A stretch of DNA of 64,000 nt from Corynebacterium sp. J010B-136 (lineage in GTDB: Bacteria; Actinomycetota; Actinomycetes; Mycobacteriales; Mycobacteriaceae). Position numbers and translations under genes: made by a program. A model generated the notes under the pieces. It was not told where the DNA came from. It was given only the letters and a program-made list of their open reading frames with translations, and searched no databases. The stretch is taken from the NCBI RefSeq assembly GCF_002967075.1, contig NZ_PUGE01000003.1, positions 124,001 through 188,000 on the forward strand, read 5' to 3'. Below are positions 1-64,000 of the stretch, in pieces. Position 1 is the stretch's first letter; every line of letters begins with the position of its first letter.

Positions 1-2235
1 TTGCCCGATTCGATGGTTGCCATCGCACCAGTTTCGGCTTACCTGCACGCAGCAGCGATGGTCAAGGCAGGTATTTACCTGATTCTGCGCTACTCGCCAC
101 TGCTTCATGATGTTCAGTTGTGGAATGTCATGTTGGTGGTCTGCGGCGGCATCACCGCACTCTTCGGTGCACTCACCGCCATCAAGTGTGATGATCTAAA
201 AGAACTGTTGGCGTATTCCACCATGTCGCAGTTGGGCTTGCTGGTGCTGACCGTCGGTATTGGCACCGATGCAGCAATCACCGCGGCGATTGTCCACACC
301 ATCGCGCACGCCTGCTTCAAGGCAGCGCTGTTTATGTCGGTGGGCATCATCGAGCACGAAACCGGCACGCGCTCGTATCAAAAATTGCGCCACACCCGCA
401 TCGTCAAGATGCCTATCACCACGGGCATTATCACGATCGCTGGTGCGTCCATGGCGGGTATTCCGCTGCTGTTGGGCTTCGTTTCCAAAGAAGGACTCAT
501 CACTGCCAGCTTGGACTCCGGTTTGGCAGAGCCCTTTAAGATTCTGGTCACCGCAGTCATTGTCATCACGTCGATGTTTACCTTCGCCTACTCCTTCCGC
601 TACATCATTGGAGCACGGGGCGCGACCAAGCATTCAATCGCGGAGGCAAATTACCAGGCCGAAGAAGGCGGCTTCGAGCCAGAACCAGTAGACACTATTA
701 CTGAAGCAAAGCCAACCGTGTGGTTTGTTCCAGGCATCCTGGCTCTTATCACCGTGGTGCTGGGAATTGTGCCTTCCTTGTTGAATTGGGCAGTGGGACA
801 GGCAGCTGTTGCCACCACAGCAGATGCTCATGAACCACACCTGAGTATCTGGCATGGCTTTAATATCCCGCTTGCTCTCACCGGCATCATCATTGCCTTC
901 GGTATCATCTTGGTGAACTTCAACCGCGAACTTGCTCGCGCGATGACAAACTTTGGTGCACCAATTTCGGGGCTTTCGGCTGTAGAGAAACTGCGCGAGG
1001 GAATCATCGACTTCGGCGCTAAGTACGCAACTAAGCCTTCGGGCACGACGTCTATGCGTCGTCACCTCGTTGTGCCATTTTTGATGCTGATTTTGATCGC
1101 TGTCGTCGGTCTCTTTGTTCTGCGTGATCTGCCAGAAGTCCATCGTGAGACCTCCACCCCAACCGACTGGGTATTCGTACTCATCATCGGCATTGGCGTG
1201 CTGGCATCCGTTATGGCCAAGTCTCGTCTGACCGTGGTCGTGGTGGTTTCGATTGCTGGCTTCGGTGTGACGCTGTGGTTCTATGCCCTAGGTGCTGCCG
1301 ATGTTGCGACTACGCAGTTGACTGTTGAAATTTTGACGGTCTGTGTTTTGGTCTTGGTACTGCACCGCTTGCCTGATCACTTCACTCCGGAAACCCGCAA
1401 ATTCCACTGGTGGTCCATCGTCTTGTCCGTAGCGGTCGGCGTAAGTGCCACCCTCGCTGTATGGGGACTGACTGGTCGTCGTGACAAGTCTGATGCAGCG
1501 CGCCTGTATCTTGAACAAGCGCCAAAGGATACCGGTGGTTCTAATGTCGTAAACACCATTTTGGTTGACTACCGTGCTTTCGATACTTTCGGTGAGCTGA
1601 CAGTGCTTGGCATGGCTGGTATTGCCATCGCCGTGCTCTTGGCGAAGTTCCGCCTAGCACCTGTTCGCGAGACTCTCCTGGACCGCAAGTCGCCGGTCTT
1701 TGAAGCTTTTGAAAACGCAGTGTTCCTGCGTGCAACAGGCAGAGTCATCGGACCAATCATCGTTGCTTTGTCTGTATTGCTCTTCTTCCGCGGTCACTAT
1801 GAAACTGGCGGCGGATTCGTCGCGGCACTTGTTGGTGCCGGCGGCATGGCCTTGATGTACCTGTCGGCACCAACCAATGATCGGGCAAAGATTCGTTGGC
1901 CATACTTCACGCTGATTGGTTCTGGTGTTGCCTTGGCATCGTTGACGGGTCTGGCAGGTTTCGCTGAAGGATCCTTCCTGACCTCACTGCACGTTGAGAT
2001 CTTCGGAACTCACCAGACCTCGGCGATGATTTTCGACTTGGGCGTCTATCTCGCAGTTCTTGGTGTCGTTGTCGCCGCCTTCAACTTGCTGGGTATGCCA
2101 CGCAAGGGGGATAAAGAATTCCACGTCCTGCTGGACTTGGCTTCCGAGCAGACCCTGCAACGCCGTGGTGAGACTGATGACCACAGGGCCCTGGCAGCTA
2201 TCGCAAGCAACCAGACGAAAGAAAGGAGCAAGTAG
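1..2235 (+). CDS. mrpA: Mrp-type Na+/H+ antiporter subunit A (A/B fusion), 5' truncated
   Basis: Large subunit of a multisubunit monovalent cation/proton antiporter in the cytoplasmic membrane, related to the proton-pumping subunits of respiratory complex I. The reading frame is open from base 1, and the first residues (PDSMVAIAPVSAYLHAA) match an internal stretch of MrpA just before the VKAG motif, so the N-terminal third lies outside the window. Many hydrophobic segments are visible. The last ~170 residues (RATGRVIGPIIVALSVLLFF, then HYETGGGFVAALV) look like MrpB, so A and B are fused, which fits the absence of a separate mrpB between A and C. First visible gene of an A-C-D-E-F-G operon whose members touch or overlap. 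Family call is secure; ion preference cannot be read. Confidence 0.93.
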   Translation: MPDSMVAIAPVSAYLHAAAMVKAGIYLILRYSPLLHDVQLWNVMLVVCGGITALFGALTAIKCDDLKELLAYSTMSQLGLLVLTVGIGTDAAITAAIVHTIAHACFKAALFMSVGIIEHETGTRSYQKLRHTRIVKMPITTGIITIAGASMAGIPLLLGFVSKEGLITASLDSGLAEPFKILVTAVIVITSMFTFAYSFRYIIGARGATKHSIAEANYQAEEGGFEPEPVDTITEAKPTVWFVPGILALITVVLGIVPSLLNWAVGQAAVATTADAHEPHLSIWHGFNIPLALTGIIIAFGIILVNFNRELARAMTNFGAPISGLSAVEKLREGIIDFGAKYATKPSGTTSMRRHLVVPFLMLILIAVVGLFVLRDLPEVHRETSTPTDWVFVLIIGIGVLASVMAKSRLTVVVVVSIAGFGVTLWFYALGAADVATTQLTVEILTVCVLVLVLHRLPDHFTPETRKFHWWSIVLSVAVGVSATLAVWGLTGRRDKSDAARLYLEQAPKDTGGSNVVNTILVDYRAFDTFGELTVLGMAGIAIAVLLAKFRLAPVRETLLDRKSPVFEAFENAVFLRATGRVIGPIIVALSVLLFFRGHYETGGGFVAALVGAGGMALMYLSAPTNDRAKIRWPYFTLIGSGVALASLTGLAGFAEGSFLTSLHVEIFGTHQTSAMIFDLGVYLAVLGVVVAAFNLLGMPRKGDKEFHVLLDLASEQTLQRRGETDDHRALAAIASNQTKERSK

Positions 2236-2583
2236 ATGACACTGGCTATTTCCTCAGGCATTCTCATCGGAGGAGCCGTCTACCTGATGCTGCGCCGCGA
2301 TATGTTGCGTATCGCATTGGGCTTTACCCTTCTTTCGCACGGCGTCAACTTAATGATTGTCGCAACCGGTGGCACCTATGCCCGCAACGAGCCTTTTGGC
2401 TCGCACACTTTAGAACAAATGGGGTTTGCTGCGGATCCACTTCCACAGGCATTCGTGCTCACCGCCATCGTCATTGGTTTCTCGATTTCGGTGCTGATGT
2501 TCGTCACCGCTGCGGTCGGCGATGGCGATGACGCCACCCGTCCAGAACTGGACCTGGATAAGCACAAGGACGTGGTTCTCTAA
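2236..2583 (+). CDS. mrpC: Mrp antiporter subunit C
   Basis: Small membrane subunit (115 aa) homologous to NuoK, part of the Mrp antiporter. Three hydrophobic segments are visible, including LGFTLLSHGVNLMIVATGG and the C-terminal FVLTAIVIGFSISVLMFVTA, a pattern typical of MnhC/MrpC. It starts immediately after the mrpA stop, with an AAAGGAG ribosome-binding site inside the end of mrpA, and its stop overlaps the mrpD start, so translation is probably coupled along the operon. Length is normal for the family. Confidence 0.93.
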   Translation: MTLAISSGILIGGAVYLMLRRDMLRIALGFTLLSHGVNLMIVATGGTYARNEPFGSHTLEQMGFAADPLPQAFVLTAIVIGFSISVLMFVTAAVGDGDDATRPELDLDKHKDVVL

Positions 2584-4220
2584 TGTGGTACAGCCCTGAT
2601 TTAGTGGCCTCATTGCTGCCACTATTTGCAGCCATTCCGCTGCTTGCCGCTGGTATCTTGATCCTCTTCCAGCGTGCGAAAATCCTGCAAGAAGTAGTCA
2701 TGTATACCGTGCTGATGGCAGGTCTTATCGGCTCGGGCCTTTTGATCGCTATTACTGCCGATGGCACCGCGCTTGCACACCGCGTAGGAAATTGGGATGC
2801 CCTGGTAGCAATTCCTTTTGCGGTCGATATGTTTGCAGCATTGATGTTGCTGACAGTGTCGATTCTGGCGGTTGTGTGTGCATGGTTTGCCACCGCCAGT
2901 GGATTTTCCAAAGAACCCTTCTTTGCGCCGCTGACCTTGGTATTGATGTGTGGTGTTTATGGTGCGTTGCTCACCGCCGATATCTTCAACTTCTTCGTGT
3001 TCATCGAAGTTATGTTGCTTCCAAGCTACGGCCTGTACGCAACCACCATCTACCGTCGCGGCGGACGTCAGCAGCTCGCCGGCTTGCGCCTGTTTATCGT
3101 GGCTAACCTCTTTGCCTCCAATATGCTGCTCGCCGGCGTCGTCTTGGTCTACGGCTCTTACGGTGCGGTCAACCTCGCGCAGCTGCAAGGTGCAGCGAAG
3201 GAAGAACCCGCTGTTGCGATTGCCATGTCCATCGTTATTTTGGCGATGTTGATTAAGGCTTCGGTCGTTCCTGTCCATACTTGGCTGGCACGTTCTTACC
3301 CGTACACCAACCCAGCGGTCACCGCGCTTTTTTCGGGCCTGCACACCAAGGTGGGTGTCTACGCTATCTACCGTTGGTACGCGGTCATCTTCGACGGTGA
3401 CGCGCGCTGGCTGTGGATCCTGGTGCTTCTCTTTACCCTCACCATGGTCATCGGTGTGCTTGGTGCAGTAGGAGAGAAGACCACCCGTGAGATTCTGGCC
3501 TTCCACATGGTCTCACAGTTGGGCTACATCCTCATGGGCGTTGCGCTCTTTACCGAGCTCGGTATGACCGCAGGTATCTTCTACCTGATTCACCACATGA
3601 TTGTTAAAGCCTCGCTGTTTATGTCGACAGGTGCCGTCGAAGTTGTCTATGGCACCGGTGAATTAGACAAGGTCACCAATATCTCGAAACGCGAGCCGAT
3701 AATCGCGGTAGCTTTCTTCGCCGCGGCGCTATCGCTGGCTGGTATCCCACCGTTTTCCGGCTTCGTCGCCAAGTTCACCTTGTTGTTGGGAACCTGGGAA
3801 GCAGGGGAGATCTACGCACTGGTGGCGATGTTGGCGGTCTCGCTTATTACTTTGCTGTCGATGCTCAAGATTTGGAAAGGCATGTTCTGGGGCGATCGGA
3901 AAAAGGCCGCTCCACTGCCACGCGCGGGTCAAGACCCCGACGGACCAGCAGCCACCCTGGCTGGCGGTGTCGCTATTTACCCAGAGTTGCCAGAAGAAGG
4001 CTCTTCCGTTGCGGTCAAGGCAGCATCAGATGCGTACATCATCGAAGATACAAAAGATGCGCGCCCGCGCATTAAGTTCTGGTTAGCTGCACCAGCAGTG
4101 ATTACCGCGCTGTTGACGTTGGCTATCGGTGTCGGAGGAGAAGTTCTATTGAACTGGGCAGATACCGCTGCCAACGGTCTGCTGGATACCTCCGCATATG
4201 TTGAGGCGGTGCTTGGATAA
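2583..4220 (+). CDS. mrpD: Mrp antiporter subunit D
   Basis: NuoN/NuoM-like proton-translocating subunit (545 aa) with about 14 hydrophobic segments. The conserved proton_antipo_M core is clear: VHTWLARSYPYTNPAVTALFSGL, then HMVSQLGYILMGVAL, then IHHMIVKASLFM. A hydrophilic insertion at roughly residues 435-500 precedes the last membrane segment. The start codon overlaps the mrpC stop by one base and the stop overlaps mrpE. MrpD and MrpA are thought to carry the ion path of the complex. Slightly longer than the usual ~500 aa because of the C-terminal insertion. Confidence 0.94.
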   Translation: MWYSPDLVASLLPLFAAIPLLAAGILILFQRAKILQEVVMYTVLMAGLIGSGLLIAITADGTALAHRVGNWDALVAIPFAVDMFAALMLLTVSILAVVCAWFATASGFSKEPFFAPLTLVLMCGVYGALLTADIFNFFVFIEVMLLPSYGLYATTIYRRGGRQQLAGLRLFIVANLFASNMLLAGVVLVYGSYGAVNLAQLQGAAKEEPAVAIAMSIVILAMLIKASVVPVHTWLARSYPYTNPAVTALFSGLHTKVGVYAIYRWYAVIFDGDARWLWILVLLFTLTMVIGVLGAVGEKTTREILAFHMVSQLGYILMGVALFTELGMTAGIFYLIHHMIVKASLFMSTGAVEVVYGTGELDKVTNISKREPIIAVAFFAAALSLAGIPPFSGFVAKFTLLLGTWEAGEIYALVAMLAVSLITLLSMLKIWKGMFWGDRKKAAPLPRAGQDPDGPAATLAGGVAIYPELPEEGSSVAVKAASDAYIIEDTKDARPRIKFWLAAPAVITALLTLAIGVGGEVLLNWADTAANGLLDTSAYVEAVLG

Positions 4221-4603
4221 TGGATTATCTAACTTTCCCATTTCGTTTCATCGGCTTTTGGCTGTGGTACATCAAGGAATTTACCGTCGCCAACTACTCC
4301 GTTTTGAAAGATATTCTATCGCGCGGGCATGACTCGACCCCAGGTATCGCGAAGTACCCGTGCGAGTCCGAGTCTGAAGCTCACTACACGCTCATCGCAG
4401 CTCTGATCACCATTACCCCAGGTACGTTGGTGGTCGGCGCCGCTGCCAATACCGATGAAGGCCAGCGCGTGATGTACGTGCACGGGATGTATAACTCGGA
4501 TGCAGATGAGCTGCGTGCAGACTTGCGAGATATGGAAGAGCGCATGCTGCGCGGGGTGATGATCCACCCGCACTTTTTCTCGGACCGAAAGAAAGAGGCT
4601 TAA
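4220..4603 (+). CDS. mrpE: Mrp antiporter subunit E
   Basis: MnhE/MrpE subunit, 127 aa. An N-terminal hydrophobic stretch (FRFIGFWLWYIKEFTVANYSV) is followed by a soluble C-terminal part with the family pattern ALITITPGTLVVGAA. It overlaps mrpD by one base and lies four bases before mrpF. The protein is shorter than many MrpE proteins (about 160 aa), having only one or two evident N-terminal membrane segments. The specific job of E in the complex is not well understood. Confidence 0.88.
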   Translation: MDYLTFPFRFIGFWLWYIKEFTVANYSVLKDILSRGHDSTPGIAKYPCESESEAHYTLIAALITITPGTLVVGAAANTDEGQRVMYVHGMYNSDADELRADLRDMEERMLRGVMIHPHFFSDRKKEA

Positions 4604-4606
4604 ATC

Positions 4607-4861
4607 ATGGTTCTAAACATTGCAATCGTGGTGGTGGCGCTGTCCATCATTCCCTCTGCTTACCGTATGTTGATTGGCCCAACTCGCGCAGACCGCGTCT
4701 CAGCTGCCGATGCTTTGCTCTTCGTGCTCGTTGCCCTAATTGCATTGATCGGCATGAAGAAAGGCTCTGGGTTTACCTTCGACTTGGTCCTCGTTGCCTC
4801 GGTCATGGGCTTCTTAGGCGCGGTTTCGCTCTCGCGTGCGCTGATGCGAGGTGAGCGTTAA
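4607..4861 (+). CDS. mrpF: Mrp antiporter subunit F
   Basis: Small membrane protein of 84 aa with three hydrophobic segments and the typical MnhF/PhaF motif YRMLIGPTRADRVSAADAL. Its stop codon shares a base with the mrpG start, as elsewhere in this operon. Needed for assembly or activity of Mrp antiporters in characterised species (family knowledge). Confidence 0.9.
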   Translation: MVLNIAIVVVALSIIPSAYRMLIGPTRADRVSAADALLFVLVALIALIGMKKGSGFTFDLVLVASVMGFLGAVSLSRALMRGER

Positions 4862-5250
4862 TGTCAGCACTATTGGTTATCTCAGATATCTTTCTGGTTC
4901 TGGGTGCGTTTAACTTCGCAGTCTGTGCAGCAGGCATGCTGAGCTTCCGCGACGTATTTGCACGTATTTCGGTGCTATCGACGGCCTCCGGATTCGGCGT
5001 GACCTTCTTGCTCATTGGCGCATTCCTTCGCGATCCAAACTGGTGGAATGTACTCATCGGGCTTGCTGCCATCATCTTGTTGTTGGGCACTTCTGCGATT
5101 GGTTCGATTTTGATTTCGCGCGCTGCCCTTTTGCGCCGGGTGGAAATCGTGGATTGCCATTTCCAGGAAGCAGATCCTTATTTCAAGGATCCTGAAGGCT
5201 TAGCGCGTGAGCTCTTTATGCGCGAAGACATGCAGGACAGACTGTCTTAA
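4861..5250 (+). CDS. mrpG: Mrp antiporter subunit G
   Basis: MnhG/PhaG-type subunit, 129 aa, last gene of the Mrp operon. Three hydrophobic segments with the family pattern DIFLVLGAFNFAVCAAGML near the N-terminus and TFLLIGAFLRDPNWWNV in the middle. The C-terminal ~30 residues are charged and cytosolic-looking. A strong intrinsic terminator follows 30 bases downstream, ending the operon. Confidence 0.9.
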   Translation: MSALLVISDIFLVLGAFNFAVCAAGMLSFRDVFARISVLSTASGFGVTFLLIGAFLRDPNWWNVLIGLAAIILLLGTSAIGSILISRAALLRRVEIVDCHFQEADPYFKDPEGLARELFMREDMQDRLS

Positions 5251-5280
5251 GCTGCTCAGTAAGTAAGCGTTAACCCCCCA

Positions 5281-5308
5281 GCCGGTGCCTTCGGGCGCCG
5301 GCTTTTTT
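5281..5308 (+). terminator. Intrinsic terminator of the mrp operon
   Basis: Nine-base-pair stem GCCGGTGCC / GGCGCCGGC (one T-G wobble) with a TTCG tetraloop, directly followed by six T residues. It separates the Mrp operon from the nitrogen operon. Confidence 0.92.
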
Positions 5309-5339
5309 ATGTCGTATAGGTCACAAAACATTCTTTAAC

Positions 5340-5353
5340 CTATAGGTCTATAG
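5340..5353 (+). promoter_or_regulatory. AmtR operator 1
   Basis: CTAT-AGGTCT-ATAG fits exactly the CTAT-N6-ATAG core of the corynebacterial nitrogen repressor AmtR. It precedes a possible -10 box (TATTCT, 5355-5360), so binding would block RNA polymerase at the amtB promoter. Known biology: AmtR represses amtB-glnK-glnD in C. glutamicum and is released by adenylylated GlnK. The assignment here is by motif and context. Confidence 0.88.
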
Positions 5354-5371
5354 GTATTCTTAGAAATGTAC

Positions 5372-5385
5372 CTATCGAGCTATAG
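5372..5385 (+). promoter_or_regulatory. AmtR operator 2
   Basis: A second perfect CTAT-N6-ATAG box (N6 = CGAGCT), 32 bases downstream of the first measured start to start (about three helical turns), so two AmtR dimers could sit on the same DNA face. It lies between the possible -10 box and the ribosome-binding site of amtB (GGGAAG at 5391). Confidence 0.87.
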
Positions 5386-5399
5386 AAAGTGGGAAGATC

Positions 5400-6776
5400 G
5401 TGGATAGCGTTATTGCAGCATCCGGCAATGCTTCGTGGATACTTATGTCGGCATCGTTGGTATTTTTGATGACTCCTGCGCTGGCATTGTTCTACGGCGG
5501 CATGTCATCTCGGCGCAGCGTCATGAACATCATGATGATGAGCTTTGGAGCCTTAGGGGTTGTCTCAGTGGTCTATATTCTGTGGGGCTGGTCCATGTCT
5601 TATGGCACTCAGTCTTGGGGCGGGGTAGTAGCTAATCCTGTGGAGATGTTCGGCTTGAAGGATCAGATCATAGATTCATCTGGCGAGTTTGTAGAAGGAG
5701 CAAATGGCTACGCTAATGTCATCGACATCGGCTTTCAGCTCACGTTTGCAGTCATCTCCACTGCGCTGATTTCAGGTGCGCTGGCAGAGCGCGTGAAATT
5801 TTCTACGTGGCTAGTATTTTCTGGCGCCTGGGCAACCCTGGTGTACTTCCCGCTTGCGCACATGGTCTGGGGCGGCGGGTTGCTCTCTCACACGCAAGAT
5901 TCCCTGTCCGCGTGGCTTTTTGGCACCGAAGGCGGGGAGGCGATAGTCGCACCTATTGATTTCGCAGGCGGTACGGTCGTGCATATTTCCGCTGGTACTG
6001 CAGCACTTGTGCTTGCTTTGGTCGTCGGCAAGCGTGCGGGCTTTCCTAAGCACCTGTCGCGTCCTCATAACCTGCCGTTTACCATGTTGGGCGCAGCACT
6101 GCTGTGGTTCGGGTGGTGCGGATTCAACGGCGGTTCCGCATTTGCTGCCGATGGACTTGCAGGGCTGGCATGGCTGAATACCGCTGCAGCGGCGGCAGCC
6201 GCCATGCTGGGCTGGATGCTCATTGAAACCCTACGCGATAAAGCAGCCACATCTTTGGGCGCAGCCTCCGGTGTCGTGGCAGGTCTTGTCACCATCACCC
6301 CCGCAGCGGGCGCTTTGACCCCGATGACCTCGCTCATCTTAGGGTTTATCGGCGGAATCTTAGGTTGTCTTGGGGTGGGGCTGAAATTCAAATTCGGCTT
6401 TGATGACTCCCTCGATGTCGTCGGCGTTCACCTGGTCGCTGGGCTATGGGGAACCATCGGTGTGGCCTTGTTTGCGCGTGAAGGTGGCATGCTTAGCGAT
6501 GACTACGCATACGGCTTTAAACTGCTCATCATCCAAACACTGATTGCGGTTGTAGCGATGCTCTTTTCCGCAATTGTCACCTACGTTATTGCAGTCGTAC
6601 TGGGCAAAACCCTTGGTTGGCGCATCGACAAGGAAGCAGAAGCTAACGGCATCGATCTTGACCAACACCGCGAAACGGCCTACGACGTTGTCGGAACAAA
6701 CAATTTTGCACACGCGGGCGGTAGTATGGATAAAAACGCACCTGTTATTCCATCCCGCACAGATATAAAGGAGTAA
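5400..6776 (+). CDS. amtB: Ammonium transporter AmtB
   Basis: Amt/MEP/Rh family channel (458 aa, about 11 membrane segments) for uptake of ammonium or methylammonium. The twin pore histidines are visible: His195 in GGTVVHISAG and His344 in DVVGVHLVAGLWGT. The signature GAALLWFGWCGFNGGS is intact. The start is GTG with GGGAAG as ribosome-binding site. Two AmtR boxes lie upstream, and the PII gene glnK follows 6 bases downstream, the usual arrangement by which PII plugs the channel when nitrogen is ample. Identification is secure. Confidence 0.97.
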   Translation: MDSVIAASGNASWILMSASLVFLMTPALALFYGGMSSRRSVMNIMMMSFGALGVVSVVYILWGWSMSYGTQSWGGVVANPVEMFGLKDQIIDSSGEFVEGANGYANVIDIGFQLTFAVISTALISGALAERVKFSTWLVFSGAWATLVYFPLAHMVWGGGLLSHTQDSLSAWLFGTEGGEAIVAPIDFAGGTVVHISAGTAALVLALVVGKRAGFPKHLSRPHNLPFTMLGAALLWFGWCGFNGGSAFAADGLAGLAWLNTAAAAAAAMLGWMLIETLRDKAATSLGAASGVVAGLVTITPAAGALTPMTSLILGFIGGILGCLGVGLKFKFGFDDSLDVVGVHLVAGLWGTIGVALFAREGGMLSDDYAYGFKLLIIQTLIAVVAMLFSAIVTYVIAVVLGKTLGWRIDKEAEANGIDLDQHRETAYDVVGTNNFAHAGGSMDKNAPVIPSRTDIKE

Positions 6777-7121
<345 letters not shown>

Positions 7122-7122
7122 T

Positions 7123-9219
7123 GTGATTCCAGAACCACACAAAATTCGCGCTGAGGCTTATTCCTCAGCGCGTGCTTTGATCGATGACCTAGTTGTCCCA
7201 CCGAATGCTGCTTTGGCTGCCACTGGCTCTTTAGCACGGAAGGAAATGACGTCATATTCCGATCTGGACATGGTGCTAATTCATGCCCCCGGCCAACAGC
7301 TGGAGGAAGAGGAAGTCGGCGCACTGTGGTATCCCATTTGGGATGCGAAGTATCACCTTGATTATGCGGTGCGCACCCCTGATGAGTGTGCCGCCGTTGC
7401 GGAAACCGACGTTGCTGCTGCGCTGAGCCAGCTAGATCTGACCTTTTTGGCCGGTGATAAGCAGCTTGTCGATGAATCCCGCGCGAAACTCTACGCCACC
7501 TGGCGGGTGTCTTTGCAAAAGAACTTCGATAGGTTCATCGATTCTTCGATTGATCGCTGGCGCAGGGCAGGGCCGATTGCCTCGATGACGCGCCCGGAGA
7601 TCAAAAATGGGCGCGGAGGATTGCGCGACCTGCAGCTGTTGCGCGCGCTTGCCTTAGGCAATCTTTGCGATGTACCTGAGCTGGGTGCGGAACGTGACCT
7701 GTTATTGGATGTGCGCGTCTTATTGCATGAACATTCACGTCGGCATCGCGACGTGTTGGAACCAGAGTTCGCCGCCGAGATCGCAGAAGATTTAGGTTTC
7801 AAAGACCGCTATGAGCTTTCTGCTGCCTTGGCGAAGGCCTCAACGACGATTAGCAATGCAGTCGAGCGTGGCCTTTCCGCAGCCCGCGGCTTGGTCTCGC
7901 GGCGCAGCGTACACCGCGTGCGCAAACCGCTTGATGTCGATGTGGTTGATGAAGGCGGCTATATAACCCTGGCCCGCAATGCGAATCTCAATGATCCAGG
8001 CTTGATTTTGCGCGTCGCTGCGGCGACTGCGCGCACAGGTAACCCCGTGAAAAATGGGGTGTGGCAGCGTCTGCGGGACGTGCCGGATTTGCCTGCGCGG
8101 TGGCCACGAACTTCAGCTGATGACTTCTTTACGGTGCTAACCAGCCCGCAGGTCATTATCGAGATGGATAAGTTTGGTCTGTGGGAGCGCTACGTTCCCG
8201 AATGGAACCGCATCCGCGGAGTCTTGCCGCGTGAGCGCAACCATTCCCACACTATTGACTTTCACTCGGTTGAAACGGTGGAGCGGTGCGCGCAGGTGCG
8301 CACGACGGTCGGCCGGCCAGATCTATTATTGCTGGGCGCGTTATTTCACGATATCGGCAAAGGCTATGGCCGCCCGCACGAGCAGGTCGGCGCGGAGATG
8401 GTCACCCGTATGGCACAAAAGCTGGGATTGAATCTCCCGGATCGCATGCGTGTGCAAACTCTCGTCGCAGAGCACACGACTTTGTCGAAGCTGGCTGCGC
8501 GCATGGACCCAGAATCAGATGAAGCCCGCAACGCCGTCCTCGACGCGGTGCACTATGACCCGCTAACGCTTGCGATGCTCACGGTCTTAACTGAGGCCGA
8601 TTCGAAGGCTACGGGCCCGGGGGTATGGAATCATCGAAAAGCTGCTGCTGTGCATGAGCTTTCTCTACGTGGGTTAAGAATGTTGGATACCTTCGTTCCC
8701 GCACGTCCGCGCGTCTATGCTCCGGCCGATATTGGATTGCACACCAACTGGGAAGACAAACAGCTAACGATTTCCTGGCGTGGTTCCTATCAACGCGAGG
8801 TTGTACGTCCCTTGGCTGTGGTTGCTGCGCTGGGGTGGGTAGTAACCCAGGCGGCGATGGTGCGCGAGGATGATGGCTCCTATGCGGCTGAATTTACCGT
8901 GCGTGCGCTTCACGAAAGACTCGAGCGAGCCGCTGATGAGGCACGCTTTGTACAAGCCTATAAATCTGGGGTCTACTCCACACTGCCGGAGATTGAGAAG
9001 CATCCATCCACGGCCAATTGGCAAGTCGGTGGGGTATTTGAAGTCCGTACCGTGGATCAACGTGCGGTTTTAGGCCATGTGATCGGCAAATTACCTGATG
9101 TAAAATGGTTGACGATGACCTCTCCCGGAGCCACCATGGTGGTGCAAGCAGCGATGTCTGAAACTGTTTCTCGCGCCGCGGTGGTCAGGAATGTGACCGA
9201 AGCGCTATCAGGCGGCTAA
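7123..9219 (+). CDS. glnD: PII (de)adenylylating enzyme GlnD
   Basis: Bifunctional nucleotidyltransferase/hydrolase that modifies GlnK; in C. glutamicum it transfers AMP rather than UMP. Domains in order: nucleotidyltransferase with GSLARKEMTSYSDLDMV near residues 33-50, a helical region, an HD hydrolase domain (ALFHDIGKGYGRPHE near residue 407), and a C-terminal ACT-like part. The GTG at 7123 lies one base after the glnK stop and gives 698 aa with an N-terminus starting MIPEPHK; an upstream in-frame ATG at 7069 would lie inside glnK and is less likely. End of the amtB operon. Confidence 0.95.
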   Translation: MIPEPHKIRAEAYSSARALIDDLVVPPNAALAATGSLARKEMTSYSDLDMVLIHAPGQQLEEEEVGALWYPIWDAKYHLDYAVRTPDECAAVAETDVAAALSQLDLTFLAGDKQLVDESRAKLYATWRVSLQKNFDRFIDSSIDRWRRAGPIASMTRPEIKNGRGGLRDLQLLRALALGNLCDVPELGAERDLLLDVRVLLHEHSRRHRDVLEPEFAAEIAEDLGFKDRYELSAALAKASTTISNAVERGLSAARGLVSRRSVHRVRKPLDVDVVDEGGYITLARNANLNDPGLILRVAAATARTGNPVKNGVWQRLRDVPDLPARWPRTSADDFFTVLTSPQVIIEMDKFGLWERYVPEWNRIRGVLPRERNHSHTIDFHSVETVERCAQVRTTVGRPDLLLLGALFHDIGKGYGRPHEQVGAEMVTRMAQKLGLNLPDRMRVQTLVAEHTTLSKLAARMDPESDEARNAVLDAVHYDPLTLAMLTVLTEADSKATGPGVWNHRKAAAVHELSLRGLRMLDTFVPARPRVYAPADIGLHTNWEDKQLTISWRGSYQREVVRPLAVVAALGWVVTQAAMVREDDGSYAAEFTVRALHERLERAADEARFVQAYKSGVYSTLPEIEKHPSTANWQVGGVFEVRTVDQRAVLGHVIGKLPDVKWLTMTSPGATMVVQAAMSETVSRAAVVRNVTEALSGG

Positions 9220-9262
9220 GCTAGGGGAGTTAAAAAGTTCCCGAACGAAAAGATGTGCTTAA

Positions 9263-10888
9263 GTGTTCGAGTCACTATCAGATCGCTTACAAACGACGCT
9301 GAAGAATCTGCGCGGTAAAGGCAAACTGACCGAGGCAGACATCAACGCCACCGCGCGCGAGATTCGTCTCGCGTTGCTGGAAGCCGACGTGTCTTTGACG
9401 GTCGTGCGCGGGTTCATCAAGCGTATTAAAGAACGTGCTGTTGGCGCAGAAGTTTCTGAGGCGCTGAACCCTGCTCAGCAAGTTATTAAAATTGTCAACG
9501 AAGAGCTGGTTTCAATCCTCGGTGGCGAAACCCGCCGTCTGCAATTTGCTAAGAACCCGCCGACGGTCATCATGCTCGCCGGTTTGCAGGGTGCGGGTAA
9601 AACCACTCTCGCCGGTAAATTAGCCAAGCATTTGGCAGGCCAGGGCCACACCCCGATGTTGGTGGCCTGTGACTTGCAGCGCCCAGGTGCAGTCCAGCAG
9701 CTTGAAATTGTTGGTGAGCGCGCAGGCGTTCCTACCTTCGCGCCTGATGCCGGTACCTCGGTTGATGCGCACGACCATGAGATGGGTACCTCGACCGGCG
9801 ACCCAGTCAAGGTTGCACAAGCAGGTATCGAAGAAGCCAAGCGCGCGCAGCACGACGTGGTCATCATTGACACCGCTGGTCGCTTAGGTATTGATGAAAC
9901 CCTGATGACGCAGGCGCGCAATATTCGCGATGCCGTCAACCCTGACGAAGTCCTCTTTGTCATTGACTCCATGATCGGTCAGGACGCGGTTTCTACCGCT
10001 GAGGCTTTCCGCGATGGCGTGGACTTTACCGGCGTCGTTCTCACGAAGCTTGATGGTGATGCCCGCGGTGGTGCCGCCCTGTCGATTCGTGAAGTCACCG
10101 GCAAGCCAATCCTGTTTGCCTCCACCGGTGAGAAGTTAGAGAACTTCGATGTATTCCACCCTGAGCGCATGGCCAGCCGAATCCTCGGCATGGGTGACAT
10201 GCTCAGCCTTATTGAGCAGGCTGAAGCCACCATGGACCACCAAAAGGCCGAGGATGCTGCGCGCAAGCTCGGTTCTGGTGAGCTCACTTTGAATGACTTC
10301 CTCGACCAGCTGCTGATGGTCCGCAAGATGGGCCCAATTGGCAACCTGCTCAAGATGATGCCAGGCGGCAAGCAGATGAGCGAGATGGCCGAGATGGTCG
10401 ATGAGAAGCACATCGACCGCATCCAGGCGATCATCCGCGGTATGACACCAGAAGAGCGCGAAAACCCGAAGGTGCTAAACGCGTCGCGCCGCAAGCGTAT
10501 TGCTTTAGGTTCTGGTGTTGAGGTCGCAGACGTTAACCAGCTCATCGAGCGCTTCAACGAAGCCAAGAAGATGATGACCAAGATGGCTGGCCAGTTCGGC
10601 ATGGGCGGCGGTGCTCGCTCTGCAACGAAGAAGAAGCCAAAGGGCCGCAAGGGCAAAAACGGCAAGCGTAAAAAGCCTAAGGGCCCTAGCCGCGGCGGTG
10701 GAATGCCAGGCATGCCGGGAATGCCTGGAATGCCCGGTGGCGGCGGCATGCCTTCTATGGAAGAACTGCAGAAGCTACAAGAGCAAATGGGTGGCGGTGC
10801 TGCTGGCGGCGGTTTCCCAGGAATGGGCAACAAGCTGCCCAAGGGCATGGAAAATATCGACTTGAACAATCTCAAATTCGATAAGTAG
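9263..10888 (+). CDS. ffh: Signal recognition particle GTPase Ffh
   Basis: SRP54 homologue (541 aa): binds signal sequences together with 4.5S RNA and delivers ribosomes to FtsY. N-terminal helical bundle, then the G domain with Walker A GLQGAGKT (about residue 107), DTAGR and TKLDGDARGG, then the methionine-rich M domain. An extra acidic/His-rich stretch (about 15 residues, TSVDAHDHEMGTSTGDP) sits in the G domain where most Ffh proteins have a short loop, and the tail is Lys-rich followed by repeated GMP units. GTG start. A terminator follows; ffh often lies near rpsP in actinobacteria, as here. Confidence 0.97.
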   Translation: MFESLSDRLQTTLKNLRGKGKLTEADINATAREIRLALLEADVSLTVVRGFIKRIKERAVGAEVSEALNPAQQVIKIVNEELVSILGGETRRLQFAKNPPTVIMLAGLQGAGKTTLAGKLAKHLAGQGHTPMLVACDLQRPGAVQQLEIVGERAGVPTFAPDAGTSVDAHDHEMGTSTGDPVKVAQAGIEEAKRAQHDVVIIDTAGRLGIDETLMTQARNIRDAVNPDEVLFVIDSMIGQDAVSTAEAFRDGVDFTGVVLTKLDGDARGGAALSIREVTGKPILFASTGEKLENFDVFHPERMASRILGMGDMLSLIEQAEATMDHQKAEDAARKLGSGELTLNDFLDQLLMVRKMGPIGNLLKMMPGGKQMSEMAEMVDEKHIDRIQAIIRGMTPEERENPKVLNASRRKRIALGSGVEVADVNQLIERFNEAKKMMTKMAGQFGMGGGARSATKKKPKGRKGKNGKRKKPKGPSRGGGMPGMPGMPGMPGGGGMPSMEELQKLQEQMGGGAAGGGFPGMGNKLPKGMENIDLNNLKFDK

Positions 10889-10910
10889 CCACGCCACGGC
10901 TTAAGCACAC

Positions 10911-10957
10911 AGCTCGAGCCCCTGACAGAGCATATCTGCCAGGGGCTCGAGCTTTTC
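10911..10957 (+). terminator. Intrinsic terminator after ffh
   Basis: Long inverted repeat: AGCTCGAGCCCCTG pairs with CAGGGGCTCGAGCT, extended inward by CAGA/TCTG after one mismatch, with TTTT downstream on the plus strand. Because the repeat starts with AGCT on both sides it could also slow transcription from the minus-strand gene that converges on it. Confidence 0.88.
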
Positions 10958-11052
10958 GTCTCTTTCATAAAAGGGATCGCCAGTTTCCCCAACCAGGCCC
11001 GGTTTCTAGTTGGGTTCTCTCATTTGCTGGTGATTTCGTTGCCGTGGCGTCT

Positions 11053-12180
11053 TTAGATGAGGTCCATCGCCCCCATGTTGCTCAGGTTGTGCGTGTTGCC
11101 CACCAGTTTGCCGCCTGGGGTGTGTAGGCGGACTTTCCCGCGGTGGCGGCGCATTCTCCCGCGACTCGGTTTGCCTCGTTTCTTCCGGCTCGGCGAAGCT
11201 GGACCGTCATCGTCATTCACACCGTTGTGATACTTGCACAGCATCGTCAGATTCGACGGCTTAGTATGACCACCGTTCTTGTGGGTATCGATGTGGTGAA
11301 CCTGGCACCTATCAGCCGGAACATTGCAGTCTGGCCACGGGCAGACCAGATTCTCTGCCATGGCTAAGGTTCGTAGTTTGTCTGATGCGAAGCGGGTCTC
11401 GTAAAGGTTGACCGGCCCGGCGGTGGGGTGAAAGAGTCCGACATAGAGTTTGTCGCCGAGTGCGCCTTTCATTGCGGCGTTGATGAACTCTGCGCCGGTC
11501 ATGGTGGTGCCATCGGAGAGACCGATGATGACGTCGTCGCCGCGCCCGCAGCTAACTTTCGCGAAATCGTCGAGACCGATGGCAATGACGGTGCGGTATT
11601 CCGGCTTGATAAGCCCGGTGCCGTTTCCTTTGACGAGGTCCCAGAAGGGCTCCAGAAGTGCTTTAGAGCGTGGCTGGTCCTCATCGTGCTTGATGCCCGC
11701 ATCAAGCGTCTTTTCTAAGTCAGTGATACGGCGTTGGGTATCGGTAATACTAATGGTGCGCAGTCCATCGATGACGCGTCCTACACGGACGCCGCGTTGT
11801 TTGGGTTTGTCACCGCCTTCTTCGGTCACGCGCTTTTTCGCGTAGGCTTCGACTTCTTCTAAAGAGCCTTCAAGGGCGATAAGTTCGGCGCGCAGTTTCC
11901 AGGCAGCGCCGCGGGCTTTGAGCTTCCTCGCGTGCTTATTGACCATTAGTAAATGATTGGCGCTTAGTTTCTTTTCTTCAGCGAGGGCGATAGTTTCTTG
12001 CTGCACGCGTGGGGAGTCGCAGGGGCTAAAAAGTTCGGTGGCGAGGCGGGCGTAGTTTGTGGCGAGTGTAACTTCTATGCCTTCGTCGGATATGTCGTGG
12101 GGTGAAAGCTCATCGAAAAGCCGCAAAAAGCCTATGCCGTGGCTGGTGAGGAGCTTGAATGCTTGCCATATGTCGTTCAT
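11053..12180 (-). CDS. DUF222/HNH endonuclease-domain protein (13E12 type), copy 1
   Basis: 375-aa protein with an N-terminal DUF222-like helical region and a C-terminal HNH nuclease motif: CPWPDCNVPADRCQVHHIDT, then H...N and CKYHN, giving the zinc-binding Cys pair and the H-N-H residues. Such 13E12-type proteins are numerous in actinobacteria and their role is unsettled. A paralogue lies at 41576-42895. TAGTGT on the minus strand ends 7 bases before the ATG, suggesting a leaderless mRNA. Basic tail (GKPSRGRMRRHRGK) may contact nucleic acid. Function not known. Confidence 0.85.
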   Translation of the reverse strand: MNDIWQAFKLLTSHGIGFLRLFDELSPHDISDEGIEVTLATNYARLATELFSPCDSPRVQQETIALAEEKKLSANHLLMVNKHARKLKARGAAWKLRAELIALEGSLEEVEAYAKKRVTEEGGDKPKQRGVRVGRVIDGLRTISITDTQRRITDLEKTLDAGIKHDEDQPRSKALLEPFWDLVKGNGTGLIKPEYRTVIAIGLDDFAKVSCGRGDDVIIGLSDGTTMTGAEFINAAMKGALGDKLYVGLFHPTAGPVNLYETRFASDKLRTLAMAENLVCPWPDCNVPADRCQVHHIDTHKNGGHTKPSNLTMLCKYHNGVNDDDGPASPSRKKRGKPSRGRMRRHRGKVRLHTPGGKLVGNTHNLSNMGAMDLI

Positions 12181-12187
12181 GACTTCG

Positions 12188-12193
12188 ACACTA
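12188..12193 (-). promoter_or_regulatory. -10 box for a leaderless HNH transcript
   Basis: TAGTGT on the minus strand followed by exactly seven bases and the ATG of the HNH gene. This spacing places the transcription start at or next to the A of ATG. No good -35 element is visible. Confidence 0.45.
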
Positions 12194-12222
12194 AAGGGGC
12201 GTGCAAGTCCTGGCTAGTGCAA

Positions 12223-12284
12223 AACAAAAAACCTGTGGATAACTACGTTGACGCGTCACGCAAACGCATAAGTTATCCACAGGT
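12223..12284 (-). terminator. Terminator-like hairpin with DnaA-box arms
   Basis: Perfect 14-bp inverted repeat ACCTGTGGATAACT (12231-12244) / AGTTATCCACAGGT (12271-12284) with a 26-nt loop. On the minus strand it is followed by TTTTTTGTTTT, so it fits a terminator for the acyltransferase gene that ends at 12321. Each arm contains an exact DnaA box (TTATCCACA) in opposite orientation. The same arm sequence recurs at 28943-28980. Confidence 0.7.
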
Positions 12285-12320
12285 GGTGCTATCCGGGGGC
12301 TTTTCGTGCCTCAATTGGAT

Positions 12321-14723
12321 TTACAGAGCGGCATCAGGAAGTGTTTCACCTAAGCCGGGCTCGTAGGGGACAGCGCCTTCAGGTAATTCTTCTACAGGGG
12401 CTTCTTCTACGGGTGCTTGTTCGATGGGAGACTCCACGGGAGGAACTTCTGCAGGCGGTGCGTCTTGGTAGACCGGCGGTTGCTCCTCGCCTGGTAGTTG
12501 TTCTACGGGATCCGGCTGACCGGGGTATTCATTTCCCGGCAAGGTTTCTTCTTCGGGTGCAACCGGAGCGCGGGTAAAGCTTGGCTCGCGAGGCTCCGGG
12601 ATGGGCTGGCCGGCCATGATGGCTGAGATGTAGTCCTCAAAGAGAGGCATCGCCGAATCTGCAAATGCATTCGTGATGTGGTGCATGTCGCGATAGACCA
12701 TGGTGTTACCGATAACGGTCGGGCACCATTCCGCGTCGCAGAACCAATCCGAGGTATCTACTGCCACCATATTCTGGAAATTCGCCAAGATAGGCGCTGA
12801 CGGATCCTCAGGGGTGTATACGCGCTCGCGCGCCATGCCACAGCCGATTGGATCTTCGGTGGCAACGTAGCACTCATCAAACTCACGCGCCATCAGGTTT
12901 TCATCAAAGCCCCATGGGTTATCGCGTAGACCCAAGAAGGGGATATTCGCTTTCTGCAGCTCTTCCCAAAAGCCCACGTAGCCTGCCGGCACCATATCTG
13001 GGCCGTGGCCATGCTCGCCTTGAGGTCTAGTGGTATTAGATATAACGAGGTCAGGTTGTGCTTCTCGGATTCGTTCCATAGCTAGGGCGCCCCACTCGGC
13101 ACAGGCTGGAGTAACACCCGAGGTGTCTCCGATTTCGATCGGGCAATCTTGACGCAGCAGCGGAACCAATTTATATCCGATGCGTTTGCCTAATTTATCA
13201 AGCCCTGATGCCCATTGCTCAGCATGTGAGCCACCGACTAAATAAACGGTGAAATCAGCATCCGGGTCACCGAAAATACATGGATCACCGTTGACGTCGA
13301 CATCGAAGAAGGCATCGCCCGGCGCATCCTGACCAATAAAGCAGTGCAGGGTGGAAGTTGGTGGCATGATGCCGCCAACCAACATTGGGTCAGGCTGGAC
13401 TGAATCGACCTCTGGCACATCGACTCCGAAATGCGCCATGACGCCAGGGTAGGAGACCGGATCCAAGGTATCGTCTCTGAGATTAGAAACAGTGCTGTTC
13501 CACACTGGCTGGACCATAAGTAGAGCCACCATGCAGACAGCTACGACGCCACCGCCGAGAACTCGCATCTTGCCAGCGCGGTTCTTCATCGTCGCCAAAG
13601 CGCGGTTGACTGGCATGTCATCTGCCAAAGGACGCTTTCCGTGTTGGCGCAGTGGGCGCTCAACAAACCGGTGGGTGAGATCAGCCAGCACCAGCGAGAA
13701 AGCGATGATGCTAATGCCCAGCCACCATGGAGGGGTCGCAAGGTTGAGCGCCGCAGTCGACAAAATTAGCAATGGCCAGTGCCACAGGTAGAGCGCATAG
13801 GCGATATCGCCAAGCCATCGGGAAAACTTGGAGGCCAGAACCCCAGAGATGCGGCCGCCGGAGCTGCCGCCGACGATGATAAGTACCGCGCCGCCGAGAG
13901 GCAGCAGCGACAGTGGACCTGGGTACGCTGTGGAATCAGCAATTAGAGCGCCGGTGAAAAACAGGGCAATAAGACCAACGACGGTCATGATATTGCCGAG
14001 GAATTCAGAGACCTTGATCTTGGAGCCATAAATAGCCAAGACCGCGCCCAGGGTCAGCTCCCATGCACGTGACCAGGTGGAGTAGTAGTTTTCACCGGTG
14101 CCATACAGCCCATGGCGAGAAGCATAGGCAAAAGACACAATCGTGATGATGATAAGGATTGGTCCAGCGATCTGCTGCACGGTGGGAAAGCGCGATTCGC
14201 GCAGGCCACCTTTACGCGGGATACGCGTAATTACTGCTAGAGCCAGGGCGAAGATGATGCCCATGAGGTAGAACTGCCCCTGCACAGCCATTGACCACAT
14301 GTGCTGCAGTGGAGAAGTATCCGCAGAAGCTGCAGCATAATCAGCGTCTTGCGCTGCCAATTCCCAGTTCTGGAAGTAAAACAGCGTAGCGGTGATCTGC
14401 TGTGCAAACTCCGTGCGCATCAACTGCGGGGTTACAAAGTACACTAAAAGGGCTGTGGCGCCAATGACCAGCACCAAGCTCGGCAGGAGTCGGCGCAAGG
14501 TACGCCAAATTGGCCACCATGGGTTCAAGGAAGCATTAGGCTTAGCTGCATACCGCAGCTGCGAGCCTAAGAAGAAGTAACCCGATAGAAGCAGGAAGAC
14601 GTCCACGCCGCCAGATACTCGGCCGACGAAGACGTGATAAAAGACCACTAGGGCAATCGCAATTCCGCGAAGTCCGTCTAGGTCATAGCGATAACGGAAG
14701 TTTCGAACTGCGTCAGTGCTCAT
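12321..14723 (-). CDS. Membrane acyltransferase with C-terminal SGNH domain (OafA/YrhL type)
   Basis: 800-aa protein. The N-terminal ~400 residues are an acyltransferase-3 domain with about 10 membrane segments and the opening motif YDLDGLRGIAIALVVFYHV at residues 13-31. After the last membrane segment an extracytoplasmic SGNH-like domain follows, with VGGSHAEQW near residue 494 holding the likely nucleophile. The last ~110 residues are rich in Pro and Glu and probably disordered. Proteins of this build O-acetylate cell-wall or envelope glycans, so an envelope sugar or peptidoglycan is the likely target; the substrate cannot be read. Single-gene unit with a downstream hairpin. Confidence 0.88.
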   Translation of the reverse strand: MSTDAVRNFRYRYDLDGLRGIAIALVVFYHVFVGRVSGGVDVFLLLSGYFFLGSQLRYAAKPNASLNPWWPIWRTLRRLLPSLVLVIGATALLVYFVTPQLMRTEFAQQITATLFYFQNWELAAQDADYAAASADTSPLQHMWSMAVQGQFYLMGIIFALALAVITRIPRKGGLRESRFPTVQQIAGPILIIITIVSFAYASRHGLYGTGENYYSTWSRAWELTLGAVLAIYGSKIKVSEFLGNIMTVVGLIALFFTGALIADSTAYPGPLSLLPLGGAVLIIVGGSSGGRISGVLASKFSRWLGDIAYALYLWHWPLLILSTAALNLATPPWWLGISIIAFSLVLADLTHRFVERPLRQHGKRPLADDMPVNRALATMKNRAGKMRVLGGGVVAVCMVALLMVQPVWNSTVSNLRDDTLDPVSYPGVMAHFGVDVPEVDSVQPDPMLVGGIMPPTSTLHCFIGQDAPGDAFFDVDVNGDPCIFGDPDADFTVYLVGGSHAEQWASGLDKLGKRIGYKLVPLLRQDCPIEIGDTSGVTPACAEWGALAMERIREAQPDLVISNTTRPQGEHGHGPDMVPAGYVGFWEELQKANIPFLGLRDNPWGFDENLMAREFDECYVATEDPIGCGMARERVYTPEDPSAPILANFQNMVAVDTSDWFCDAEWCPTVIGNTMVYRDMHHITNAFADSAMPLFEDYISAIMAGQPIPEPREPSFTRAPVAPEEETLPGNEYPGQPDPVEQLPGEEQPPVYQDAPPAEVPPVESPIEQAPVEEAPVEELPEGAVPYEPGLGETLPDAAL

Positions 14724-15032
14724 CTAAAATCTTAGGGTCCGAATCTATATACTTGGGCACACTAATAATTGGGTGTGCAAAAAGTGGCAGGAATTCCGAA
14801 ACTAGATTACTCGGTCTTTAGCGCCAACTCCTATTCGTCCACGCCAATTTTGGGAATTAGCGAAAATCCCTGTAATATAGCGCGAGTTGTGTGAAACTGC
14901 ACGACTGCGTAATGCCGCCACCGACCATGGTCGACCGGCAGTCACACGCAGAAAAATCTCCAAGGGTTGAACCGGCTTGGTAAAACCAAGCGCCAGTACT
15001 GCCCAGTGACTTAAATAAGTAAGGAGCCAATC
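14724..15032. other. Divergent intergenic region with rpsP promoter and leader
   Basis: No gene seen in these 309 bases. They hold the starts of the leftward acyltransferase and the rightward rpsP gene. A small inverted repeat GCACAC (14757-14762) / GTGTGC (14773-14778) lies near the acyltransferase start. The rpsP promoter and a ~148-nt leader follow. The leader contains hairpin GCTTGGT-AAA-ACCAAGC (14975-14991) and the palindrome CGACCATGGTCG. Confidence 0.6.
14850..14878 (+). promoter_or_regulatory. Predicted rpsP promoter
   Basis: TTGGGA (14850-14855), 17-base spacer, TAATAT (14873-14878): a good sigma-A type promoter. Transcription would start near 14885 and give a leader of about 148 nt before rpsP. 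Confidence 0.65.
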
Positions 15033-15503
15033 ATGGCTGCAAAGATCAAGCTTCAGCGTATCGGTAAGGTACGCAACGCACAGTACCGCATCATCGTTGC
15101 TGACGCTCGCACCCGTCGTTCCGGCCGCGCAATCGAAAACCTGGGCATCTACCAGCCAAAGGAAGAGCCATCTGTAATCCAGATCGACTCCGAGCGCGCA
15201 CAGTACTGGATTGGCGTTGGCGCACAGCCAACCGAGCCAGTTCTCGCACTGCTGAAGATCACCGGTGACTGGCAGAAGGCCAAGGGCCTGCCAGGTGCTG
15301 AAGGTACCCTGAAGGTTGCAGAAGAGAAGCCATCCAAGCTGGAGCTCTTCAACGCTGCTTTGGCTGAGGCTAACAACGGCCCATCCGTTGAGGCTGTTTC
15401 TGCAAAGCGTGCAAAGGCAAAGGAAGAGAAGGAAGCTAAGGCTGCTGCTGAACTGGCTGCAGAAGAAGCTGCTAAGGCTGCAGAAGAAGAATCTGCAGAG
15501 TAA
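15033..15503 (+). CDS. rpsP: 30S ribosomal protein S16
   Basis: Small-subunit ribosomal protein. The first ~85 residues carry the S16 fold ([33 protein letters not shown]). A C-terminal extension to 156 aa is rich in Ala, Lys and Glu and ends [11 protein letters not shown]; such tails occur in actinobacterial S16. Strong AAGGAG site before ATG. Followed by an intrinsic terminator that also holds the -35 of rimM. Confidence 0.97.
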
Positions 15504-15522
15504 TCTTTCCTAGCTGACATGA

Positions 15523-15554
15523 GCGCCGTTTCCCAATTGGGAAGCGGCGCTTTT
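15523..15554 (+). terminator. rpsP terminator
   Basis: Stem GCGCCG-T-TTCCC / GGGAA-G-CGGCGC with an AATT loop, followed by TTTT. The right arm includes TTGGGA, which serves as a plausible -35 for rimM, so end and start signals overlap. Confidence 0.88.
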
Positions 15555-15564
15555 GCTCTATTAT
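15537..15564 (+). promoter_or_regulatory. Predicted rimM promoter inside the rpsP terminator
   Basis: TTGGGA (15537-15542), 16-base spacer, TATTAT (15559-15564). The start point would fall at about 15571-15575, at the ATG of MELLIGRV, giving a leaderless or near-leaderless mRNA. No ribosome-binding site is present upstream of any of the three ATG codons there. Confidence 0.6.
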
Positions 15565-15574
15565 GCTAATGAAT

Positions 15575-16075
15575 ATGGAATTATTGATTGGCCGCGTCAT
15601 CAAGTCGCACGGTATTAAAGGTGAAGTATCCGTCGAGGTGACCTCGGACAGCCCAGAGGAGCGCTTCTACCCAGGTGCGGTACTCAACGGCAAGCAAGGC
15701 ACGAAAGCGCACGAACTAACTATTTCTACCGTGCGCGTACATAAAGGACGCCTGCTGATTACTTTTGAAGAAATCGCAGATCGCACAGCTGCGGATTCCC
15801 TGCGCGGAGTGAAATTCTTCGCGCAGCCTCTAGAAGACGAAGATGACGCAGGCTTCTACGACCACGAGCTAGAGGGACTTAAACTTGTCCTCGATGGCGA
15901 AGTCATTGGTGAAGTCACTGGCATTACCCATGGCCCGGTGCAATCGCTTTTGGAAGCGAAGCTGGACAATGGCAAGGAAGCACTCATTCCCTTTGTCGAA
16001 GAAATCGTTCCAGAAGTTGATCTGGAAGAAGGAACGTGCACGATTACGCCACCGGAAGGGCTTTTAGACCTGTGA
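15575..16075 (+). CDS. rimM: Ribosome maturation factor RimM
   Basis: Assists maturation of the 30S head, binding S19. 166 aa from the ATG at 15575; begins MELLIGRVIKSHGIKGEV, the typical RimM N-terminus, and ends in a PRC-barrel-like domain (ELEGLKLVLDGEVIGEVTGI). Two earlier in-frame ATG codons (15563, 15569) overlap or touch the predicted -10 box and are unlikely starts. The stop overlaps the GTG of trmD, so the two are translationally coupled. Confidence 0.95.
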   Translation: MELLIGRVIKSHGIKGEVSVEVTSDSPEERFYPGAVLNGKQGTKAHELTISTVRVHKGRLLITFEEIADRTAADSLRGVKFFAQPLEDEDDAGFYDHELEGLKLVLDGEVIGEVTGITHGPVQSLLEAKLDNGKEALIPFVEEIVPEVDLEEGTCTITPPEGLLDL

Positions 16076-16923
16076 GGATTGACGTTGTCACCATTTTCCC
16101 TGAGTATTTAGATCCCCTCCGTCATGCGCTTTTAGGTAAAGCTATTGAGCAGAGACGTCTTAGCGTCGGCGTGCATGACCTGCGTTCGTGGGCAACCGGT
16201 ACGCATAAAACCGTCGACAGTGCACCAGCAGGCGGCGGACCAGGGATGGTCATGAAGCCAGAAGTCTGGGGGCCAGCGCTTGACGATGTCGCCGCGGGGA
16301 CCACCGGCGGCACCGAGCTAGATTCGGCGATGCCGCACTTAGACCGCCTGCGTCACGATGAGCTAGAGGGAATCGACGGCCATTCCTATGCGAACTCTGG
16401 CGAGGACTCGAGCCTGCCGTTGTTGCTGGTGCCAACGCCCACGGGAAAACCTTTCACGCAGGACGATGCCCGCGCGTGGTCGCACGAAGAGCACATCGTT
16501 TTTGCGTGCGGACGTTACGAAGGCATCGACCAGCGAGTAATTGATGATGCGCATAACCGCTACCGCGTACGTGAGGTATCCATTGGTGATTACGTGCTCA
16601 TCGGTGGGGAAGTAGCAGTGCTGGTTATCGCCGAGGCCGTCGTGCGCCTCATCCCCGGCGTGCTGGGCAACAAGCGCTCCCATGAAGAGGATTCATTTTC
16701 TGATGGCCTGTTGGAAGGCCCGAGCTACACCAAACCACGCGTGTGGCGGGATTTAGAGATTCCTGAAGTCTTAACCTCCGGCAACCACGGGCTGGTAGAC
16801 AAGTGGCGCCGCGAACAATCCCTGAAGCGCACGTTTGAACGCCGGCCGGAGCTGCTCGCTGGCGCGGAACTGGATAAGCACGACATTAAGTATTTGGAGG
16901 GGCTTGGATGGACATCAGCGTAG
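16072..16923 (+). CDS. trmD: tRNA (guanine-N1)-methyltransferase TrmD
   Basis: Methylates G37 of tRNAs with SAM, which keeps the reading frame. The GTG at 16072 overlaps the rimM stop (GTGA) and gives MRIDVVTIFPEY, the family N-terminus; 283 aa. The SAM-binding trefoil knot is visible as HIVFACGRYEGIDQRV and VSIGDYVLIGGEVAVLVI. A ~35-residue insertion (about residues 75-115) after GGGPGMVMKPE is absent from the E. coli enzyme. The end overlaps the next gene by 16 bases. Confidence 0.96.
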   Translation: MRIDVVTIFPEYLDPLRHALLGKAIEQRRLSVGVHDLRSWATGTHKTVDSAPAGGGPGMVMKPEVWGPALDDVAAGTTGGTELDSAMPHLDRLRHDELEGIDGHSYANSGEDSSLPLLLVPTPTGKPFTQDDARAWSHEEHIVFACGRYEGIDQRVIDDAHNRYRVREVSIGDYVLIGGEVAVLVIAEAVVRLIPGVLGNKRSHEEDSFSDGLLEGPSYTKPRVWRDLEIPEVLTSGNHGLVDKWRREQSLKRTFERRPELLAGAELDKHDIKYLEGLGWTSA

Positions 16924-17276
16924 ACCTTTCGGTGTTGCTTTATCCCTCACAGTGGGCGGAAGTTCTAAACGAACTTCCGCGGAAAGCTAAGTTAGCCGGG
17001 GTAGAGGTTGAGAACATTGCCGTTGAGCAACTCTATAGTGCGTGCGAGAAAGAGAATGTGCTTGTCGATGACTACTGGCTGCGCCATGGCCACGCACCCA
17101 CCGGCGCTGAGGTCTACCGCATCATTGTCAACGGCGCATCGACCTTGCCGCTCAATAAATGCGCGGCGGCAGTCGCGGAGGCCTTCCCCGCAGATACCAT
17201 CTGGTATGGCACCGCGGAGATTGGTCATACCGAGTTTGGCCTCGGCACGACCTTGGCGTGGACTAAGTCCCCTTAA
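16908..17276 (+). CDS. Conserved-looking hypothetical protein
   Basis: 122-aa acidic protein that I do not recognise. No signal peptide or membrane segment; mixed alpha/beta composition with a central TGAEVYRIIVNGASTLPLNKC stretch. Its start lies inside trmD (overlap 16 bases) with GGAGGGG just upstream, so it is probably co-translated with trmD. Its stop overlaps the convergent rtcB gene by 14 bases. The codon use looks like that of its neighbours, so I take it as real. Function unknown. Confidence 0.7.
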   Translation: MDISVDLSVLLYPSQWAEVLNELPRKAKLAGVEVENIAVEQLYSACEKENVLVDDYWLRHGHAPTGAEVYRIIVNGASTLPLNKCAAAVAEAFPADTIWYGTAEIGHTEFGLGTTLAWTKSP

Positions 17277-18468
17277 CGTTAAGCACCTGCCGAAGCTCGT
17301 GCTTTACCTCCACGAGCTTCGCAGCGTCTTCCATGACCTGGTCAATGTCTTTGTAGGCATCGGGAATTTCATCAATCCATTCCTTGCCCGGACGGTAGAC
17401 AATGCCTTTCATCCGCGAATCCAGATCCTCAGCAGTAAAGCGCTTGCGTGCTTCGGTCCGAGAGTAGCGTCGACCAGCGCCGTGCGGTGCCGAGCGCAGG
17501 GCAGGGGCAAAACCCTTGCCTTCAACCACATAGGAACGCGTGCCCATGGAACCAGGGATTAGGGCTTTCACGCCGACATCGGCAAGCACTGCTCCCTTGC
17601 GCGTTAACCACACGTCCTTACTAAAGTGCTCTTCCTTGACCGTGTAGTTGTGGTGGCAGTTAATGCGTTCTTCCTCCGCCACCTCGGCGCCGATGAAATC
17701 GCCCAAGCACAGCGCGAACCTATCCATCATCTCTTCGCGGTTGAGGTAGGCAAAGTGCTGTGCCCAGTGCAGTTCGGTGATATAAGCATCAAACTCTGCC
17801 GTGCCTTCGGTCAAGTAGGCAAGATCCCTATCCGGCAGACGTACCCAGTGCTTATCGCACTGCGCCTGTGCTGCAGCGATGTGCTTCTGCGCAATCTTAT
17901 TGCCCACGCCACGTGAACCAGAGTGCAAGAACATCCAGACACGGTCTTTCTCATCCAAGCACAGTTCAATGAAGTGGTTGCCGCCGCCGAGTGAACCGAG
18001 CTGCTGACGCCACTTCGGCGAATGCGAAAGGTCAACGCCATCGCGCTCGGCCATCTGCGCGAGCTCGCGTGCGCGGCGATCTGCGGATCCCTCTAGGTGC
18101 CACTCGTTGTAGTTGCCAGGGGATAGCGGAATGGCTGCTTCAATGGCATCGCGCAGCGGGACTAAATCTTCCGGCAGGTCGCTGGCGTGAAACTGTGTGC
18201 GCACGCCAATCATGCCGCAACCGATATCCACACCGACGGCAGCTGGGATCACCGCGCCGATGGTTCCGAAGACCGTGCCGACAGATGAACCCATACCAAC
18301 GTGCGCATCCGGCATCAGCGCCACATGTGGGTGGATAAAAGGCATGCCAGCAAGTTGCTTGGCCTGGGTCATTACAGCTGGTTCGAGCACGGAAGCAAAA
18401 GCTTCCACGTGGACTTTCTCATTGAACTTGCGTGGTGCGGCCTTCTTCGGGCCGCGAGAACGAGACAT
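17263..18468 (-). CDS. rtcB: RNA ligase RtcB
   Basis: GTP- and Mn-dependent ligase that joins RNA 2',3'-cyclic phosphate (or 3'-phosphate) ends to 5'-OH ends; acts in RNA repair and healing. 401 aa. Metal and catalytic residues are in place: Asp81 and Cys84 (VDIGCG), His165 (GGGNHFIE), His182 (LHSGSRGVGN), His272/273 (CHHNY) and the guanylylated His329 (SAPHGAGR). No rtcA or rtcR lies beside it, unlike the proteobacterial operon. ATG with GGGAGA seven bases upstream. It is preceded by a leader ORF and a strong terminator, so expression may depend on readthrough. Confidence 0.95.
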   Translation of the reverse strand: MSRSRGPKKAAPRKFNEKVHVEAFASVLEPAVMTQAKQLAGMPFIHPHVALMPDAHVGMGSSVGTVFGTIGAVIPAAVGVDIGCGMIGVRTQFHASDLPEDLVPLRDAIEAAIPLSPGNYNEWHLEGSADRRARELAQMAERDGVDLSHSPKWRQQLGSLGGGNHFIELCLDEKDRVWMFLHSGSRGVGNKIAQKHIAAAQAQCDKHWVRLPDRDLAYLTEGTAEFDAYITELHWAQHFAYLNREEMMDRFALCLGDFIGAEVAEEERINCHHNYTVKEEHFSKDVWLTRKGAVLADVGVKALIPGSMGTRSYVVEGKGFAPALRSAPHGAGRRYSRTEARKRFTAEDLDSRMKGIVYRPGKEWIDEIPDAYKDIDQVMEDAAKLVEVKHELRQVLNVKGT

Positions 18469-18489
18469 GTGTCTTTCTCCCTATGTCGT

Positions 18490-18531
18490 GGGTACAAAAC
18501 AAAAAACCGGCGTCAGCAGATGCTGCGCCGG
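18490..18531 (-). terminator. Intrinsic terminator between leader ORF and rtcB
   Basis: On the minus strand: CCGGCG-CAGC-ATCT-GCTG-A-CGCCGG, a 10-bp stem with one bulged A and a four-base loop, followed by TTTTTTGTTTTG. It lies 21-63 bases upstream of the rtcB ATG. Polymerase starting at the upstream promoter must pass it to express rtcB. Confidence 0.85.
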
Positions 18532-18561
18532 GAAACCATATTCTTGAAAAACTCAGACCAT

Positions 18562-18624
18562 TTAAGTCTCAGATTTTCTGCGCGCATGCGAAAAGAAGGA
18601 TAGTTGCAGCTTGTACAGATGCAT
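18562..18624 (-). CDS. 20-aa leader peptide ORF upstream of rtcB
   Basis: ATG-initiated ORF MHLYKLQLSFFSHARRKSET with an excellent ribosome-binding site (AAAGGAG, six bases before ATG). A weak hairpin (CTGAGAC / GTCTGAG with one mismatch) spans its stop codon and is followed by TTTTT, and a strong terminator follows 31 bases later. The layout promoter, short ORF with strong translation start, terminator, real gene is that of an attenuator. It shows no run of one amino acid, so the signal would not be a simple amino-acid shortage. It could also be a free-standing small protein. Confidence 0.5.
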   Translation of the reverse strand: MHLYKLQLSFFSHARRKSET

Positions 18625-18659
18625 TGCTTTCTCCTTTAGTCATGAACACGCGAAACCTA

Positions 18660-18688
18660 AACCTATCCCGTAGCGAGGGTTTTGGCAA
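18660..18688 (-). promoter_or_regulatory. Predicted promoter of the rtcB leader
   Basis: On the minus strand TTGCCA (18683-18688), 17-base spacer, TAGGTT (18660-18665). Transcription would begin about 30 bases before the leader ORF start. It faces away from tex. Confidence 0.5.
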
Positions 18689-18706
18689 TAGCTAGGGTGA
18701 AAATCG

Positions 18707-20992
18707 ATGGCTGCTAGACTCATTCGGATGATTGCAGCGACTATCGCACAAGAAATTGGGGTTCGCCCCGACCAAGTTGAAACCGCGCTCAAGCTTCTTG
18801 CGGAAGGCAATACGGTGCCGTTTATCGCCCGTTACCGTAAGGAAGTCACTGGCGGTTTGGATGATACGCAGTTGCGCACGATTGAAACTCGCGCGACGTA
18901 TCTTCGAGAACTCGAAGAGCGCAAGCAAGCAGTTCTGGAAGCCATCGAAGAGCAAGGCAAGCTTAACGATGATTTGCGCCGCGAAATCCTCGAATGCGAC
19001 ACCAAGGCGAGACTCGAGGATTTGTACTTGCCGTACAAAAAGCGCCGCAAGACCAAAGCGGATATTGCGCGTGAGGCAGGCTTGGAACCACTGTTGGAAG
19101 AACTCATTTCTCAACCAGCCGCTGACCCGCAGGAGCTAGCAAGCAAGTATCTGTGTGAAGGCTTTGAGGATGAGAAGAAAGCCCTTGATGGTGCCCGCGC
19201 GATCATCATTGACCGCTGCGCACTTGATGCGGACCTGGTGGGGCAAGTCCGCGAAGAGATGTTTAGCAGTGGAACGATGGAAGCATCCGTTGTGGCAGGG
19301 AAAGAAACCGAGGGGGCGAAATTCAAAGACTACTTTGAGTTCGCCGAGCCGTTTTCCTCTTTGCCTTCGCATCGGATCCTCGCGCTGTTGCGCGGTGAGT
19401 CCGAAGGCATCTTGCAGCTGAATCTCAATGCCGGCGACGATGATGTTTACGAGAATATGATTGCCACCCGGTTTGAGCTAGACCGCAGCTCACAGTGGCT
19501 GTCACAGGCTGTGCGTTGGAGCTGGCGTACCAAGTTGTACATCTCAGCTGGGTTGGATGTGCGTATGCGCTTGAAGGAAGTCGCAGAAGAAGGTGCACTG
19601 CAGGTCTTTGCTACCAATTTGCGCGACGTTTTGTTGGCCGCACCGGCTGGTCAGCGCGCGACTTTGGGCTTAGACCCGGGATACCGCAATGGCGTGAAGT
19701 GCGCCGTCGTGGATCCAACGGGCAAGGTGCTTGATACCGCTATTGTTTACCCGCACCAGCCGCAGAACCAATGGTCTCAAGCAGTGCAAACGCTGTCTTC
19801 GTTGTGCGCGACGCACGGGGTTGACCTACTGGCGGTGGGCAACGGTACCGCATCGCGTGAATCAGAAAAGCTGGCTGGGGAAGTCGCGGACCTCATTGCC
19901 AAAGCAGGCGGGAAGCGCCCAACCCCGGTCGTGGTGTCTGAATCCGGCGCTTCGGTGTACTCGGCTTCGCAGATTGCTGCCGATGAATTTCCTGACATGG
20001 ATGTTTCTTTGCGCGGTGCCGTATCGATTGCGCGACGCCTGCAAGATCCTTTGGCAGAGCTGGTCAAAATTGATCCGAAAGCCATTGGTGTGGGGCAGTA
20101 CCAACACGATGTCAACCAAACGGCTCTCGCGCGCACTCTCGATGGTGTTGTCGAAGATGCCGTTAACGGTGTCGGCGTAGACCTCAATACTGCATCTGCG
20201 CCGCTGCTCGAGCGCGTTGCCGGAGTAAACCCCACCTTGGCGGATAATATCGTTGCCTACCGCAATGAGAACGGAAAATTTACTACGCGGAAGGAACTCA
20301 AGAAGGTTTCACGCCTAGGGCCTAAAGCCTATGAGCAATCCGCGGGCTTTTTGCGCATCACAGGTGGCGCTGATCCTTTGGACAGCTCTGCTGTGCACCC
20401 AGAGGCCTACCCCGTGGTGCAAAAGATCGCCAAGTCAACAGGACTTAGCGTTGATGAACTCATTGGAAACACGCGGGTGCTCAACACGCTGCAACCAGCT
20501 GATTTTGCTGATGATACCTTCGGTATCCCGACGGTCACCGATATCATCGCCGAATTGGACAAGCCAGGACGCGACCCCCGCCCAGAGTTTAAGACGGCAA
20601 CCTTTAAAGAAGGCGTGGAGAAAATCTCCGATTTGGTGCCAGGAATGATCCTGGAGGGCACAGTCACCAATGTGGCTGCATTTGGCGCTTTCATTGATGT
20701 GGGTGTGCACCAAGACGGGCTCGTGCATATTTCTGCGATGAGCAACAAGTATGTTTCTGACCCGCACGAAGTAGTCCGTTCAGGTGAAGTAGTCAAGGTG
20801 AAAGTCTTGGAGGTCGATGTCGCACGCAAGCGCATTTCTCTCACGCTGCGCCTCGATGAAGAAGCCAACGCGCCGAAAAAACAAAGCCCGAAGAACACTG
20901 TGAGGCAGCCGAAGCAGCCGAAGCAACCTGCGAAGAAAAAGCCCGCACCACGTGGCTCGATGGCGGATGCTTTGAAGAATGCGGGCTTTTAA
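18707..20992 (+). CDS. tex: Tex-family S1 RNA-binding protein
   Basis: Transcription accessory protein homologue (761 aa). Tex N-terminus (LAEGNTVPFIARYRKEVTGG), YqgF-like RNase H-fold core (LGLDPGYRNGVKCAVVD), helix-hairpin-helix region (VDLNTASAPLLERVAGVN) and a C-terminal S1 domain (GMILEGTVTNVAAFGAFIDV, about residues 645-720), then a Pro/Lys-rich tail. ATG 18707 has a weak AGGGTGA upstream; a second ATG at 18728 lies seven bases after TAGACT and could serve a leaderless mRNA, so the start is uncertain by seven codons. Divergent from rtcB. Confidence 0.94.
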   Translation: MAARLIRMIAATIAQEIGVRPDQVETALKLLAEGNTVPFIARYRKEVTGGLDDTQLRTIETRATYLRELEERKQAVLEAIEEQGKLNDDLRREILECDTKARLEDLYLPYKKRRKTKADIAREAGLEPLLEELISQPAADPQELASKYLCEGFEDEKKALDGARAIIIDRCALDADLVGQVREEMFSSGTMEASVVAGKETEGAKFKDYFEFAEPFSSLPSHRILALLRGESEGILQLNLNAGDDDVYENMIATRFELDRSSQWLSQAVRWSWRTKLYISAGLDVRMRLKEVAEEGALQVFATNLRDVLLAAPAGQRATLGLDPGYRNGVKCAVVDPTGKVLDTAIVYPHQPQNQWSQAVQTLSSLCATHGVDLLAVGNGTASRESEKLAGEVADLIAKAGGKRPTPVVVSESGASVYSASQIAADEFPDMDVSLRGAVSIARRLQDPLAELVKIDPKAIGVGQYQHDVNQTALARTLDGVVEDAVNGVGVDLNTASAPLLERVAGVNPTLADNIVAYRNENGKFTTRKELKKVSRLGPKAYEQSAGFLRITGGADPLDSSAVHPEAYPVVQKIAKSTGLSVDELIGNTRVLNTLQPADFADDTFGIPTVTDIIAELDKPGRDPRPEFKTATFKEGVEKISDLVPGMILEGTVTNVAAFGAFIDVGVHQDGLVHISAMSNKYVSDPHEVVRSGEVVKVKVLEVDVARKRISLTLRLDEEANAPKKQSPKNTVRQPKQPKQPAKKKPAPRGSMADALKNAGF

Positions 20993-21108
20993 AGAGATTT
21001 GTAATATACCCGCTGGATGTGCGAGAATTACAAGCTGTTCTATGTAGATGGATATGAACCGGTTAGTTCTACGCTAGGGTCCTCTATCCCAAATTGAAAA
21101 GGATTGCC

Positions 21109-21453
21109 ATGAGCAACATTCTTGATAAGGTCAACGCAGCATCGCTGCGCGACGATATCCCAGCTTTTCGCCCAGGTGACACCCTGGACGTTGAAGTAAA
21201 GGTTATCGAAGGTAACAACCAGCGTACCCAGCTCTTCAAGGGCGTCTGCATCCGTCGTCAGGGTGCTGGTGTCAGCGAGACTTTCACCGTCCGCAAGGTT
21301 TCCTTCGGCATCGGTGTAGAGCGTACTTTCCCAGTACACTCTCCAAACCTGGAGTCCATCACCATCTCCCGTCGTGGCCGCGTCCGCCGCGCGAAGCTGT
21401 ACTACCTGCGCGATCTGCGCGGTAAGAAGGCTCGCATCAAGGAGCGCCGCTAA
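21109..21453 (+). CDS. rplS: 50S ribosomal protein L19
   Basis: Large-subunit protein at the 30S/50S interface, 114 aa. Typical L19 sequence: [37 protein letters not shown] and the basic end [16 protein letters not shown]. The ATG at 21109 has AAAAGGA upstream; the in-frame ATG at 21094 has no site and would add a non-family extension. A strong terminator follows. Confidence 0.97.
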
Positions 21454-21462
21454 TAAACGGCT

Positions 21463-21496
21463 AAGGTCCCTGCTTTTTAAAGCAGGGACCTTTTTT
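21463..21496 (+). terminator. rplS terminator
   Basis: Perfect inverted repeat AAGGTCCCTGC / GCAGGGACCTT with loop TTTTTAAA, then TTTTTT in total at the 3' side. It sits between convergent rplS and the MarR gene. Confidence 0.92.
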
Positions 21497-21501
21497 AATG
21501 C

Positions 21502-21936
21502 TCAATTAAACTTCTCGAGCACAGCTTTCAACGTCGCGGGATCGATGTCGGCGTCCTGGAGTTCTTGATTGAGCTGTTCTTCGACGCGGCCAAGCTCGCG
21601 AGACATCTTTGTGTACAGAGAATCACCGAGCGTTGAAATGTGGACAAAGACCTGACGTCTATCTGCCTGCCCGACTTCGCGAAAGACCAGCGCGCGCTCA
21701 ACCATGCGGTCCACCGCGCGGGTGATAGAAGATGCAGCTCCTACGCAGCGCTGCTGCAACTGCGACATAGTCAACCCATCCGATGAAGAAAGCGCATCCA
21801 AGATGAGCCACTCGTCGACGCTGAGCTCATGCCTTTCGCCGGCGGCTGCGATTTCTTTGACACAAGATTTCGCAGCGAGCAGCAAAGGAATTATTACGGG
21901 GGTCGAATCTATCTTCGTTGGTTGAGATTTCTGCAT
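21502..21936 (-). CDS. MarR-family transcriptional regulator
   Basis: 144-aa winged-helix regulator. The DNA-binding region is visible as LDALSSSDGLTMSQLQQRCV followed by SITRAVDRMVERALVFREVG and the wing QADRRQVFVHIS. It is divergent from the AmiC-like gene, with only 84 bases between the two starts, so it probably controls that gene and itself. The ligand may be linked to the amide or amidase substrate handled by the neighbours (inference). Expected to act as a dimer on palindromic DNA. Confidence 0.88.
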   Translation of the reverse strand: MQKSQPTKIDSTPVIIPLLLAAKSCVKEIAAAGERHELSVDEWLILDALSSSDGLTMSQLQQRCVGAASSITRAVDRMVERALVFREVGQADRRQVFVHISTLGDSLYTKMSRELGRVEEQLNQELQDADIDPATLKAVLEKFN

Positions 21937-22020
21937 GTCAAGCTCGTTTCCGCCGCCATAGTATTTGCCAGCTCTTGCTAGTAGTATAGGCCGATATCAC
22001 ACGCCACCACAGCTGGGAGC

Positions 22021-23082
22021 ATGAAAATCCTGAGCTTCGTTCCATATCGCATCTGTCTTATCATTCCGCTGCGCGGCCCCGGCGGACTCTTTGGTCCGTC
22101 ATGCATGGCCGTGAGTGAACTAGCCAAAGAAGAACTCAATGCCAGCGTCGGAATCGGCGGCAGGCCCGTGGAATTTGTCTACGTGGATGGGGGAGCACCC
22201 GCAGATGAAGTGGTTGCAGAGGTTCTCCAGCTGGCACAAGCAGGAAAAATCGATGCCATTACGGGCTGGCATATCTCTACCATCAGGAAGAAACTAGGAC
22301 CGCTGCTCAAAGGCAAAATCCCTTATGTCTATACCTCGTTGTTTGAAGGCGATGAGACCACAGCAGGAATCTACTGCAGTGGCGAAAATCCTGAGCAACA
22401 GGTCTATCCAGCACTGTCATGGTTGCGCGAGAACTTTGGGTGCCGGCGTTGGCATGTCGTTGGTGCACGGTACGAGTGGCCTGTGCGATCCGTCAACAAG
22501 CTAGCAGCGATGGCTTCTGACTTGGGCATTGAAATCGTGGGGACTTCTTTTGTGCCCATGGGACACGGAAATAGCCCGCAATTAGTTGAAGCCGTAGCGC
22601 ACAGTAACCCCGATGGGGTCTTGATGTTTTTAGTTGGCCAAGATGCGGTGGAGTTTAACCGGAACTTCGCCGCCGCTGGTTTATCGGAGAAGATCATTCG
22701 CTATAGCTCGTTGATGGAAGAAAACATGCTCCTGGGCAGTGGGGCAGCAGCAACGAAAAATCTCTATTCATCTGCTGCCTACTTCCGCAGCCTAGTCAGT
22801 GCAGAGGCGCTAGATTTTATCGGGCGCTATACCCGCAGCGCGGGCAGGGTAGCACCAGCGCTAAATAACATGGCGCAATCGTGCTACCAGGGGATTTATA
22901 CCCTCGCTGCGTTGGTTAAGCGTTCCGGTGGATTTAGCGTAGAGGACTTCAACGCAGTAGTTGATGGGCTCTCTTTTACCGGGCCGCGCGGCACCGTGCG
23001 TTTTGAGGGAAACCAGGCGGTTTCCCCCATCACGCTAGCGCGCGCTGAGCAGCTCGACTTTCACGTGATCGACACTTTATGA
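22021..23082 (+). CDS. AmiC-like soluble substrate-binding protein
   Basis: 353-aa type I periplasmic-binding-fold protein resembling the amide sensor AmiC and the urea/amide receptors UrtA and FmdD: LRGPGGLFGPSCMAVSELA at the N-terminus, VGIGGRPVEFVYVDGGAP, GWHISTIRKKLGPLL, and VEDFNAVVDGLSFTGPRG near the end. It has no lipobox and no convincing signal peptide, and no transporter permease or ATPase genes follow, so a cytoplasmic ligand sensor is more likely than an ABC receptor. Its TGA stop and that of the convergent amidase lie within one TGATCA. The start is uncertain because no clear ribosome-binding site is present. Confidence 0.72.
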   Translation: MKILSFVPYRICLIIPLRGPGGLFGPSCMAVSELAKEELNASVGIGGRPVEFVYVDGGAPADEVVAEVLQLAQAGKIDAITGWHISTIRKKLGPLLKGKIPYVYTSLFEGDETTAGIYCSGENPEQQVYPALSWLRENFGCRRWHVVGARYEWPVRSVNKLAAMASDLGIEIVGTSFVPMGHGNSPQLVEAVAHSNPDGVLMFLVGQDAVEFNRNFAAAGLSEKIIRYSSLMEENMLLGSGAAATKNLYSSAAYFRSLVSAEALDFIGRYTRSAGRVAPALNNMAQSCYQGIYTLAALVKRSGGFSVEDFNAVVDGLSFTGPRGTVRFEGNQAVSPITLARAEQLDFHVIDTL

Positions 23083-24495
23083 TCACGCGCCGGTCGGAGC
23101 ACGCTTGCCATCCATCGGGTTACCAGCTTCGATGATGGATCCGACATTAAGCACGGTTTCCTCGCCAAAGGCCCGGCCAATGATCTGCAGCCCAATCGGT
23201 AGACCATTTTTCACACCCACCGGAACGGTTAAGGCAGGCAAGCCAGTGAGGTTGCTGGGGCCGGTAAACCGGATGAAGTTATCGATGAGATCGACTTCTT
23301 CACCGTTGAGGTCAGCAACGGCTGAGCCGATATTTGGAGGCATCACCGGCAAGGTCGGTGCGATGATGACATCGACGTCTTCCAGCGCCTTAGCAAAGTC
23401 CTGCTTAATCCGGCGACGGATTTGCTGGGCTTGCAGGTAGTCCACAGAAGAGAAGAGCTCGCCGAGCTCAAAGAGGAAGCGAATATCATCGCCGAAGTCA
23501 TCGGCACGATTTAGCAGATCCTCGTGGTGGATGGCGGAGGCTTCCGAAAGACTGGTTGCCAGCTCGGCCCATTCCGAATAAGCCAGGGACGGGATAGACA
23601 CAGTTTTCACCGTGGCGCCCTGGCTTGCTAGCGCGTCAATTTGGGCTCGCACATGCTTTTCGATGTCAGAGTCGACGTCTTTGAAGAAGTACTCTTCTTC
23701 AACACCGATAACGAGCTTGCTTGGATCCCCGCGCAATGCTGCCTGGTAATTGCCGACTTCCACTTCGACGGAGGTCGGATCACGTTCATCGAATCCGGCG
23801 ATGACTTGCAGCAAGGCTGCTGCGTCATCAACGCTCTTGGACATGGGGCCGATGTGGTCCAAGGTCCACGCCAGTGGGAAGCATCCATATTTGGCAACCA
23901 AGCCATGGGTGGGCTTGAGGCCGACGAGCCCACAAGCAGCAGACGGAATACGGATCGACCCAGCGGTGTCTGTACCGAGTGTGGAAAAGGACATGTCGGA
24001 TGCAACCGCAGCGCCGGAGCCACCAGAGGAACCGCCAGGTACTTTATCGAGATCCCAGGGATTATGAACAGGGCCAAAGTGCGGGCTGTTGTTGTCAATA
24101 CCCCACGCGTATTCGTGCATGTTGAGCTTGCCCACCAGCACAATTCCCGCATCTTTCATGCGTTTGACCACGCTGGCATCGTTGTCGGAAACGAAGTCTT
24201 TATGGATCTTGGATGCCATGGTGGAGACTTCGCCGCCGATGTAAATGTTGTCCTTGATGCCCATGGGCACGCCGTGCAACGGAGAGCGGATATTGCCGGC
24301 GGAAATCTCTTCATCGGCTAGCTGCGCATCCGCAAGGGCAGCTTCTTCGCGGAAGCTGATATAGGCGTTGACTTGCTCATTGAGCTCGCGAGCGTGCTTA
24401 AGAAGCGCTTTCGTCAAATCGACGGAAGTGACTTTGCCTTCGTGGATGGCAGCGCCGGCTTCCGTGGCGGTCATTTTAAGCAGTTCTTTAGACAA
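23083..24495 (-). CDS. Amidase (amidase-signature family, GatA/AtzF-like)
   Basis: Ser-cisSer-Lys hydrolase of amides. The triad is intact: Lys81 (GVPMGIKDN), the cis-Ser in GGSSGGSG (156/157) and the nucleophile Ser180 (DTAGSIRIP), counted from the TTG at 24495. That TTG overlaps the stop of the upstream 57-aa ORF (TTGTCTAA) and has GGCGGTG before it; an ATG at 24537 would lie inside the small ORF in another frame. Not part of a gatCAB cluster, so it is a catabolic or detoxifying amidase, substrate unknown. Tail-to-tail with the AmiC-like gene. Confidence 0.85.
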   Translation of the reverse strand: MSKELLKMTATEAGAAIHEGKVTSVDLTKALLKHARELNEQVNAYISFREEAALADAQLADEEISAGNIRSPLHGVPMGIKDNIYIGGEVSTMASKIHKDFVSDNDASVVKRMKDAGIVLVGKLNMHEYAWGIDNNSPHFGPVHNPWDLDKVPGGSSGGSGAAVASDMSFSTLGTDTAGSIRIPSAACGLVGLKPTHGLVAKYGCFPLAWTLDHIGPMSKSVDDAAALLQVIAGFDERDPTSVEVEVGNYQAALRGDPSKLVIGVEEEYFFKDVDSDIEKHVRAQIDALASQGATVKTVSIPSLAYSEWAELATSLSEASAIHHEDLLNRADDFGDDIRFLFELGELFSSVDYLQAQQIRRRIKQDFAKALEDVDVIIAPTLPVMPPNIGSAVADLNGEEVDLIDNFIRFTGPSNLTGLPALTVPVGVKNGLPIGLQIIGRAFGEETVLNVGSIIEAGNPMDGKRAPTGA

Positions 24496-24661
24496 CGTGA
24501 TCACCGCCGGGGATGTTGCGCAGCGCGATATCTTCATCGGAAAGCGAAATCTTGCCTCGAAGTGCTTGGATCTCGGCCCATTTACTCTCGAGCTTTTCTA
24601 GGGTCTCGGGCTTAGGGGAAATTCCCTTCGCCGCGAGAACTTCTTCGACTGAAAGTGACAT
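24488..24661 (-). CDS. 57-aa protein co-transcribed with the amidase (AtzG-like small partner?)
   Basis: ATG-initiated ORF (MSLSVEEVLAAKGISPKPET at the N-terminus, GGDHVV at the end) with GGAG eight bases upstream. It overlaps the amidase start by 8 bases. Helical, charged, no membrane segment. In size and position it resembles the small subunits (AtzG, GatC) that stabilise some amidase-signature enzymes and that are also encoded just upstream; I cannot show homology by eye. The overlap and good ribosome-binding site make it a likely real gene. Confidence 0.62.
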   Translation of the reverse strand: MSLSVEEVLAAKGISPKPETLEKLESKWAEIQALRGKISLSDEDIALRNIPGGDHVV

Positions 24662-24670
24662 GTGAAGGTC

Positions 24671-24713
24671 TCCATTCGTGAATGAATTTCCATATGGAAA
24701 ATCTCCATTTGGA
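24671..24713 (-). promoter_or_regulatory. Cluster of palindromes downstream of the amidase promoter
   Basis: Two related palindromes, TTTCCATATGGAAA (24687-24700, perfect) and TCCA-TT-TGGA (24704-24713), with centres 15 bases apart. A third inverted repeat CATTC-GT-GAATG lies at 24673-24684. They occupy the region just after the predicted transcription start, where a repressor would block elongation or initiation. The neighbouring MarR protein is one candidate binder. Confidence 0.5.
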
Positions 24714-24723
24714 AGTAATTCCC

Positions 24724-24752
24724 AAACTATGTGAACCTAAACACATTTGCAA
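24724..24752 (-). promoter_or_regulatory. Predicted promoter of the small ORF-amidase operon
   Basis: On the minus strand TTGCAA (24747-24752), 17-base spacer, TAGTTT (24724-24729). The start point near 24717 falls just upstream of the palindrome cluster. Confidence 0.5.
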
Positions 24753-24774
24753 CCGTTTTAGAGGTGAAGCACTT

Positions 24775-26481
24775 TTAGGCGAGTAATTGTCGTGAGGCCA
24801 GCTCCTGATAAAGCTTGGAAGATTCCAATAGTTCTTCGTGGGTGCCACGGTCTTGGATTTGGTGCTCGTCGATGACCAAGATCTGATCGGCATCAGTAAC
24901 CGTTGAAAGTCGGTGGGCAACGATGATTACGGTCTTATCCTCTCCGGCGGCGGCAATGGCGTCGAGGATGAGTTGCTCATTTTGGGAGTCCACGGCGGAT
25001 GTCGGTTCATCGAGAACCAAGATGGGAGAGTCCATCAGCAGCATGCGTGCGAGCGCAAGTCTCTGGCGTTGACCGCCGGATAGGGAAACGCCGCGATCTC
25101 CGAGTGTCGTATCTAGTCCCTCGGCATCGGCGAAGCGGTCGCGAAGGTTGACCTGGTCTAAGGCTTCCCAGCATTGCTCATCGGTGGCGGAAGAATTAGC
25201 CAACTGGAGGTTTTCGCGCACTGTGCCAGCGAGGATTGCTGCTTCTTGTTCGACGTATCCGACCATGGACCGTACTGATTCGCGAGAAAGCGTCGACATA
25301 TCTTGATCGCCTAGGTAAATCGTGCCAGAGGTGGGGTCATAAAAGCGTTCCATCAATGCAAGCGCTGTAGATTTACCGCCTCCTGATGGTCCCACGAGCG
25401 CGGTTTTGGTGCCGGGCGCGACGGTGAAGGAGACATCGTTCAGCACTGGCTTTTTCTCGTCATAAGAAAATGACACTGAGTCGAAAGTAATGGCAGAAGA
25501 CTTGACTGCGTCTGTGCCAGTAGCATCTTCGAGGGGCTCATCCATGACAGCATTGATGCGATCAATCGCGCCCATGGCCTGGCGCACAGTTGTAATGGCG
25601 CTAAAGATGGTGCCTAGCGGCATGGACGCCATGAACATATACAGCACGAAGGAGACAAGATCGCCGACGGAGATATCACCGGTGGCAACTCGCGCGCCGC
25701 CGATACCTAAGACGATGAGGAAGGAACCTTGCAGTGCGAGCCCGGATACGGGGTTGAGCAAAGCTCCAACCTTGGCCATTTTTACGCCTTCGCGATAAGC
25801 CCTATCGGCTGATGCGTGGAGTTCTTTTTCCACGCGACCTTCCGCCCGTGAGGCACGCACCGTGCGCACGGCGACCAAGGATTTATCCATGCCGGCGCCG
25901 AGTTCACCAACGGCCTCTTGGGCACGCTTGGTGTATTTCTGCATCAAACGGGAGGCGAAAATCACTGCGATCAGGGTCAGCGCAATGACAGCGAGAACAA
26001 CGAGCAGCATCATCACGTCGATGATTGCCATCAGCGCAATAGAGCCAACAATTGTCAGCACAGAAGAGACAGCTTGCACCAGACCGCCAGTAAAAGCGGT
26101 GCGCACCAACGTTGTATCGGAGCCAACGCGGGTGACAAGGTCGCCGGTGCGGTGTTTGTCATAGGTCATAATCGGCAAGCGGAGTAAATGCGAAACCAAC
26201 TCACGCCGGGTGGCAAAGACCGCTGCTTCTGCAGTGCGGGTAAGTAAGAACCACTCCAGGCCGCTGGCTACCGACGACAACACCAAAAGCCCAATGAGTA
26301 AGGTGAGCAATGCGCCCATGGGTTGGCCGATGCTTTCAATGATTTGGTTAATCAACATCGGCTGCGCAAGGCCCATCAGTGAGCCCAAAATAGAAAAGAC
26401 TATCGCGCCGGTAAGTGCTGCTTTGTGATGTCCGAGCATCGACAGCAGGGTGCGAAATGAATGCGAAGGTTTATCTGACAC
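24775..26481 (-). CDS. ABC exporter, fused membrane and ATPase domains
   Basis: 568-aa half-transporter of the multidrug/lipid exporter class. Six membrane segments in the first ~310 residues, then the nucleotide-binding domain with Walker A GPSGGGKST, Q-loop YVEQEAA, signature LSGGQRQRLAL, Walker B ILVLDEPTS and the H-loop AHRLST. Functions as a homodimer or with another half-transporter. GTG start. It is upstream of the amidase operon but has a separate promoter between, and shares its region with the divergent lepB gene. Substrate cannot be read. Confidence 0.92.
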   Translation of the reverse strand: MSDKPSHSFRTLLSMLGHHKAALTGAIVFSILGSLMGLAQPMLINQIIESIGQPMGALLTLLIGLLVLSSVASGLEWFLLTRTAEAAVFATRRELVSHLLRLPIMTYDKHRTGDLVTRVGSDTTLVRTAFTGGLVQAVSSVLTIVGSIALMAIIDVMMLLVVLAVIALTLIAVIFASRLMQKYTKRAQEAVGELGAGMDKSLVAVRTVRASRAEGRVEKELHASADRAYREGVKMAKVGALLNPVSGLALQGSFLIVLGIGGARVATGDISVGDLVSFVLYMFMASMPLGTIFSAITTVRQAMGAIDRINAVMDEPLEDATGTDAVKSSAITFDSVSFSYDEKKPVLNDVSFTVAPGTKTALVGPSGGGKSTALALMERFYDPTSGTIYLGDQDMSTLSRESVRSMVGYVEQEAAILAGTVRENLQLANSSATDEQCWEALDQVNLRDRFADAEGLDTTLGDRGVSLSGGQRQRLALARMLLMDSPILVLDEPTSAVDSQNEQLILDAIAAAGEDKTVIIVAHRLSTVTDADQILVIDEHQIQDRGTHEELLESSKLYQELASRQLLA

Positions 26482-26532
26482 AGTTTCGAAGTCTAATCGG
26501 CGGCCAATTCAATTGCTGCTACGATCAGCGGG

Positions 26533-27261
26533 GTGAAAGACAATAACGCTGATAGCGACAAGAAGCAGTTGCCATGGATAGTTGAAACCCTTCTCATCGT
26601 GGTGGTGGTTTTGGCCGTGGTGGGCCTTCTCCAGGCGTTTGTTGGCCGGCAATACGTCATTCCATCCTCGTCGATGGAACCTACCCTGCACGGATGCGAT
26701 GGGTGCACCAATGACCGGATCTTGACGGAGAAGATTAGCTACTACGGCTCAGAGCCTGAACCCGGTGATGTGATCGTCTTCGAAGGAACCGAATCCTGGA
26801 ACGCCGGCTGGCAATCTCCGCGTTCTGATAATAGTTTCCTCGCCGCCATTCAAGAGGGGCTTAGCTATGTTTCACTTGCACCGCCAAATGAAAATAACCT
26901 GGTCAAGCGCGTTGTTGCCACCGGTGGTCAAACCGTGCAGTGCCAAGAAGGCGACCCAGCTGTCATGGTTGATGGACAGGCAATTGATCAGTCTTATGTC
27001 TTAGAGCCACCGACATACCCGGTTGATTCCGAAACCGGCTCTGATGCCTGCGGTGGTGCCTACTTTGGGCCGATTACCGTGCCTGAGGACAATGTCTTTG
27101 TCATGGGCGATAACCGCACCAACTCAGCGGATTCCCGCGCGCATTCCTTTGATGAATACCAAGGCACTATTCCTTTAGAAAATGTGCGTGGCAAGGTAGC
27201 ACTTGTCTTCTACCCATTTAGCCGCATCGGTGGAGTCGATGACCCAGAAATCCAAGGATAA
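26533..27261 (+). CDS. lepB: Signal peptidase I, copy 1
   Basis: Membrane serine protease (S26) that removes signal peptides of exported proteins. 242 aa, one N-terminal membrane segment (ETLLIVVVVLAVVGLLQAFV). Catalytic Ser47 in PSSSMEPTL and Lys125 in NNLVKRVVA; box E GDNRTNSADSRAH. GTG start. A second, closely related signal peptidase gene follows with a 23-base overlap, so the pair looks like a tandem duplication. Confidence 0.95.
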   Translation: MKDNNADSDKKQLPWIVETLLIVVVVLAVVGLLQAFVGRQYVIPSSSMEPTLHGCDGCTNDRILTEKISYYGSEPEPGDVIVFEGTESWNAGWQSPRSDNSFLAAIQEGLSYVSLAPPNENNLVKRVVATGGQTVQCQEGDPAVMVDGQAIDQSYVLEPPTYPVDSETGSDACGGAYFGPITVPEDNVFVMGDNRTNSADSRAHSFDEYQGTIPLENVRGKVALVFYPFSRIGGVDDPEIQG

Positions 27262-27958
27262 TACCTCCCGGAGTGTGTGGTCGCTGGTGTGGGAAGCTGT
27301 GCTAATTATCGGTTTAGCTTTCGCACTATTGGTCGGCACTCAAGCTTTCATCGGCAGGCCCTATGTCATTCCCTCGGCCTCGATGGAACCTACCTTGCAC
27401 GGTTGTGAGGGCTGCACCAATGACCGCATCATCGTCGAAAAGCTCAGCTACTACTTTTCAGACCCAAATCCGGGCGATGTTGTGGTCTTTGAAGGCCCCG
27501 ATGCCTGGAATGTCGGGTTTACGGTCGACCGCTCGAACAATGTCATGGTGCGCGGTGTGCAAAACCTAGTTGCTGCAGCGGGACTGCGCCCGAACACTAA
27601 GAATATTTTGGTCAAGCGCGTTATCGCGACCGAAGGCGATACCGTGCAATGCCGCGAAGGCGATCCTGGAGTCATGGTCAATGGCACCAAAACCAATGAT
27701 TCTTTCATTAAAAGCCCACCTGATATGGAAATCCCTTCCACGGTTGGCTCGGCTGAATGCGGCGGAAAGTACTTTGGCCCGCTGACCGTGCCAGAAGGAA
27801 ACCTGTTTGTCATGGGCGATAATCGCACCAATTCCTTGGATTCGCGTTATCACTTAGGCGACCAGCTACAGGGCACCATTCCCGTCTCACATGTGAAAGG
27901 GCGTGTGCGCGCTGTGTTTTACCCAAGCTTTCACTCGGTAGGTTCCGAGACGGTTTAA
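27239..27958 (+). CDS. lepB: Signal peptidase I, copy 2
   Basis: 239-aa paralogue of the preceding protein, with the same order of motifs: PSASMEPTL (Ser48), ILVKRVIA (Lys126) and GDNRTNSLDSRYH. Both share the short segment HGCxGCTNDRI after the catalytic Ser. The ATG at 27239 has GGTGGAG three bases upstream and overlaps the end of copy 1; an in-frame ATG at 27203 is further inside it and lacks a site. Both catalytic residues are kept in both copies, so both are probably active, perhaps with different substrates. Confidence 0.93.
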   Translation: MTQKSKDNTSRSVWSLVWEAVLIIGLAFALLVGTQAFIGRPYVIPSASMEPTLHGCEGCTNDRIIVEKLSYYFSDPNPGDVVVFEGPDAWNVGFTVDRSNNVMVRGVQNLVAAAGLRPNTKNILVKRVIATEGDTVQCREGDPGVMVNGTKTNDSFIKSPPDMEIPSTVGSAECGGKYFGPLTVPEGNLFVMGDNRTNSLDSRYHLGDQLQGTIPVSHVKGRVRAVFYPSFHSVGSETV

Positions 27959-27959
27959 T

Positions 27960-28631
27960 ATGCGCAAGTTGGTTCAAAAACGCACCTATGAGGTAGCACT
28001 TGCGAAAGCAGGATTGGGGCCTGTCGCGGGAGTAGATGAAGCCGGCCGTGGAGCATGTGCTGGGCCAATCACTATTGCCGCATGCATTTTGCCAGAGAAG
28101 ATCATTCCCAGCCTCAGCACCTTGACCGATAGTAAGAAGCTCACCGAAAAGCAACGGGAGCAGCTTTTTCCAGCCATTCAAAAACACGCGCTGGCCTATT
28201 CCATCGTGCATATTGACCCAGCGGATATTGATTATCACGGCATCCAGCACGCTAATGTCTCCGGGATGCGCCGTGCGGTTGCGCGGTTGGATATTCGCCC
28301 GCGGTATATCCTCACCGATGCGCTGAAAGTCTCCGGATTTACAGCGCCATACCTGCCGGTAATCGGGGGCGATTTCGCTATTCGATGCATCGCTGCCGCC
28401 TCCGTATTAGCGAAAGTCTCGCGCGACAACATCATGGAAGAGCTGGAAGAACAGTATCCCGGCTATGGCTTGGGCAAGCACAAAGGTTATGGCACTGCCA
28501 TCCATACCGAGGCGATTGAAAGACTGGGTGCCACCCAGATTCATCGGATGAGTTATTCCAACGTGGCGAAAGCACATTCACGCTTTGAAGTGACTAAAGT
28601 AAACCCAAGCACCGTCGAAGGAGAAAAATAG
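27960..28631 (+). CDS. rnhB: Ribonuclease HII
   Basis: Cleaves RNA in RNA/DNA hybrids, including single ribonucleotides in DNA. 223 aa; catalytic acidic residues in GVDEAGRGACAGP and in RYILTDALKV, plus the family stretch AAASVLAKVSRDNIM and YGLGKHKGYGT. One base separates it from lepB copy 2, and its stop overlaps the DUF2469 gene by one base, so one operon is likely. Confidence 0.95.
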   Translation: MRKLVQKRTYEVALAKAGLGPVAGVDEAGRGACAGPITIAACILPEKIIPSLSTLTDSKKLTEKQREQLFPAIQKHALAYSIVHIDPADIDYHGIQHANVSGMRRAVARLDIRPRYILTDALKVSGFTAPYLPVIGGDFAIRCIAAASVLAKVSRDNIMEELEEQYPGYGLGKHKGYGTAIHTEAIERLGATQIHRMSYSNVAKAHSRFEVTKVNPSTVEGEK

Positions 28632-28936
28632 TGAGCGCTGAAGAACTGGAAAACTACGAGGCAGAAGTAGAGCTTTCTCTCTACCGCGAGTATCGCGATG
28701 TGGTTAGTCAGTTTTCTTATGTGGTGGAAACCGAGCGCCGTTTTTACCTCGCTAATGCCGTGAAACTGATTCCGCACACCAATGGCCCAGATGTCTACTA
28801 CGAAGTACGCATGTCCGATGCTTGGGTGTGGGATATGTACCGCTCCGCGCGCTTTGTGCGCTATGTTCGTGTGATTACCTATAAGGACGTCAACATCGAA
28901 GAGCTGGATAAACCGGAATATATCCTTCCTGAATAG
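28631..28936 (+). CDS. DUF2469 family protein
   Basis: 101-aa acidic protein (MSAEELENYEAEVELSLYRE, then YRDVVSQFSYVVETERRFYL) of a family found next to rnhB and yraN in actinobacteria. No enzyme motif visible; function unknown. GTG start overlapping the rnhB stop. A terminator-like hairpin follows immediately. Confidence 0.9.
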   Translation: MSAEELENYEAEVELSLYREYRDVVSQFSYVVETERRFYLANAVKLIPHTNGPDVYYEVRMSDAWVWDMYRSARFVRYVRVITYKDVNIEELDKPEYILPE

Positions 28937-28942
28937 CAGCAC

Positions 28943-28991
28943 CTGTGGATAACTAAGCTTGTAAAACTAGTTATCCACAGTTTTGCGTTTT
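28943..28991 (+). terminator. Terminator-like hairpin with DnaA-box arms, second copy
   Basis: Perfect 13-bp inverted repeat CTGTGGATAACTA (28943-28955) / TAGTTATCCACAG (28968-28980), loop 12, followed by TTTTGCGTTTT. It ends the lepB-rnhB-DUF2469 unit. Each arm holds the exact DnaA box TTATCCACA. The arms match those at 12231-12284. Confidence 0.75.
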
Positions 28992-29055
28992 GTAGACGCA
29001 TCAATCATTGAGTTTCTTCTACCTGTGCCATGAAACTGGTTTATGACCAGTAGAA

Positions 29056-29433
29056 ATGGCAAACAGAAAGAATTCAATGATTAATAAAACCACCAGAAAA
29101 TCTGCCTTGGGCAAACGCGGGGAAAAGTTCGCTGCGGATTTCTACCGCTCCCGCGGCGCAGAAGTCATTGCAGCGAATGTTAATTACGCAGTAGGCGAGA
29201 TTGACCTTATTGTCCGCGAGAATAATGTCTTCGTCTTCGTGGAAGTTAAAACCAGAACTACGGCGAACTATGGTCTGGCGGAAGCGGTCACCCGACGCAA
29301 AATCGCTCGCATGCGCAAAGCTGCAGTGCAGTGGCTGAATGGCCGGCCGATATCTGAGGTGCGCTTTGATGTTGTAGCTTTGCTCGTCAATGGCTCATCA
29401 TTTGACCTTCAGCATTTCGAGGCGGTGAGTTAG
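29056..29433 (+). CDS. yraN: YraN (UPF0102) family nuclease-fold protein
   Basis: 125-aa protein with a restriction-endonuclease-like fold: GKRGEKFAADFYRSRGAEVI, GEIDLIVRENN and FVFVEVKTRT carry the acidic and Lys residues of the fold. Role unknown in most species. ATG 29056 gives the longest form; ATG 29077 is an alternative seven codons in. It stands directly before yifB, as in many bacteria. Confidence 0.88.
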   Translation: MANRKNSMINKTTRKSALGKRGEKFAADFYRSRGAEVIAANVNYAVGEIDLIVRENNVFVFVEVKTRTTANYGLAEAVTRRKIARMRKAAVQWLNGRPISEVRFDVVALLVNGSSFDLQHFEAVS

Positions 29434-30984
29434 ATGGCGCTGGAGTCATGCAAGACCATTGCTTTAGAAGGCGTTATCGCGCACATCGTTGATATTGAGG
29501 CGAATATTGGCGCAGGGCTTCCCGGTATTCACGTGGTGGGGCGAACAGATACAGCGATCAACGAGTCCCGCCAGCGGATCAAGACCGCCATCATCAACTC
29601 GCAATTGGCGTGGCCAAAGACCAAAATCGTGGTGTCTTTATCTCCTGCCTCGCTGCCAAAATCCGGCGCGCACTTTGACCTGCCCCTGGCTGTCGCAATT
29701 CTGTTAGCGGGGATGAAGGCGCAAGATGAGCAATTAGCTGCCGATGGGTATGCCACCTGGGGCACGGAGTCTTTTGCAGAAAAGACTGCCACCACGCTTT
29801 TCCTCGGCGAGCTCGGTCTAGACGGCAGCCTGAAACCTGTGCCGGGCATCTTATCTGCGATGGTCGCTGCGCCAAAGCACGGCTATCACACGATCGTGAT
29901 CCCGCCTGGAAACGCCGGTGAAGCCCAACTCGTTGAAGACACCCGGGTGCTCGTGGCACATAACCTGCGGGAAGTCTTCGAGTGGCTGCGCGGAAACCGG
30001 CACTTGAAAACCCCTGAGCACATACCCGCCCCGCAGCGAAATCAAACTCTAGATTTTGCCGATATCGCAGGGCAGCACGAGGCCAAATTCGCCATCGAGG
30101 TAGCCGCCGCCGGCGGGCATCACCTCATGATGATTGGACCTCCGGGTTCTGGAAAATCGATGCTGGCCGCGCGCATTCCATCTATCCTGCCGAAGTTAAG
30201 CACCGCGCAGGCTGTGGAATCAACCGCCATTCATTCGATTGCAGGTTCCATGGGAGAGATCATCGCGCATGCTCCGTTCATTTCCCCGCACGCCTCGCTT
30301 TCTCGCCCGGCTCTGTTGGGAGGAGGCAGCGGCAACCCACGTCCCGGTGTCGTTAGCCTTGCGCACAATGGAGTGCTTTTCCTTGATGAAGCCAGTGAGA
30401 TCTCCGCGGCCGTACTTGATGGCCTGCGTGCGCCTTTAGAAGATGGGGAAGTCCGCCTTGCTCGTGCGCAACGCGAAATTACCTATCCTGCGCGCTTCCA
30501 GCTGGTTATGGCTGCGAACCCGTGTCGCTGTGCCGCTGAAGACCCGTCGAAATGCGTGTGCCGGCCACAGGTGCGGCAAACTTACTTGCGCAATATCTCC
30601 GGCCCCTTGCGCGACCGCCTCGATATCGCGCTGGAGTTAACCAGCCAAGCAGCCGTACTGCATACCGATGATGAAGAAGCCTCCAGCACCATTGCGCAGC
30701 GCGTGGCCTTAGCGCGCGATAGAGCAGCTTTACGATGGCAATCCCATGGCCTTGATATCACCCACAACGCCGCGATGCCCTCGACCTATTTGCGGCGACA
30801 CTGTGCAGCTGATGAATCCGCGATGGCTTTGATGGGGGCTTATCTAGCAGAAGGACAGCTCTCGCAGCGCGGGGTAGACCGGTGCTTGAAACTGGCGTGG
30901 ACCTTATGCGATCTCGAAGGCGAAGACATTCCCAACCTCGACCACATCGCGCGAGCCCTCAATCTGCGTGGGGAGGGATTTTAA
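29434..30984 (+). CDS. comM: YifB/ComM-type Mg-chelatase-like AAA+ ATPase
   Basis: 516 aa. N-terminal ChlI-like domain (VDIEANIGAGLPGIHVVG), central AAA+ module with Walker A GPPGSGKS near residue 235 and Walker B LFLDEASE, and a C-terminal helical part with a Cys-rich NPCRCAAEDPSKCVC insert. ComM is a helicase that helps branch migration during natural transformation; with dprA next door the same role is likely here. Starts directly after the yraN stop. Confidence 0.92.
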   Translation: MALESCKTIALEGVIAHIVDIEANIGAGLPGIHVVGRTDTAINESRQRIKTAIINSQLAWPKTKIVVSLSPASLPKSGAHFDLPLAVAILLAGMKAQDEQLAADGYATWGTESFAEKTATTLFLGELGLDGSLKPVPGILSAMVAAPKHGYHTIVIPPGNAGEAQLVEDTRVLVAHNLREVFEWLRGNRHLKTPEHIPAPQRNQTLDFADIAGQHEAKFAIEVAAAGGHHLMMIGPPGSGKSMLAARIPSILPKLSTAQAVESTAIHSIAGSMGEIIAHAPFISPHASLSRPALLGGGSGNPRPGVVSLAHNGVLFLDEASEISAAVLDGLRAPLEDGEVRLARAQREITYPARFQLVMAANPCRCAAEDPSKCVCRPQVRQTYLRNISGPLRDRLDIALELTSQAAVLHTDDEEASSTIAQRVALARDRAALRWQSHGLDITHNAAMPSTYLRRHCAADESAMALMGAYLAEGQLSQRGVDRCLKLAWTLCDLEGEDIPNLDHIARALNLRGEGF

Positions 30985-30985
30985 A

Positions 30986-32149
30986 ATGTTTCTTTGCGAT
31001 ACTCCTGAGCAAGCATGGGTCTATATCAACCGGGTCGTGGAACCACCATCGCGAAATCTTGCGACATTGCTTAGCCAGCACCCAGTTGAGAAAGTCGCCT
31101 ACGGTATCTATCACCAAGAATCTTGGATTGGGCCAGTACTTGGAGAATCTGCTGCGCGCCGGGATTGGCTGCGGCAACAAGAAGACTTAGACACCCTGGC
31201 GCGCATCGGAGCGCGGCTCATCACGCCGGAAAGTACTGAGTGGCCAGATTTCGACAGAGCTTTTCGCTTCTTCGGAAATAGTGATGCACCCACAACTTTT
31301 GACCGCGAAGCAATCCCGCCTGTGTGCTTGTGGGTGCGCGGCAGACCCTTGAAAGAAACCGCAGCGCAATCAGTAGCGGTGGTGGGAACGCGCGCGATTT
31401 CGCCCTATGGCACACAAGCAACCAGAAAGGTGGTTGCTGACTTAGCCAAACACCAATGGACGATTGTCTCCGGTGGGGCATTAGGCGTTGATACTGTCGC
31501 GCACTCGGCGGCACTAGAGATGCACACCCCGACCATTGCGGTAGCTGCTTGCGGCATTGATTATGACTATCCTGCGCGCAATGCTCCGCTGTTTCATCGC
31601 ATCGCGCAGACCGGCACCTTGGTCAGCGAATTCGCGCCGGGTACCACACCGCAGCGCCACCGCTTCTTATCGCGCAATCGTCTGGTCGCTGCGATGACCG
31701 CAGGCACCGTTGTGGTGGAAGCGGCTTTTCGCTCCGGTGCGCTAAATACTCTTAACTGGGCGGAAGCTCTCGGCAAAGTCGCCATGGCCGTTCCCGGGCC
31801 GATTACCACCGCGGGCTCATTGGGTTGTCACCAGCGAATCCAAGAAAATCGCGCGCAACTGGTCACCAGTGGGGAAGAGATCCGTGAGCTCATCGGAAAG
31901 ATTGGCGAAGCCGATTCCGGCGCGCAGTATGAATTAGACTTCGCCGCCAACCCAGTGCAGTCACTATCGCGCAACGAGCTGAAAGTCTATGACGCGGTTC
32001 CAATCGATAGCGGACACACAGCCGAGGACATCGCACGCGATGCCGGCATGCGCGTTCCTTTAGTCGTCCACCTGTTGGTGATCTTGGAAAAGCAAGCGCT
32101 TATTCGGAGGGAGGGCAAAAATTGGATTAAACTTCTAAACCATGAGTAA
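30986..32149 (+). CDS. dprA: DNA processing protein DprA
   Basis: Loads RecA on incoming single-stranded DNA during transformation. 387 aa from the ATG at 30986, which has GGGAGGGA eight bases upstream; the GTG at 30968 inside comM is less likely. Rossmann-like core with VVGTRAISPYG, IVSGGALGVDTVAHSAAL and RNRLVAAMTAGTVVVEA; a C-terminal winged-helix (DMLA-like) part is visible as AEDIARDAGMRVPLVVHLLV. Overlaps xerC by 8 bases. Confidence 0.94.
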   Translation: MFLCDTPEQAWVYINRVVEPPSRNLATLLSQHPVEKVAYGIYHQESWIGPVLGESAARRDWLRQQEDLDTLARIGARLITPESTEWPDFDRAFRFFGNSDAPTTFDREAIPPVCLWVRGRPLKETAAQSVAVVGTRAISPYGTQATRKVVADLAKHQWTIVSGGALGVDTVAHSAALEMHTPTIAVAACGIDYDYPARNAPLFHRIAQTGTLVSEFAPGTTPQRHRFLSRNRLVAAMTAGTVVVEAAFRSGALNTLNWAEALGKVAMAVPGPITTAGSLGCHQRIQENRAQLVTSGEEIRELIGKIGEADSGAQYELDFAANPVQSLSRNELKVYDAVPIDSGHTAEDIARDAGMRVPLVVHLLVILEKQALIRREGKNWIKLLNHE

Positions 32150-33002
32150 TACCCAACTGGTTGAAGCTATCTATGACTTTGCCGAGCACCAGCGCCTGGT
32201 ACTCGGCAGGTCTGAAGCGACCATTAAGGGATACACCTCAGACTTGCTCGATTTGGCACAGACCATCGACAGCTTTTCTAGCTTTACTCTTCCGCGTCTA
32301 CGCAAGTGGCTTGCCGCAGCCGTTGGTGAAGGCAAAGCGCGCTCGACTCTTGCGCGGCGCACCGCTTCGGCCAAAGCCTTTTCCACTTGGGCGGTAAAAC
32401 AGGGCTATCTGCGCACCGATGAAGCTGCGAAGCTCTCAAGCCCGAAAGTTCCCAAACACCTGCCGAAGGTTTTAGACCCTAAAGAAGCCAGCGCGGCGAT
32501 GGACAATGCGAAATCTGCAGACGAGCTACACCTGGTGCGCGATACAGCCATGCTCGAGCTGCTGTACGCCACCGGCATGCGCGTATCCGAACTAACGGGC
32601 ATCGACCTGCATGACATCGACTCTTCGCGGCAGACCATTCGCGTTCTCGGCAAAGGTAACAAAGAAAGAATCGTTCCTTTCGGCGACGCTGCCAACACCG
32701 CTTTAAATGCGTGGCTTGCGCGCCGGGAGGAACTCGCCAAAGACCCCGATGCGCTATTTGTGGGCACGCGCGGAAAGCGCATCGATCAGCGGCAAGTGCG
32801 CAGGGTTGTGGAAGCTGCTGGCGAAGTCTCTCCACACGCATTGCGCCACTCGACAGCAACACACCTTCTCGAAGGCGGCGCAGATTTACGCGTAGTGCAA
32901 GAACTACTAGGCCACTCTTCGTTGCAAACCACGCAGGTCTATACCCATGTCACCTCAGAGCGGCTGAAGAAAGTCTTCAACCAGGCGCATCCACGTGCTT
33001 AA
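32142..33002 (+). CDS. xerC: Tyrosine recombinase XerC
   Basis: Site-specific recombinase that resolves chromosome dimers at dif with XerD. 286 aa, complete. Core-binding N-terminal domain, then catalytic domain with Arg147 (TGMRVSEL), Lys171 (LGKGNKER), His232 and Arg235 (HALRHS), His258 (LLGHSS) and Tyr267 (TQVYTHV). Overlaps dprA. Chromosomal housekeeping context (dprA, rpsB) argues against a phage integrase. Its stop interlocks with that of the convergent M23-like gene. Confidence 0.93.
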   Translation: MSNTQLVEAIYDFAEHQRLVLGRSEATIKGYTSDLLDLAQTIDSFSSFTLPRLRKWLAAAVGEGKARSTLARRTASAKAFSTWAVKQGYLRTDEAAKLSSPKVPKHLPKVLDPKEASAAMDNAKSADELHLVRDTAMLELLYATGMRVSELTGIDLHDIDSSRQTIRVLGKGNKERIVPFGDAANTALNAWLARREELAKDPDALFVGTRGKRIDQRQVRRVVEAAGEVSPHALRHSTATHLLEGGADLRVVQELLGHSSLQTTQVYTHVTSERLKKVFNQAHPRA

Positions 33003-33445
33003 CGGCTTAAGGGCTTAAGACGGATAGTCGGAGTAAGCAGCGAGAGGGGATTGATGTAATTGTCCTCGCCGGTGCGCGCGCCCCAATGCAGCCCCGGGTA
33101 GCCATCAAAAGAATGCCCCAGCTTGCCGATGACTTCTCCTTCGCCCACCTGCTCGCCCTGCTTTACCCACGCGTACACGGGTTGATAGGTGGTGCGAATC
33201 CCGCCATGTTGAATAGATACCGTAGGTGTTCCTGCTACCACGCCGGCAAACGCGACCGTGCCATCGCCCGCCGCAAGCACCTCATCGCCAACGCTCAAAC
33301 GAAGATCCACGCCGCGGTGTCCAGGAAGCCAATTGTGTTCCGGTGGGTCATAGGGGCGTAAAACGGAAGTTGCATAAGACGCCCCGGTGGTGGGGTCCAC
33401 CCACGCGAGGAGAAAAGGAATAAACAAAAACCATATTTTTCGCAT
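32999..33445 (-). CDS. Exported LytM/M23-like protein, degenerate active site
   Basis: 148 aa. N-terminal hydrophobic segment (IWFLFIPFLLAWV) looks like a signal peptide or anchor. LytM fold with HRGVDL (His43, Asp47) for the first zinc ligands and PGLHWGAR for the second. The usual HxH is G-L-H here (Gly118, His120): the His that assists catalysis is missing while the zinc-binding His is kept. It may bind peptidoglycan or activate another hydrolase rather than cut; a weak hydrolase is also possible. Convergent with xerC, divergent from rpsB. Confidence 0.82.
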   Translation of the reverse strand: MRKIWFLFIPFLLAWVDPTTGASYATSVLRPYDPPEHNWLPGHRGVDLRLSVGDEVLAAGDGTVAFAGVVAGTPTVSIQHGGIRTTYQPVYAWVKQGEQVGEGEVIGKLGHSFDGYPGLHWGARTGEDNYINPLSLLTPTIRLKPLSR

Positions 33446-33505
33446 GGTTTAAGCCTGATTTAGCAGTGAGCAAATGGCCAGGGGAACATCGACAAGCACT
33501 GCGAA

Positions 33506-33561
33506 ATTGTGGATAACTTGGCCAACTATATGACGGGGCAACAAAATATTGTGGACAACTT
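33506..33561 (+). repeat. Two DnaA-box direct repeats, 42 bp apart
   Basis: ATTGTGGATAACTT (33506-33519) and ATTGTGGACAACTT (33548-33561) differ by one base. Their cores are TTATCCACA and TTGTCCACA on the minus strand, the classic and the actinobacterial DnaA boxes. The 42-bp step equals four helical turns, so both face one side. The second ends 10 bases before the rpsB -35 box. Confidence 0.65.
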
Positions 33562-33571
33562 TCGTCCCGGT

Positions 33572-33600
33572 TTGATAAGTGGGCAGGTTCTGTCTAAACT
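33572..33600 (+). promoter_or_regulatory. Predicted rpsB promoter
   Basis: TTGATA (33572-33577), 17-base spacer, TAAACT (33595-33600): near-consensus sigma-A promoter. Transcription from about 33607 gives a 150-nt leader. Confidence 0.72.
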
Positions 33601-33702
33601 CGTGCGTGCAGTGTGTCAAGAGCATGCTGACTTCGCGCGGCGAAGACAACTCATCGACAAGGTCCCTTAACGGGTGTTGATTGAGATAGCTTCGCAGCCA
33701 GG

Positions 33703-33719
33703 GTGCGGCAAAACCGCAC
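33703..33719 (+). promoter_or_regulatory. Hairpin in the rpsB leader
   Basis: GTGCGG-CAAAA-CCGCAC: perfect 6-bp stem with a five-base loop, 38 bases before the rpsB ATG. No T-run follows, so it is not a terminator. S2 represses its own leader in other bacteria; whether this element is the target is not shown. Confidence 0.4.
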
Positions 33720-33757
33720 AATTATTGTACAAAACCGAAACTGAAAGCGAGCGAAAC

Positions 33758-34555
33758 ATGGCAGTTGTAACCATGCGCGAGCTCCTCGACGCTGGTGTGC
33801 ACTTTGGTCACCAGACCCGTCGTTGGAACCCAAAAATGCGTCGTCACATCTTCACCGATCGTAACGGCATCTACATCATTGACTTGCAGCAAACCCTGAC
33901 CTACATCGATGAAGCATTCGAGTTCGTCAAGGAAACCGTTGCTCACGGCGGTACCGTCTTGTTCGTTGGTACCAAGAAGCAGGCTCAGGAAGCAGTTGCT
34001 GAAGAGGCAACCCGCGTTGACATGCCTTACGTCAACCACCGTTGGTTGGGTGGCATGCTCACCAACTTCCAGACTGTCTCCAAGCGTCTGAAGCGCATGA
34101 AGGAACTTCAGGCAATGGATCAGGCTGAGGACGGCTACAAGGGCCGCACCAAGAAGGAAGTTCTCATGCTGACCCGCGAGCGCACCAAGCTGGAGCGCGT
34201 TCTCGGTGGCATCGCAGAGATGACCAAGGCTCCATCCGCACTGTGGATTGTTGACACCAACAAGGAGCACATCGCGGTTGCTGAGGCTCACAAGCTGAAC
34301 ATCCCTGTTGTTGCAATCTTGGACACCAACTGTGACCCAGATGACGTGAACTTCCCAATTCCAGGCAACGATGACGCAATCCGTGCAACCAAGTTGCTGA
34401 CCGGCATCATCGCTACCGCTGTTGAAGAGGGCAAGAAGTCCCGCGAAGAGCGTCAGTTGGCAGCAGCTAAGGAAGCTGCTGGTGACACCGCTGAGAAGGA
34501 CGAGCGCGACGCAGCTGAGGCTGCGGCAGAGTCCGACCCAGCATCGGCTGAATAA
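33758..34555 (+). CDS. rpsB: 30S ribosomal protein S2
   Basis: 265 aa. Typical S2 sequence from [20 protein letters not shown] through [15 protein letters not shown] to [17 protein letters not shown]-terminal tail rich in Ala, Glu and Asp. The ATG at 33758 is the family start; the longer frame from 33674 adds non-family residues. First gene of the rpsB-tsf-pyrH-frr-cdsA region, with its own promoter and a terminator-like hairpin behind it. Confidence 0.97.
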
Positions 34556-34568
34556 GCTTATGTGACTT

Positions 34569-34603
34569 GCCCCCGTGCCGCGTACGGTGACGGGGGCTTG
34601 TTG
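34569..34603 (+). terminator. Hairpin between rpsB and tsf
   Basis: GCCCCCGT / ACGGGGGC with a 13-base loop, followed by TTGTTGTTG, a poor T-tract. Probably a partial terminator that lowers tsf relative to rpsB. Confidence 0.65.
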
Positions 34604-34632
34604 TTGACATAGCCGACGGATGCAATGAAAAT
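34604..34632 (+). promoter_or_regulatory. Predicted tsf promoter
   Basis: TTGACA (34604-34609), 17-base spacer, GAAAAT (34627-34632). A 7-bp inverted repeat TAGCCGA / TCGGCTA frames the -10 region (34610-34638) and could be an operator. Confidence 0.5.
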
Positions 34633-34688
34633 CGGCTACGCTATTTTTGTGAACATTGCTTGATTAAACAAGGAGGATCGCCCCGACT

Positions 34689-35501
34689 ATGGCGAACTAC
34701 ACTGCTGCTGATGTAAAGGCACTGCGCGAAGCTACCGGCTCCGGCATGCTTGACTGCAAGAAGGCCCTGGAAGAAGCTGGCGGCGACTACGACAAGGCTG
34801 TCGAAATTTTGCGCATCAAGGGCGCAAAGTCCGTTTCCAAGCGTGCTGACCGTGAAGCTACCGAAGGCCTCGTTGCTGTTTCCGGTAACACCATGGTTGA
34901 AATCAACTGTGAGACCGACTTCGTTGCAAAGAACGCTGACTTCCGTGCTTTCGCTGACAAGATCGTTGAAGCAGCTGCTGCTGCTAAGGCTAACTCCACT
35001 GAGGAGCTCAACGCAGTTCAGGTTGAGGGCAAGGACGTAGCTACCGTCATTGACGAAGAGTCCGCAAAGATCGGCGAGAAGCTGCAGGCACGTCGTGCAG
35101 TTACCGTTGAAGGCGACAACGTTGCTGTTTACCTGCACCAGCGTTCCGCTGACCTGCCACCAGCAGTTGGCGTTCTGGTTTCCTACGAAGGCGACGCAGA
35201 TGCAGCTCGTGCGGTTGCAATGCAGGTTGCTGCGATGAAGGCAGAGTACCTGACCCGCGAAGATGTTCCAGCTGAGATCGTGGAGAAGGAGCGCGAAATC
35301 GCTGAGGCTACCACTCGCGAAGAGGGCAAGCCTGAAGCTGCACTGCCTAAGATTGTTGAAGGCCGCCTGAATGGCTTCTACAAGTCCATCGTTCTTCTGG
35401 AGCAGGCTGCATTGTCTGACTCCAAGAAGACCGTGAAGCAGGTTGCTGAAGAAGCTGGCACCACCATCACCGGCTTTGTCCGCTACGAGGTTGGCGCTTA
35501 A
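34689..35501 (+). CDS. tsf: Elongation factor Ts
   Basis: Guanine nucleotide exchange factor for EF-Tu; 270 aa. Signature motifs [22 protein letters not shown] and the core [13 protein letters not shown] are present, followed by the dimer/coiled-coil part. ATG with AAGGAGG upstream (12-base gap). A strong terminator follows. Confidence 0.97.
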
Positions 35502-35518
35502 GTTTTAAGTTGATGTGA

Positions 35519-35551
35519 AAACCCGGCCAGATGCCTGGCCGGGTTTTTGTG
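35519..35551 (+). terminator. tsf terminator
   Basis: Stem AACCCGGCCAG / CTGGCCGGGTT with a short ATGC loop, followed by TTTTGTG. Confidence 0.92.
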
Positions 35552-35604
35552 TGCCTAATGTAAGATAGAACAGACTCGAAATCACCATCAAGGAGACGTA
35601 TCCC

Positions 35605-36330
35605 GTGACCACTGAAAGCCGTCGTACAGCCTATAAGCGCGTGATGTTAAAACTAGGCGGTGAAATGTTCGGCGGTGGGCAAGTCGGCATTGATCCGGAT
35701 GTAGTAGAAAATGTAGCTCGTCAGATCGCAGAAATTGCTCGTTCCGGCACCGAGGTGGCAGTGGTCATCGGCGGCGGTAACTTCTTCCGTGGTGCAGAAC
35801 TTTCCCAGCGTGGCATGGATCGTGCCCGTTCTGACTACATGGGCATGCTCGGCACGGTCATGAACTGCTTGGCTTTGCAGGACTTCCTGGGCCAGCTGGA
35901 CGTTGACTGCCGCGTGCAGACCTCCATCAACATGGCGCAGGTTGCTGAGCCATATCTACCGCTGCGCGCTGTGCGCCACTTGGAAAAGGGCCGCGTTGTT
36001 ATCTTCGGCGCCGGCATGGGTATGCCATATTTCTCCACCGACACCACTGCTGCTCAGCGTGCATTGGAAATTGGTTGTGAGGTTCTATTCCTTGCCAAGG
36101 GCGTCGATGGCGTCTATTCCGACGATCCACGTTCTAACCCAGATGCAGAGCTCTATGATGAAATTACTCCACGTGAGGTCATCGAACGCGGCCTGAAAGT
36201 TGCAGACGCTACCGCATTTAGCCTGTGCATGGATAACAATATGCCGATTCTCGTATTCAACCTATTGACCGAGGGCAATATTGCCCGCGCCGTCAACGGT
36301 GAGCGTATCGGTACCTTGGTTCAGTCTTAG
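35605..36330 (+). CDS. pyrH: UMP kinase
   Basis: Phosphorylates UMP to UDP for pyrimidine nucleotide synthesis; amino-acid-kinase fold, 241 aa. Motifs [12 protein letters not shown] (phosphate binding), [11 protein letters not shown], and [16 protein letters not shown] are all present. GTG start with AAGGAG six to ten bases upstream. Followed 39 bases later by frr, probably the same transcript. Confidence 0.96.
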
Positions 36331-36369
36331 TCTGCTAAATTGAATTCGAATTAATAAGGAGATCACATC

Positions 36370-36927
36370 ATGATTGATGAAATTCAGCTGGAATCAGAAG
36401 AGCGCATGGCCAACTCGGTGGAGCACACCCGTGAAGAACTGGTGACTATCCGCACCGGACGTGCTAACCCGTCTATGTTCAACGGTGTCGTTGCCGAATA
36501 CTACGGTGTTCCAACTCCAATCACGCAGATGTCTTCCATCAGCGTTCCAGAGCCACGCATGCTGCTTATCAAGCCTTATGAGCAGTCCATGATGGGCGAA
36601 ATCGAAAACGCCATTCGTAACTCCGACCTTGGTGTTAACCCAACCAATGATGGTCAGGTTCTGCGGGTTACCATTCCACAGCTAACTGAAGAGCGTCGTC
36701 GTGACCTGGTCAAGGTTGCGAAGTCCAAGGGCGAAGACGGCAAGATTGCTATCCGCAATATTCGTCGTAAGGCCATGGAACAGCTTAAGAAGCTGCAAAA
36801 AGATGGCGACGCTGGCGAGGACGAAATCGCTGCAGCTGAAAAGGAAATGGAAAAGATTACCCATAACTACATCGAGCAGGTGGATAAGCTCGTTGCCAAT
36901 AAGGAAGCTGAGTTGATGGAAGTTTAA
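36370..36927 (+). CDS. frr: Ribosome recycling factor
   Basis: With EF-G splits post-termination ribosomes. 185 aa, normal length. The conserved start of the three-helix bundle ([20 protein letters not shown]) and [17 protein letters not shown] are seen. AAGGAG before the ATG. An intrinsic terminator lies between it and cdsA. Confidence 0.97.
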
Positions 36928-36951
36928 TCTTCCTTAAGATTCTTTTCCCAG

Positions 36952-36979
36952 GTGCTGCCGTTGAAGCGGCAGCACTTTT
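36952..36979 (+). terminator. frr terminator
   Basis: GTGCTGCCG / CGGCAGCAC with a six-base loop, followed by TTTTC. Confidence 0.85.
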
Positions 36980-36999
36980 CATATGGACGAAGGGCGACG

Positions 37000-37842
37000 A
37001 TGAAAACTGTGCCAAAACCGAAAAATAGTGCCGGGCGCAATCTTCCGGTGGCTATTGGCGTTGGTATTGGGTTAGGTGCACTCGTAATCTTTGCGATGTG
37101 GGCTGGCCAGCTAGCCTGGTACATCGTCGTGGCGGCAGCAGTAGCAGTTGCCATGTGGGAAGTGCTGACACGCCTGCGTGAGCACTCTTATCACCTTCCA
37201 CGCACATTGATGATCCTCGGCGGTCAGGCAATGGTGTGGAGCTCTTGGCCTTTGGAAACTAAAGGTCTCATGGCGGTCTACGTCATTTCAGTCTTAGCGC
37301 TGATGTTTGGCCGGCTCTTTCACAACGGTAGGCATCGTCCGCCGATCAACTACCTGCGGGATATGTCAGTCGGCGTCTTTGTGCTGACCTGGATTCCGAT
37401 GTTTGGCTCTTTTGCGGCGATGTTATCTGCCACGTCGCAGGGTGCTGCGACCATCTTGGTGTTTATGCTCTGCGTCGTCGCATCTGATACCGGTGGCTAT
37501 ATCACCGGTGTTATGTTTGGTTCGCACCCGATGGCACCAGCGGTTAGTCCGAAGAAATCCTGGGAAGGTTTCGCCGGCTCTATTGTATTTGGCATGGTTA
37601 CCGGTGCGCTCAGCATTCACTTCTTGCTGGAACGCGAAGCCTGGGTTGGCGCGATCATGGGCCTTGGCCTGGTGGTGTGCGCGAGCCTCGGAGATTTAGT
37701 GGAGTCTCAATTCAAACGCGAACTGGGCATTAAAGATATGTCGAATATCTTGCCTGGCCACGGCGGTCTGATGGACCGCCTCGATGGCATGTTGCCAGCC
37801 GCGATGGTTACCTGGGTGGCTATTTCTTTCCTAGGCGTTTGA
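37000..37842 (+). CDS. cdsA: Phosphatidate cytidylyltransferase
   Basis: Makes CDP-diacylglycerol from phosphatidate and CTP in the membrane, the precursor of phospholipids such as phosphatidylinositol. 280 aa, about seven membrane segments. Family signature at the C-terminal end: SLGDLVESQFKRELGIKD then PGHGGLMDRLDGML. The ATG at 37000 has GAAGGGCG upstream; the frame from 36952 overlaps the terminator. The end overlaps the convergent LapA-like gene by 23 bases. Confidence 0.95.
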   Translation: MKTVPKPKNSAGRNLPVAIGVGIGLGALVIFAMWAGQLAWYIVVAAAVAVAMWEVLTRLREHSYHLPRTLMILGGQAMVWSSWPLETKGLMAVYVISVLALMFGRLFHNGRHRPPINYLRDMSVGVFVLTWIPMFGSFAAMLSATSQGAATILVFMLCVVASDTGGYITGVMFGSHPMAPAVSPKKSWEGFAGSIVFGMVTGALSIHFLLEREAWVGAIMGLGLVVCASLGDLVESQFKRELGIKDMSNILPGHGGLMDRLDGMLPAAMVTWVAISFLGV

Positions 37843-38191
37843 TTTGGCGGCGCAGCTCCAGCATGCGCCAGCCGCCAATAAGAGCCATAAATAATGCTCC
37901 GCCAATAGCAAAAAGCAAGAATGCGATTCCAGCGGGGAATGCTCCGGACCATGCGAAGATGTTTAGCTCTACCGACTGCTGATTTTGCAGAATAAACACA
38001 ATCAACAAAATCAAAAGCAGGAAACCGATAATCAGCGCAATCCATGTAGATGCCGCAACAGAACCTTTGACCTTAGTAGGCTGCGCGGGGGTTGGCTCTA
38101 CCGAGGTTGCTTCTACAGGGGCTGTTTCCTCAGTTGTAGGTTCAATTTCGGTGTATTCGAATTCTTCATTAGGTGTAGTCATACTCCTCAT
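37820..38191 (-). CDS. LapA-like (DUF1049) membrane protein
   Basis: 123 aa. A Thr/Pro/Glu-rich N-terminal part (~45 residues) precedes two membrane segments, WIALIIGFLLLILLIVFIL and AGIAFLLFAIGGALFMALIG, linked by the conserved QNQQSVELNIFAWSGAFP stretch. LapA proteins assist envelope assembly in E. coli; the role in actinobacteria is not defined. ATG 38191 is chosen because GAGGAG lies only one base before the alternative ATG at 38182. Confidence 0.83.
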   Translation of the reverse strand: MRSMTTPNEEFEYTEIEPTTEETAPVEATSVEPTPAQPTKVKGSVAASTWIALIIGFLLLILLIVFILQNQQSVELNIFAWSGAFPAGIAFLLFAIGGALFMALIGGWRMLELRRQIKRLGKK

Positions 38192-38263
38192 TAAATCGCC
38201 TGAAATCGGTTTTGCCCACTCAACCCGCCCAAAATTGGGAGAAATAGGCTAAATCATGCGAAG

Positions 38264-39367
38264 ATGTCGGATATGGCGCAACCAATTGAATTAAATTTTA
38301 CAAAACCCCGTCGCGGGCTTCCTCCGAAGCACTTCGCTGACTACACCCAGGCAGAGCGCATTGAAATCCTAGCTGAGCTGGGTCTGCCAAAGTTCCGTGC
38401 TAAGCAGTTGGCTAAGCACTACTACGTCCACCACACCGTGGATGTGGAAGAGATGACCGATATCCCAGAGTCCGCGCGCAAGGACATCCAGGAGAAATTC
38501 TTCCCACCGCTGATGACCCAGATCCGCGGCTTTTCTACCGACGACGGAGAGACCACCAAGTCCCTGTGGCGTCTACATGATGGCACCCTGCTGGAATCCG
38601 TACTCATGCGTTACCCTGGTCGCGCAACGCTGTGTATCTCTTCCCAGGCTGGCTGTGGCATGGCGTGTCCTTTCTGCGCAACCGGGCAGGGTGGCCTGGA
38701 TCGCAACCTCTCTACCGCAGAGATCGTCGAGCAGCTCCGCAATGCGTCGAAGACCATGGAAGCTGAAGGCAGCCGTTTGAGCAATGTCGTGTTCATGGGC
38801 ATGGGCGAGCCGCTGGCTAACTACAAGCGCGTTGTGCATGCTGTGAAGCAATTTACTGACCCTGATGGATTTGGGATGTCGATGCGCAACATCACCATCT
38901 CCACGGTTGGCCTGGCACCAGCAGTTCGCAAGCTTGCCGATGAAGGCCTGTCCTGCACCCTCGCGATTTCCCTGCACACGCCTGACGATGAGTTCCGTAA
39001 CGAGCTCGTTCCGGTAAACCAGCGCTGGGATGTTGAAGAGATTCTGGATGCGGCCCGCTACTACGTTGATAAGACTTCGCGTCGTGTCTCCATCGAGTAT
39101 GCGCTCATCCGCGACAAAAACGATCAGGATTTCCGCGCAGATATGCTTGGCGAAAAGTTGCACAAGGCACTAGGCTCGAAAGTCCACGTCAACTTGATTC
39201 CGCTGAACCCAACTCCTGGGTCCGAGTGGGACGCTTCACCAAAAGATCGTCAGGAAGAGTTTGTTCGCAGGGTAATTGCTCAAGGTGTGCCATGCACCGT
39301 CCGCGACACTAAGGGACAGGAGATTGCCGCAGCGTGTGGACAGCTCGCCGCTGAAGAAAGGCAATAA
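38264..39367 (+). CDS. rlmN: Dual-specificity rRNA/tRNA methyltransferase RlmN
   Basis: Radical-SAM enzyme that methylates C2 of A2503 in 23S rRNA and A37 in some tRNAs. 367 aa. The CxxxCxxC cluster motif is [24 protein letters not shown] and the mechanism Cys in [10 protein letters not shown] are present. Its TAA overlaps the ATG of an ABC ATPase gene, an unusual coupling. Confidence 0.96.
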
Positions 39368-40116
39368 TGGACGCACTTCGGATCGAAGGCCTCAGCAAGA
39401 AATACGGCGACAAGATCGCTGTAGACAATCTCAATTTGAGCATTCCTTATGGCTCAATTTATGGCATTGTCGGTCCGAATGGAGCAGGTAAAACCACGAC
39501 CTTAACCATGGTCTGTGGAATTACTAAGCCCGATGCAGGTACCGCGTGGATCGCAGGACATGAAACCGGAACCTTAGAGTCCAAGAAGGCTATGGGCCTT
39601 TTAATGGATGGGGCGCCGGTCTTTGAAAAACTCTCTGGTGCCGAATACCTGCAATACCTTGGCGCACTGCGCAGCATGGCCGAGGAAGAAGTCCAAGAAC
39701 GCAGCAGGGAATTACTTTCAGCGCTTGGGCTTGCCGATGCCGCGACGAAATACATCGGGGACTATTCCGCCGGTATGACTAAGAAAATTCTGCTTGCCGG
39801 CGCAATTTTGCATGATCCGGAAGTCCTCATCCTCGACGAACCTCTTGAAGCGGTCGACCCAGTTTCTTCTCGCATGGTGCAGCAGCTTTTGCGCAGCTAT
39901 GCAGCACGCGGCGGAACCGTCGTCCTTTCCTCCCACGTCATGGAGCTGGTTGAAGGGCTGTGTGACCACGTAGCTCTCATCAACAATGGGCAAGTCGCAG
40001 TAGATGGCCAGCTTGATGAGGTACGCCAGGGCAAATCGCTTACCGATGTCTTCGTCGAGTACGCCGGCGGTGCCGAATTCGACGATTCAACCTTTACTTG
40101 GCTGCGGGGGAACTAA
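39367..40116 (+). CDS. ABC transporter ATP-binding protein
   Basis: 249-aa ATPase. Walker A GPNGAGKTTT, signature region YSAGMTKKILLAGAIL (degenerate LSGGQ), Walker B VLILDEPLEAVDP, and SSHVMELVEGLCD. Partner of the following permease. Its start overlaps the rlmN stop and its stop overlaps the permease start. The set looks like a bacteriocin/drug or lipid ABC-2 type exporter, substrate unknown. Confidence 0.93.
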   Translation: MDALRIEGLSKKYGDKIAVDNLNLSIPYGSIYGIVGPNGAGKTTTLTMVCGITKPDAGTAWIAGHETGTLESKKAMGLLMDGAPVFEKLSGAEYLQYLGALRSMAEEEVQERSRELLSALGLADAATKYIGDYSAGMTKKILLAGAILHDPEVLILDEPLEAVDPVSSRMVQQLLRSYAARGGTVVLSSHVMELVEGLCDHVALINNGQVAVDGQLDEVRQGKSLTDVFVEYAGGAEFDDSTFTWLRGN

Positions 40117-41579
40117 TGACCTCCACTCTATTTAGACTCCACCGCACGCTGTGGTGGCGCACCATCAAATCCAACCCGACGGTGCTCGTCGCAGGCGGCA
40201 TGATCTTGGGCTACGGACTTCTTAGCGTCTTGTCTATGGCTTTCGAAGTCAACTCTCCTGAGGCGCTACATGCACCCGTTGCCTTCGGCATGGCCGCGAT
40301 GTTGATTTTGGCGATGGCGATGCCTGCCAATGAGCAACAAATCACGCAGGAAACTTTCCGTACGCTTCCGATAGACAACTTAAAGCCCGCGATGGCGCTT
40401 TCTTCTTTGTGGACCTCGCGCGCGATGCTGACGATATTTTTCACCATTATTTGGGCGGGCTTCGCCTTTACTCAGCTTCCTCTTGTCCAGGGCATAATGT
40501 TTATCATTGGCTCTGTTATCGCAGCAGCCACCACGATTGTGTACATGGATGTCATCGCGAAGATCGGCAAATCACGTAAGGAAGTTCTTGGCCTTATCGG
40601 CGGTATCGGAGTTATCGCCGTAATATTTTTCGCCGTCAACATCACCAACTCCGCAGCGATGGACCTCCCTCTCGATGAGGTAGGCGAGATTGCAGCATGG
40701 ACCCCATTTGCGGCGGCCACTGGGTGGGCCACAGGGAGCATCGCCAAGCTGCTCATTGCTGTTGCAACCCTGGCGCTGGGGGTGTGGCTATGGTGGCGCG
40801 ATATCGAGGAAGCACCTGCGCGCGTCAAAGACCACGACAAGTCAGATTTAACATTGCCGTTTGTGCCACATACACCAGCTGGTATCGAATTTGCGCGCAG
40901 TCTGCGCTACGTATTCCGTGATAATCGACTTCTGCTGTCAGTGTTGGTCCTTCCGATTGTGGTTATTGTTTTGATGGTGCAATCAACAGCGCAGGGAATT
41001 CCGGAGATTTCCTACGTCGCAGTGGTCATGAGTGCGCTACTTGCGGGCTCCATTGCTGTTAATGACTTCGGCTACGACGGGCCGGCAATGTGGGTAAAGA
41101 TGGTTGCGCCAGTGCCAACCTCGCGCCTTCTACTCGCGCGGCACTGGGCACACATGAGCCTTTCTGCCTTGGTCACCGTAGTTTTTGCGATCATCATTCT
41201 GGTGATTCACGGAATCACGAGCGTCACCATGATGGTCTGTTTCGTCAGTATCGGCGTGCTGATGGTCTCAGCTGCACTTTCGTTACTCCTTACTGCATTC
41301 AACCCTTATCCGGTTGCACCTCCCGGAACTAGTCCATGGGCAGACAAGTCCGGCTATTCGGGTGCCGCCTTTATCGCAGTCTTTGCGCTTATGTTCTTAG
41401 GCTGGATTCCCGTTGCACCTGGTGTGGTGTTGTTCTTCCTCGGATATCAAGTTTTGGGCATTGCTATCGCGCTGATCATTCCAGCTGCAATTTACGGTGG
41501 CGTTATCGCTGTGGTGACCAAGAATGCGGCCTCGCGAATGCCGAAGGTTTATGCGAAAGCAGGCTCCTGGGTCAATTAA
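40116..41579 (+). CDS. ABC transporter permease (ABC-2 like)
   Basis: 487 aa with 10-12 hydrophobic segments and no enzyme motif. The ATG at 40116 overlaps the ATPase stop (TAATG). The protein is membrane-embedded through most of its length with a charged loop around residues 240-260 (DIEEAPARVKDHDKSD). It forms a two-gene exporter with the ATPase. The stop is interlocked with that of the convergent HNH gene in TTAA. Confidence 0.85.
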   Translation: MTSTLFRLHRTLWWRTIKSNPTVLVAGGMILGYGLLSVLSMAFEVNSPEALHAPVAFGMAAMLILAMAMPANEQQITQETFRTLPIDNLKPAMALSSLWTSRAMLTIFFTIIWAGFAFTQLPLVQGIMFIIGSVIAAATTIVYMDVIAKIGKSRKEVLGLIGGIGVIAVIFFAVNITNSAAMDLPLDEVGEIAAWTPFAAATGWATGSIAKLLIAVATLALGVWLWWRDIEEAPARVKDHDKSDLTLPFVPHTPAGIEFARSLRYVFRDNRLLLSVLVLPIVVIVLMVQSTAQGIPEISYVAVVMSALLAGSIAVNDFGYDGPAMWVKMVAPVPTSRLLLARHWAHMSLSALVTVVFAIIILVIHGITSVTMMVCFVSIGVLMVSAALSLLLTAFNPYPVAPPGTSPWADKSGYSGAAFIAVFALMFLGWIPVAPGVVLFFLGYQVLGIAIALIIPAAIYGGVIAVVTKNAASRMPKVYAKAGSWVN

Positions 41580-42895
41580 AAGGGAGGTTCTTCATCGTCG
41601 AACTCCTGAAGAACTTCCTCCGCGATTTTCTCGGCAACGTCATCGACTTCGGCCAGCATCTGCGCGAAGGCACGGGCGTTGCGTCGGCGAGACGCATTGG
41701 CTTGTGCCACTGTTTGTGCCCACCGCGCCTTGCCTTCAGACATGGGGCCGCTCGGCAAGCTGGTTTCCCACGAACCGTCACTAAAAAGCCAATAGATCTC
41801 GCGGGTAAAGGGATCCATGATGTAAAAGGCACGACGGTCGGTCTTCACGTTGTGGTGGTGCTGGCATAGACTCGCGATATTCCAAGCAGAAGTCGGGCCG
41901 CCTTCGCTGTGATTGTGTCGATGGTCAGTCTGGGACTTGTGCGCAGAGACATCGCAGCCGGGCCAGCGGCAGGTGCCGTCCAAGCCCACCACCGCGGCAC
42001 GAATGGCATCGGTGGGAGAGTAGGCCTCGGTTTCAGCGGTGCTAGCGTCATCCATGTCTCTGGTGCTGGAGAGTCTTTCGAGCATCTCCTCGGCGTCATC
42101 TGGGTCGAGCCAACCGATCCCCGGAATAAACACCGGTGCGGATTCAGTCTTGTGTTGGTACAAATTTAAGATCAGTTTTGCCTGCGGCTTTTCTTCACCG
42201 GTGAGCAATTCAATTGCAGCTTTAGCGTGAGATATGCCTTTGCGCTTCGCCAGTTCCTTGATGCATTCGTCAATCACTGCGCCAGCTTCAGCACCGGTTT
42301 GCAGCTCAATGAATGCCTGCTTCCCGGAGTAATTGATGTTATAACGCAGGCGCGCTTTGGCTTTGACATTGGGTAAAGAAGAATCCTCAAGAGCAATGAG
42401 CTCATTGAGGAAATTAATAATGGAACGACGCGATGGCATGCGTTGATTGCGTCGGGTTGGGGTGAGATACTCTGCTAATTTCTCATCGATGCGTTGCATC
42501 ATCGCTGCATCTGGAGAAGGCCCTAGCTTGTCCAGCGTGTTGTTGATACCGATGAGCCGGTCGATATCCAGGTGAACCAGCCGATAAAAGACCGCAGAAG
42601 TCACGGGCAGCTCTGCCAAACGCACGAGGCCAAATACCGCGGCACGTACGTAGCCTATGGTGACGCCGAATGTTGATGACATCCGGCGGGCATAGAGTTC
42701 GAAATCATCATCTTCGTCGGGGATCTGTTGCATCCAGATATTTAGGTCCACGCACCGGCGGATCATGCCCTGGACAGCAACTGGGTCATTGGTGTTGTTG
42801 ATGGAGTAATAAGCTTGTTCGTTTAACGGTTCAGGTCTAAGGGTGCAACCAAGTACATCCCAGTCAATTACATTGAGCGTTGCGGTGTTAGTCAT
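41576..42895 (-). CDS. DUF222/HNH endonuclease-domain protein (13E12 type), copy 2
   Basis: 439-aa paralogue of the HNH protein at 11053-12180, longer at the N-terminus. HNH motif: CRWPGCDVSAHKSQTDHRHN, then GGPTSAWNIASLCQHHH, with the Cys and His ligands intact. The N-terminal ~270 residues are helical DUF222. A strong promoter with an exact TATAAT lies upstream, flanked by LexA-like sequences, so damage control is possible. Function of the family is unsettled. Confidence 0.86.
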   Translation of the reverse strand: MTNTATLNVIDWDVLGCTLRPEPLNEQAYYSINNTNDPVAVQGMIRRCVDLNIWMQQIPDEDDDFELYARRMSSTFGVTIGYVRAAVFGLVRLAELPVTSAVFYRLVHLDIDRLIGINNTLDKLGPSPDAAMMQRIDEKLAEYLTPTRRNQRMPSRRSIINFLNELIALEDSSLPNVKAKARLRYNINYSGKQAFIELQTGAEAGAVIDECIKELAKRKGISHAKAAIELLTGEEKPQAKLILNLYQHKTESAPVFIPGIGWLDPDDAEEMLERLSSTRDMDDASTAETEAYSPTDAIRAAVVGLDGTCRWPGCDVSAHKSQTDHRHNHSEGGPTSAWNIASLCQHHHNVKTDRRAFYIMDPFTREIYWLFSDGSWETSLPSGPMSEGKARWAQTVAQANASRRRNARAFAQMLAEVDDVAEKIAEEVLQEFDDEEPPF

Positions 42896-42921
42896 TAGAT
42901 TATTCGCAGTTCCTAAAGTAT

Positions 42922-42935
42922 TCGAACATGTAATC
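42922..42935 (-). promoter_or_regulatory. Degenerate LexA-like box 1
   Basis: TCGAACATGTAATC: the left half TCGAACA fits the SOS box (TCGAAMANNTGTTCGA), the right half is decayed. It lies just downstream of the HNH promoter. Confidence 0.35.
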
Positions 42936-42943
42936 TAATGGCT

Positions 42944-42971
42944 ATTATAGCGACGGCCCAGACTAAAGCAA
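42944..42971 (-). promoter_or_regulatory. Strong promoter of HNH copy 2
   Basis: On the minus strand TTGCTT (42966-42971), 16-base spacer, TATAAT (42944-42949), an exact -10 consensus. Confidence 0.68.
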
Positions 42972-42990
42972 TAGCTTGGATGGAATTCTT

Positions 42991-43006
42991 TCGAATATAT
43001 GTTCAC
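42991..43006 (-). promoter_or_regulatory. Degenerate LexA-like box 2
   Basis: TCGAATATATGTTCAC: agrees with 11 of the 14 fixed positions of the corynebacterial SOS box. Lies just upstream of the HNH -35 box; together with box 1 it brackets the promoter. Confidence 0.4.
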
Positions 43007-43017
43007 TCAAGTGGGCA

Positions 43018-43046
43018 AAGAAAAAACCGCTTCCGAAGAAGCGGTT
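43018..43046 (-). terminator. Terminator of the DUF2631 gene
   Basis: AACCGCTTC / GAAGCGGTT with a four-base loop; on the minus strand it is followed by TTTTTTCTTTG. Confidence 0.9.
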
Positions 43047-43059
43047 AAAGCGGCGCTAG

Positions 43060-43494
43060 TTATTTCTGCAGCGCTTGCTTTGGCGTTTCGCGCAAGTGCT
43101 GAACGCGTGATGGCTCGATGTTCATTGCTACGAGCTCGGCATCGGAAAGCGTTGCGTAGTCGCCGCTCAAAGTCTTCTGGTCGTAGGTCCAATCTGGCTC
43201 TACGTGGCCTTCAGGCTTGTTGTGGCCGGTCAGGGTGCGTACTTGGGAGAGCTTCGGCTGGAATGCGTGAATGAGCAAGCCAATAGCGACAAGGGCAGCC
43301 AGAGTGAAGAGCCAGATGGTTTCAACGTGACCGGTGTGGTTACCGAAGTTAAAGCCCAGCAGGGTAAGTACTGTTACCCAACCAGCGATCTGGGTACCCG
43401 TGCGTGGGGTGCGGGACCAGCCGAAGCCAGCAGAAGGGACGTCAATGGTAGACACGCCGTCGTATACCTCTGGCGCCTTGTTGTGAGAAGACAC
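43060..43494 (-). CDS. DUF2631 membrane protein
   Basis: 144 aa, family restricted to actinobacteria and found near dxr in mycobacteria. Two membrane segments (TQIAGWVTVLTLLGFNFG and IWLFTLAALVAIGLLIHAF) in the middle, with polar ends. Function unknown. GTG start with CTAAGGAG upstream. Divergent from dxr with an inverted repeat between. Confidence 0.87.
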   Translation of the reverse strand: MSSHNKAPEVYDGVSTIDVPSAGFGWSRTPRTGTQIAGWVTVLTLLGFNFGNHTGHVETIWLFTLAALVAIGLLIHAFQPKLSQVRTLTGHNKPEGHVEPDWTYDQKTLSGDYATLSDAELVAMNIEPSRVQHLRETPKQALQK

Positions 43495-43535
43495 GTGCTC
43501 TCCTTAGTTCTGTCAAAGCCACAATTCTCATCCTA

Positions 43536-43602
43536 ACCTTAGTCCATCAACCATGTAGTTGTGATAATCCACCCCCGAATAATTCTTAAGATTGACTAAG
43601 GT
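43536..43602. repeat. Inverted repeat between DUF2631 and dxr
   Basis: ACCTTAGTC (43536-43544) and its exact complement GACTAAGGT (43594-43602), 49 bases apart, flank the divergent promoter region. Could be two halves of an operator for a looping regulator; chance is not excluded. Confidence 0.4.
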
Positions 43603-43609
43603 GGGGTGA

Positions 43610-44758
43610 GTGAAACGTATTTTGATTCTTGGCTCAACTGGCTCCATTGGAACGCAAGCGCTTGAAGTAATTAGCGCCAATCCCGATAAATTCGAGGTCG
43701 TAGGCATTGCAGCGGGTGGTTCTGACCCTGCTTTGGTGGTGAAGCAGGCGCGAGCATTTAAGCTTTCTGCGCATCAGGTCGCGGTGGCTAACCCACAAGC
43801 TGCGGAGAAGGTCGCACAGGAGCTCGGCGGAACAGTCGTTGATTCGGCAGCAAAGTTGGTTCGCGAGATTGAGGCGGATACCGTGCTCAATGCGCTGGTG
43901 GGCTCCATGGGCTTGGAATCGACGCTGGCAACTATTGAAGCTGGGGAGATTCTTGCGCTGGCCAATAAGGAATCGCTGGTGGCGGGTGGGGCTATCGTGA
44001 TGGATAAGGTCAAGCCGGGGCAGTTGATTCCGGTTGACTCGGAGCATTCGGCGATGGCGCAGTGTTTGCGTTCTGGGGAGCGCGGGGAGTTGGCGCGATT
44101 GGTGCTGACTGCCTCTGGTGGGCCATTTCGGGGTTGGACGCGCGAGCAGATGTGGGAGGTTACTCCGCAGCAGGCCGCCGCGCACCCGACGTGGTCAATG
44201 GGGCAGATGAATACGTTGAACTCGGCAACTTTGGTAAATAAGGGCCTTGAGCTCATTGAAGCCACTTTGCTTTTCGATGTTGATGCTTCGCTCATTGATG
44301 TCACCGTGCACCCACAGTCCATCATCCACTCGATGGCAACGTTTGTGGATGGCTCGACGATTGCGCAGGCCTCACCGCCTTCGATGAAGCTGCCAATTTC
44401 GATGGCGTTGGATTGGCCACATCGTGTTCCTGATGCGCAGCCGGCCTTGGATTTTACGCAGTCCTTCCAATGGCAGTTTGAGCCGGTCGGTGAAGCATTT
44501 TCTGCGGTTGACCTTGCAGCCGAGGTTGCAGGGAAGGGGTCTTTGCCCGCGGTTTATAACGCAGTGAATGAAGAAGCCGCGGCTGCGTTTTTAGCTGGGA
44601 AGATTAAGTTCCCGCAGATCGTTGATTGTGTTACAGAAGTTGTGGATTCTGCCTCCGCGTTTGCTGGTGTACCCTCAAGCGTCGAGGATGTGCTTGAGGT
44701 CGAAGCTGAAGCACGAAAGCGTGCGCACGACGTGCTGTCCGCTTGGTCATCTCGCTAA
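43610..44758 (+). CDS. dxr: 1-deoxy-D-xylulose 5-phosphate reductoisomerase
   Basis: Second step of the non-mevalonate isoprenoid pathway (DXP to MEP, NADPH). 382 aa. NADPH motif [14 protein letters not shown], then [25 protein letters not shown] and [11 protein letters not shown], all family-typical. GTG start. ispG of the same pathway follows two genes later, as in mycobacteria. Confidence 0.96.
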
Positions 44759-44780
44759 ACAATTTAAGTAGAAGGTTTTC

Positions 44781-45986
44781 ATGACGAATCTCTTGGGCAT
44801 CGTGCTCTTTGCCCTCGGTATCTGTCTCACGGTTGCATTGCACGAGGCAGGCCACATGCTTACAGCGCGAGCATTTGGCATGCGTGTGCGCCGATTCTTC
44901 ATCGGCTTCGGGCCGACTCTGTGGAGTTTCAAAAAGAATAAGACCGAGTACGGTGTTGCGGCATTACCGCTTGGCGGATTTTGCGATATCGCGGGCATGA
45001 CCGCGCAGGATGACTTCATCACTGAAGAAGAACGTCCTTATGTCATGTATAAAAAGCCGTGGTGGCAGCGCATTATCGTGCTCTCAGGCGGTGTGGCAGT
45101 CAACCTGATTCTGGGCTTCCTGATTCTGTTTGTGGTTGCGCAAACTGCCGGTTTAGCCAATCCCAATGCGGATGTGCGTCCCGTAGTTGATGAGGTGACG
45201 TGTTCAGCGGATCAATTGGACAACGGCGAGCTTGGTGAGTGCTCCGGTCTCGGCGCCGGGGAAGCAGCCGGCATTGAAGTCGGCGATAGAATCCTGACCC
45301 TTAATGGTCACGAAGTTGCCACCTTTGAGCAGCTGCGCGAAGAAGTTCTGGTGCGCCCAGGCGAAACAGTCACAATCGGAGTGGAGCGAGGTGCGCAAGT
45401 CCTTGAGCTTCCAGTAACTTTGGACTCTGTCCAGCGCATTGTTGGCGGAGAAATGGTAGAAGCTGGCGCCATTGGTTTGGCTCAGAAACCTCTGGATATC
45501 ATCGAAAAGCATGGCTTTATCGGCGCATTTCCTGCGACCTGGAACTATTCCATGTACATGCTCAATGCCACGGTGCACGGGATTGCGGAGTTCCCATCGA
45601 AGATTCCTGGCGTGGTCGCATCGATTTTCGGTGCCGAACGCGATGTAGAAGGCCCCATGTCGGTGGTTGGTGCATCGCGCGTCGGCGGTGAATTAGTTGA
45701 AGCGAATCTGTGGGCGGCATTCTTTATGATGCTCGCATCGCTGAATTACTTCCTCGCTCTGTTTAATCTCATACCGCTGCCGCCATTTGATGGAGGTCAT
45801 ATCGCGGTAGTTATTTATGAAAAAATTCGGGATTTCTTCCGGAAAATTCAAAGCAAGGCTCCAGCTGGCCCCGCGGACTATACAAAATTAATGCCAGTAA
45901 CCTACGTAATTGCTGCAGCTTTGATGTCAGTCGCCGCGGTAATCATCGTGGCTGACTTTGTCAATCCCATTAAATTGCTCGGCTAG
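44781..45986 (+). CDS. rip: Site-2 protease (M50, Rip1/RseP type)
   Basis: Intramembrane zinc metalloprotease that cuts anti-sigma factors or other membrane proteins. 401 aa. Active-site HEAGH (His21, Glu22, His25) in the first membrane helix; the second motif NLIPLPPFDGGH near the C-terminal helix; a PDZ domain between (GEAAGIEVGDRILTLNGHEV). Lies between dxr and ispG as Rip1 does in M. tuberculosis. Confidence 0.95.
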   Translation: MTNLLGIVLFALGICLTVALHEAGHMLTARAFGMRVRRFFIGFGPTLWSFKKNKTEYGVAALPLGGFCDIAGMTAQDDFITEEERPYVMYKKPWWQRIIVLSGGVAVNLILGFLILFVVAQTAGLANPNADVRPVVDEVTCSADQLDNGELGECSGLGAGEAAGIEVGDRILTLNGHEVATFEQLREEVLVRPGETVTIGVERGAQVLELPVTLDSVQRIVGGEMVEAGAIGLAQKPLDIIEKHGFIGAFPATWNYSMYMLNATVHGIAEFPSKIPGVVASIFGAERDVEGPMSVVGASRVGGELVEANLWAAFFMMLASLNYFLALFNLIPLPPFDGGHIAVVIYEKIRDFFRKIQSKAPAGPADYTKLMPVTYVIAAALMSVAAVIIVADFVNPIKLLG

Positions 45987-46037
45987 AAACCGGTGCTAAA
46001 GTAGGGGAATCAAACCCCATGAAAACAAGGAGCGTAA

Positions 46038-47195
46038 ATGACTATTGGTCTAGGTATCCCAGAGGGGCCTCCACCGACTTTGGCTGAGCGTCGGAAGACT
46101 CGTCAGCTTTTCGTTGGGGATGTCGGTGTGGGGTCTGACCATCCAATCTCCGTTCAGTCAATGACTACTACGAAGACACACGATGTTAACTCCACCCTGC
46201 AGCAGATTGCTCAGTTAGCAACTGCAGGTTGCGACATGGTGCGGGTAGCTTGCCCGAAGACTGTTGATGCAGAAGCACTGCCGGCGATTGCTAAGAAGTC
46301 CCCAATTCCTGTTATTGCAGATATTCACTTCCAGCCGAAGTACATCTTCTCTGCGATCGATGCTGGCTGCGCCGCGGTTCGCGTGAACCCTGGCAACATT
46401 AAGGAATTTGATGGCCGCGTGAAGGAAGTTGCTAAGGCTGCTGGCGATGCGGGAATTCCAATTCGTATCGGTGTTAATGGCGGCTCTTTGGATAAGCGTC
46501 TTTTGGAAAAATACGGCAAGGCAACCCCAGAGGCTCTGGTTGAGTCGGCAATCTGGGAAGCAGGCCTGTTCGAAGAATACGGTTATGGCGATATTGCTAT
46601 TTCTGTGAAGCACTCAGATCCTGTGTTGATGGTGGAAGCGTACCGTCAGCTCGCAGAGCAGACTGATTATCCACTGCACTTGGGAGTGACTGAGGCGGGC
46701 CCGAAGTTTATGGGCACCATTAAGTCCTCTGTCGCTTTCGGCGCGCTGCTTTCTCAGGGCATTGGCGACACCATTCGCGTCTCACTGTCTGCTGACCCGG
46801 TTGAGGAAATCAAGGTTGGTGACCAGATTCTGCAGTCGCTGAACCTGCGTCCACGCAAGCTGGAAATTGTCTCTTGCCCATCCTGTGGTCGTGCACAGGT
46901 GGACGTGTATAAGTTGGCTGAGGAAGTCACCGCTGGTCTCGACGGCATGGAATTCCCACTGCGCGTTGCCGTGATGGGCTGTGTTGTTAACGGTCCAGGT
47001 GAAGCTCGTGATGCTGACTTGGGCGTTGCTTCGGGCAATGGCAAGGGGCAAATCTTCGTCAAGGGCGAAGTTATTAAGACCGTTCCTGAGGCGAAGATCG
47101 TGGAAACCCTTATCGAAGAAGCGATGCGCATTGCTGAAGAACAAGGCCTCGAAGCTGTCGAAGGCACGAAAGCGCAAGTTCGCGTAACTCGCTAG
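46038..47195 (+). CDS. ispG: 4-hydroxy-3-methylbut-2-enyl diphosphate synthase
   Basis: [4Fe-4S] enzyme of the non-mevalonate pathway (MEcPP to HMBPP). 385 aa. N-terminal TIM barrel ([20 protein letters not shown]) and C-terminal cluster domain with Cys residues in [13 protein letters not shown] and [20 protein letters not shown] before ATG. Confidence 0.96.
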
Positions 47196-47250
47196 AAAAT
47201 AGTTGTGTTGGTCAGCAAAAATTGTGACCTCGCTGCTAGGATTCTGTCTC

Positions 47251-49062
47251 ATGAAAAGGTCGGTATCGCTGCTGTGCGCAGTAACATTTGCTGCGGGCAC
47301 AGTCGTAGCGTGTACCCCTAAACCGGTTACTGCTGACCCCACCGTTGACTCCATCATTGAAGCGATGGAGTCCGGTGAACCTTTAGGCGAATACTTTGAT
47401 AAATCCGCCGAAGTAGATGATGTCTTCTCGTCGACCTATGAAGGTCTGCAAGCAGAAAGCGTCAATGTCGAACTCCATGGGATTGACCAAGATGAATCCC
47501 GGGCGACAGCCAATTACACCATCACCTGGGATCTGCCCCGTGATCGGGAATTGTCCTATGACACCTCCATGGTGTTAACAAAGGCCAATGAAGAATGGAC
47601 GGGGCGTTGGCAACCTAGTTTGGTGCACCCGCAATTGGGCGCCAATCAGCATTTGGAATTGCGGTCTATTCCCGCTGAGCGTGCGAGCGTAATTAGCTCC
47701 GATGGCGTGGAATTAATGCGCCCAGGGCTGCAATACCGCGTTGTGGCGGATATGAGCCAGGTGGAAAGTGTGCGCGCGTTTGCAGGCAAGATTGCCGGCG
47801 CGATTGCCGAAGCAGGCGGGAAAGCTCCCGATGCCGATGGACTTGCCGGCCAGATGCGCGAAGTCGACGGCAACTTCTCTGTCGGACTTTATGATGAAAA
47901 CGTTGGTAAGAAGCTTCAAGCGCGTTTTACCGATGACCGGCAGGTGCGTATCAATGAAGAACCAGCGCTGGTATTGCGCGATGAAGGCTTCGCGCGGGAT
48001 TTAATGTCGCGAGTATCCAACTTGGTCTCTGACGACGTCAATGGCACCAACGGCTGGTCCGTGGATGTCGTCAATGATGAAGGCGCGTCCTTTACTCGAG
48101 TTCTTGAGCATGCGCCTGACCCCTCGCCAGCTGTGCGCGTGAGCATTGACTACGACGTACAACGGGCTGCCGAAGAGGCCGTGAATTTGCGCGCGGATTC
48201 GCAAACGATGATGGTGGCTATTAGGCCATCGTCAGGCGAAATCTTGGCTGTTGCGCAGACTGAAGCAGCGGACCGCGATGGCGACGTCGCGTTGAGCGGG
48301 CAGTATCCGCCGGGATCGGTGTTTAAGATTATTACGGCAGCAGCGGGCGTCGACAAGCAAGGGCTAAACAGCGGTTCGATTGTTCCGTGCCCGGGAACGA
48401 TGGATATCTATGGGCGCATCGTGACGAACTACAACGCTTTTTCTAAAGGCGATGTGCCGCTTATCGATGCTTTTGCGAGTTCTTGCAACACCACCTTTGC
48501 CGATATGTCTACGAAATTAGAGCCGGGCGAGTTGGCTGAAGAAGGTAAGCAGTTTGGGCTGGGTATCGATTATGAGATTCCAGGGCTGACCACGATGACC
48601 GGCAGCGTGCCAGAAGGGGAGACTCCACTGGAGCGCACCGAGGCTGGCTATGGCCAGGGCTACGATCTCGCATCGCCCTTTGGCATGGCTCTGGTATCTG
48701 CGACGGTAGCGAATGGCCGCACCCCTGTTCCGACGTTGGTGTCGACTGAGGAGACCAAGGTTTCGGAAACCGTTGAGCCACCCTCAGAGCACGTGATTAA
48801 TGAGTTACGCGCGATGATGCGGCAAACGGTGACTTCCGGTACAGCTGCGGGCATGCAGGCATTGGGGGAAATATTCGGCAAGACGGGTGAGGCCGAAATC
48901 AATAATGGCTCACATGCGTGGTTTACAGGTTTCCGCTCCGATGACGATATTGCATTTGCGACCCTGGTTGTTCTCGGCGGCGGCTCTGAGACTTCGGTGG
49001 CGATTACGGATTCCTTCTTCCAAAACCTGGATAAGAACCGAGCCGAACCCCAACGCGAATAG
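47251..49062 (+). CDS. Penicillin-binding lipoprotein (class B PBP)
   Basis: 603 aa from the ATG at 47251: signal peptide and lipobox GTVVAC (Cys near residue 21), an NTF2-like MecA_N domain, a dimerisation domain and a transpeptidase domain. The active site shows SVFK (PPGSVFKIITAA), SCN (SSCNTTFADMS) and KTG (GKTGEAE). Cross-links peptidoglycan stems. Matches the position of the PBP lipoprotein gene between ispG and map in mycobacteria. TAGGAT ends eight bases before ATG, suggesting a near-leaderless mRNA; the longer frame from 47203 would destroy the lipobox position. Confidence 0.93.
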   Translation: MKRSVSLLCAVTFAAGTVVACTPKPVTADPTVDSIIEAMESGEPLGEYFDKSAEVDDVFSSTYEGLQAESVNVELHGIDQDESRATANYTITWDLPRDRELSYDTSMVLTKANEEWTGRWQPSLVHPQLGANQHLELRSIPAERASVISSDGVELMRPGLQYRVVADMSQVESVRAFAGKIAGAIAEAGGKAPDADGLAGQMREVDGNFSVGLYDENVGKKLQARFTDDRQVRINEEPALVLRDEGFARDLMSRVSNLVSDDVNGTNGWSVDVVNDEGASFTRVLEHAPDPSPAVRVSIDYDVQRAAEEAVNLRADSQTMMVAIRPSSGEILAVAQTEAADRDGDVALSGQYPPGSVFKIITAAAGVDKQGLNSGSIVPCPGTMDIYGRIVTNYNAFSKGDVPLIDAFASSCNTTFADMSTKLEPGELAEEGKQFGLGIDYEIPGLTTMTGSVPEGETPLERTEAGYGQGYDLASPFGMALVSATVANGRTPVPTLVSTEETKVSETVEPPSEHVINELRAMMRQTVTSGTAAGMQALGEIFGKTGEAEINNGSHAWFTGFRSDDDIAFATLVVLGGGSETSVAITDSFFQNLDKNRAEPQRE

Positions 49063-49091
49063 TTTCATTTAGCGGGACTACGATGTAGGGC

Positions 49092-49955
49092 ATGAGTACT
49101 CGTGAAAAACTAAAGCCTGGAAAGCCAACTCCTGTCCGCAAGGTTCCTGACCATATTGAACGTCCAGAATATGTCTGGAAAGACACTGTGCAAGAAGCGA
49201 TGGGTGAGCCTTTTGTGCAAACCCCAGAAACTATTGAAGCAATGCGTGAGGCTTCCAAGATTGCAGCGAATGCTCTGAAGGAAGCAGGTGCAGTAGTTGC
49301 ACCTGGCGTGACTACCGATGAAGTAGACCGCGTGGCACACGAGTACATGTGTGACCATGGCGCCTATCCTTCGACGCTGGGATACCTGGGCTTTACTAAG
49401 TCCAGCTGTGTGTCTTTGAACGAGATTATTTGCCACGGCATCCCGGATAGCACCGTTATTCAACAAGGCGATATCGTCAACATTGACGTCACGGCGTACA
49501 AAAATGGCGTGCACGGCGATACCAACGCAACCTTCTTGGCGGGCGACGTTTCAGAAGAGCACCGCTTGCTGGTGGAGCGAACCAAGGAAGCGATGATGCG
49601 CGGCATTAAGGTGGCAAAGCCAGGCCGCGAGATTAACGTCATCGGCCGAGTTATTGAGTCTTATGCCAACCGCTTTGGCTACAACGTGGTCCGAGACTTC
49701 ACCGGCCACGGCGTGGGGCCGACGTTCCACAATGGGCTTGTCGTCTTGCATTATGACTCCACGGCTTACCGCAATGTGCTGGAGCCAGGTATGACCTTGA
49801 CTATTGAGCCCATGTTGAATCTCGGCTCTTTGGAATACGATATTTGGCCAGATGACTGGACCGTGCAAAACCGCGACGGCAAATTTACCGCGCAGTTTGA
49901 GCACACCATCGTCATTACCGAAGACGGTAATGAGATCTTGACCCTGCCTGATTAA
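49092..49955 (+). CDS. map: Methionine aminopeptidase
   Basis: Removes the N-terminal Met from nascent proteins. 287 aa: an N-terminal extension of ~40 residues with basic and Pro residues (type Ic) and the pita-bread fold. Metal ligands appear in [19 protein letters not shown] (two Asp), [13 protein letters not shown] (His), TIEPML (Glu) and QFEHTI (Glu). TACGAT seven bases before ATG fits a leaderless transcript. Confidence 0.95.
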
Positions 49956-50827
49956 AGCGCAGAGTTATTGAGCATCCGTGCGATCTCCCGGTTGCCCTTG
50001 TGGGTGATGTGGGTGCTGAGGTTGTGAGGAACCCCAGTTTCTACTAGACCAGCCACATAGCGCTGGGAGTTATTCGCACACATGTTGTTGTACTTCGTTG
50101 CAGCGTTGAGATTGTAGAAGTTCACGTTATTAGCGCGTGCCGCGCGGTGCATGTTGCTGTTGATGAATTTCTCGGTGTTATGTGCAACCGAGAGGAAATC
50201 TAGGTTAAAGCCAGGGCCAAAGCCTTGGGTACGAACTGGGCACAGCGCGCCGTTGGGGGCGGACAGCGCGGGGTAGGAAACTACCGTGATTTTTGCGTTA
50301 GGTGCAGCGCGCTTAATGCGGCTGATGTTGTCGCGCATGCCCTTGAAGTAGTCCTCGCCGAGGATGGCATCAGAGCTGGCCCCGGTGACGGGATTGTCAG
50401 TGATGAGGCTCGGGGCGTCGTTAGCGCCGAACTGGATGAGCACGCTGTCAGTGTTGGCGTTGAGCGTGTTGCGGTTTAGCGCGTGGCTAACCTGCGACTG
50501 CATGTTGCTGCGCTTGGAGGTGCCACCAGCTTTTGCCGAAGAGCACGCCATATTGACGACGTTGTGGCCGAACTTCTTGAGCTCATTGCCAATATTGGAT
50601 TGACCCTGTGGGCAGCCTTGTGGGGAAGGGGAACCCGGCTGGCCTTGATAGAAGATGTCACTAGAACCTGGCGCGGCTTGGACGCCGCCTACCTGTGCAT
50701 AGGTGGGGTTGGCGAAGAAGGAATCGCCGAACATGACCACGTTGCCTGCAGGGGCAGCGTTGGCAGCAGTTGTAGATAAGGACAAAGCAGCAACGGTTGT
50801 GGCAATCACGCCGAGGAACTTTTTCAT
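49952..50827 (-). CDS. Secreted SGNH/GDSL hydrolase
   Basis: 291 aa. Signal peptide [20 protein letters not shown] ending AANA-AP. SGNH blocks: GDSFFANP (Ser), QFGANDAP (Asn) and the C-terminal [11 protein letters not shown] (His). Similar to corynebacterial secreted lipases/esterases with several Cys that may form disulfides. Substrate unknown; envelope esters or lipids are plausible. Confidence 0.9.
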
Positions 50828-50892
50828 TATTGACAGGGCTTTCGTAGGGAATGATTACTGAACCCTGTCAAATTACCACATGGCGTAGGCCT

Positions 50893-52260
50893 CTAGCTGA
50901 AGTCGAGGCCCAAGAGAGCGTTTTCGGTGACCTCAGGCAAAGCTGGGTGAATCCAGTATTGCTTTTGAGCGAAGTCACGCACGTCAATGTCGAAGGCCAT
51001 GACGGTAATCATCTGCTGGATAAGCGTGGATGCCTGCGGGCCGTAGTAGTGAGCACCGAGGAGTTTTCCGGTCTTTTTATCAGCGATAAGTTTGCAGATT
51101 CCATCGTTGTCTTCCATAGCCCAGCCATAAGCAACATCGCCGTAATTTTGAACCTTGACGGTGATGTCGAAATTTTGCTCGCGGGCTTCTTCTTCGGTAA
51201 GGCCAACGGTCGCAATTTGTGGGTGCGTAAAGACAGCCGCAGGGACATTCTCATGCGGCATCGGCACCATATCATCAGGATTTAGCATGTTGTGACGAAC
51301 TGCCTTGGTCTCTGCATTGGCGACGTGCTTGAGCATGTGCGGTGAGGAAACATCGCCAAGCGCCCAAATGCCTTGCGCGGTGGTGCGGCCATAGTCATCG
51401 ACCTTGACGCGGCCATCCTCGTGCATTTCAACTCCTGCGGCATCCAAATTCATCTGGTCGCCATTGGGAATGCGGCCGGTTGCAACCAAGATTGCATCTG
51501 CTTCTAATTCGACACCGTTGTCCAAAGTCGCCTTGACGCCGGTGGCGGTATCTTCCAAGTCGCGGACATTGACGTGGGTAATAACGTTGAAGCGCTCGCG
51601 CGCTTGCTTATTAAAGCGTGCAGACAGATCCGTATCGAGGAAGCGCAGTAAGGTTTCGGAGCGGTTGACCACGGTGACTTCGGTGCCCAGGCCATCAAAA
51701 ACATGCGCGAATTCCATCGCGATGAACCCACCGCCGACGATAATCAGGCTGCGTGGCTGCTTTGGCAGGCGCATGATGGTTTCATTGGTGTGATAGGTGG
51801 CGCCGGAATTAGCAATCGCAGAAGGAACGTGTGGGCGAGAGCCAGTCGCAATGACGATTTCATCGCCAGTAATAACATCATCACCAGTTTTGATGGTTTT
51901 CGGCCCAATGAATTCTGCATGCTGGTCGTAGACAGTAATATTCGGAGTTTCATCACCGCGACGATAAGCCTCGCCGCCCTCGGCGATTTTGTCGATGCGG
52001 TTGGTAAAGACTCGATCAACGATGGAATCCCAGTCGACGTTGGTTACCTCACCAGTGATCCCTAATTTTTGCGAATGCGTGGTTTGATAAGCGACATCGG
52101 CGGCATAGACGTACATCTTGGTAGGGATGCAGCCAACATTCATGCACGTGCCGCCGAATTTACCTTTTTCGATAATGGCGATGGAGATATCGTCATGCTC
52201 CGGTGTGGGGATAGAGTTGCCCGAACCGGCTCCGATGATGATCAAGTCATAGTGCGTCAT
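50893..52260 (-). CDS. mtr: Mycothione reductase
   Basis: FAD-dependent oxidoreductase that reduces mycothiol disulfide with NADPH. 455 aa. FAD motif IIGAGSGN, redox pair Cys39/Cys44 in GGTCMNVGCIPTK, NADPH-binding GGGFIAMEFA, and the C-terminal HPALPEVTEN. Diagnostic for mycothiol-using actinobacteria. The gene order alpha/beta hydrolase then mtr on the minus strand suggests co-transcription. Confidence 0.93.
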   Translation of the reverse strand: MTHYDLIIIGAGSGNSIPTPEHDDISIAIIEKGKFGGTCMNVGCIPTKMYVYAADVAYQTTHSQKLGITGEVTNVDWDSIVDRVFTNRIDKIAEGGEAYRRGDETPNITVYDQHAEFIGPKTIKTGDDVITGDEIVIATGSRPHVPSAIANSGATYHTNETIMRLPKQPRSLIIVGGGFIAMEFAHVFDGLGTEVTVVNRSETLLRFLDTDLSARFNKQARERFNVITHVNVRDLEDTATGVKATLDNGVELEADAILVATGRIPNGDQMNLDAAGVEMHEDGRVKVDDYGRTTAQGIWALGDVSSPHMLKHVANAETKAVRHNMLNPDDMVPMPHENVPAAVFTHPQIATVGLTEEEAREQNFDITVKVQNYGDVAYGWAMEDNDGICKLIADKKTGKLLGAHYYGPQASTLIQQMITVMAFDIDVRDFAQKQYWIHPALPEVTENALLGLDFS

Positions 52261-52275
52261 TGTTGTCCTTAGTTT

Positions 52276-53235
52276 TTAAATGTGTTGTTGCAGGAATTTT
52301 GCGGTTATGTCGAATGCTTCCTCACGCGCGCGAGGAAGCGATAAGAATACGTCGTGCCGCGCTCCCAAAATAGTGTACACGTCAACATCTTTGCCGAGGT
52401 GCGGTGCCCAGTGTTGAATCTGCTGTACATCCAGCACCGCATCGGCCGTATCCGTTTCCGCGGTATAAGGCTGGTTTAGATGCGAGCGTGAGGATGTCAT
52501 CACCAATGTGGGCACTCCGACATCGATGCGGTCAGTGTGGACGAGGTGTTGTCCGTTTAGTACAGCGCGCAGCCATCCTAAATATTTCAAGTGCCCACCT
52601 AAGGGTTTGAAAGTCATGTCATAGTCCCAGTCGGCATGTATGGACTGACCGTAGGATTTTAGTCCACCGCCGGGCACTGCGAGGTGGGGGAAAATCTTCC
52701 CGACAACATTAACTACCCGGCGCAGAATGCCCACTTGCCAGTGGTTGAAGTTCATCAAATCCAACCAGGGGCTATTGAGTACTAGCGCGGGGATTTTGGT
52801 ACTGGATGATTGGTTCAGCCACATCGATACGATGAGCCCAGCAGTGGAGTGGGCGAGGGGAACCACGCTGGGGTGCTGCTTTTCGATGACCCCCAGGGCT
52901 GCGTCTAAGTCTTCAAAGTAATACTCGAAGTTGGAGGCATAGTGCCACAGTTCGCCGTCCTGATGAGCGCGGCCGCTTTTGCGCAGATCGACTGCGTAAA
53001 AGGCATAACCTTGCTGGTGGAAATACTGCGCAACGTGTGCTTGGAAGAAATAATCGGTCATTCCATGAACCCACAATAGCGCCGGACGGCCGGCTATCGG
53101 TTCTGGCTGATAGCGAACCAGTACAGCTTGGACGTCCCCGGAACCGTCTGGATCTTTGCCCATGGGAAGTGTAAGAGCTTCAAAGTCTTCTCCCAAGGTA
53201 TCGGGCCGCCAATTGTGTAGTTGTTCCATAAACAC
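52276..53235 (-). CDS. Alpha/beta hydrolase (lysophospholipase-like)
   Basis: 319 aa. Serine-hydrolase fold with VHGMTDYFFQ (oxyanion region), nucleophile Ser130 in LAHSTAG (a variant of GxSxG) and a C-terminal ARHDVF with the likely His. Resembles monoacylglycerol lipase/lysophospholipase L2. 15 bases upstream of mtr on the same strand. Substrate unknown. Confidence 0.85.
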   Translation of the reverse strand: MFMEQLHNWRPDTLGEDFEALTLPMGKDPDGSGDVQAVLVRYQPEPIAGRPALLWVHGMTDYFFQAHVAQYFHQQGYAFYAVDLRKSGRAHQDGELWHYASNFEYYFEDLDAALGVIEKQHPSVVPLAHSTAGLIVSMWLNQSSSTKIPALVLNSPWLDLMNFNHWQVGILRRVVNVVGKIFPHLAVPGGGLKSYGQSIHADWDYDMTFKPLGGHLKYLGWLRAVLNGQHLVHTDRIDVGVPTLVMTSSRSHLNQPYTAETDTADAVLDVQQIQHWAPHLGKDVDVYTILGARHDVFLSLPRAREEAFDITAKFLQQHI

Positions 53236-53378
53236 AAATATAACGAATCTGAATTCATCGTGCTGCCTAGGCTGAATCTACTTTTAGGCACCCTTAGGCG
53301 TATGGTTATAAGAGATGCGTGCTGTGTGCGCGACTTTAAATTTATAACTTTTATTCGATGACGAAGAGGTAATGTCTG

Positions 53379-54887
53379 GTGTCCCCCGCAAAGAATGCAG
53401 GCCAAGCAGTTGATACCGTCGACGTCGCACTTATTGGTGCTGGCGTCATGAGCGCGACCCTGGGTGCGATGCTCAGGGAGCTGGAACCAAGTTGGACGCA
53501 GATGATTTTTGAGCGTCTTGATGGCCCAGCTCTGGAATCATCTTCCCCGTGGAATAATGCTGGTACCGGCCACTCCGCATTGTGCGAGTTGAACTACACG
53601 CCTGAAAAGGGCGGCAAGATTGATGTCTCCAAGGCAATGGCCATCAATGAGCAGTTCCAGGTGGCACGCCAGTTCTGGACCCACCAGGTCAACAACGGCA
53701 TCCTGGCAGACCCACGCGAATTCATTAACCCAGTCCCACACGTGTCTTTCGCACAGGGCGAAATCCAGGTGGATTACCTGAAGCGTCGCTTCGACATGCT
53801 CAAGGACAACCACCTGTTCCCAGGTATGGAGTTCACCGATGACCGCGAGGTCTTCAACGAGCACCTGCCATTGATGGGCCGTGGTCGTTCGGCAGACAGC
53901 AAGGTTGCTATCTCCTGGACCAATATCGGTACTGACGTCAACTTCGGTGCTTTGACCAAGCAGTTCTTGACCGCTGCACGCGCCGCAGGCACTGAAATTC
54001 GCTATGGCAACGAAGTAACCACCATCAAGCGTGACGGCGCTGGCTGGAAGGTCTATACCAAGAATGTTCACACTGGTGACACCCAGATCGTCAACGCGAA
54101 GTTCGTCTTCGTTGGCGCTGGTGGCTACGCGCTTGACTTGCTGCGCAAGGCTGGCGTGCGTGAGGTTGCTGGCTACGCTGGCTTCCCAGTCTCTGGTCTG
54201 TGGCTGCGTTCTACCAACAAGGACTTGGTAGAAGAGCACAACGCCAAGGTATACGGCAAGGCAGCTGTTGGTGCGCCACCAATGTCTGTTCCGCACTTGG
54301 ATACCCGCGTCATCGACGGTGAGAAGAGCTTGCTCTTTGGCCCATACGGCGGCTGGAGCCCGAAGTTCTTGAAGCAGGGTTCTTACCTCGACCTGTTCAA
54401 GTCCATTCGCCCTTCCAATATCCCGTCCTATTTGGGCGTTGCGGCACAAGAGTTCGGTCTAACCAAGTACCTAGTCCAAGAAGTTCTCAAGGACTTCGAT
54501 GACCGCGTAGAAGCACTGCGTGAGTATGTCCCTAACGCAGACGGCGCCGATTGGGAGACTGTTATTGCAGGTCAGCGCGTACAGGTTATCAAGCCTGCAG
54601 CTGCTCCTCGTTTCGGTTCCCTGGAATTCGGCACCACCTTGATCAACAACCCAGAAGGCAATATCGCTGGTCTGCTCGGCGCATCACCTGGTGCATCGAT
54701 TGCGCCAGCAGTCATGCTGGAGCTCTTGGAGCGCTGCTTCGGCGAGCACATGATCGGCTGGGCCGACAAGCTGTACGAAATGATTCCTTCCTACGGCGAG
54801 AAGCTGGGCAAGAACCCGAAGCTCTTCGAAGAAATCTGGGAGATCACCCAGAAGACTCTGCAGCTGGAAAACGCTCCCGAGTTCTAA
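53379..54887 (+). CDS. mqo: Malate:quinone oxidoreductase
   Basis: Membrane-associated FAD enzyme of the TCA cycle that oxidises malate and reduces menaquinone; main malate oxidase of C. glutamicum. 502 aa. FAD motif LIGAGVMSATLGAML; family blocks SSPWNNAGTGHSALCELNYT and FGPYGGWSPKFLKQG. GTG start with GAAGAGG nine bases upstream. A terminator lies behind it inside the 3' end of selO. Confidence 0.97.
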   Translation: MSPAKNAGQAVDTVDVALIGAGVMSATLGAMLRELEPSWTQMIFERLDGPALESSSPWNNAGTGHSALCELNYTPEKGGKIDVSKAMAINEQFQVARQFWTHQVNNGILADPREFINPVPHVSFAQGEIQVDYLKRRFDMLKDNHLFPGMEFTDDREVFNEHLPLMGRGRSADSKVAISWTNIGTDVNFGALTKQFLTAARAAGTEIRYGNEVTTIKRDGAGWKVYTKNVHTGDTQIVNAKFVFVGAGGYALDLLRKAGVREVAGYAGFPVSGLWLRSTNKDLVEEHNAKVYGKAAVGAPPMSVPHLDTRVIDGEKSLLFGPYGGWSPKFLKQGSYLDLFKSIRPSNIPSYLGVAAQEFGLTKYLVQEVLKDFDDRVEALREYVPNADGADWETVIAGQRVQVIKPAAAPRFGSLEFGTTLINNPEGNIAGLLGASPGASIAPAVMLELLERCFGEHMIGWADKLYEMIPSYGEKLGKNPKLFEEIWEITQKTLQLENAPEF

Positions 54888-56071
54888 GTTCCGCAGAAGG
54901 TTAAAAACCCCTCGAGGTCGCCCGGGTTGGATAAATCCGGGTGATACTCCTGGGGCTTTTTTACTGCCTCCAGCAGCTCCAAGTAGTAGGAGAGATCCCC
55001 ATCAGTTGCCTGTTTGAGAGCCTTATCCAGTGGTTTGTTGCGTGGGACGGTGATGGGGGAGTCGGGATTTCGCTTATGGTTTTCCACGGTGATATCGCCA
55101 TCAACTTCTTGGACATCTTCTGCTTCTAAAGCTTCGTTCATGATGTCGGTGAATTCGGCCATGGTGGAGTTGGCGATATCGATGGCGTGGTTCGGATCTT
55201 CATCGAAAAGCGGCAAAAGCGTCTCTGCTAGCCGTGCCAAGTTCCAGCCTAAAATGCTTGGCTGATTGCCGTAGCGATAGCGGCCTTGCGTATCGATGGA
55301 AGAGAAATAGGTGTTGATATCAAACTGCTCCATAAAAGCACAAGGGCCATAATCGATGGTCTCACCCGATAAAGTGGTGTTATCGGTATTCATGACGCCG
55401 TGGATAAACCCTAACCGCTGCCATTTTGCGACTGTATTCGCCTGTGCGCGCATGACCTGGCGGAAGAGGCCTTGATAGTCCTCGCCGGGATAATGCCGAG
55501 CGATGGCATAATCGGCCACTGGTTTAATCTGATCCGTCATCGCCGCGTATTGCATGGTGCCCACGCGCAGGTGGCTTGCGGCAGTACGCACGACAATCGC
55601 ACCGGGAACAACCCTGTCACGCTGGATTTTGCGGCCCGTGCTGATAACCGCCAACCCGCGCGTGGTGGGAACCCGTAGCGCGTGCATGGCCTCGGACACC
55701 AGGTATTCGCGCAGCATCGGCCCGAGCGCACCGCGGCCATCGGAACCAGGGCGGGAAAATGGCGTGCGTCCAATTCCTTTGGCGTGGATGTCGTGGCCGC
55801 CTATTTCGCCGAGCAAAAGCGCTCGGCCATCACCTAAGACAGGGGAGAGCTGGCCGAATTGATGCCCAGAATAGGCTTGCGCGTAGGCTGTTCCTGAGTG
55901 GCCAAGCAGGAATTTTAAGCCCTCATCAGACTTGAGAAAGTCGACGTCAAGACCGAGGCTTTCTGCTAATGGTTCATTGAGCAGGACCAGTTGCGGATCC
56001 GGTTGTTCTTCACCGTGGGCCGCGCGGACCATATCTGGCAAGGCTTCGGCATAGCTGTGTTCTAATTTCAT
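54884..56071 (-). CDS. selO: SelO-family protein (protein AMPylase), short form
   Basis: Pseudokinase-fold enzyme that transfers AMP to proteins in characterised members. 395 aa, shorter than the usual ~480. The N-lobe and catalytic core are intact: GIGRTPFSRPGSDGRGAL, HLRVGTMQY, HGVMNTDNTTL, DYGPCAFME. The C-terminal part is trimmed: the middle after LARLAETLLPL is short, and the usual C-terminal Cys pair is replaced by LTFCGT. Overlaps the PhzF-like gene by 4 bases. Probably active, as the core is kept. Confidence 0.87.
   Translation of the reverse strand: MKLEHSYAEALPDMVRAAHGEEQPDPQLVLLNEPLAESLGLDVDFLKSDEGLKFLLGHSGTAYAQAYSGHQFGQLSPVLGDGRALLLGEIGGHDIHAKGIGRTPFSRPGSDGRGALGPMLREYLVSEAMHALRVPTTRGLAVISTGRKIQRDRVVPGAIVVRTAASHLRVGTMQYAAMTDQIKPVADYAIARHYPGEDYQGLFRQVMRAQANTVAKWQRLGFIHGVMNTDNTTLSGETIDYGPCAFMEQFDINTYFSSIDTQGRYRYGNQPSILGWNLARLAETLLPLFDEDPNHAIDIANSTMAEFTDIMNEALEAEDVQEVDGDITVENHKRNPDSPITVPRNKPLDKALKQATDGDLSYYLELLEAVKKPQEYHPDLSNPGDLEGFLTFCGT
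54908..54963 (+). terminator. mqo terminator inside selO
   Basis: CCCC...GGGG outer stem with an inner CCCGG/CCGGG stem, followed by CTTTTTT on the plus strand. It lies within the last codons of the convergent selO gene. Confidence 0.65.
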
Positions 56072-56910
56072 GAGGTTAACTTCCCGGCGACGCGGATGTG
56101 TACGCTGCCGCCGATCCAGATTTCTTTGCCGTCATCGAAGACGTGGATGATGCCATCACGGCCGATCTGGCTACCTTGGCTGGCCGTATAAGTGTCTGGA
56201 ACGTGTCCGCGTTCGCGCATAAACTGCGCCACTGATCCATTCAAAGAACCGGTTACAGGGTCTTCGAGGCCGAACATGAAGGCGCGGACTTCATAAGCGG
56301 GGCCTTGCCCGTCATAGGTGCCCACGACGCCCACTTTTTCTTGGTGCTGGCTTTTTGGCTTTAGCTGCTTCACGGCGTTGGCATCGCGCATCTGCAGGAT
56401 TTTCCAGCCGGGGCCGTTATCACCCCAGCCGTGGTCGATAACTTCATCTGAAGAAATATTGAGCGCATCGCAAGCACTTGCTAGCTCGTCGGCGGAAAGG
56501 GGGGCAGACTTGAGCAGCTCAGGTGTCGCGAAAGAGAAGATTTTCTGCTTTTCCCCTTCGTCGTTGCGGATGGCCTCTTCTTGAATAGTAACCAGTCCCA
56601 GCGCGCACTCTTGGACAATGCGACCATGTTTGTGCGGTTCAATGCCCAAAGAGCGCCAGGCACGCGCGCTTCCTAGGGTGGGATGGCCGGCAAAGGGGAG
56701 CTCTTCAAAGGGCGTGAAAATGCGGACGCGATAGTCGGCAGAAGACTCTGTAGGTGGAAGCAGGAAGGAAGTCTCGGAGAAATTAATCCATGCGGCGATG
56801 GATTGCATTTGCTCGGTGTCTAATTCACCGGCATTCGCGACTACCGCCAAAGGATTGCCGGAAAAGGGCGTGGTGGCAAAAACATCAACTTCAAAATACT
56901 CGTGCTCCAT
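56068..56910 (-). CDS. PhzF-family isomerase-like protein
   Basis: 280 aa of the diaminopimelate-epimerase fold. VDVFATTPFSGNPLAVV at the start, the catalytic Glu46 in NFSETSFLLP, GHPTLGSA, and GSLNGSVAQFM. Members isomerise small molecules; only PhzF itself has a known phenazine role and no phenazine genes are near. In one overlapping unit with selO. Function unknown. Confidence 0.85.
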   Translation of the reverse strand: MEHEYFEVDVFATTPFSGNPLAVVANAGELDTEQMQSIAAWINFSETSFLLPPTESSADYRVRIFTPFEELPFAGHPTLGSARAWRSLGIEPHKHGRIVQECALGLVTIQEEAIRNDEGEKQKIFSFATPELLKSAPLSADELASACDALNISSDEVIDHGWGDNGPGWKILQMRDANAVKQLKPKSQHQEKVGVVGTYDGQGPAYEVRAFMFGLEDPVTGSLNGSVAQFMRERGHVPDTYTASQGSQIGRDGIIHVFDDGKEIWIGGSVHIRVAGKLTS

Positions 56911-56954
56911 GCCTCATAGTCTAGGTCACTGCCACCAGGGGACTGCAAGGGATT

Positions 56955-56960
56955 TAGTAT
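56955..56960 (+). promoter_or_regulatory. -10 box for a leaderless DUF4921 transcript
   Basis: TAGTAT eight bases before the ATG at 56969. Confidence 0.4.
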
Positions 56961-56968
56961 TTAGGTTC

Positions 56969-58108
56969 ATGACCTCAAAATTTTCCCCATTTACGCAAAT
57001 GGCTGACGGTACTTTGAAACAAATCAATCCCTTTTCAGGCACTGAGGTCTGGACCGTGCCGGGGCGGGCACATCGCCCTTTCGACGAAGTAGCACCAGAA
57101 TCCAAGGCGTCCTCGTGTGCTTTTTGCTGGGACCGGAAACTAGATACTCCGCCGGAGAAAGCACGCATGCTTTCCAATGCCACCATCGTGCGTAACGTGC
57201 CTGTATCCCAGCTGGATGCCACGGACCCGGATTTTCGGCGCATCCCGAATCTATTTGAGATAGTCAGCTTTGATTACTGGCACGCCAACTACGGGCTGGA
57301 CGCAGATTATGCGCTTATCGATGCCTACTTGGGGGATGCTGCTGGCTATCAGCATGTCCAGCAAGTGGTGGAGGCAAAGACTAAACGGCGGCTCGAAGGA
57401 AAGGAGCTCGCATTCACAGCCCGCGGATTTTTCTCCGGTGGGCATGATGTGGTTGTGGCGCGCAGTCACACCAAATCTTCCGGAGAGATGTCCAAAGAAG
57501 AGCACGCGCGCTTTATCGCCTTTACCGCCGATTCGATGCGAGAACTTTATGAGCGAAACCCGCATGCCAATTATGTGGTGGCTTTTCAGAATTGGCTCAA
57601 ACCTGCCGGGGCATCTTTTGACCACTTGCACAAGCAACTAGTCGCCATTGATGACCGCGGCCGGGCGCTGCGCAATCTTGAAGCCCTGGTGCTAGAAAAC
57701 CCGAATATCTTCCAGGACAAGGGTCTTGATGTCGCGCGGCGCCATGACCTGATTATCGAAGAAAATGAGCATGCGGTGCTTTTTGCCGGCTTCGGGCACA
57801 GGTATCCGACACTGGAGGTCTATTCGAAGCATCCAGGGCGCCCGTGGGAACACAGTGAAGAGCAAATTCGGGGGCTCAGTGATGTTTTGCATACCGCGCA
57901 CGTAGCGATTGGCAGCAATGTTGCCTGCAACGAAGAATGGCACCACCAGCCGGCAGATGTCAGCTGTGCGATGCCATGGCGAATCAACCTGAAACTACGC
58001 GTGTCCACGCTCGCGGGGTTTGAAGGTGGCACGCATATCTACATCAACACCATTTCCCCGTGGGATCTGCGCGATAAGATCTTGGCAGCGCTAGACAACC
58101 ATCGTTAG
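56969..58108 (+). CDS. DUF4921 (GalT/HIT-like) protein
   Basis: 379 aa. CAFC near residue 50 is a likely zinc site, and SFDHLHKQL near residue 218 is the HIT-type active-site motif, as in galactose-1-phosphate uridylyltransferases. So it is likely a nucleotidyltransferase or hydrolase of nucleotide-sugar esters; substrate unknown. ATG 56969 follows a possible -10 box; the in-frame start at 56798 lies in the divergent PhzF-like gene. Its end overlaps yaaA by 18 bases. Confidence 0.82.
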   Translation: MTSKFSPFTQMADGTLKQINPFSGTEVWTVPGRAHRPFDEVAPESKASSCAFCWDRKLDTPPEKARMLSNATIVRNVPVSQLDATDPDFRRIPNLFEIVSFDYWHANYGLDADYALIDAYLGDAAGYQHVQQVVEAKTKRRLEGKELAFTARGFFSGGHDVVVARSHTKSSGEMSKEEHARFIAFTADSMRELYERNPHANYVVAFQNWLKPAGASFDHLHKQLVAIDDRGRALRNLEALVLENPNIFQDKGLDVARRHDLIIEENEHAVLFAGFGHRYPTLEVYSKHPGRPWEHSEEQIRGLSDVLHTAHVAIGSNVACNEEWHHQPADVSCAMPWRINLKLRVSTLAGFEGGTHIYINTISPWDLRDKILAALDNHR

Positions 58109-58780
58109 CTGCTTACCGTTGACTTCGGTGAACTTAAAGCCCGGAGTATCCATGATGTCATCAATGCTGGTGATGTCTTTGTGGGCGATTTCGCGCGCGA
58201 GTTGGCCTTTATAAAACTTATTGAAGTGTGAGATCACTTTGCCTTCGGAATTTTCCACGCGCACCGTTACCGCGTCTTTGACCTTGCCGAGTGTTTGATA
58301 AGTACCTGAGCGCAGGTCGATGATGAAGTCATTTTCGGCCTCAAGTGCTTGCGTGATCGATTTTCCCCAGCGTGACTTCATGGTGGCATCGTCAAGCTTT
58401 GTGCCGCCGGATAGCCGATAAAACGGAATCATGTCCCGCGCGCGGACAACCCCGAACAGTGCTGAGCCGATTGCCAGCTGATCCCATGCTTTTTCGGAGA
58501 GGGTTTTGGCATCTAATGCGTCGTATAAAACGCCCGTGTAGCGATACAGTGCCGGCATGGTGGGGCCGGTGAGAAGCTTTGTGTTTTCTTCCGCCTCCGG
58601 GCGCAGAGTTTCCGATATCTTTAACGCCTTCATTGCTTCGTCAACATCATAATTGTGCAGTACATCGACTATATTTTCCCGATTCTCTTGCAAACTGGGA
58701 AAGGACAGCGAGGCCAAATTTAAGGTTGGCCCGTCGCCGCCAAAAGCTTTTGTTTCACTAGGAGGGAGGATAATGAGCAT
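58091..58780 (-). CDS. yaaA: YaaA (UPF0246) peroxide-stress protein
   Basis: 229 aa. In E. coli YaaA limits intracellular iron under peroxide stress and has a DNA-binding cavity fold. Family motifs [43 protein letters not shown] and [12 protein letters not shown] are present. Convergent with the DUF4921 gene, divergent from proS. Confidence 0.9.
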
Positions 58781-58810
58781 GCTTTTACATTAGCCGTGTA
58801 TTTTAGGATC

Positions 58811-60559
58811 ATGATTACTCGCCTTTCTGAGCTGTTTTTGCGTACTTTGCGGGAAGATCCCGCAGAAGCTGAAGTTCCAAGCCACAAGCTACTTGTTCGC
58901 GCAGGTTACCTGCGTCGTGCCGCACCCGGTGTTTATTCCTGGTTGCCGTTGGGGCTTCGCACCCTGCGCAAGATTGAAGATGTTGTGCGCGAAGAAATGA
59001 ATGCGATCGGCGGCCAAGAGCTGCTATTCCCAGCGCTTTTGCCACGTGAGCCATATGAGCTTACGGATCGCTGGACCGAATATGGCGATAACTTGTTCCG
59101 CCTGAAAGACCGCAAGGGCGCGGACATGCTGCTGGGGCCAACCCATGAGGAAATGTTTGCCCAAACGGTTAAAGACTTGTACTCCTCCTACAAGGATTTT
59201 CCGGTTACCCTGTACCAAATCCAGACCAAGTACCGTGACGAAGAGCGTCCACGCGCGGGTATCTTGCGCGGCCGTGAGTTCATCATGAAGGACTCATACT
59301 CCTTCGATATGTCTGATGAAGGCCTCGAAGAGTCCTACGCACGCCACCGCAAGGCGTATCAAAATATCTTTGACCGCTTAGGTATCGAGTACGCGATTTG
59401 CCGCGCGACTTCGGGTGCCATGGGTGGTTCAGCCTCCGAAGAGTTCCTTGCGGTCTCGGAGGTTGGCGAGGACACCTTCGTGCGTGCCACCGATGGTGAT
59501 TACGCAGCGAATGTCGAAGCCGTGGTTACTCCTGTTCCTGCGCAAATTGACTTCACCAACTTGCCTGAGGCAAAGGTCTACGAAACCCCAGATTCAGAGA
59601 CCATCGATACCTTGGTCGAGTGGGCGCGTGCAGAGGGCATTACTATCGATGACCGCGAGGTCACCGCCGAGGACACCTTAAAGTGCATGATGGTCAAGAT
59701 CACCCAGCCAGGCGAGGAGCCGGAGCTGGCTGGCGTTTTGATTCCGGGCAGCCGCGCATTGGCACCTAAGCGTCTGGAAGCAGCGCTGGAGCCTGCGACC
59801 TTTGAGCTAGCTACCGACGCCGACTTCCAGGAGAATTCCTTCTTGGTCAAGGGCTATGTTGGCCCGCGTGGCCTCAACGCCAATGGCGTTAAGGTCTACG
59901 CTGATCCACGCGTGGTCTCCGGTACTTCTTGGATCACCGGTGCTGATAATAAGAACCACCACGTGGTTGGTTTGGTTGCAGGCCGTGATTTCCAGATTGA
60001 TGAGGTTGTTGAAGCTTCTGAGATTCATGAGGGCGACCCAGCTCCAGAAGGACAGGGCACTTTGACTCTGAAGCGCGGCATTGAGCTTGGCCACATCTTC
60101 CAGCTGGGCCGTAAGTACACCGAAGCTTTCGATGTGCAGATTCTGGATGAAAACGGCAAGCGTACTGTACCTACCATGGGTTCTTACGGCATTGGTGTCT
60201 CGCGCATGATGGCGGTACTCGCTGAGCAGCGCCATGATGAAAAGGGCCTGAATTGGCCGCTCGATGTTGCTCCTTACCAGGTGCATGTGGCGGTTGCGAA
60301 CAAGGACCAGGATGCGATTGAAGCCGGAAATAAGCTGGTGGAAGCACTGGACAAGGCCGGTGTCGAGGTGCTTTTCGATGACCGTCCGAAGGTTTCTCCT
60401 GGCGTCAAATTCAAGGATGCCGAATTGCTCGGCATGCCATTCTGCGCAATCTTGGGCCGTTCTTTCAAAGACGGCATCATCGAATTGCGCATTCGTGGCG
60501 GCGAAACCTTGGAAGTACCAGCAGATTCCATCGTGGAAGAGCTGCTCGCGCGACTATAG
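58811..60559 (+). CDS. proS: Prolyl-tRNA synthetase
   Basis: Class II synthetase, bacterial type with an editing insertion (about residues 220-390, between [13 protein letters not shown] and [12 protein letters not shown]). 582 aa from ATG 58811; motif 2 [19 protein letters not shown] and motif 3 [13 protein letters not shown] are visible. TATTTT ends six bases before the ATG, so a leaderless mRNA starting there is likely; the longer frame from 58796 would run over it. Confidence 0.96.
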
Positions 60560-61282
60560 TTTCGCGGCTGCGTGAATGAGCCAGTTGCGCCACTGCGAAT
60601 CTTTCGCGGTGGCCGCGGCGGCTTCGAAGTGATTTCGGCTAGATTGCACTAGTTCCTCAGCGAATTGTTCTGCTGAAGAATCATCTGGCCAGTCTGCGGA
60701 ATACGCGGGTGAAGATGCGGGGGCATCTTCACCGAGTAGGTTTTGCAGTTCTAAAATCAGCTCCGCATGCGCTTGCGTGTCAACGCCTGCGCCATGGGCC
60801 TCGGCAACATCGAGTCCATAAACCGTGGCGTATTCAAACTCTAAAAGTTCTGTCGCTTGGGCGAGCGTATCTTCACCGGGGGCATCGGGAAGCGGTGCGT
60901 CACCGCTAGCTAATTGGACGGCTTGGCGGGCAAGCAGCGGGTGGGATTCTTGTGGAGCCTTATCCATCAGCTCGACTAACTGCGCGACTGCAGCTTGGGC
61001 TGACGTGCTGGGTCCAGCCGGATCTTCTTCATCGATGTGGCAGGTTTGCGGAACCTCACCATTTTCTTCCACACCGCAGATCCGGTTGACCTCTGCAAAG
61101 AGCTCTTCTGATTGCTTCAGGCGCAATTTCCCGTAGTTGGAGTCATCGGCATCAGCGCGCGCGGTTTGCGCAAGCTCCACTAAGGCGGAATCTGGCCGTG
61201 GGCCAAAGAAATCCACAACGGCACAGGAAGACAGCACAGGGACGCACGCAAGAAGCGCTACAAGAGAAAGTCGGCGATTCAC
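60554..61282 (-). CDS. Lipoprotein with DUF4439 (ferritin-like) domain
   Basis: 242 aa. Signal peptide with lipobox LSSC (Cys20). A Cys pair ([13 protein letters not shown]) follows, then a helical region with repeated Glu/His ([31 protein letters not shown]) typical of DUF4439, a ferritin-like fold. Position between proS and rimP matches mycobacteria. Function unknown. Confidence 0.82.
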
Positions 61283-61307
61283 GTGGAAGACCTTACCCGC
61301 TCACCGT

Positions 61308-61313
61308 TAAGCT
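61308..61313 (+). promoter_or_regulatory. -10 box for a leaderless rimP transcript
   Basis: TAAGCT seven bases before the rimP ATG; no ribosome-binding site present. Confidence 0.5.
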
Positions 61314-61320
61314 AGAAGTT

Positions 61321-61860
61321 ATGGCTTTCCCAAGTGAACAAAAATTAGAAGAATTCCTCACCCCGATTTTAGCTGAGCACCAACTCGATGTGGAACAGAT
61401 CAAAACTACCAAGGCAGGCAAGAAGTCCCAGGTAGTCATCCGAATCGATGGTGAGAATCGTCCATCCTCGGATGTACTTGAACAGATGTCGCGCATCATT
61501 GGCGAAGCCTTCGATGCCGCAGAAGAATCCGGTGAGCTCAACTTCGGTGCCGGTTACACCCTCGAAATCTCTACTCCAGGGGTAGACCTTCCGCTGACTG
61601 CTGCGCGACACTTTCGACGCAACCGTGGCCGAAAGATTAAATCATCACTCGGTGAGCTGCGCATCGGCGCTTTAAGCGAAGATGAACTAAACGTGATTGT
61701 TGTAACAAGCGCCAAAGATATAGCCAAGGCACAGGTACAGCGATTGGAAAACCTTGTGGGTTCAGTGGTAGAAATTGAATTCGCACCTGCTCCCACCGTA
61801 GAGCAGGATATCGTCGAGCTCAGCTTCGAAGCTGCCAAGGAATTGGCGGCGGAAGACTAA
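61321..61860 (+). CDS. rimP: Ribosome maturation factor RimP
   Basis: 30S assembly factor, 179 aa. Family blocks: LDVEQIKTTKAGKKSQVVIR, ISTPGVDLPLTAARHFRRNRG. The ATG at 61321 starts MAFPSEQKLEEF; the longer frame from 61198 covers the divergent lipoprotein gene. First gene of the rimP-nusA-ylxR-infB operon. Confidence 0.93.
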   Translation: MAFPSEQKLEEFLTPILAEHQLDVEQIKTTKAGKKSQVVIRIDGENRPSSDVLEQMSRIIGEAFDAAEESGELNFGAGYTLEISTPGVDLPLTAARHFRRNRGRKIKSSLGELRIGALSEDELNVIVVTSAKDIAKAQVQRLENLVGSVVEIEFAPAPTVEQDIVELSFEAAKELAAED

Positions 61861-61928
61861 GCTGGCCAAATAGGCTGACTGCTTGCTTGCAAAGCAGTAA
61901 TTGTTGGAATCGTTTAAAGGATGAATAA

Positions 61929-62951
61929 GTGAATATTGATATCGACGCGTTACGTGCAATCGAAACCGAGCGCGGTGTTCCAGTAAATGATTTGCTGACT
62001 TCAGTGGCCGGTGGCTTGCTGTATGCCTACACCGAATACCGCGACGGCAACATCGAGGAAGACCATAAGGCCCGCGTAGATATTGATGCTGATACCGGCG
62101 AAGTTTCTGTCGTCGTTACCGAAATCGATGAAAGCGGCGAAGTCATCACCGAATTTGATGACACTCCCACCAACTTTGGGCGAGTTGCGGCACCTGCTGT
62201 CCGCGACGCTATCTACAAGCGCCTGCGTGAAGTAGAAGCAGACCGCGCATATGATTCCTATGCAGAACTGCAGGGCACCGTTGTCTCTGGCGTGGTTCAT
62301 CAGGACGCACATGCCAATTCCCGTGGCATCGTAGTTGTGCAGTTGGGTACCGAAATTGACATCAAAGAAGGCAAAACCCAAGACGGAATCTTGCTCCCTG
62401 CTGAGCAAATCCCAGGCGAGCGTCTTCGTCACGGCACCCGCGTGCGTGCTTATGTCGTAGGAGTGCAAAAAGAAGGCGCGCGTGTCCAAGTTCTTCTGTC
62501 ACGCACACACCCTGAATTGGTCCGTGGCCTGTTTGAATTGGAAGTACCAGAAGTTCTTGATGGGGCAGTAGAAATTGTTGCCATCGCGCGTGAAGCTGGT
62601 CACCGTTCGAAAGTTGCCGTGACAGGCCAGGTCAAAGGTCTCAACGCTAAGGGTGCCTGCATTGGCCCACGCGGACAGCGCGTAACCAATGTGATGCAGG
62701 CGCTCGGCGGAGAAAAGATCGACATCATTGATTTCAATGAAGATCCGAGCGTGTATGTCGGCAATGCTTTGGCACCGTCAAAGGTCGTGCGAGTAGAAGT
62801 GCTCGACGCGGAAGCTCAGCTGGCACGCGTTACCGTTCCGGATTACCAATTGTCTTTGGCCATTGGTAAAGAAGGACAAAATGCTCGCCTTGCCGCGCGT
62901 CTGACTGGATGGAAGATCGACATCCACTCGGATGCTGACAAGGTGGAATAA
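61929..62951 (+). CDS. nusA: Transcription factor NusA
   Basis: Binds RNA polymerase and modulates pausing, termination and antitermination. 340 aa, typical short actinobacterial form. N-terminal polymerase-binding domain, S1 domain (LQGTVVSGVVHQDAHANSRG) and two KH domains (IGPRGQRVTNVM; LAIGKEGQNARLAARLTGW). GTG start with AAAGGATG. No C-terminal acidic repeats. Confidence 0.96.
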   Translation: MNIDIDALRAIETERGVPVNDLLTSVAGGLLYAYTEYRDGNIEEDHKARVDIDADTGEVSVVVTEIDESGEVITEFDDTPTNFGRVAAPAVRDAIYKRLREVEADRAYDSYAELQGTVVSGVVHQDAHANSRGIVVVQLGTEIDIKEGKTQDGILLPAEQIPGERLRHGTRVRAYVVGVQKEGARVQVLLSRTHPELVRGLFELEVPEVLDGAVEIVAIAREAGHRSKVAVTGQVKGLNAKGACIGPRGQRVTNVMQALGGEKIDIIDFNEDPSVYVGNALAPSKVVRVEVLDAEAQLARVTVPDYQLSLAIGKEGQNARLAARLTGWKIDIHSDADKVE

Positions 62952-63048
62952 ATTCCCGGGTCACATCGTTGTAATGTCGTGAGTTCAATTTTGGCGATGT
63001 TTCAAGTAGGATTGACAACGGCCCAAGTGCAGCAGGAAGGAGTTGGTT

Positions 63049-63327
63049 TTGAGCCGACTTCGAATGTGCATAGCAACACGACAACGTCTACCGGATACGC
63101 AGCTATTGCGTGTGGTGGCTGATACGCAAGGTTGTATCATCCCCGATCCTGGCAGGCGGCTTCCCGGCAGGGGAGCCTGGATTACTCCAGATTTAGCTGC
63201 ATATGAGCTTGCGGAGAAGCGTCGGGCTTTTGCTCGCGCACTCCGGCTGTCCGCACCCGTGGATACAGGTCAAGTACGAGAGTACATATCCAAGACCTTC
63301 GAGATTGTAAGGAAGACCGAACACTGA
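63049..63327 (+). CDS. ylxR: YlxR (DUF448) RNA-binding protein
   Basis: 92-aa protein; YlxR folds bind RNA and act in transcription or ribosome control. Blocks RMCIATRQRLPDTQLLRVV and DPGRRLPGRGAWI are typical. The TTG at 63049 lies six bases after AAGGAG and is chosen; TTG 63043 is too close to that site, ATG 63064 too far. Confidence 0.88.
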   Translation: MSRLRMCIATRQRLPDTQLLRVVADTQGCIIPDPGRRLPGRGAWITPDLAAYELAEKRRAFARALRLSAPVDTGQVREYISKTFEIVRKTEH

Positions 63328-63373
63328 TGAGCACACAACGATGAAGCATCAGCGATGAAAGTCAGTAACTGAT

Positions 63374-63399
63374 CCTAGGGGCGCCTTGTCGCCTCTAGG
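63374..63399 (+). promoter_or_regulatory. Hairpin in the infB leader
   Basis: CCTAGGGGCG / CGCCTCTAGG with one G-U pair and a six-base loop, 18 bases before the infB start. No T-run follows. Confidence 0.45.
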
Positions 63400-63417
63400 G
63401 AAACTAAGAGGAGACAA

Positions 63418-64000
63418 GTGGCAGGTAAGCTACGCGTTCATGAGCTGGCGAAACAGCTCGGAATTACCAGTAAAGAACTACTCGGCACGCTGAAAGAGCA
63501 AGGCGAGTTTGTAAAGACCGCATCATCGACCATCGAACCACCGGTGGTTAAGAAGATGCGTGCACACTATGAAGCACAGGGGATCGGCAAAGATAACGCC
63601 GAGGCCCCAACTAATGCTGCTCCAGCAAAGCCAGCTGCAAAGCCAGGCGCTCCGAAACCAGGCGCGCCGAAGCCAGCAGCACCTAAGCCTGCAGCTGCTA
63701 AGCCAGCGGCAGCAAAGCCAGCGGCAGCAAAGCCAACCCCGGCTAAGCCTGTAGCTGCAAAGCCAGCAGCTCCGAAACCGGCTTCACCTAAGCCGGCAAC
63801 GCCGAAGCCAGAGGCAGCTAAGCCAGCAGCTCCTAAGCCGGCAGCACCGAAGCCTGGCGCTCCGAAGCCAGGTGCTGAGGGCGGCCCAACTCCACGCTCT
63901 ATGCCAAAGCCTGGCGGTTCACGCCGCGTGGCTAATAACCCATTTTCTTCCGGTGGCGGTTCAGGCGATCGTCCTGCTCCTCGCCCAGGTGGAGCAAAGG
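63418..64000 (+). CDS. infB: Translation initiation factor IF-2, 3' truncated by the window
   Basis: GTG start with AGAGGAG upstream; the frame stays open to base 64000. N-terminal IF2_N domain ([19 protein letters not shown], residues 4-22) followed by a low-complexity Ala/Pro/Lys region with repeated KPAAPKP-like units and then [10 protein letters not shown]. The GTPase domain lies beyond the window. Confidence 0.94.

What the first reader, a model, noticed from the sequence alone, without database searches (positions are those of the whole stretch)
18490..18688. Leader ORF plus terminator in front of RNA ligase rtcB
On the minus strand the order is promoter (TTGCCA-N17-TAGGTT), a 20-codon ORF with a very good ribosome-binding site, a weak hairpin with T5 over its stop codon, a strong intrinsic terminator with a T-rich tail, then rtcB with its own ribosome-binding site. 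This is the shape of a transcription attenuator. Attenuation of an RNA-repair ligase has not, to my knowledge, been described. The peptide has no run of a single codon, so the trigger might be ribosome stalling from damaged tRNA or rRNA rather than starvation (inference).
Basis: partly seen in the sequence, partly recalled or inferred. Interest (0 to 1): 0.62.

Follow-up and report, generated by a model that had tools for sequence, protein, structure and literature searches.

The report
Glutamine-codon switch before RNA-repair gene
In Corynebacterium, the gene for the RNA-mending enzyme RtcB sits behind a short glutamine-rich leader and a stop signal that look like a switch which lets the gene be read only when the ribosome runs short of glutamine tRNA, so tRNA damage could turn on its own repair.

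Summary
In detail: promoter-like element, 20-codon ORF with strong Shine-Dalgarno site, stop-codon hairpin, intrinsic terminator, rtcB. Comparison makes it much stronger. In the main Corynebacterium RtcB lineage 56 of 61 loci carry such an ORF. A composition-blind pick gives 11.8% Gln, against 2.7% before rtcB of other Actinomycetes and 3.6% on the opposite strand. Gln codons lie in frame (134/8/26), peak at codons 5-12 and precede the stretch that can pair with the terminator's 5' arm. Folding with the ribosome stalled at the first Gln codon favours that antiterminator across 26 loci (p 6e-9), though not significantly for the window locus alone. I read it as a ribosome-mediated transcription attenuator sensing loss of functional tRNA-Gln, plausibly by cleavage; transcription, stalling and trigger are untested. 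It is not without precedent: Pseudomonas armZ, RtcB-like, has a leader-peptide attenuator in which Gln3 and Phe4 matter. New here: an RtcB below the cut-off of that release-factor-linked family, a genus-wide Gln-rich leader, and no RtcR found in the window genome.

The parts
18660..18688 (-). promoter-like element TTGCCA-N17-TAGGTT
   Evidence: read directly; conserved in L002-L004 as TTGCCA/TTGATT-N17-TAGGTT/TAGCGT; not tested experimentally
18631..18637 (-). Shine-Dalgarno site AAAGGAG of the leader ORF
   Evidence: SD score -9.8
18562..18624 (-). leader ORF, MHLYKLQLSFFSHARRKSET plus stop; single Gln codon at position 7
   Evidence: leader in 56 of 61 main-lineage loci
18582..18589 (-). antiterminator 5' strand (GC-A-UGCGC, leader codons 12-15)
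   Evidence: pairs with terminator 5' arm when the upstream RNA is masked, in each of L001-L004; invariant core TGCGCGCA in A2; for this locus alone not above shuffles
18546..18578 (-). hairpin over the leader stop codon; inner hairpin of the antiterminator
   Evidence: kept with different sequence in L003 and L004
18522..18528 (-). antiterminator 3' strand (GCGCAGC) inside the terminator 5' arm
   Evidence: invariant in A2
18496..18531 (-). intrinsic terminator: 25-nt hairpin and T6GT4 tail
   Evidence: -17.9 kcal/mol; conserved in L002-L004
18477..18480 (-). Shine-Dalgarno site GGAG of rtcB
17263..18468 (-). rtcB, 401 aa, PF01139; below the cut-off of TIGR03073 release_rtcB

Best explanation
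A ribosome-mediated transcription attenuator controls rtcB. RNA polymerase starts about 25-30 nt before the leader ORF (inferred). When functional tRNA-Gln is plentiful, the ribosome reads through to the stop codon, melts the stop-codon hairpin and covers the end of the ORF; the GC-rich terminator then forms and rtcB stays off. When the ribosome stalls at the early Gln codon(s), the end of the ORF stays free, pairs with the 5' arm of the terminator around the stop-codon hairpin, and rtcB is transcribed. Supported here by comparison: conserved leader, Gln codons and their position, terminators, antiterminator pairing. Inferred: that stalling is caused by loss of working tRNA-Gln, most plausibly by anticodon-loop cleavage that RtcB can mend. 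A C. striatum-like group of eight loci may instead use a hairpin that hides the rtcB ribosome-binding site.
For: Leader in 56 of 61 main-lineage loci; tex adjoins rtcB in only 4 of the first 30 loci (1.5 kb flanks), so the leader follows rtcB and not the neighbour. Blind pick: Gln 145 of 1225 residues = 11.8%, versus 2.7% of 996 (other Actinomycetes), 3.6% opposite strand, 3.6% further upstream. CAR triplets by frame 134/8/26. Gln 20.7% of codons 4-16 in 42 curated representatives versus 3.2% background; first Gln at codon 5 in 15 of 42. Gln before/within/after the pairing strand 70/354, 6/192, 6/111 codons (26 loci). Stalled-state pairing: 26 loci, 60 shuffles each, mean z 1.42, Fisher p 5.8e-9, 12 of 26 in the top 5%; duplex test mean z -1.41 over 29. 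Hairpin plus T-tract 43/61 versus 17/108. The window and three relatives form the same antiterminator around a hairpin whose letters changed. Own genome: one distinct tRNA-Gln(CUG) and one tRNA-Gln(UUG) found, no RtcR match. Parallel: changing Gln3 or Phe4 of the armZ leader lowers ArmZ in the Dcca mutant (PMC13041342).
Against: For the window locus itself the antiterminator is not above shuffles (z -0.21; z 1.02, 13 of 60 shuffles as good), and its leader has one Gln only. The arm-swap control is weaker (mean z -1.09, p 0.0023; 6 of 26 ranked first). 5 of 61 main-lineage loci lack a convincing leader. 13 of 42 representatives show no hairpin with T-tract by my rule and I judged 3 more not to be terminators. 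His (CAT), Leu (CTA, CTG) and Arg codons are enriched too. In P. aeruginosa tRNA-Gln alone did not reverse the Dcca effect; tRNA-Gln and tRNA-Phe together did. No RNA-seq, ribosome profiling or trigger was available.
Confidence: 0.7

Rival explanations
1. General translation-stress attenuator: any ribosome inhibitor or slow ribosome on the leader turns rtcB on; Gln is just one of several codons and tRNA-Gln is not the signal.
For: armZ, the closest precedent, answers to ribosome-targeting antibiotics. Leu, His and Arg are also enriched. The window leader has only one Gln.
Against: A general sensor needs no special codon, yet Gln is 6.4-fold enriched at codons 4-16 (curated set) and peaked in position.
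Confidence: 0.18
2. Glutamine or nitrogen starvation attenuator, with rtcB induced by low Gln-tRNA charging as in amino-acid operons.
For: Gln codons are the enriched ones; described attenuators in this genus (trp, candidate ilvB) sense amino acids (passages of PMC1262725).
Against: RtcB has no known role in Gln supply (general knowledge); leaders mix Gln with His, Leu and Arg instead of pure runs.
Confidence: 0.06
3. Translational control: a downstream hairpin hides the rtcB ribosome-binding site and leader translation opens it.
For: L041 and L050, the two folded members of an eight-locus C. striatum-like group, put GAGAAAGG (rtcB SD) into a hairpin.
Against: The window and 43 of 61 main-lineage loci have a hairpin with T-tract.
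Confidence: 0.04
4. No regulation: an unrelated small gene or small RNA with its own terminator happens to precede rtcB.
For: The ORF and terminator could stand alone; the locus's own antiterminator is not significant.
Against: The unit follows one rtcB lineage away from tex and is rare in front of other rtcB genes. The peptides diverge while early Gln codons stay.
Confidence: 0.04

Closest known systems
[quoted passage not shown]
   Same: RtcB-like product; short upstream leader ORF; predicted terminators in the intergenic region; proposed transcription attenuation by ribosome stalling; changing Gln3 or Phe4 of the leader lowers induction in the Dcca mutant
   Different: ArmZ acts as an anti-repressor of MexZ for an efflux pump and lies beside prfH; the window RtcB scores below the TIGR03073 release_rtcB cut-off, and here Gln enrichment is a genus-wide pattern
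RtcR-controlled rsr-yrlBA-rtcBA operon (Salmonella)
   Same: same kind of enzyme turned on by damaged tRNAs (abstract and passages of PMC7790460)
   Different: there a CARF-domain activator binds tRNA fragments; here no RtcR was found in the genome and the sensor would be the ribosome on a leader
Classical amino-acid attenuators of Actinobacteria (trp, ilvB, leuS)
   Same: leader peptide and terminator, with antiterminator for trp and leuS (passages of PMC1262725)
   Different: those sense the pathway's own amino acid; rtcB is not an amino-acid gene, and neither 'rtcB' nor 'glutamin' occurs in that paper's text

Membership tests
ribosome-mediated transcription attenuator | short leader ORF with own SD, conserved as an ORF | tested here: met
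   56 of 61 loci and in-frame CAR bias 134/8/26; translation itself not observed
ribosome-mediated transcription attenuator | intrinsic terminator between leader and structural gene | tested here: met
   window; 43 of 61 main loci versus 17 of 108 outgroup
ribosome-mediated transcription attenuator | enriched regulatory codons placed before the antiterminator strand | tested here: met
   Gln codons 70/354 before, 6/192 within, 6/111 after, 26 loci
ribosome-mediated transcription attenuator | mutually exclusive antiterminator | tested here: inconclusive
   supported across 26 loci (p 5.8e-9; 0.0023 in the swap control), but not above chance for the window locus alone
ribosome-mediated transcription attenuator | conditional read-through in vivo | not testable with these tools
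   needs RNA 3'-end mapping and reporters
RtcB protein family | match to PF01139 above cut-off | tested here: met
   385.1 bits (cut-off 27), residues 35-400, whole profile; ligase activity not tested
release-factor-associated RtcB (TIGR03073) | score above curated cut-off 271.8 | tested here: not met
   132.8 bits; that ArmZ itself scores above it was not tested
RtcR-regulated rtc operon | RtcR in the genome | tested here: not met
   PF06956: 0 matches in G000, E. coli control positive

The most novel reading that the evidence does not exclude
Corynebacteria read tRNA damage by codon: cutting of tRNA-Gln (perhaps also Leu and His) stalls the ribosome on a Gln-rich leader and this directly switches on the ligase that mends the tRNA, a repair circuit without a protein sensor that replaces RtcR and has a parallel, or a common origin, in the Gln codon of the Pseudomonas armZ leader.
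Probability: 0.42. Interest if true: 0.85.

Novelty: new variant of a known kind. Interest (0 to 1): 0.7.

Why it matters
What bacterial RtcB repairs, and what signals that repair is needed, is poorly known outside RtcR-controlled operons. A leader that names its tRNA by codon turns this into a direct question: which nuclease attacks tRNA-Gln in corynebacteria? If confirmed, it would show attenuation used for RNA damage instead of amino-acid supply, and might explain the Gln codon in the leader that controls aminoglycoside tolerance in P. aeruginosa.

Tried and rejected
VapC-type nucleases as the general trigger: M. tuberculosis VapC-mt11 cuts tRNA-Gln(CUG) and tRNA-Leu(CAG) after a GG in the anticodon loop (passages of PMC6459853), and both tRNA-Gln sequences of the window genome read GG at that place. 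But PIN (PF01850) has no match in G000 and is not associated with rtcB in the genus: 17 of 81 rtcB genomes versus 47 of 161 without (Fisher p 0.22). One MazF-like match exists in G000; not followed.

Missing CCA as the special reason for Gln: both tRNA-Gln genes lack an encoded CCA, but 27 of 47 distinct tRNAs do.

Known RNA families: none in the window above Rfam's gathering scores. Leader peptide by tblastn in plasmids: no match.

Rows dropped: the duplex test (29 representatives) misses pairings that enclose a hairpin, hence. For some searches I left out L025, L034 and L041, judged not to be true terminators; 13 of 42 representatives had no hairpin at or below -12 kcal/mol with T-tract and were in none of the three tests.

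Biases: the main lineage (61 loci) was set by bit score (full-length matches of 583 bits or more; three interrupted genes, L060, L062, L068, by identity of 71% or more) after I had seen that leaders split that way. The border is not sharp: L061 of the lower-scoring group has an SD-led ORF with RRQLHLQFMQ, too long for my 60-codon limit. L069 (contig edge), L070 (fragment), L220 (fragment) and G056 (31-residue match, not fetched) are in no count. The 108 outgroup loci come from two collections and may hold a species twice; the 61 main loci hold close relatives, hence 42 representatives. Curated leaders were partly chosen by eye, so 14.3% and 20.7% Gln are biased upward; the blind value is 11.8%. 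L017 and L028 are weak candidates. The codon background is 44 long ORFs of the window only (17,891 codons).

Literature: in what searches listed (55: 15 of 214 papers, 65: 12 of 30) I saw no report of rtcB attenuation or a Gln-rich rtcB leader in corynebacteria; the library lacks most subscription papers and no listed paper was read whole. The original PA5471.1 work is known to me only through the papers cited. (passages of PMC10264068) added nothing used.

Full report
The parts are real. On the minus strand the window holds, in order, TTGCCA-N17-TAGGTT (18688-18660), an SD-led 20-codon ORF (18624-18562), a hairpin over its stop codon, a strong terminator with T6GT4 tail (stem 18531-18507) and rtcB at 18468. 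RtcB matches PF01139, the divergent gene has Tex domains. The leader RNA folds better than all 200 shuffles (z -3.5). The generic promoter/terminator scan listed neither element.

Close relatives. Among the first 30 loci, L001-L004 (the window and three relatives) have tex beside rtcB. Their alignment keeps the promoter hexamers and spacing, the ORF, a block GC.TGCGCGCA near the ORF end and the terminator arm CCGGCGCAGCA, while letters between change. The stop-codon hairpin is kept with different stems: L001 -12.6, L003 -13.1 and L004 -9.9 kcal/mol, with 2, 0 and 0 of 500 shuffles as good. When the RNA before codon 12 is masked, as by a stalled ribosome, and the terminator's 3' arm is not yet made, all four fold the same way: GC(A/G)UGCGC of the ORF pairs with GCGCAGC of the terminator arm, around the stop-codon hairpin. 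With the 3' arm present the same masked RNA folds into the terminator as minimum-energy structure, so the switch would have to be kinetic, as in known attenuators (inference).

Across the genus. 81 of 242 genomes have an RtcB match. I examined 78 places (61 main lineage, 17 lower-scoring). A pick blind to composition (best SD, 8-60 codons, start in -400..-60) found an ORF in all 61 main loci, 53 with a strong SD, against 31 strong of 108 in other Actinomycetes and 3 of 17 in the lower-scoring group. Gln made up 11.8% of the main set against 2.7% in the outgroup, 3.6% on the opposite strand and 3.6% further upstream. After curation 56 of 61 have a leader, none convincing in L022, L033, L038, L049, L206. 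Examples: MRAYQLLQQLRRH..., MRFYQHLQLLQK..., MSRKQSYLHQQQL..., MRGNQQLKQQLLH....

The signal is at codon level. In the first 25 codons of 42 representatives CAG and CAA occur 134 times in frame and 8 and 26 times in the other frames; 41 of 42 have at least one Gln, 35 at least two. Gln fills 27% of codons 5-8, 23% of 9-12, 14% of 13-16 and 7% of 17-20. Other codons enriched at positions 4-16 include CAT 6.4-fold, CTA 4.4-fold and CTG 2.7-fold.

The layout is that of attenuation. Hairpin plus T-tract lies in -250..-5 in 43 of 61 main loci, 2 of 17 and 17 of 108 in the controls. The best duplex between terminator 5' arm and leader beats dinucleotide shuffles (mean z -1.41, 29 loci, 14 with z below -1) and leaders of other loci (mean z -1.09, p 0.0023, 26 loci), with long pairings of unrelated sequence in L005, L015, L026 and L043. 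Folding the stalled state gives the clearest result (26 loci, p 5.8e-9). The centre of the pairing strand lies 7-42 nt before the leader stop codon in 23 of 26, and Gln codons lie mostly before it. Against this, the window locus alone does not exceed its shuffles, three of 26 loci have negative z, and 13 of 42 representatives have no terminator by my rule. In two folded members of the C. striatum-like group a hairpin covers the rtcB SD instead.

What is sensed. Among 50 tRNA places of the window genome I found 47 distinct tRNA sequences, with one tRNA-Gln(CUG) and one tRNA-Gln(UUG). In Salmonella broken tRNAs switch on rtcBA through RtcR (abstract; passages); no RtcR match was found here. In P. 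aeruginosa the armZ leader's Gln3 and Phe4 codons take part in induction when the CCA-adding enzyme is missing; tRNA-Gln and tRNA-Phe together, not singly, reversed it (section 10 of PMC13041342). Together these make loss of functional tRNA-Gln the most likely signal. Cleavage as the cause is inference: VapC-mt11 shows that such nucleases exist in Actinobacteria (passages), but PIN toxins do not track rtcB in this genus.

Verdict. An attenuator in front of rtcB is well supported by comparison, Gln-tRNA sensing moderately, damage as the trigger weakly. It is a new variant of a known kind, with armZ as nearest precedent.

Noticed in passing
G061, G088, G154 (rtcB places): RtcB matches break around residues 77-87 within long open frames of 602-835 aa, which suggests inteins near the active-site motif; NCBIfam has RtcB intein models.
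   Followed up: no
L115, L118: Two rtcB loci of one other actinomycete family have short upstream ORFs that resemble each other (MSTQLQRLSKPAFVEPAYG..., VQLQRMNPASFVEPTAYG...), possibly another leader type.
   Followed up: no
L041, L044-L048, L050, L209: C. striatum-like leaders (MMTYNNQPLGRFFKQLF or MMTHNNQPLGR(F/L)FKQLF) precede nested hairpins; in the two folded (L041, L050) the last one covers the rtcB SD.
   Followed up: partly
L214-L219: Six genomes have a second, 40-44% identical RtcB; no comparable Gln-rich leader was seen before it, though L217 holds only 195 nt upstream.
   Followed up: partly
L008 (G188), G080, L051 (G191): rtcB in these genomes has an internal stop or a frame break, while a leader is still present in L008 and L051.
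   Followed up: no
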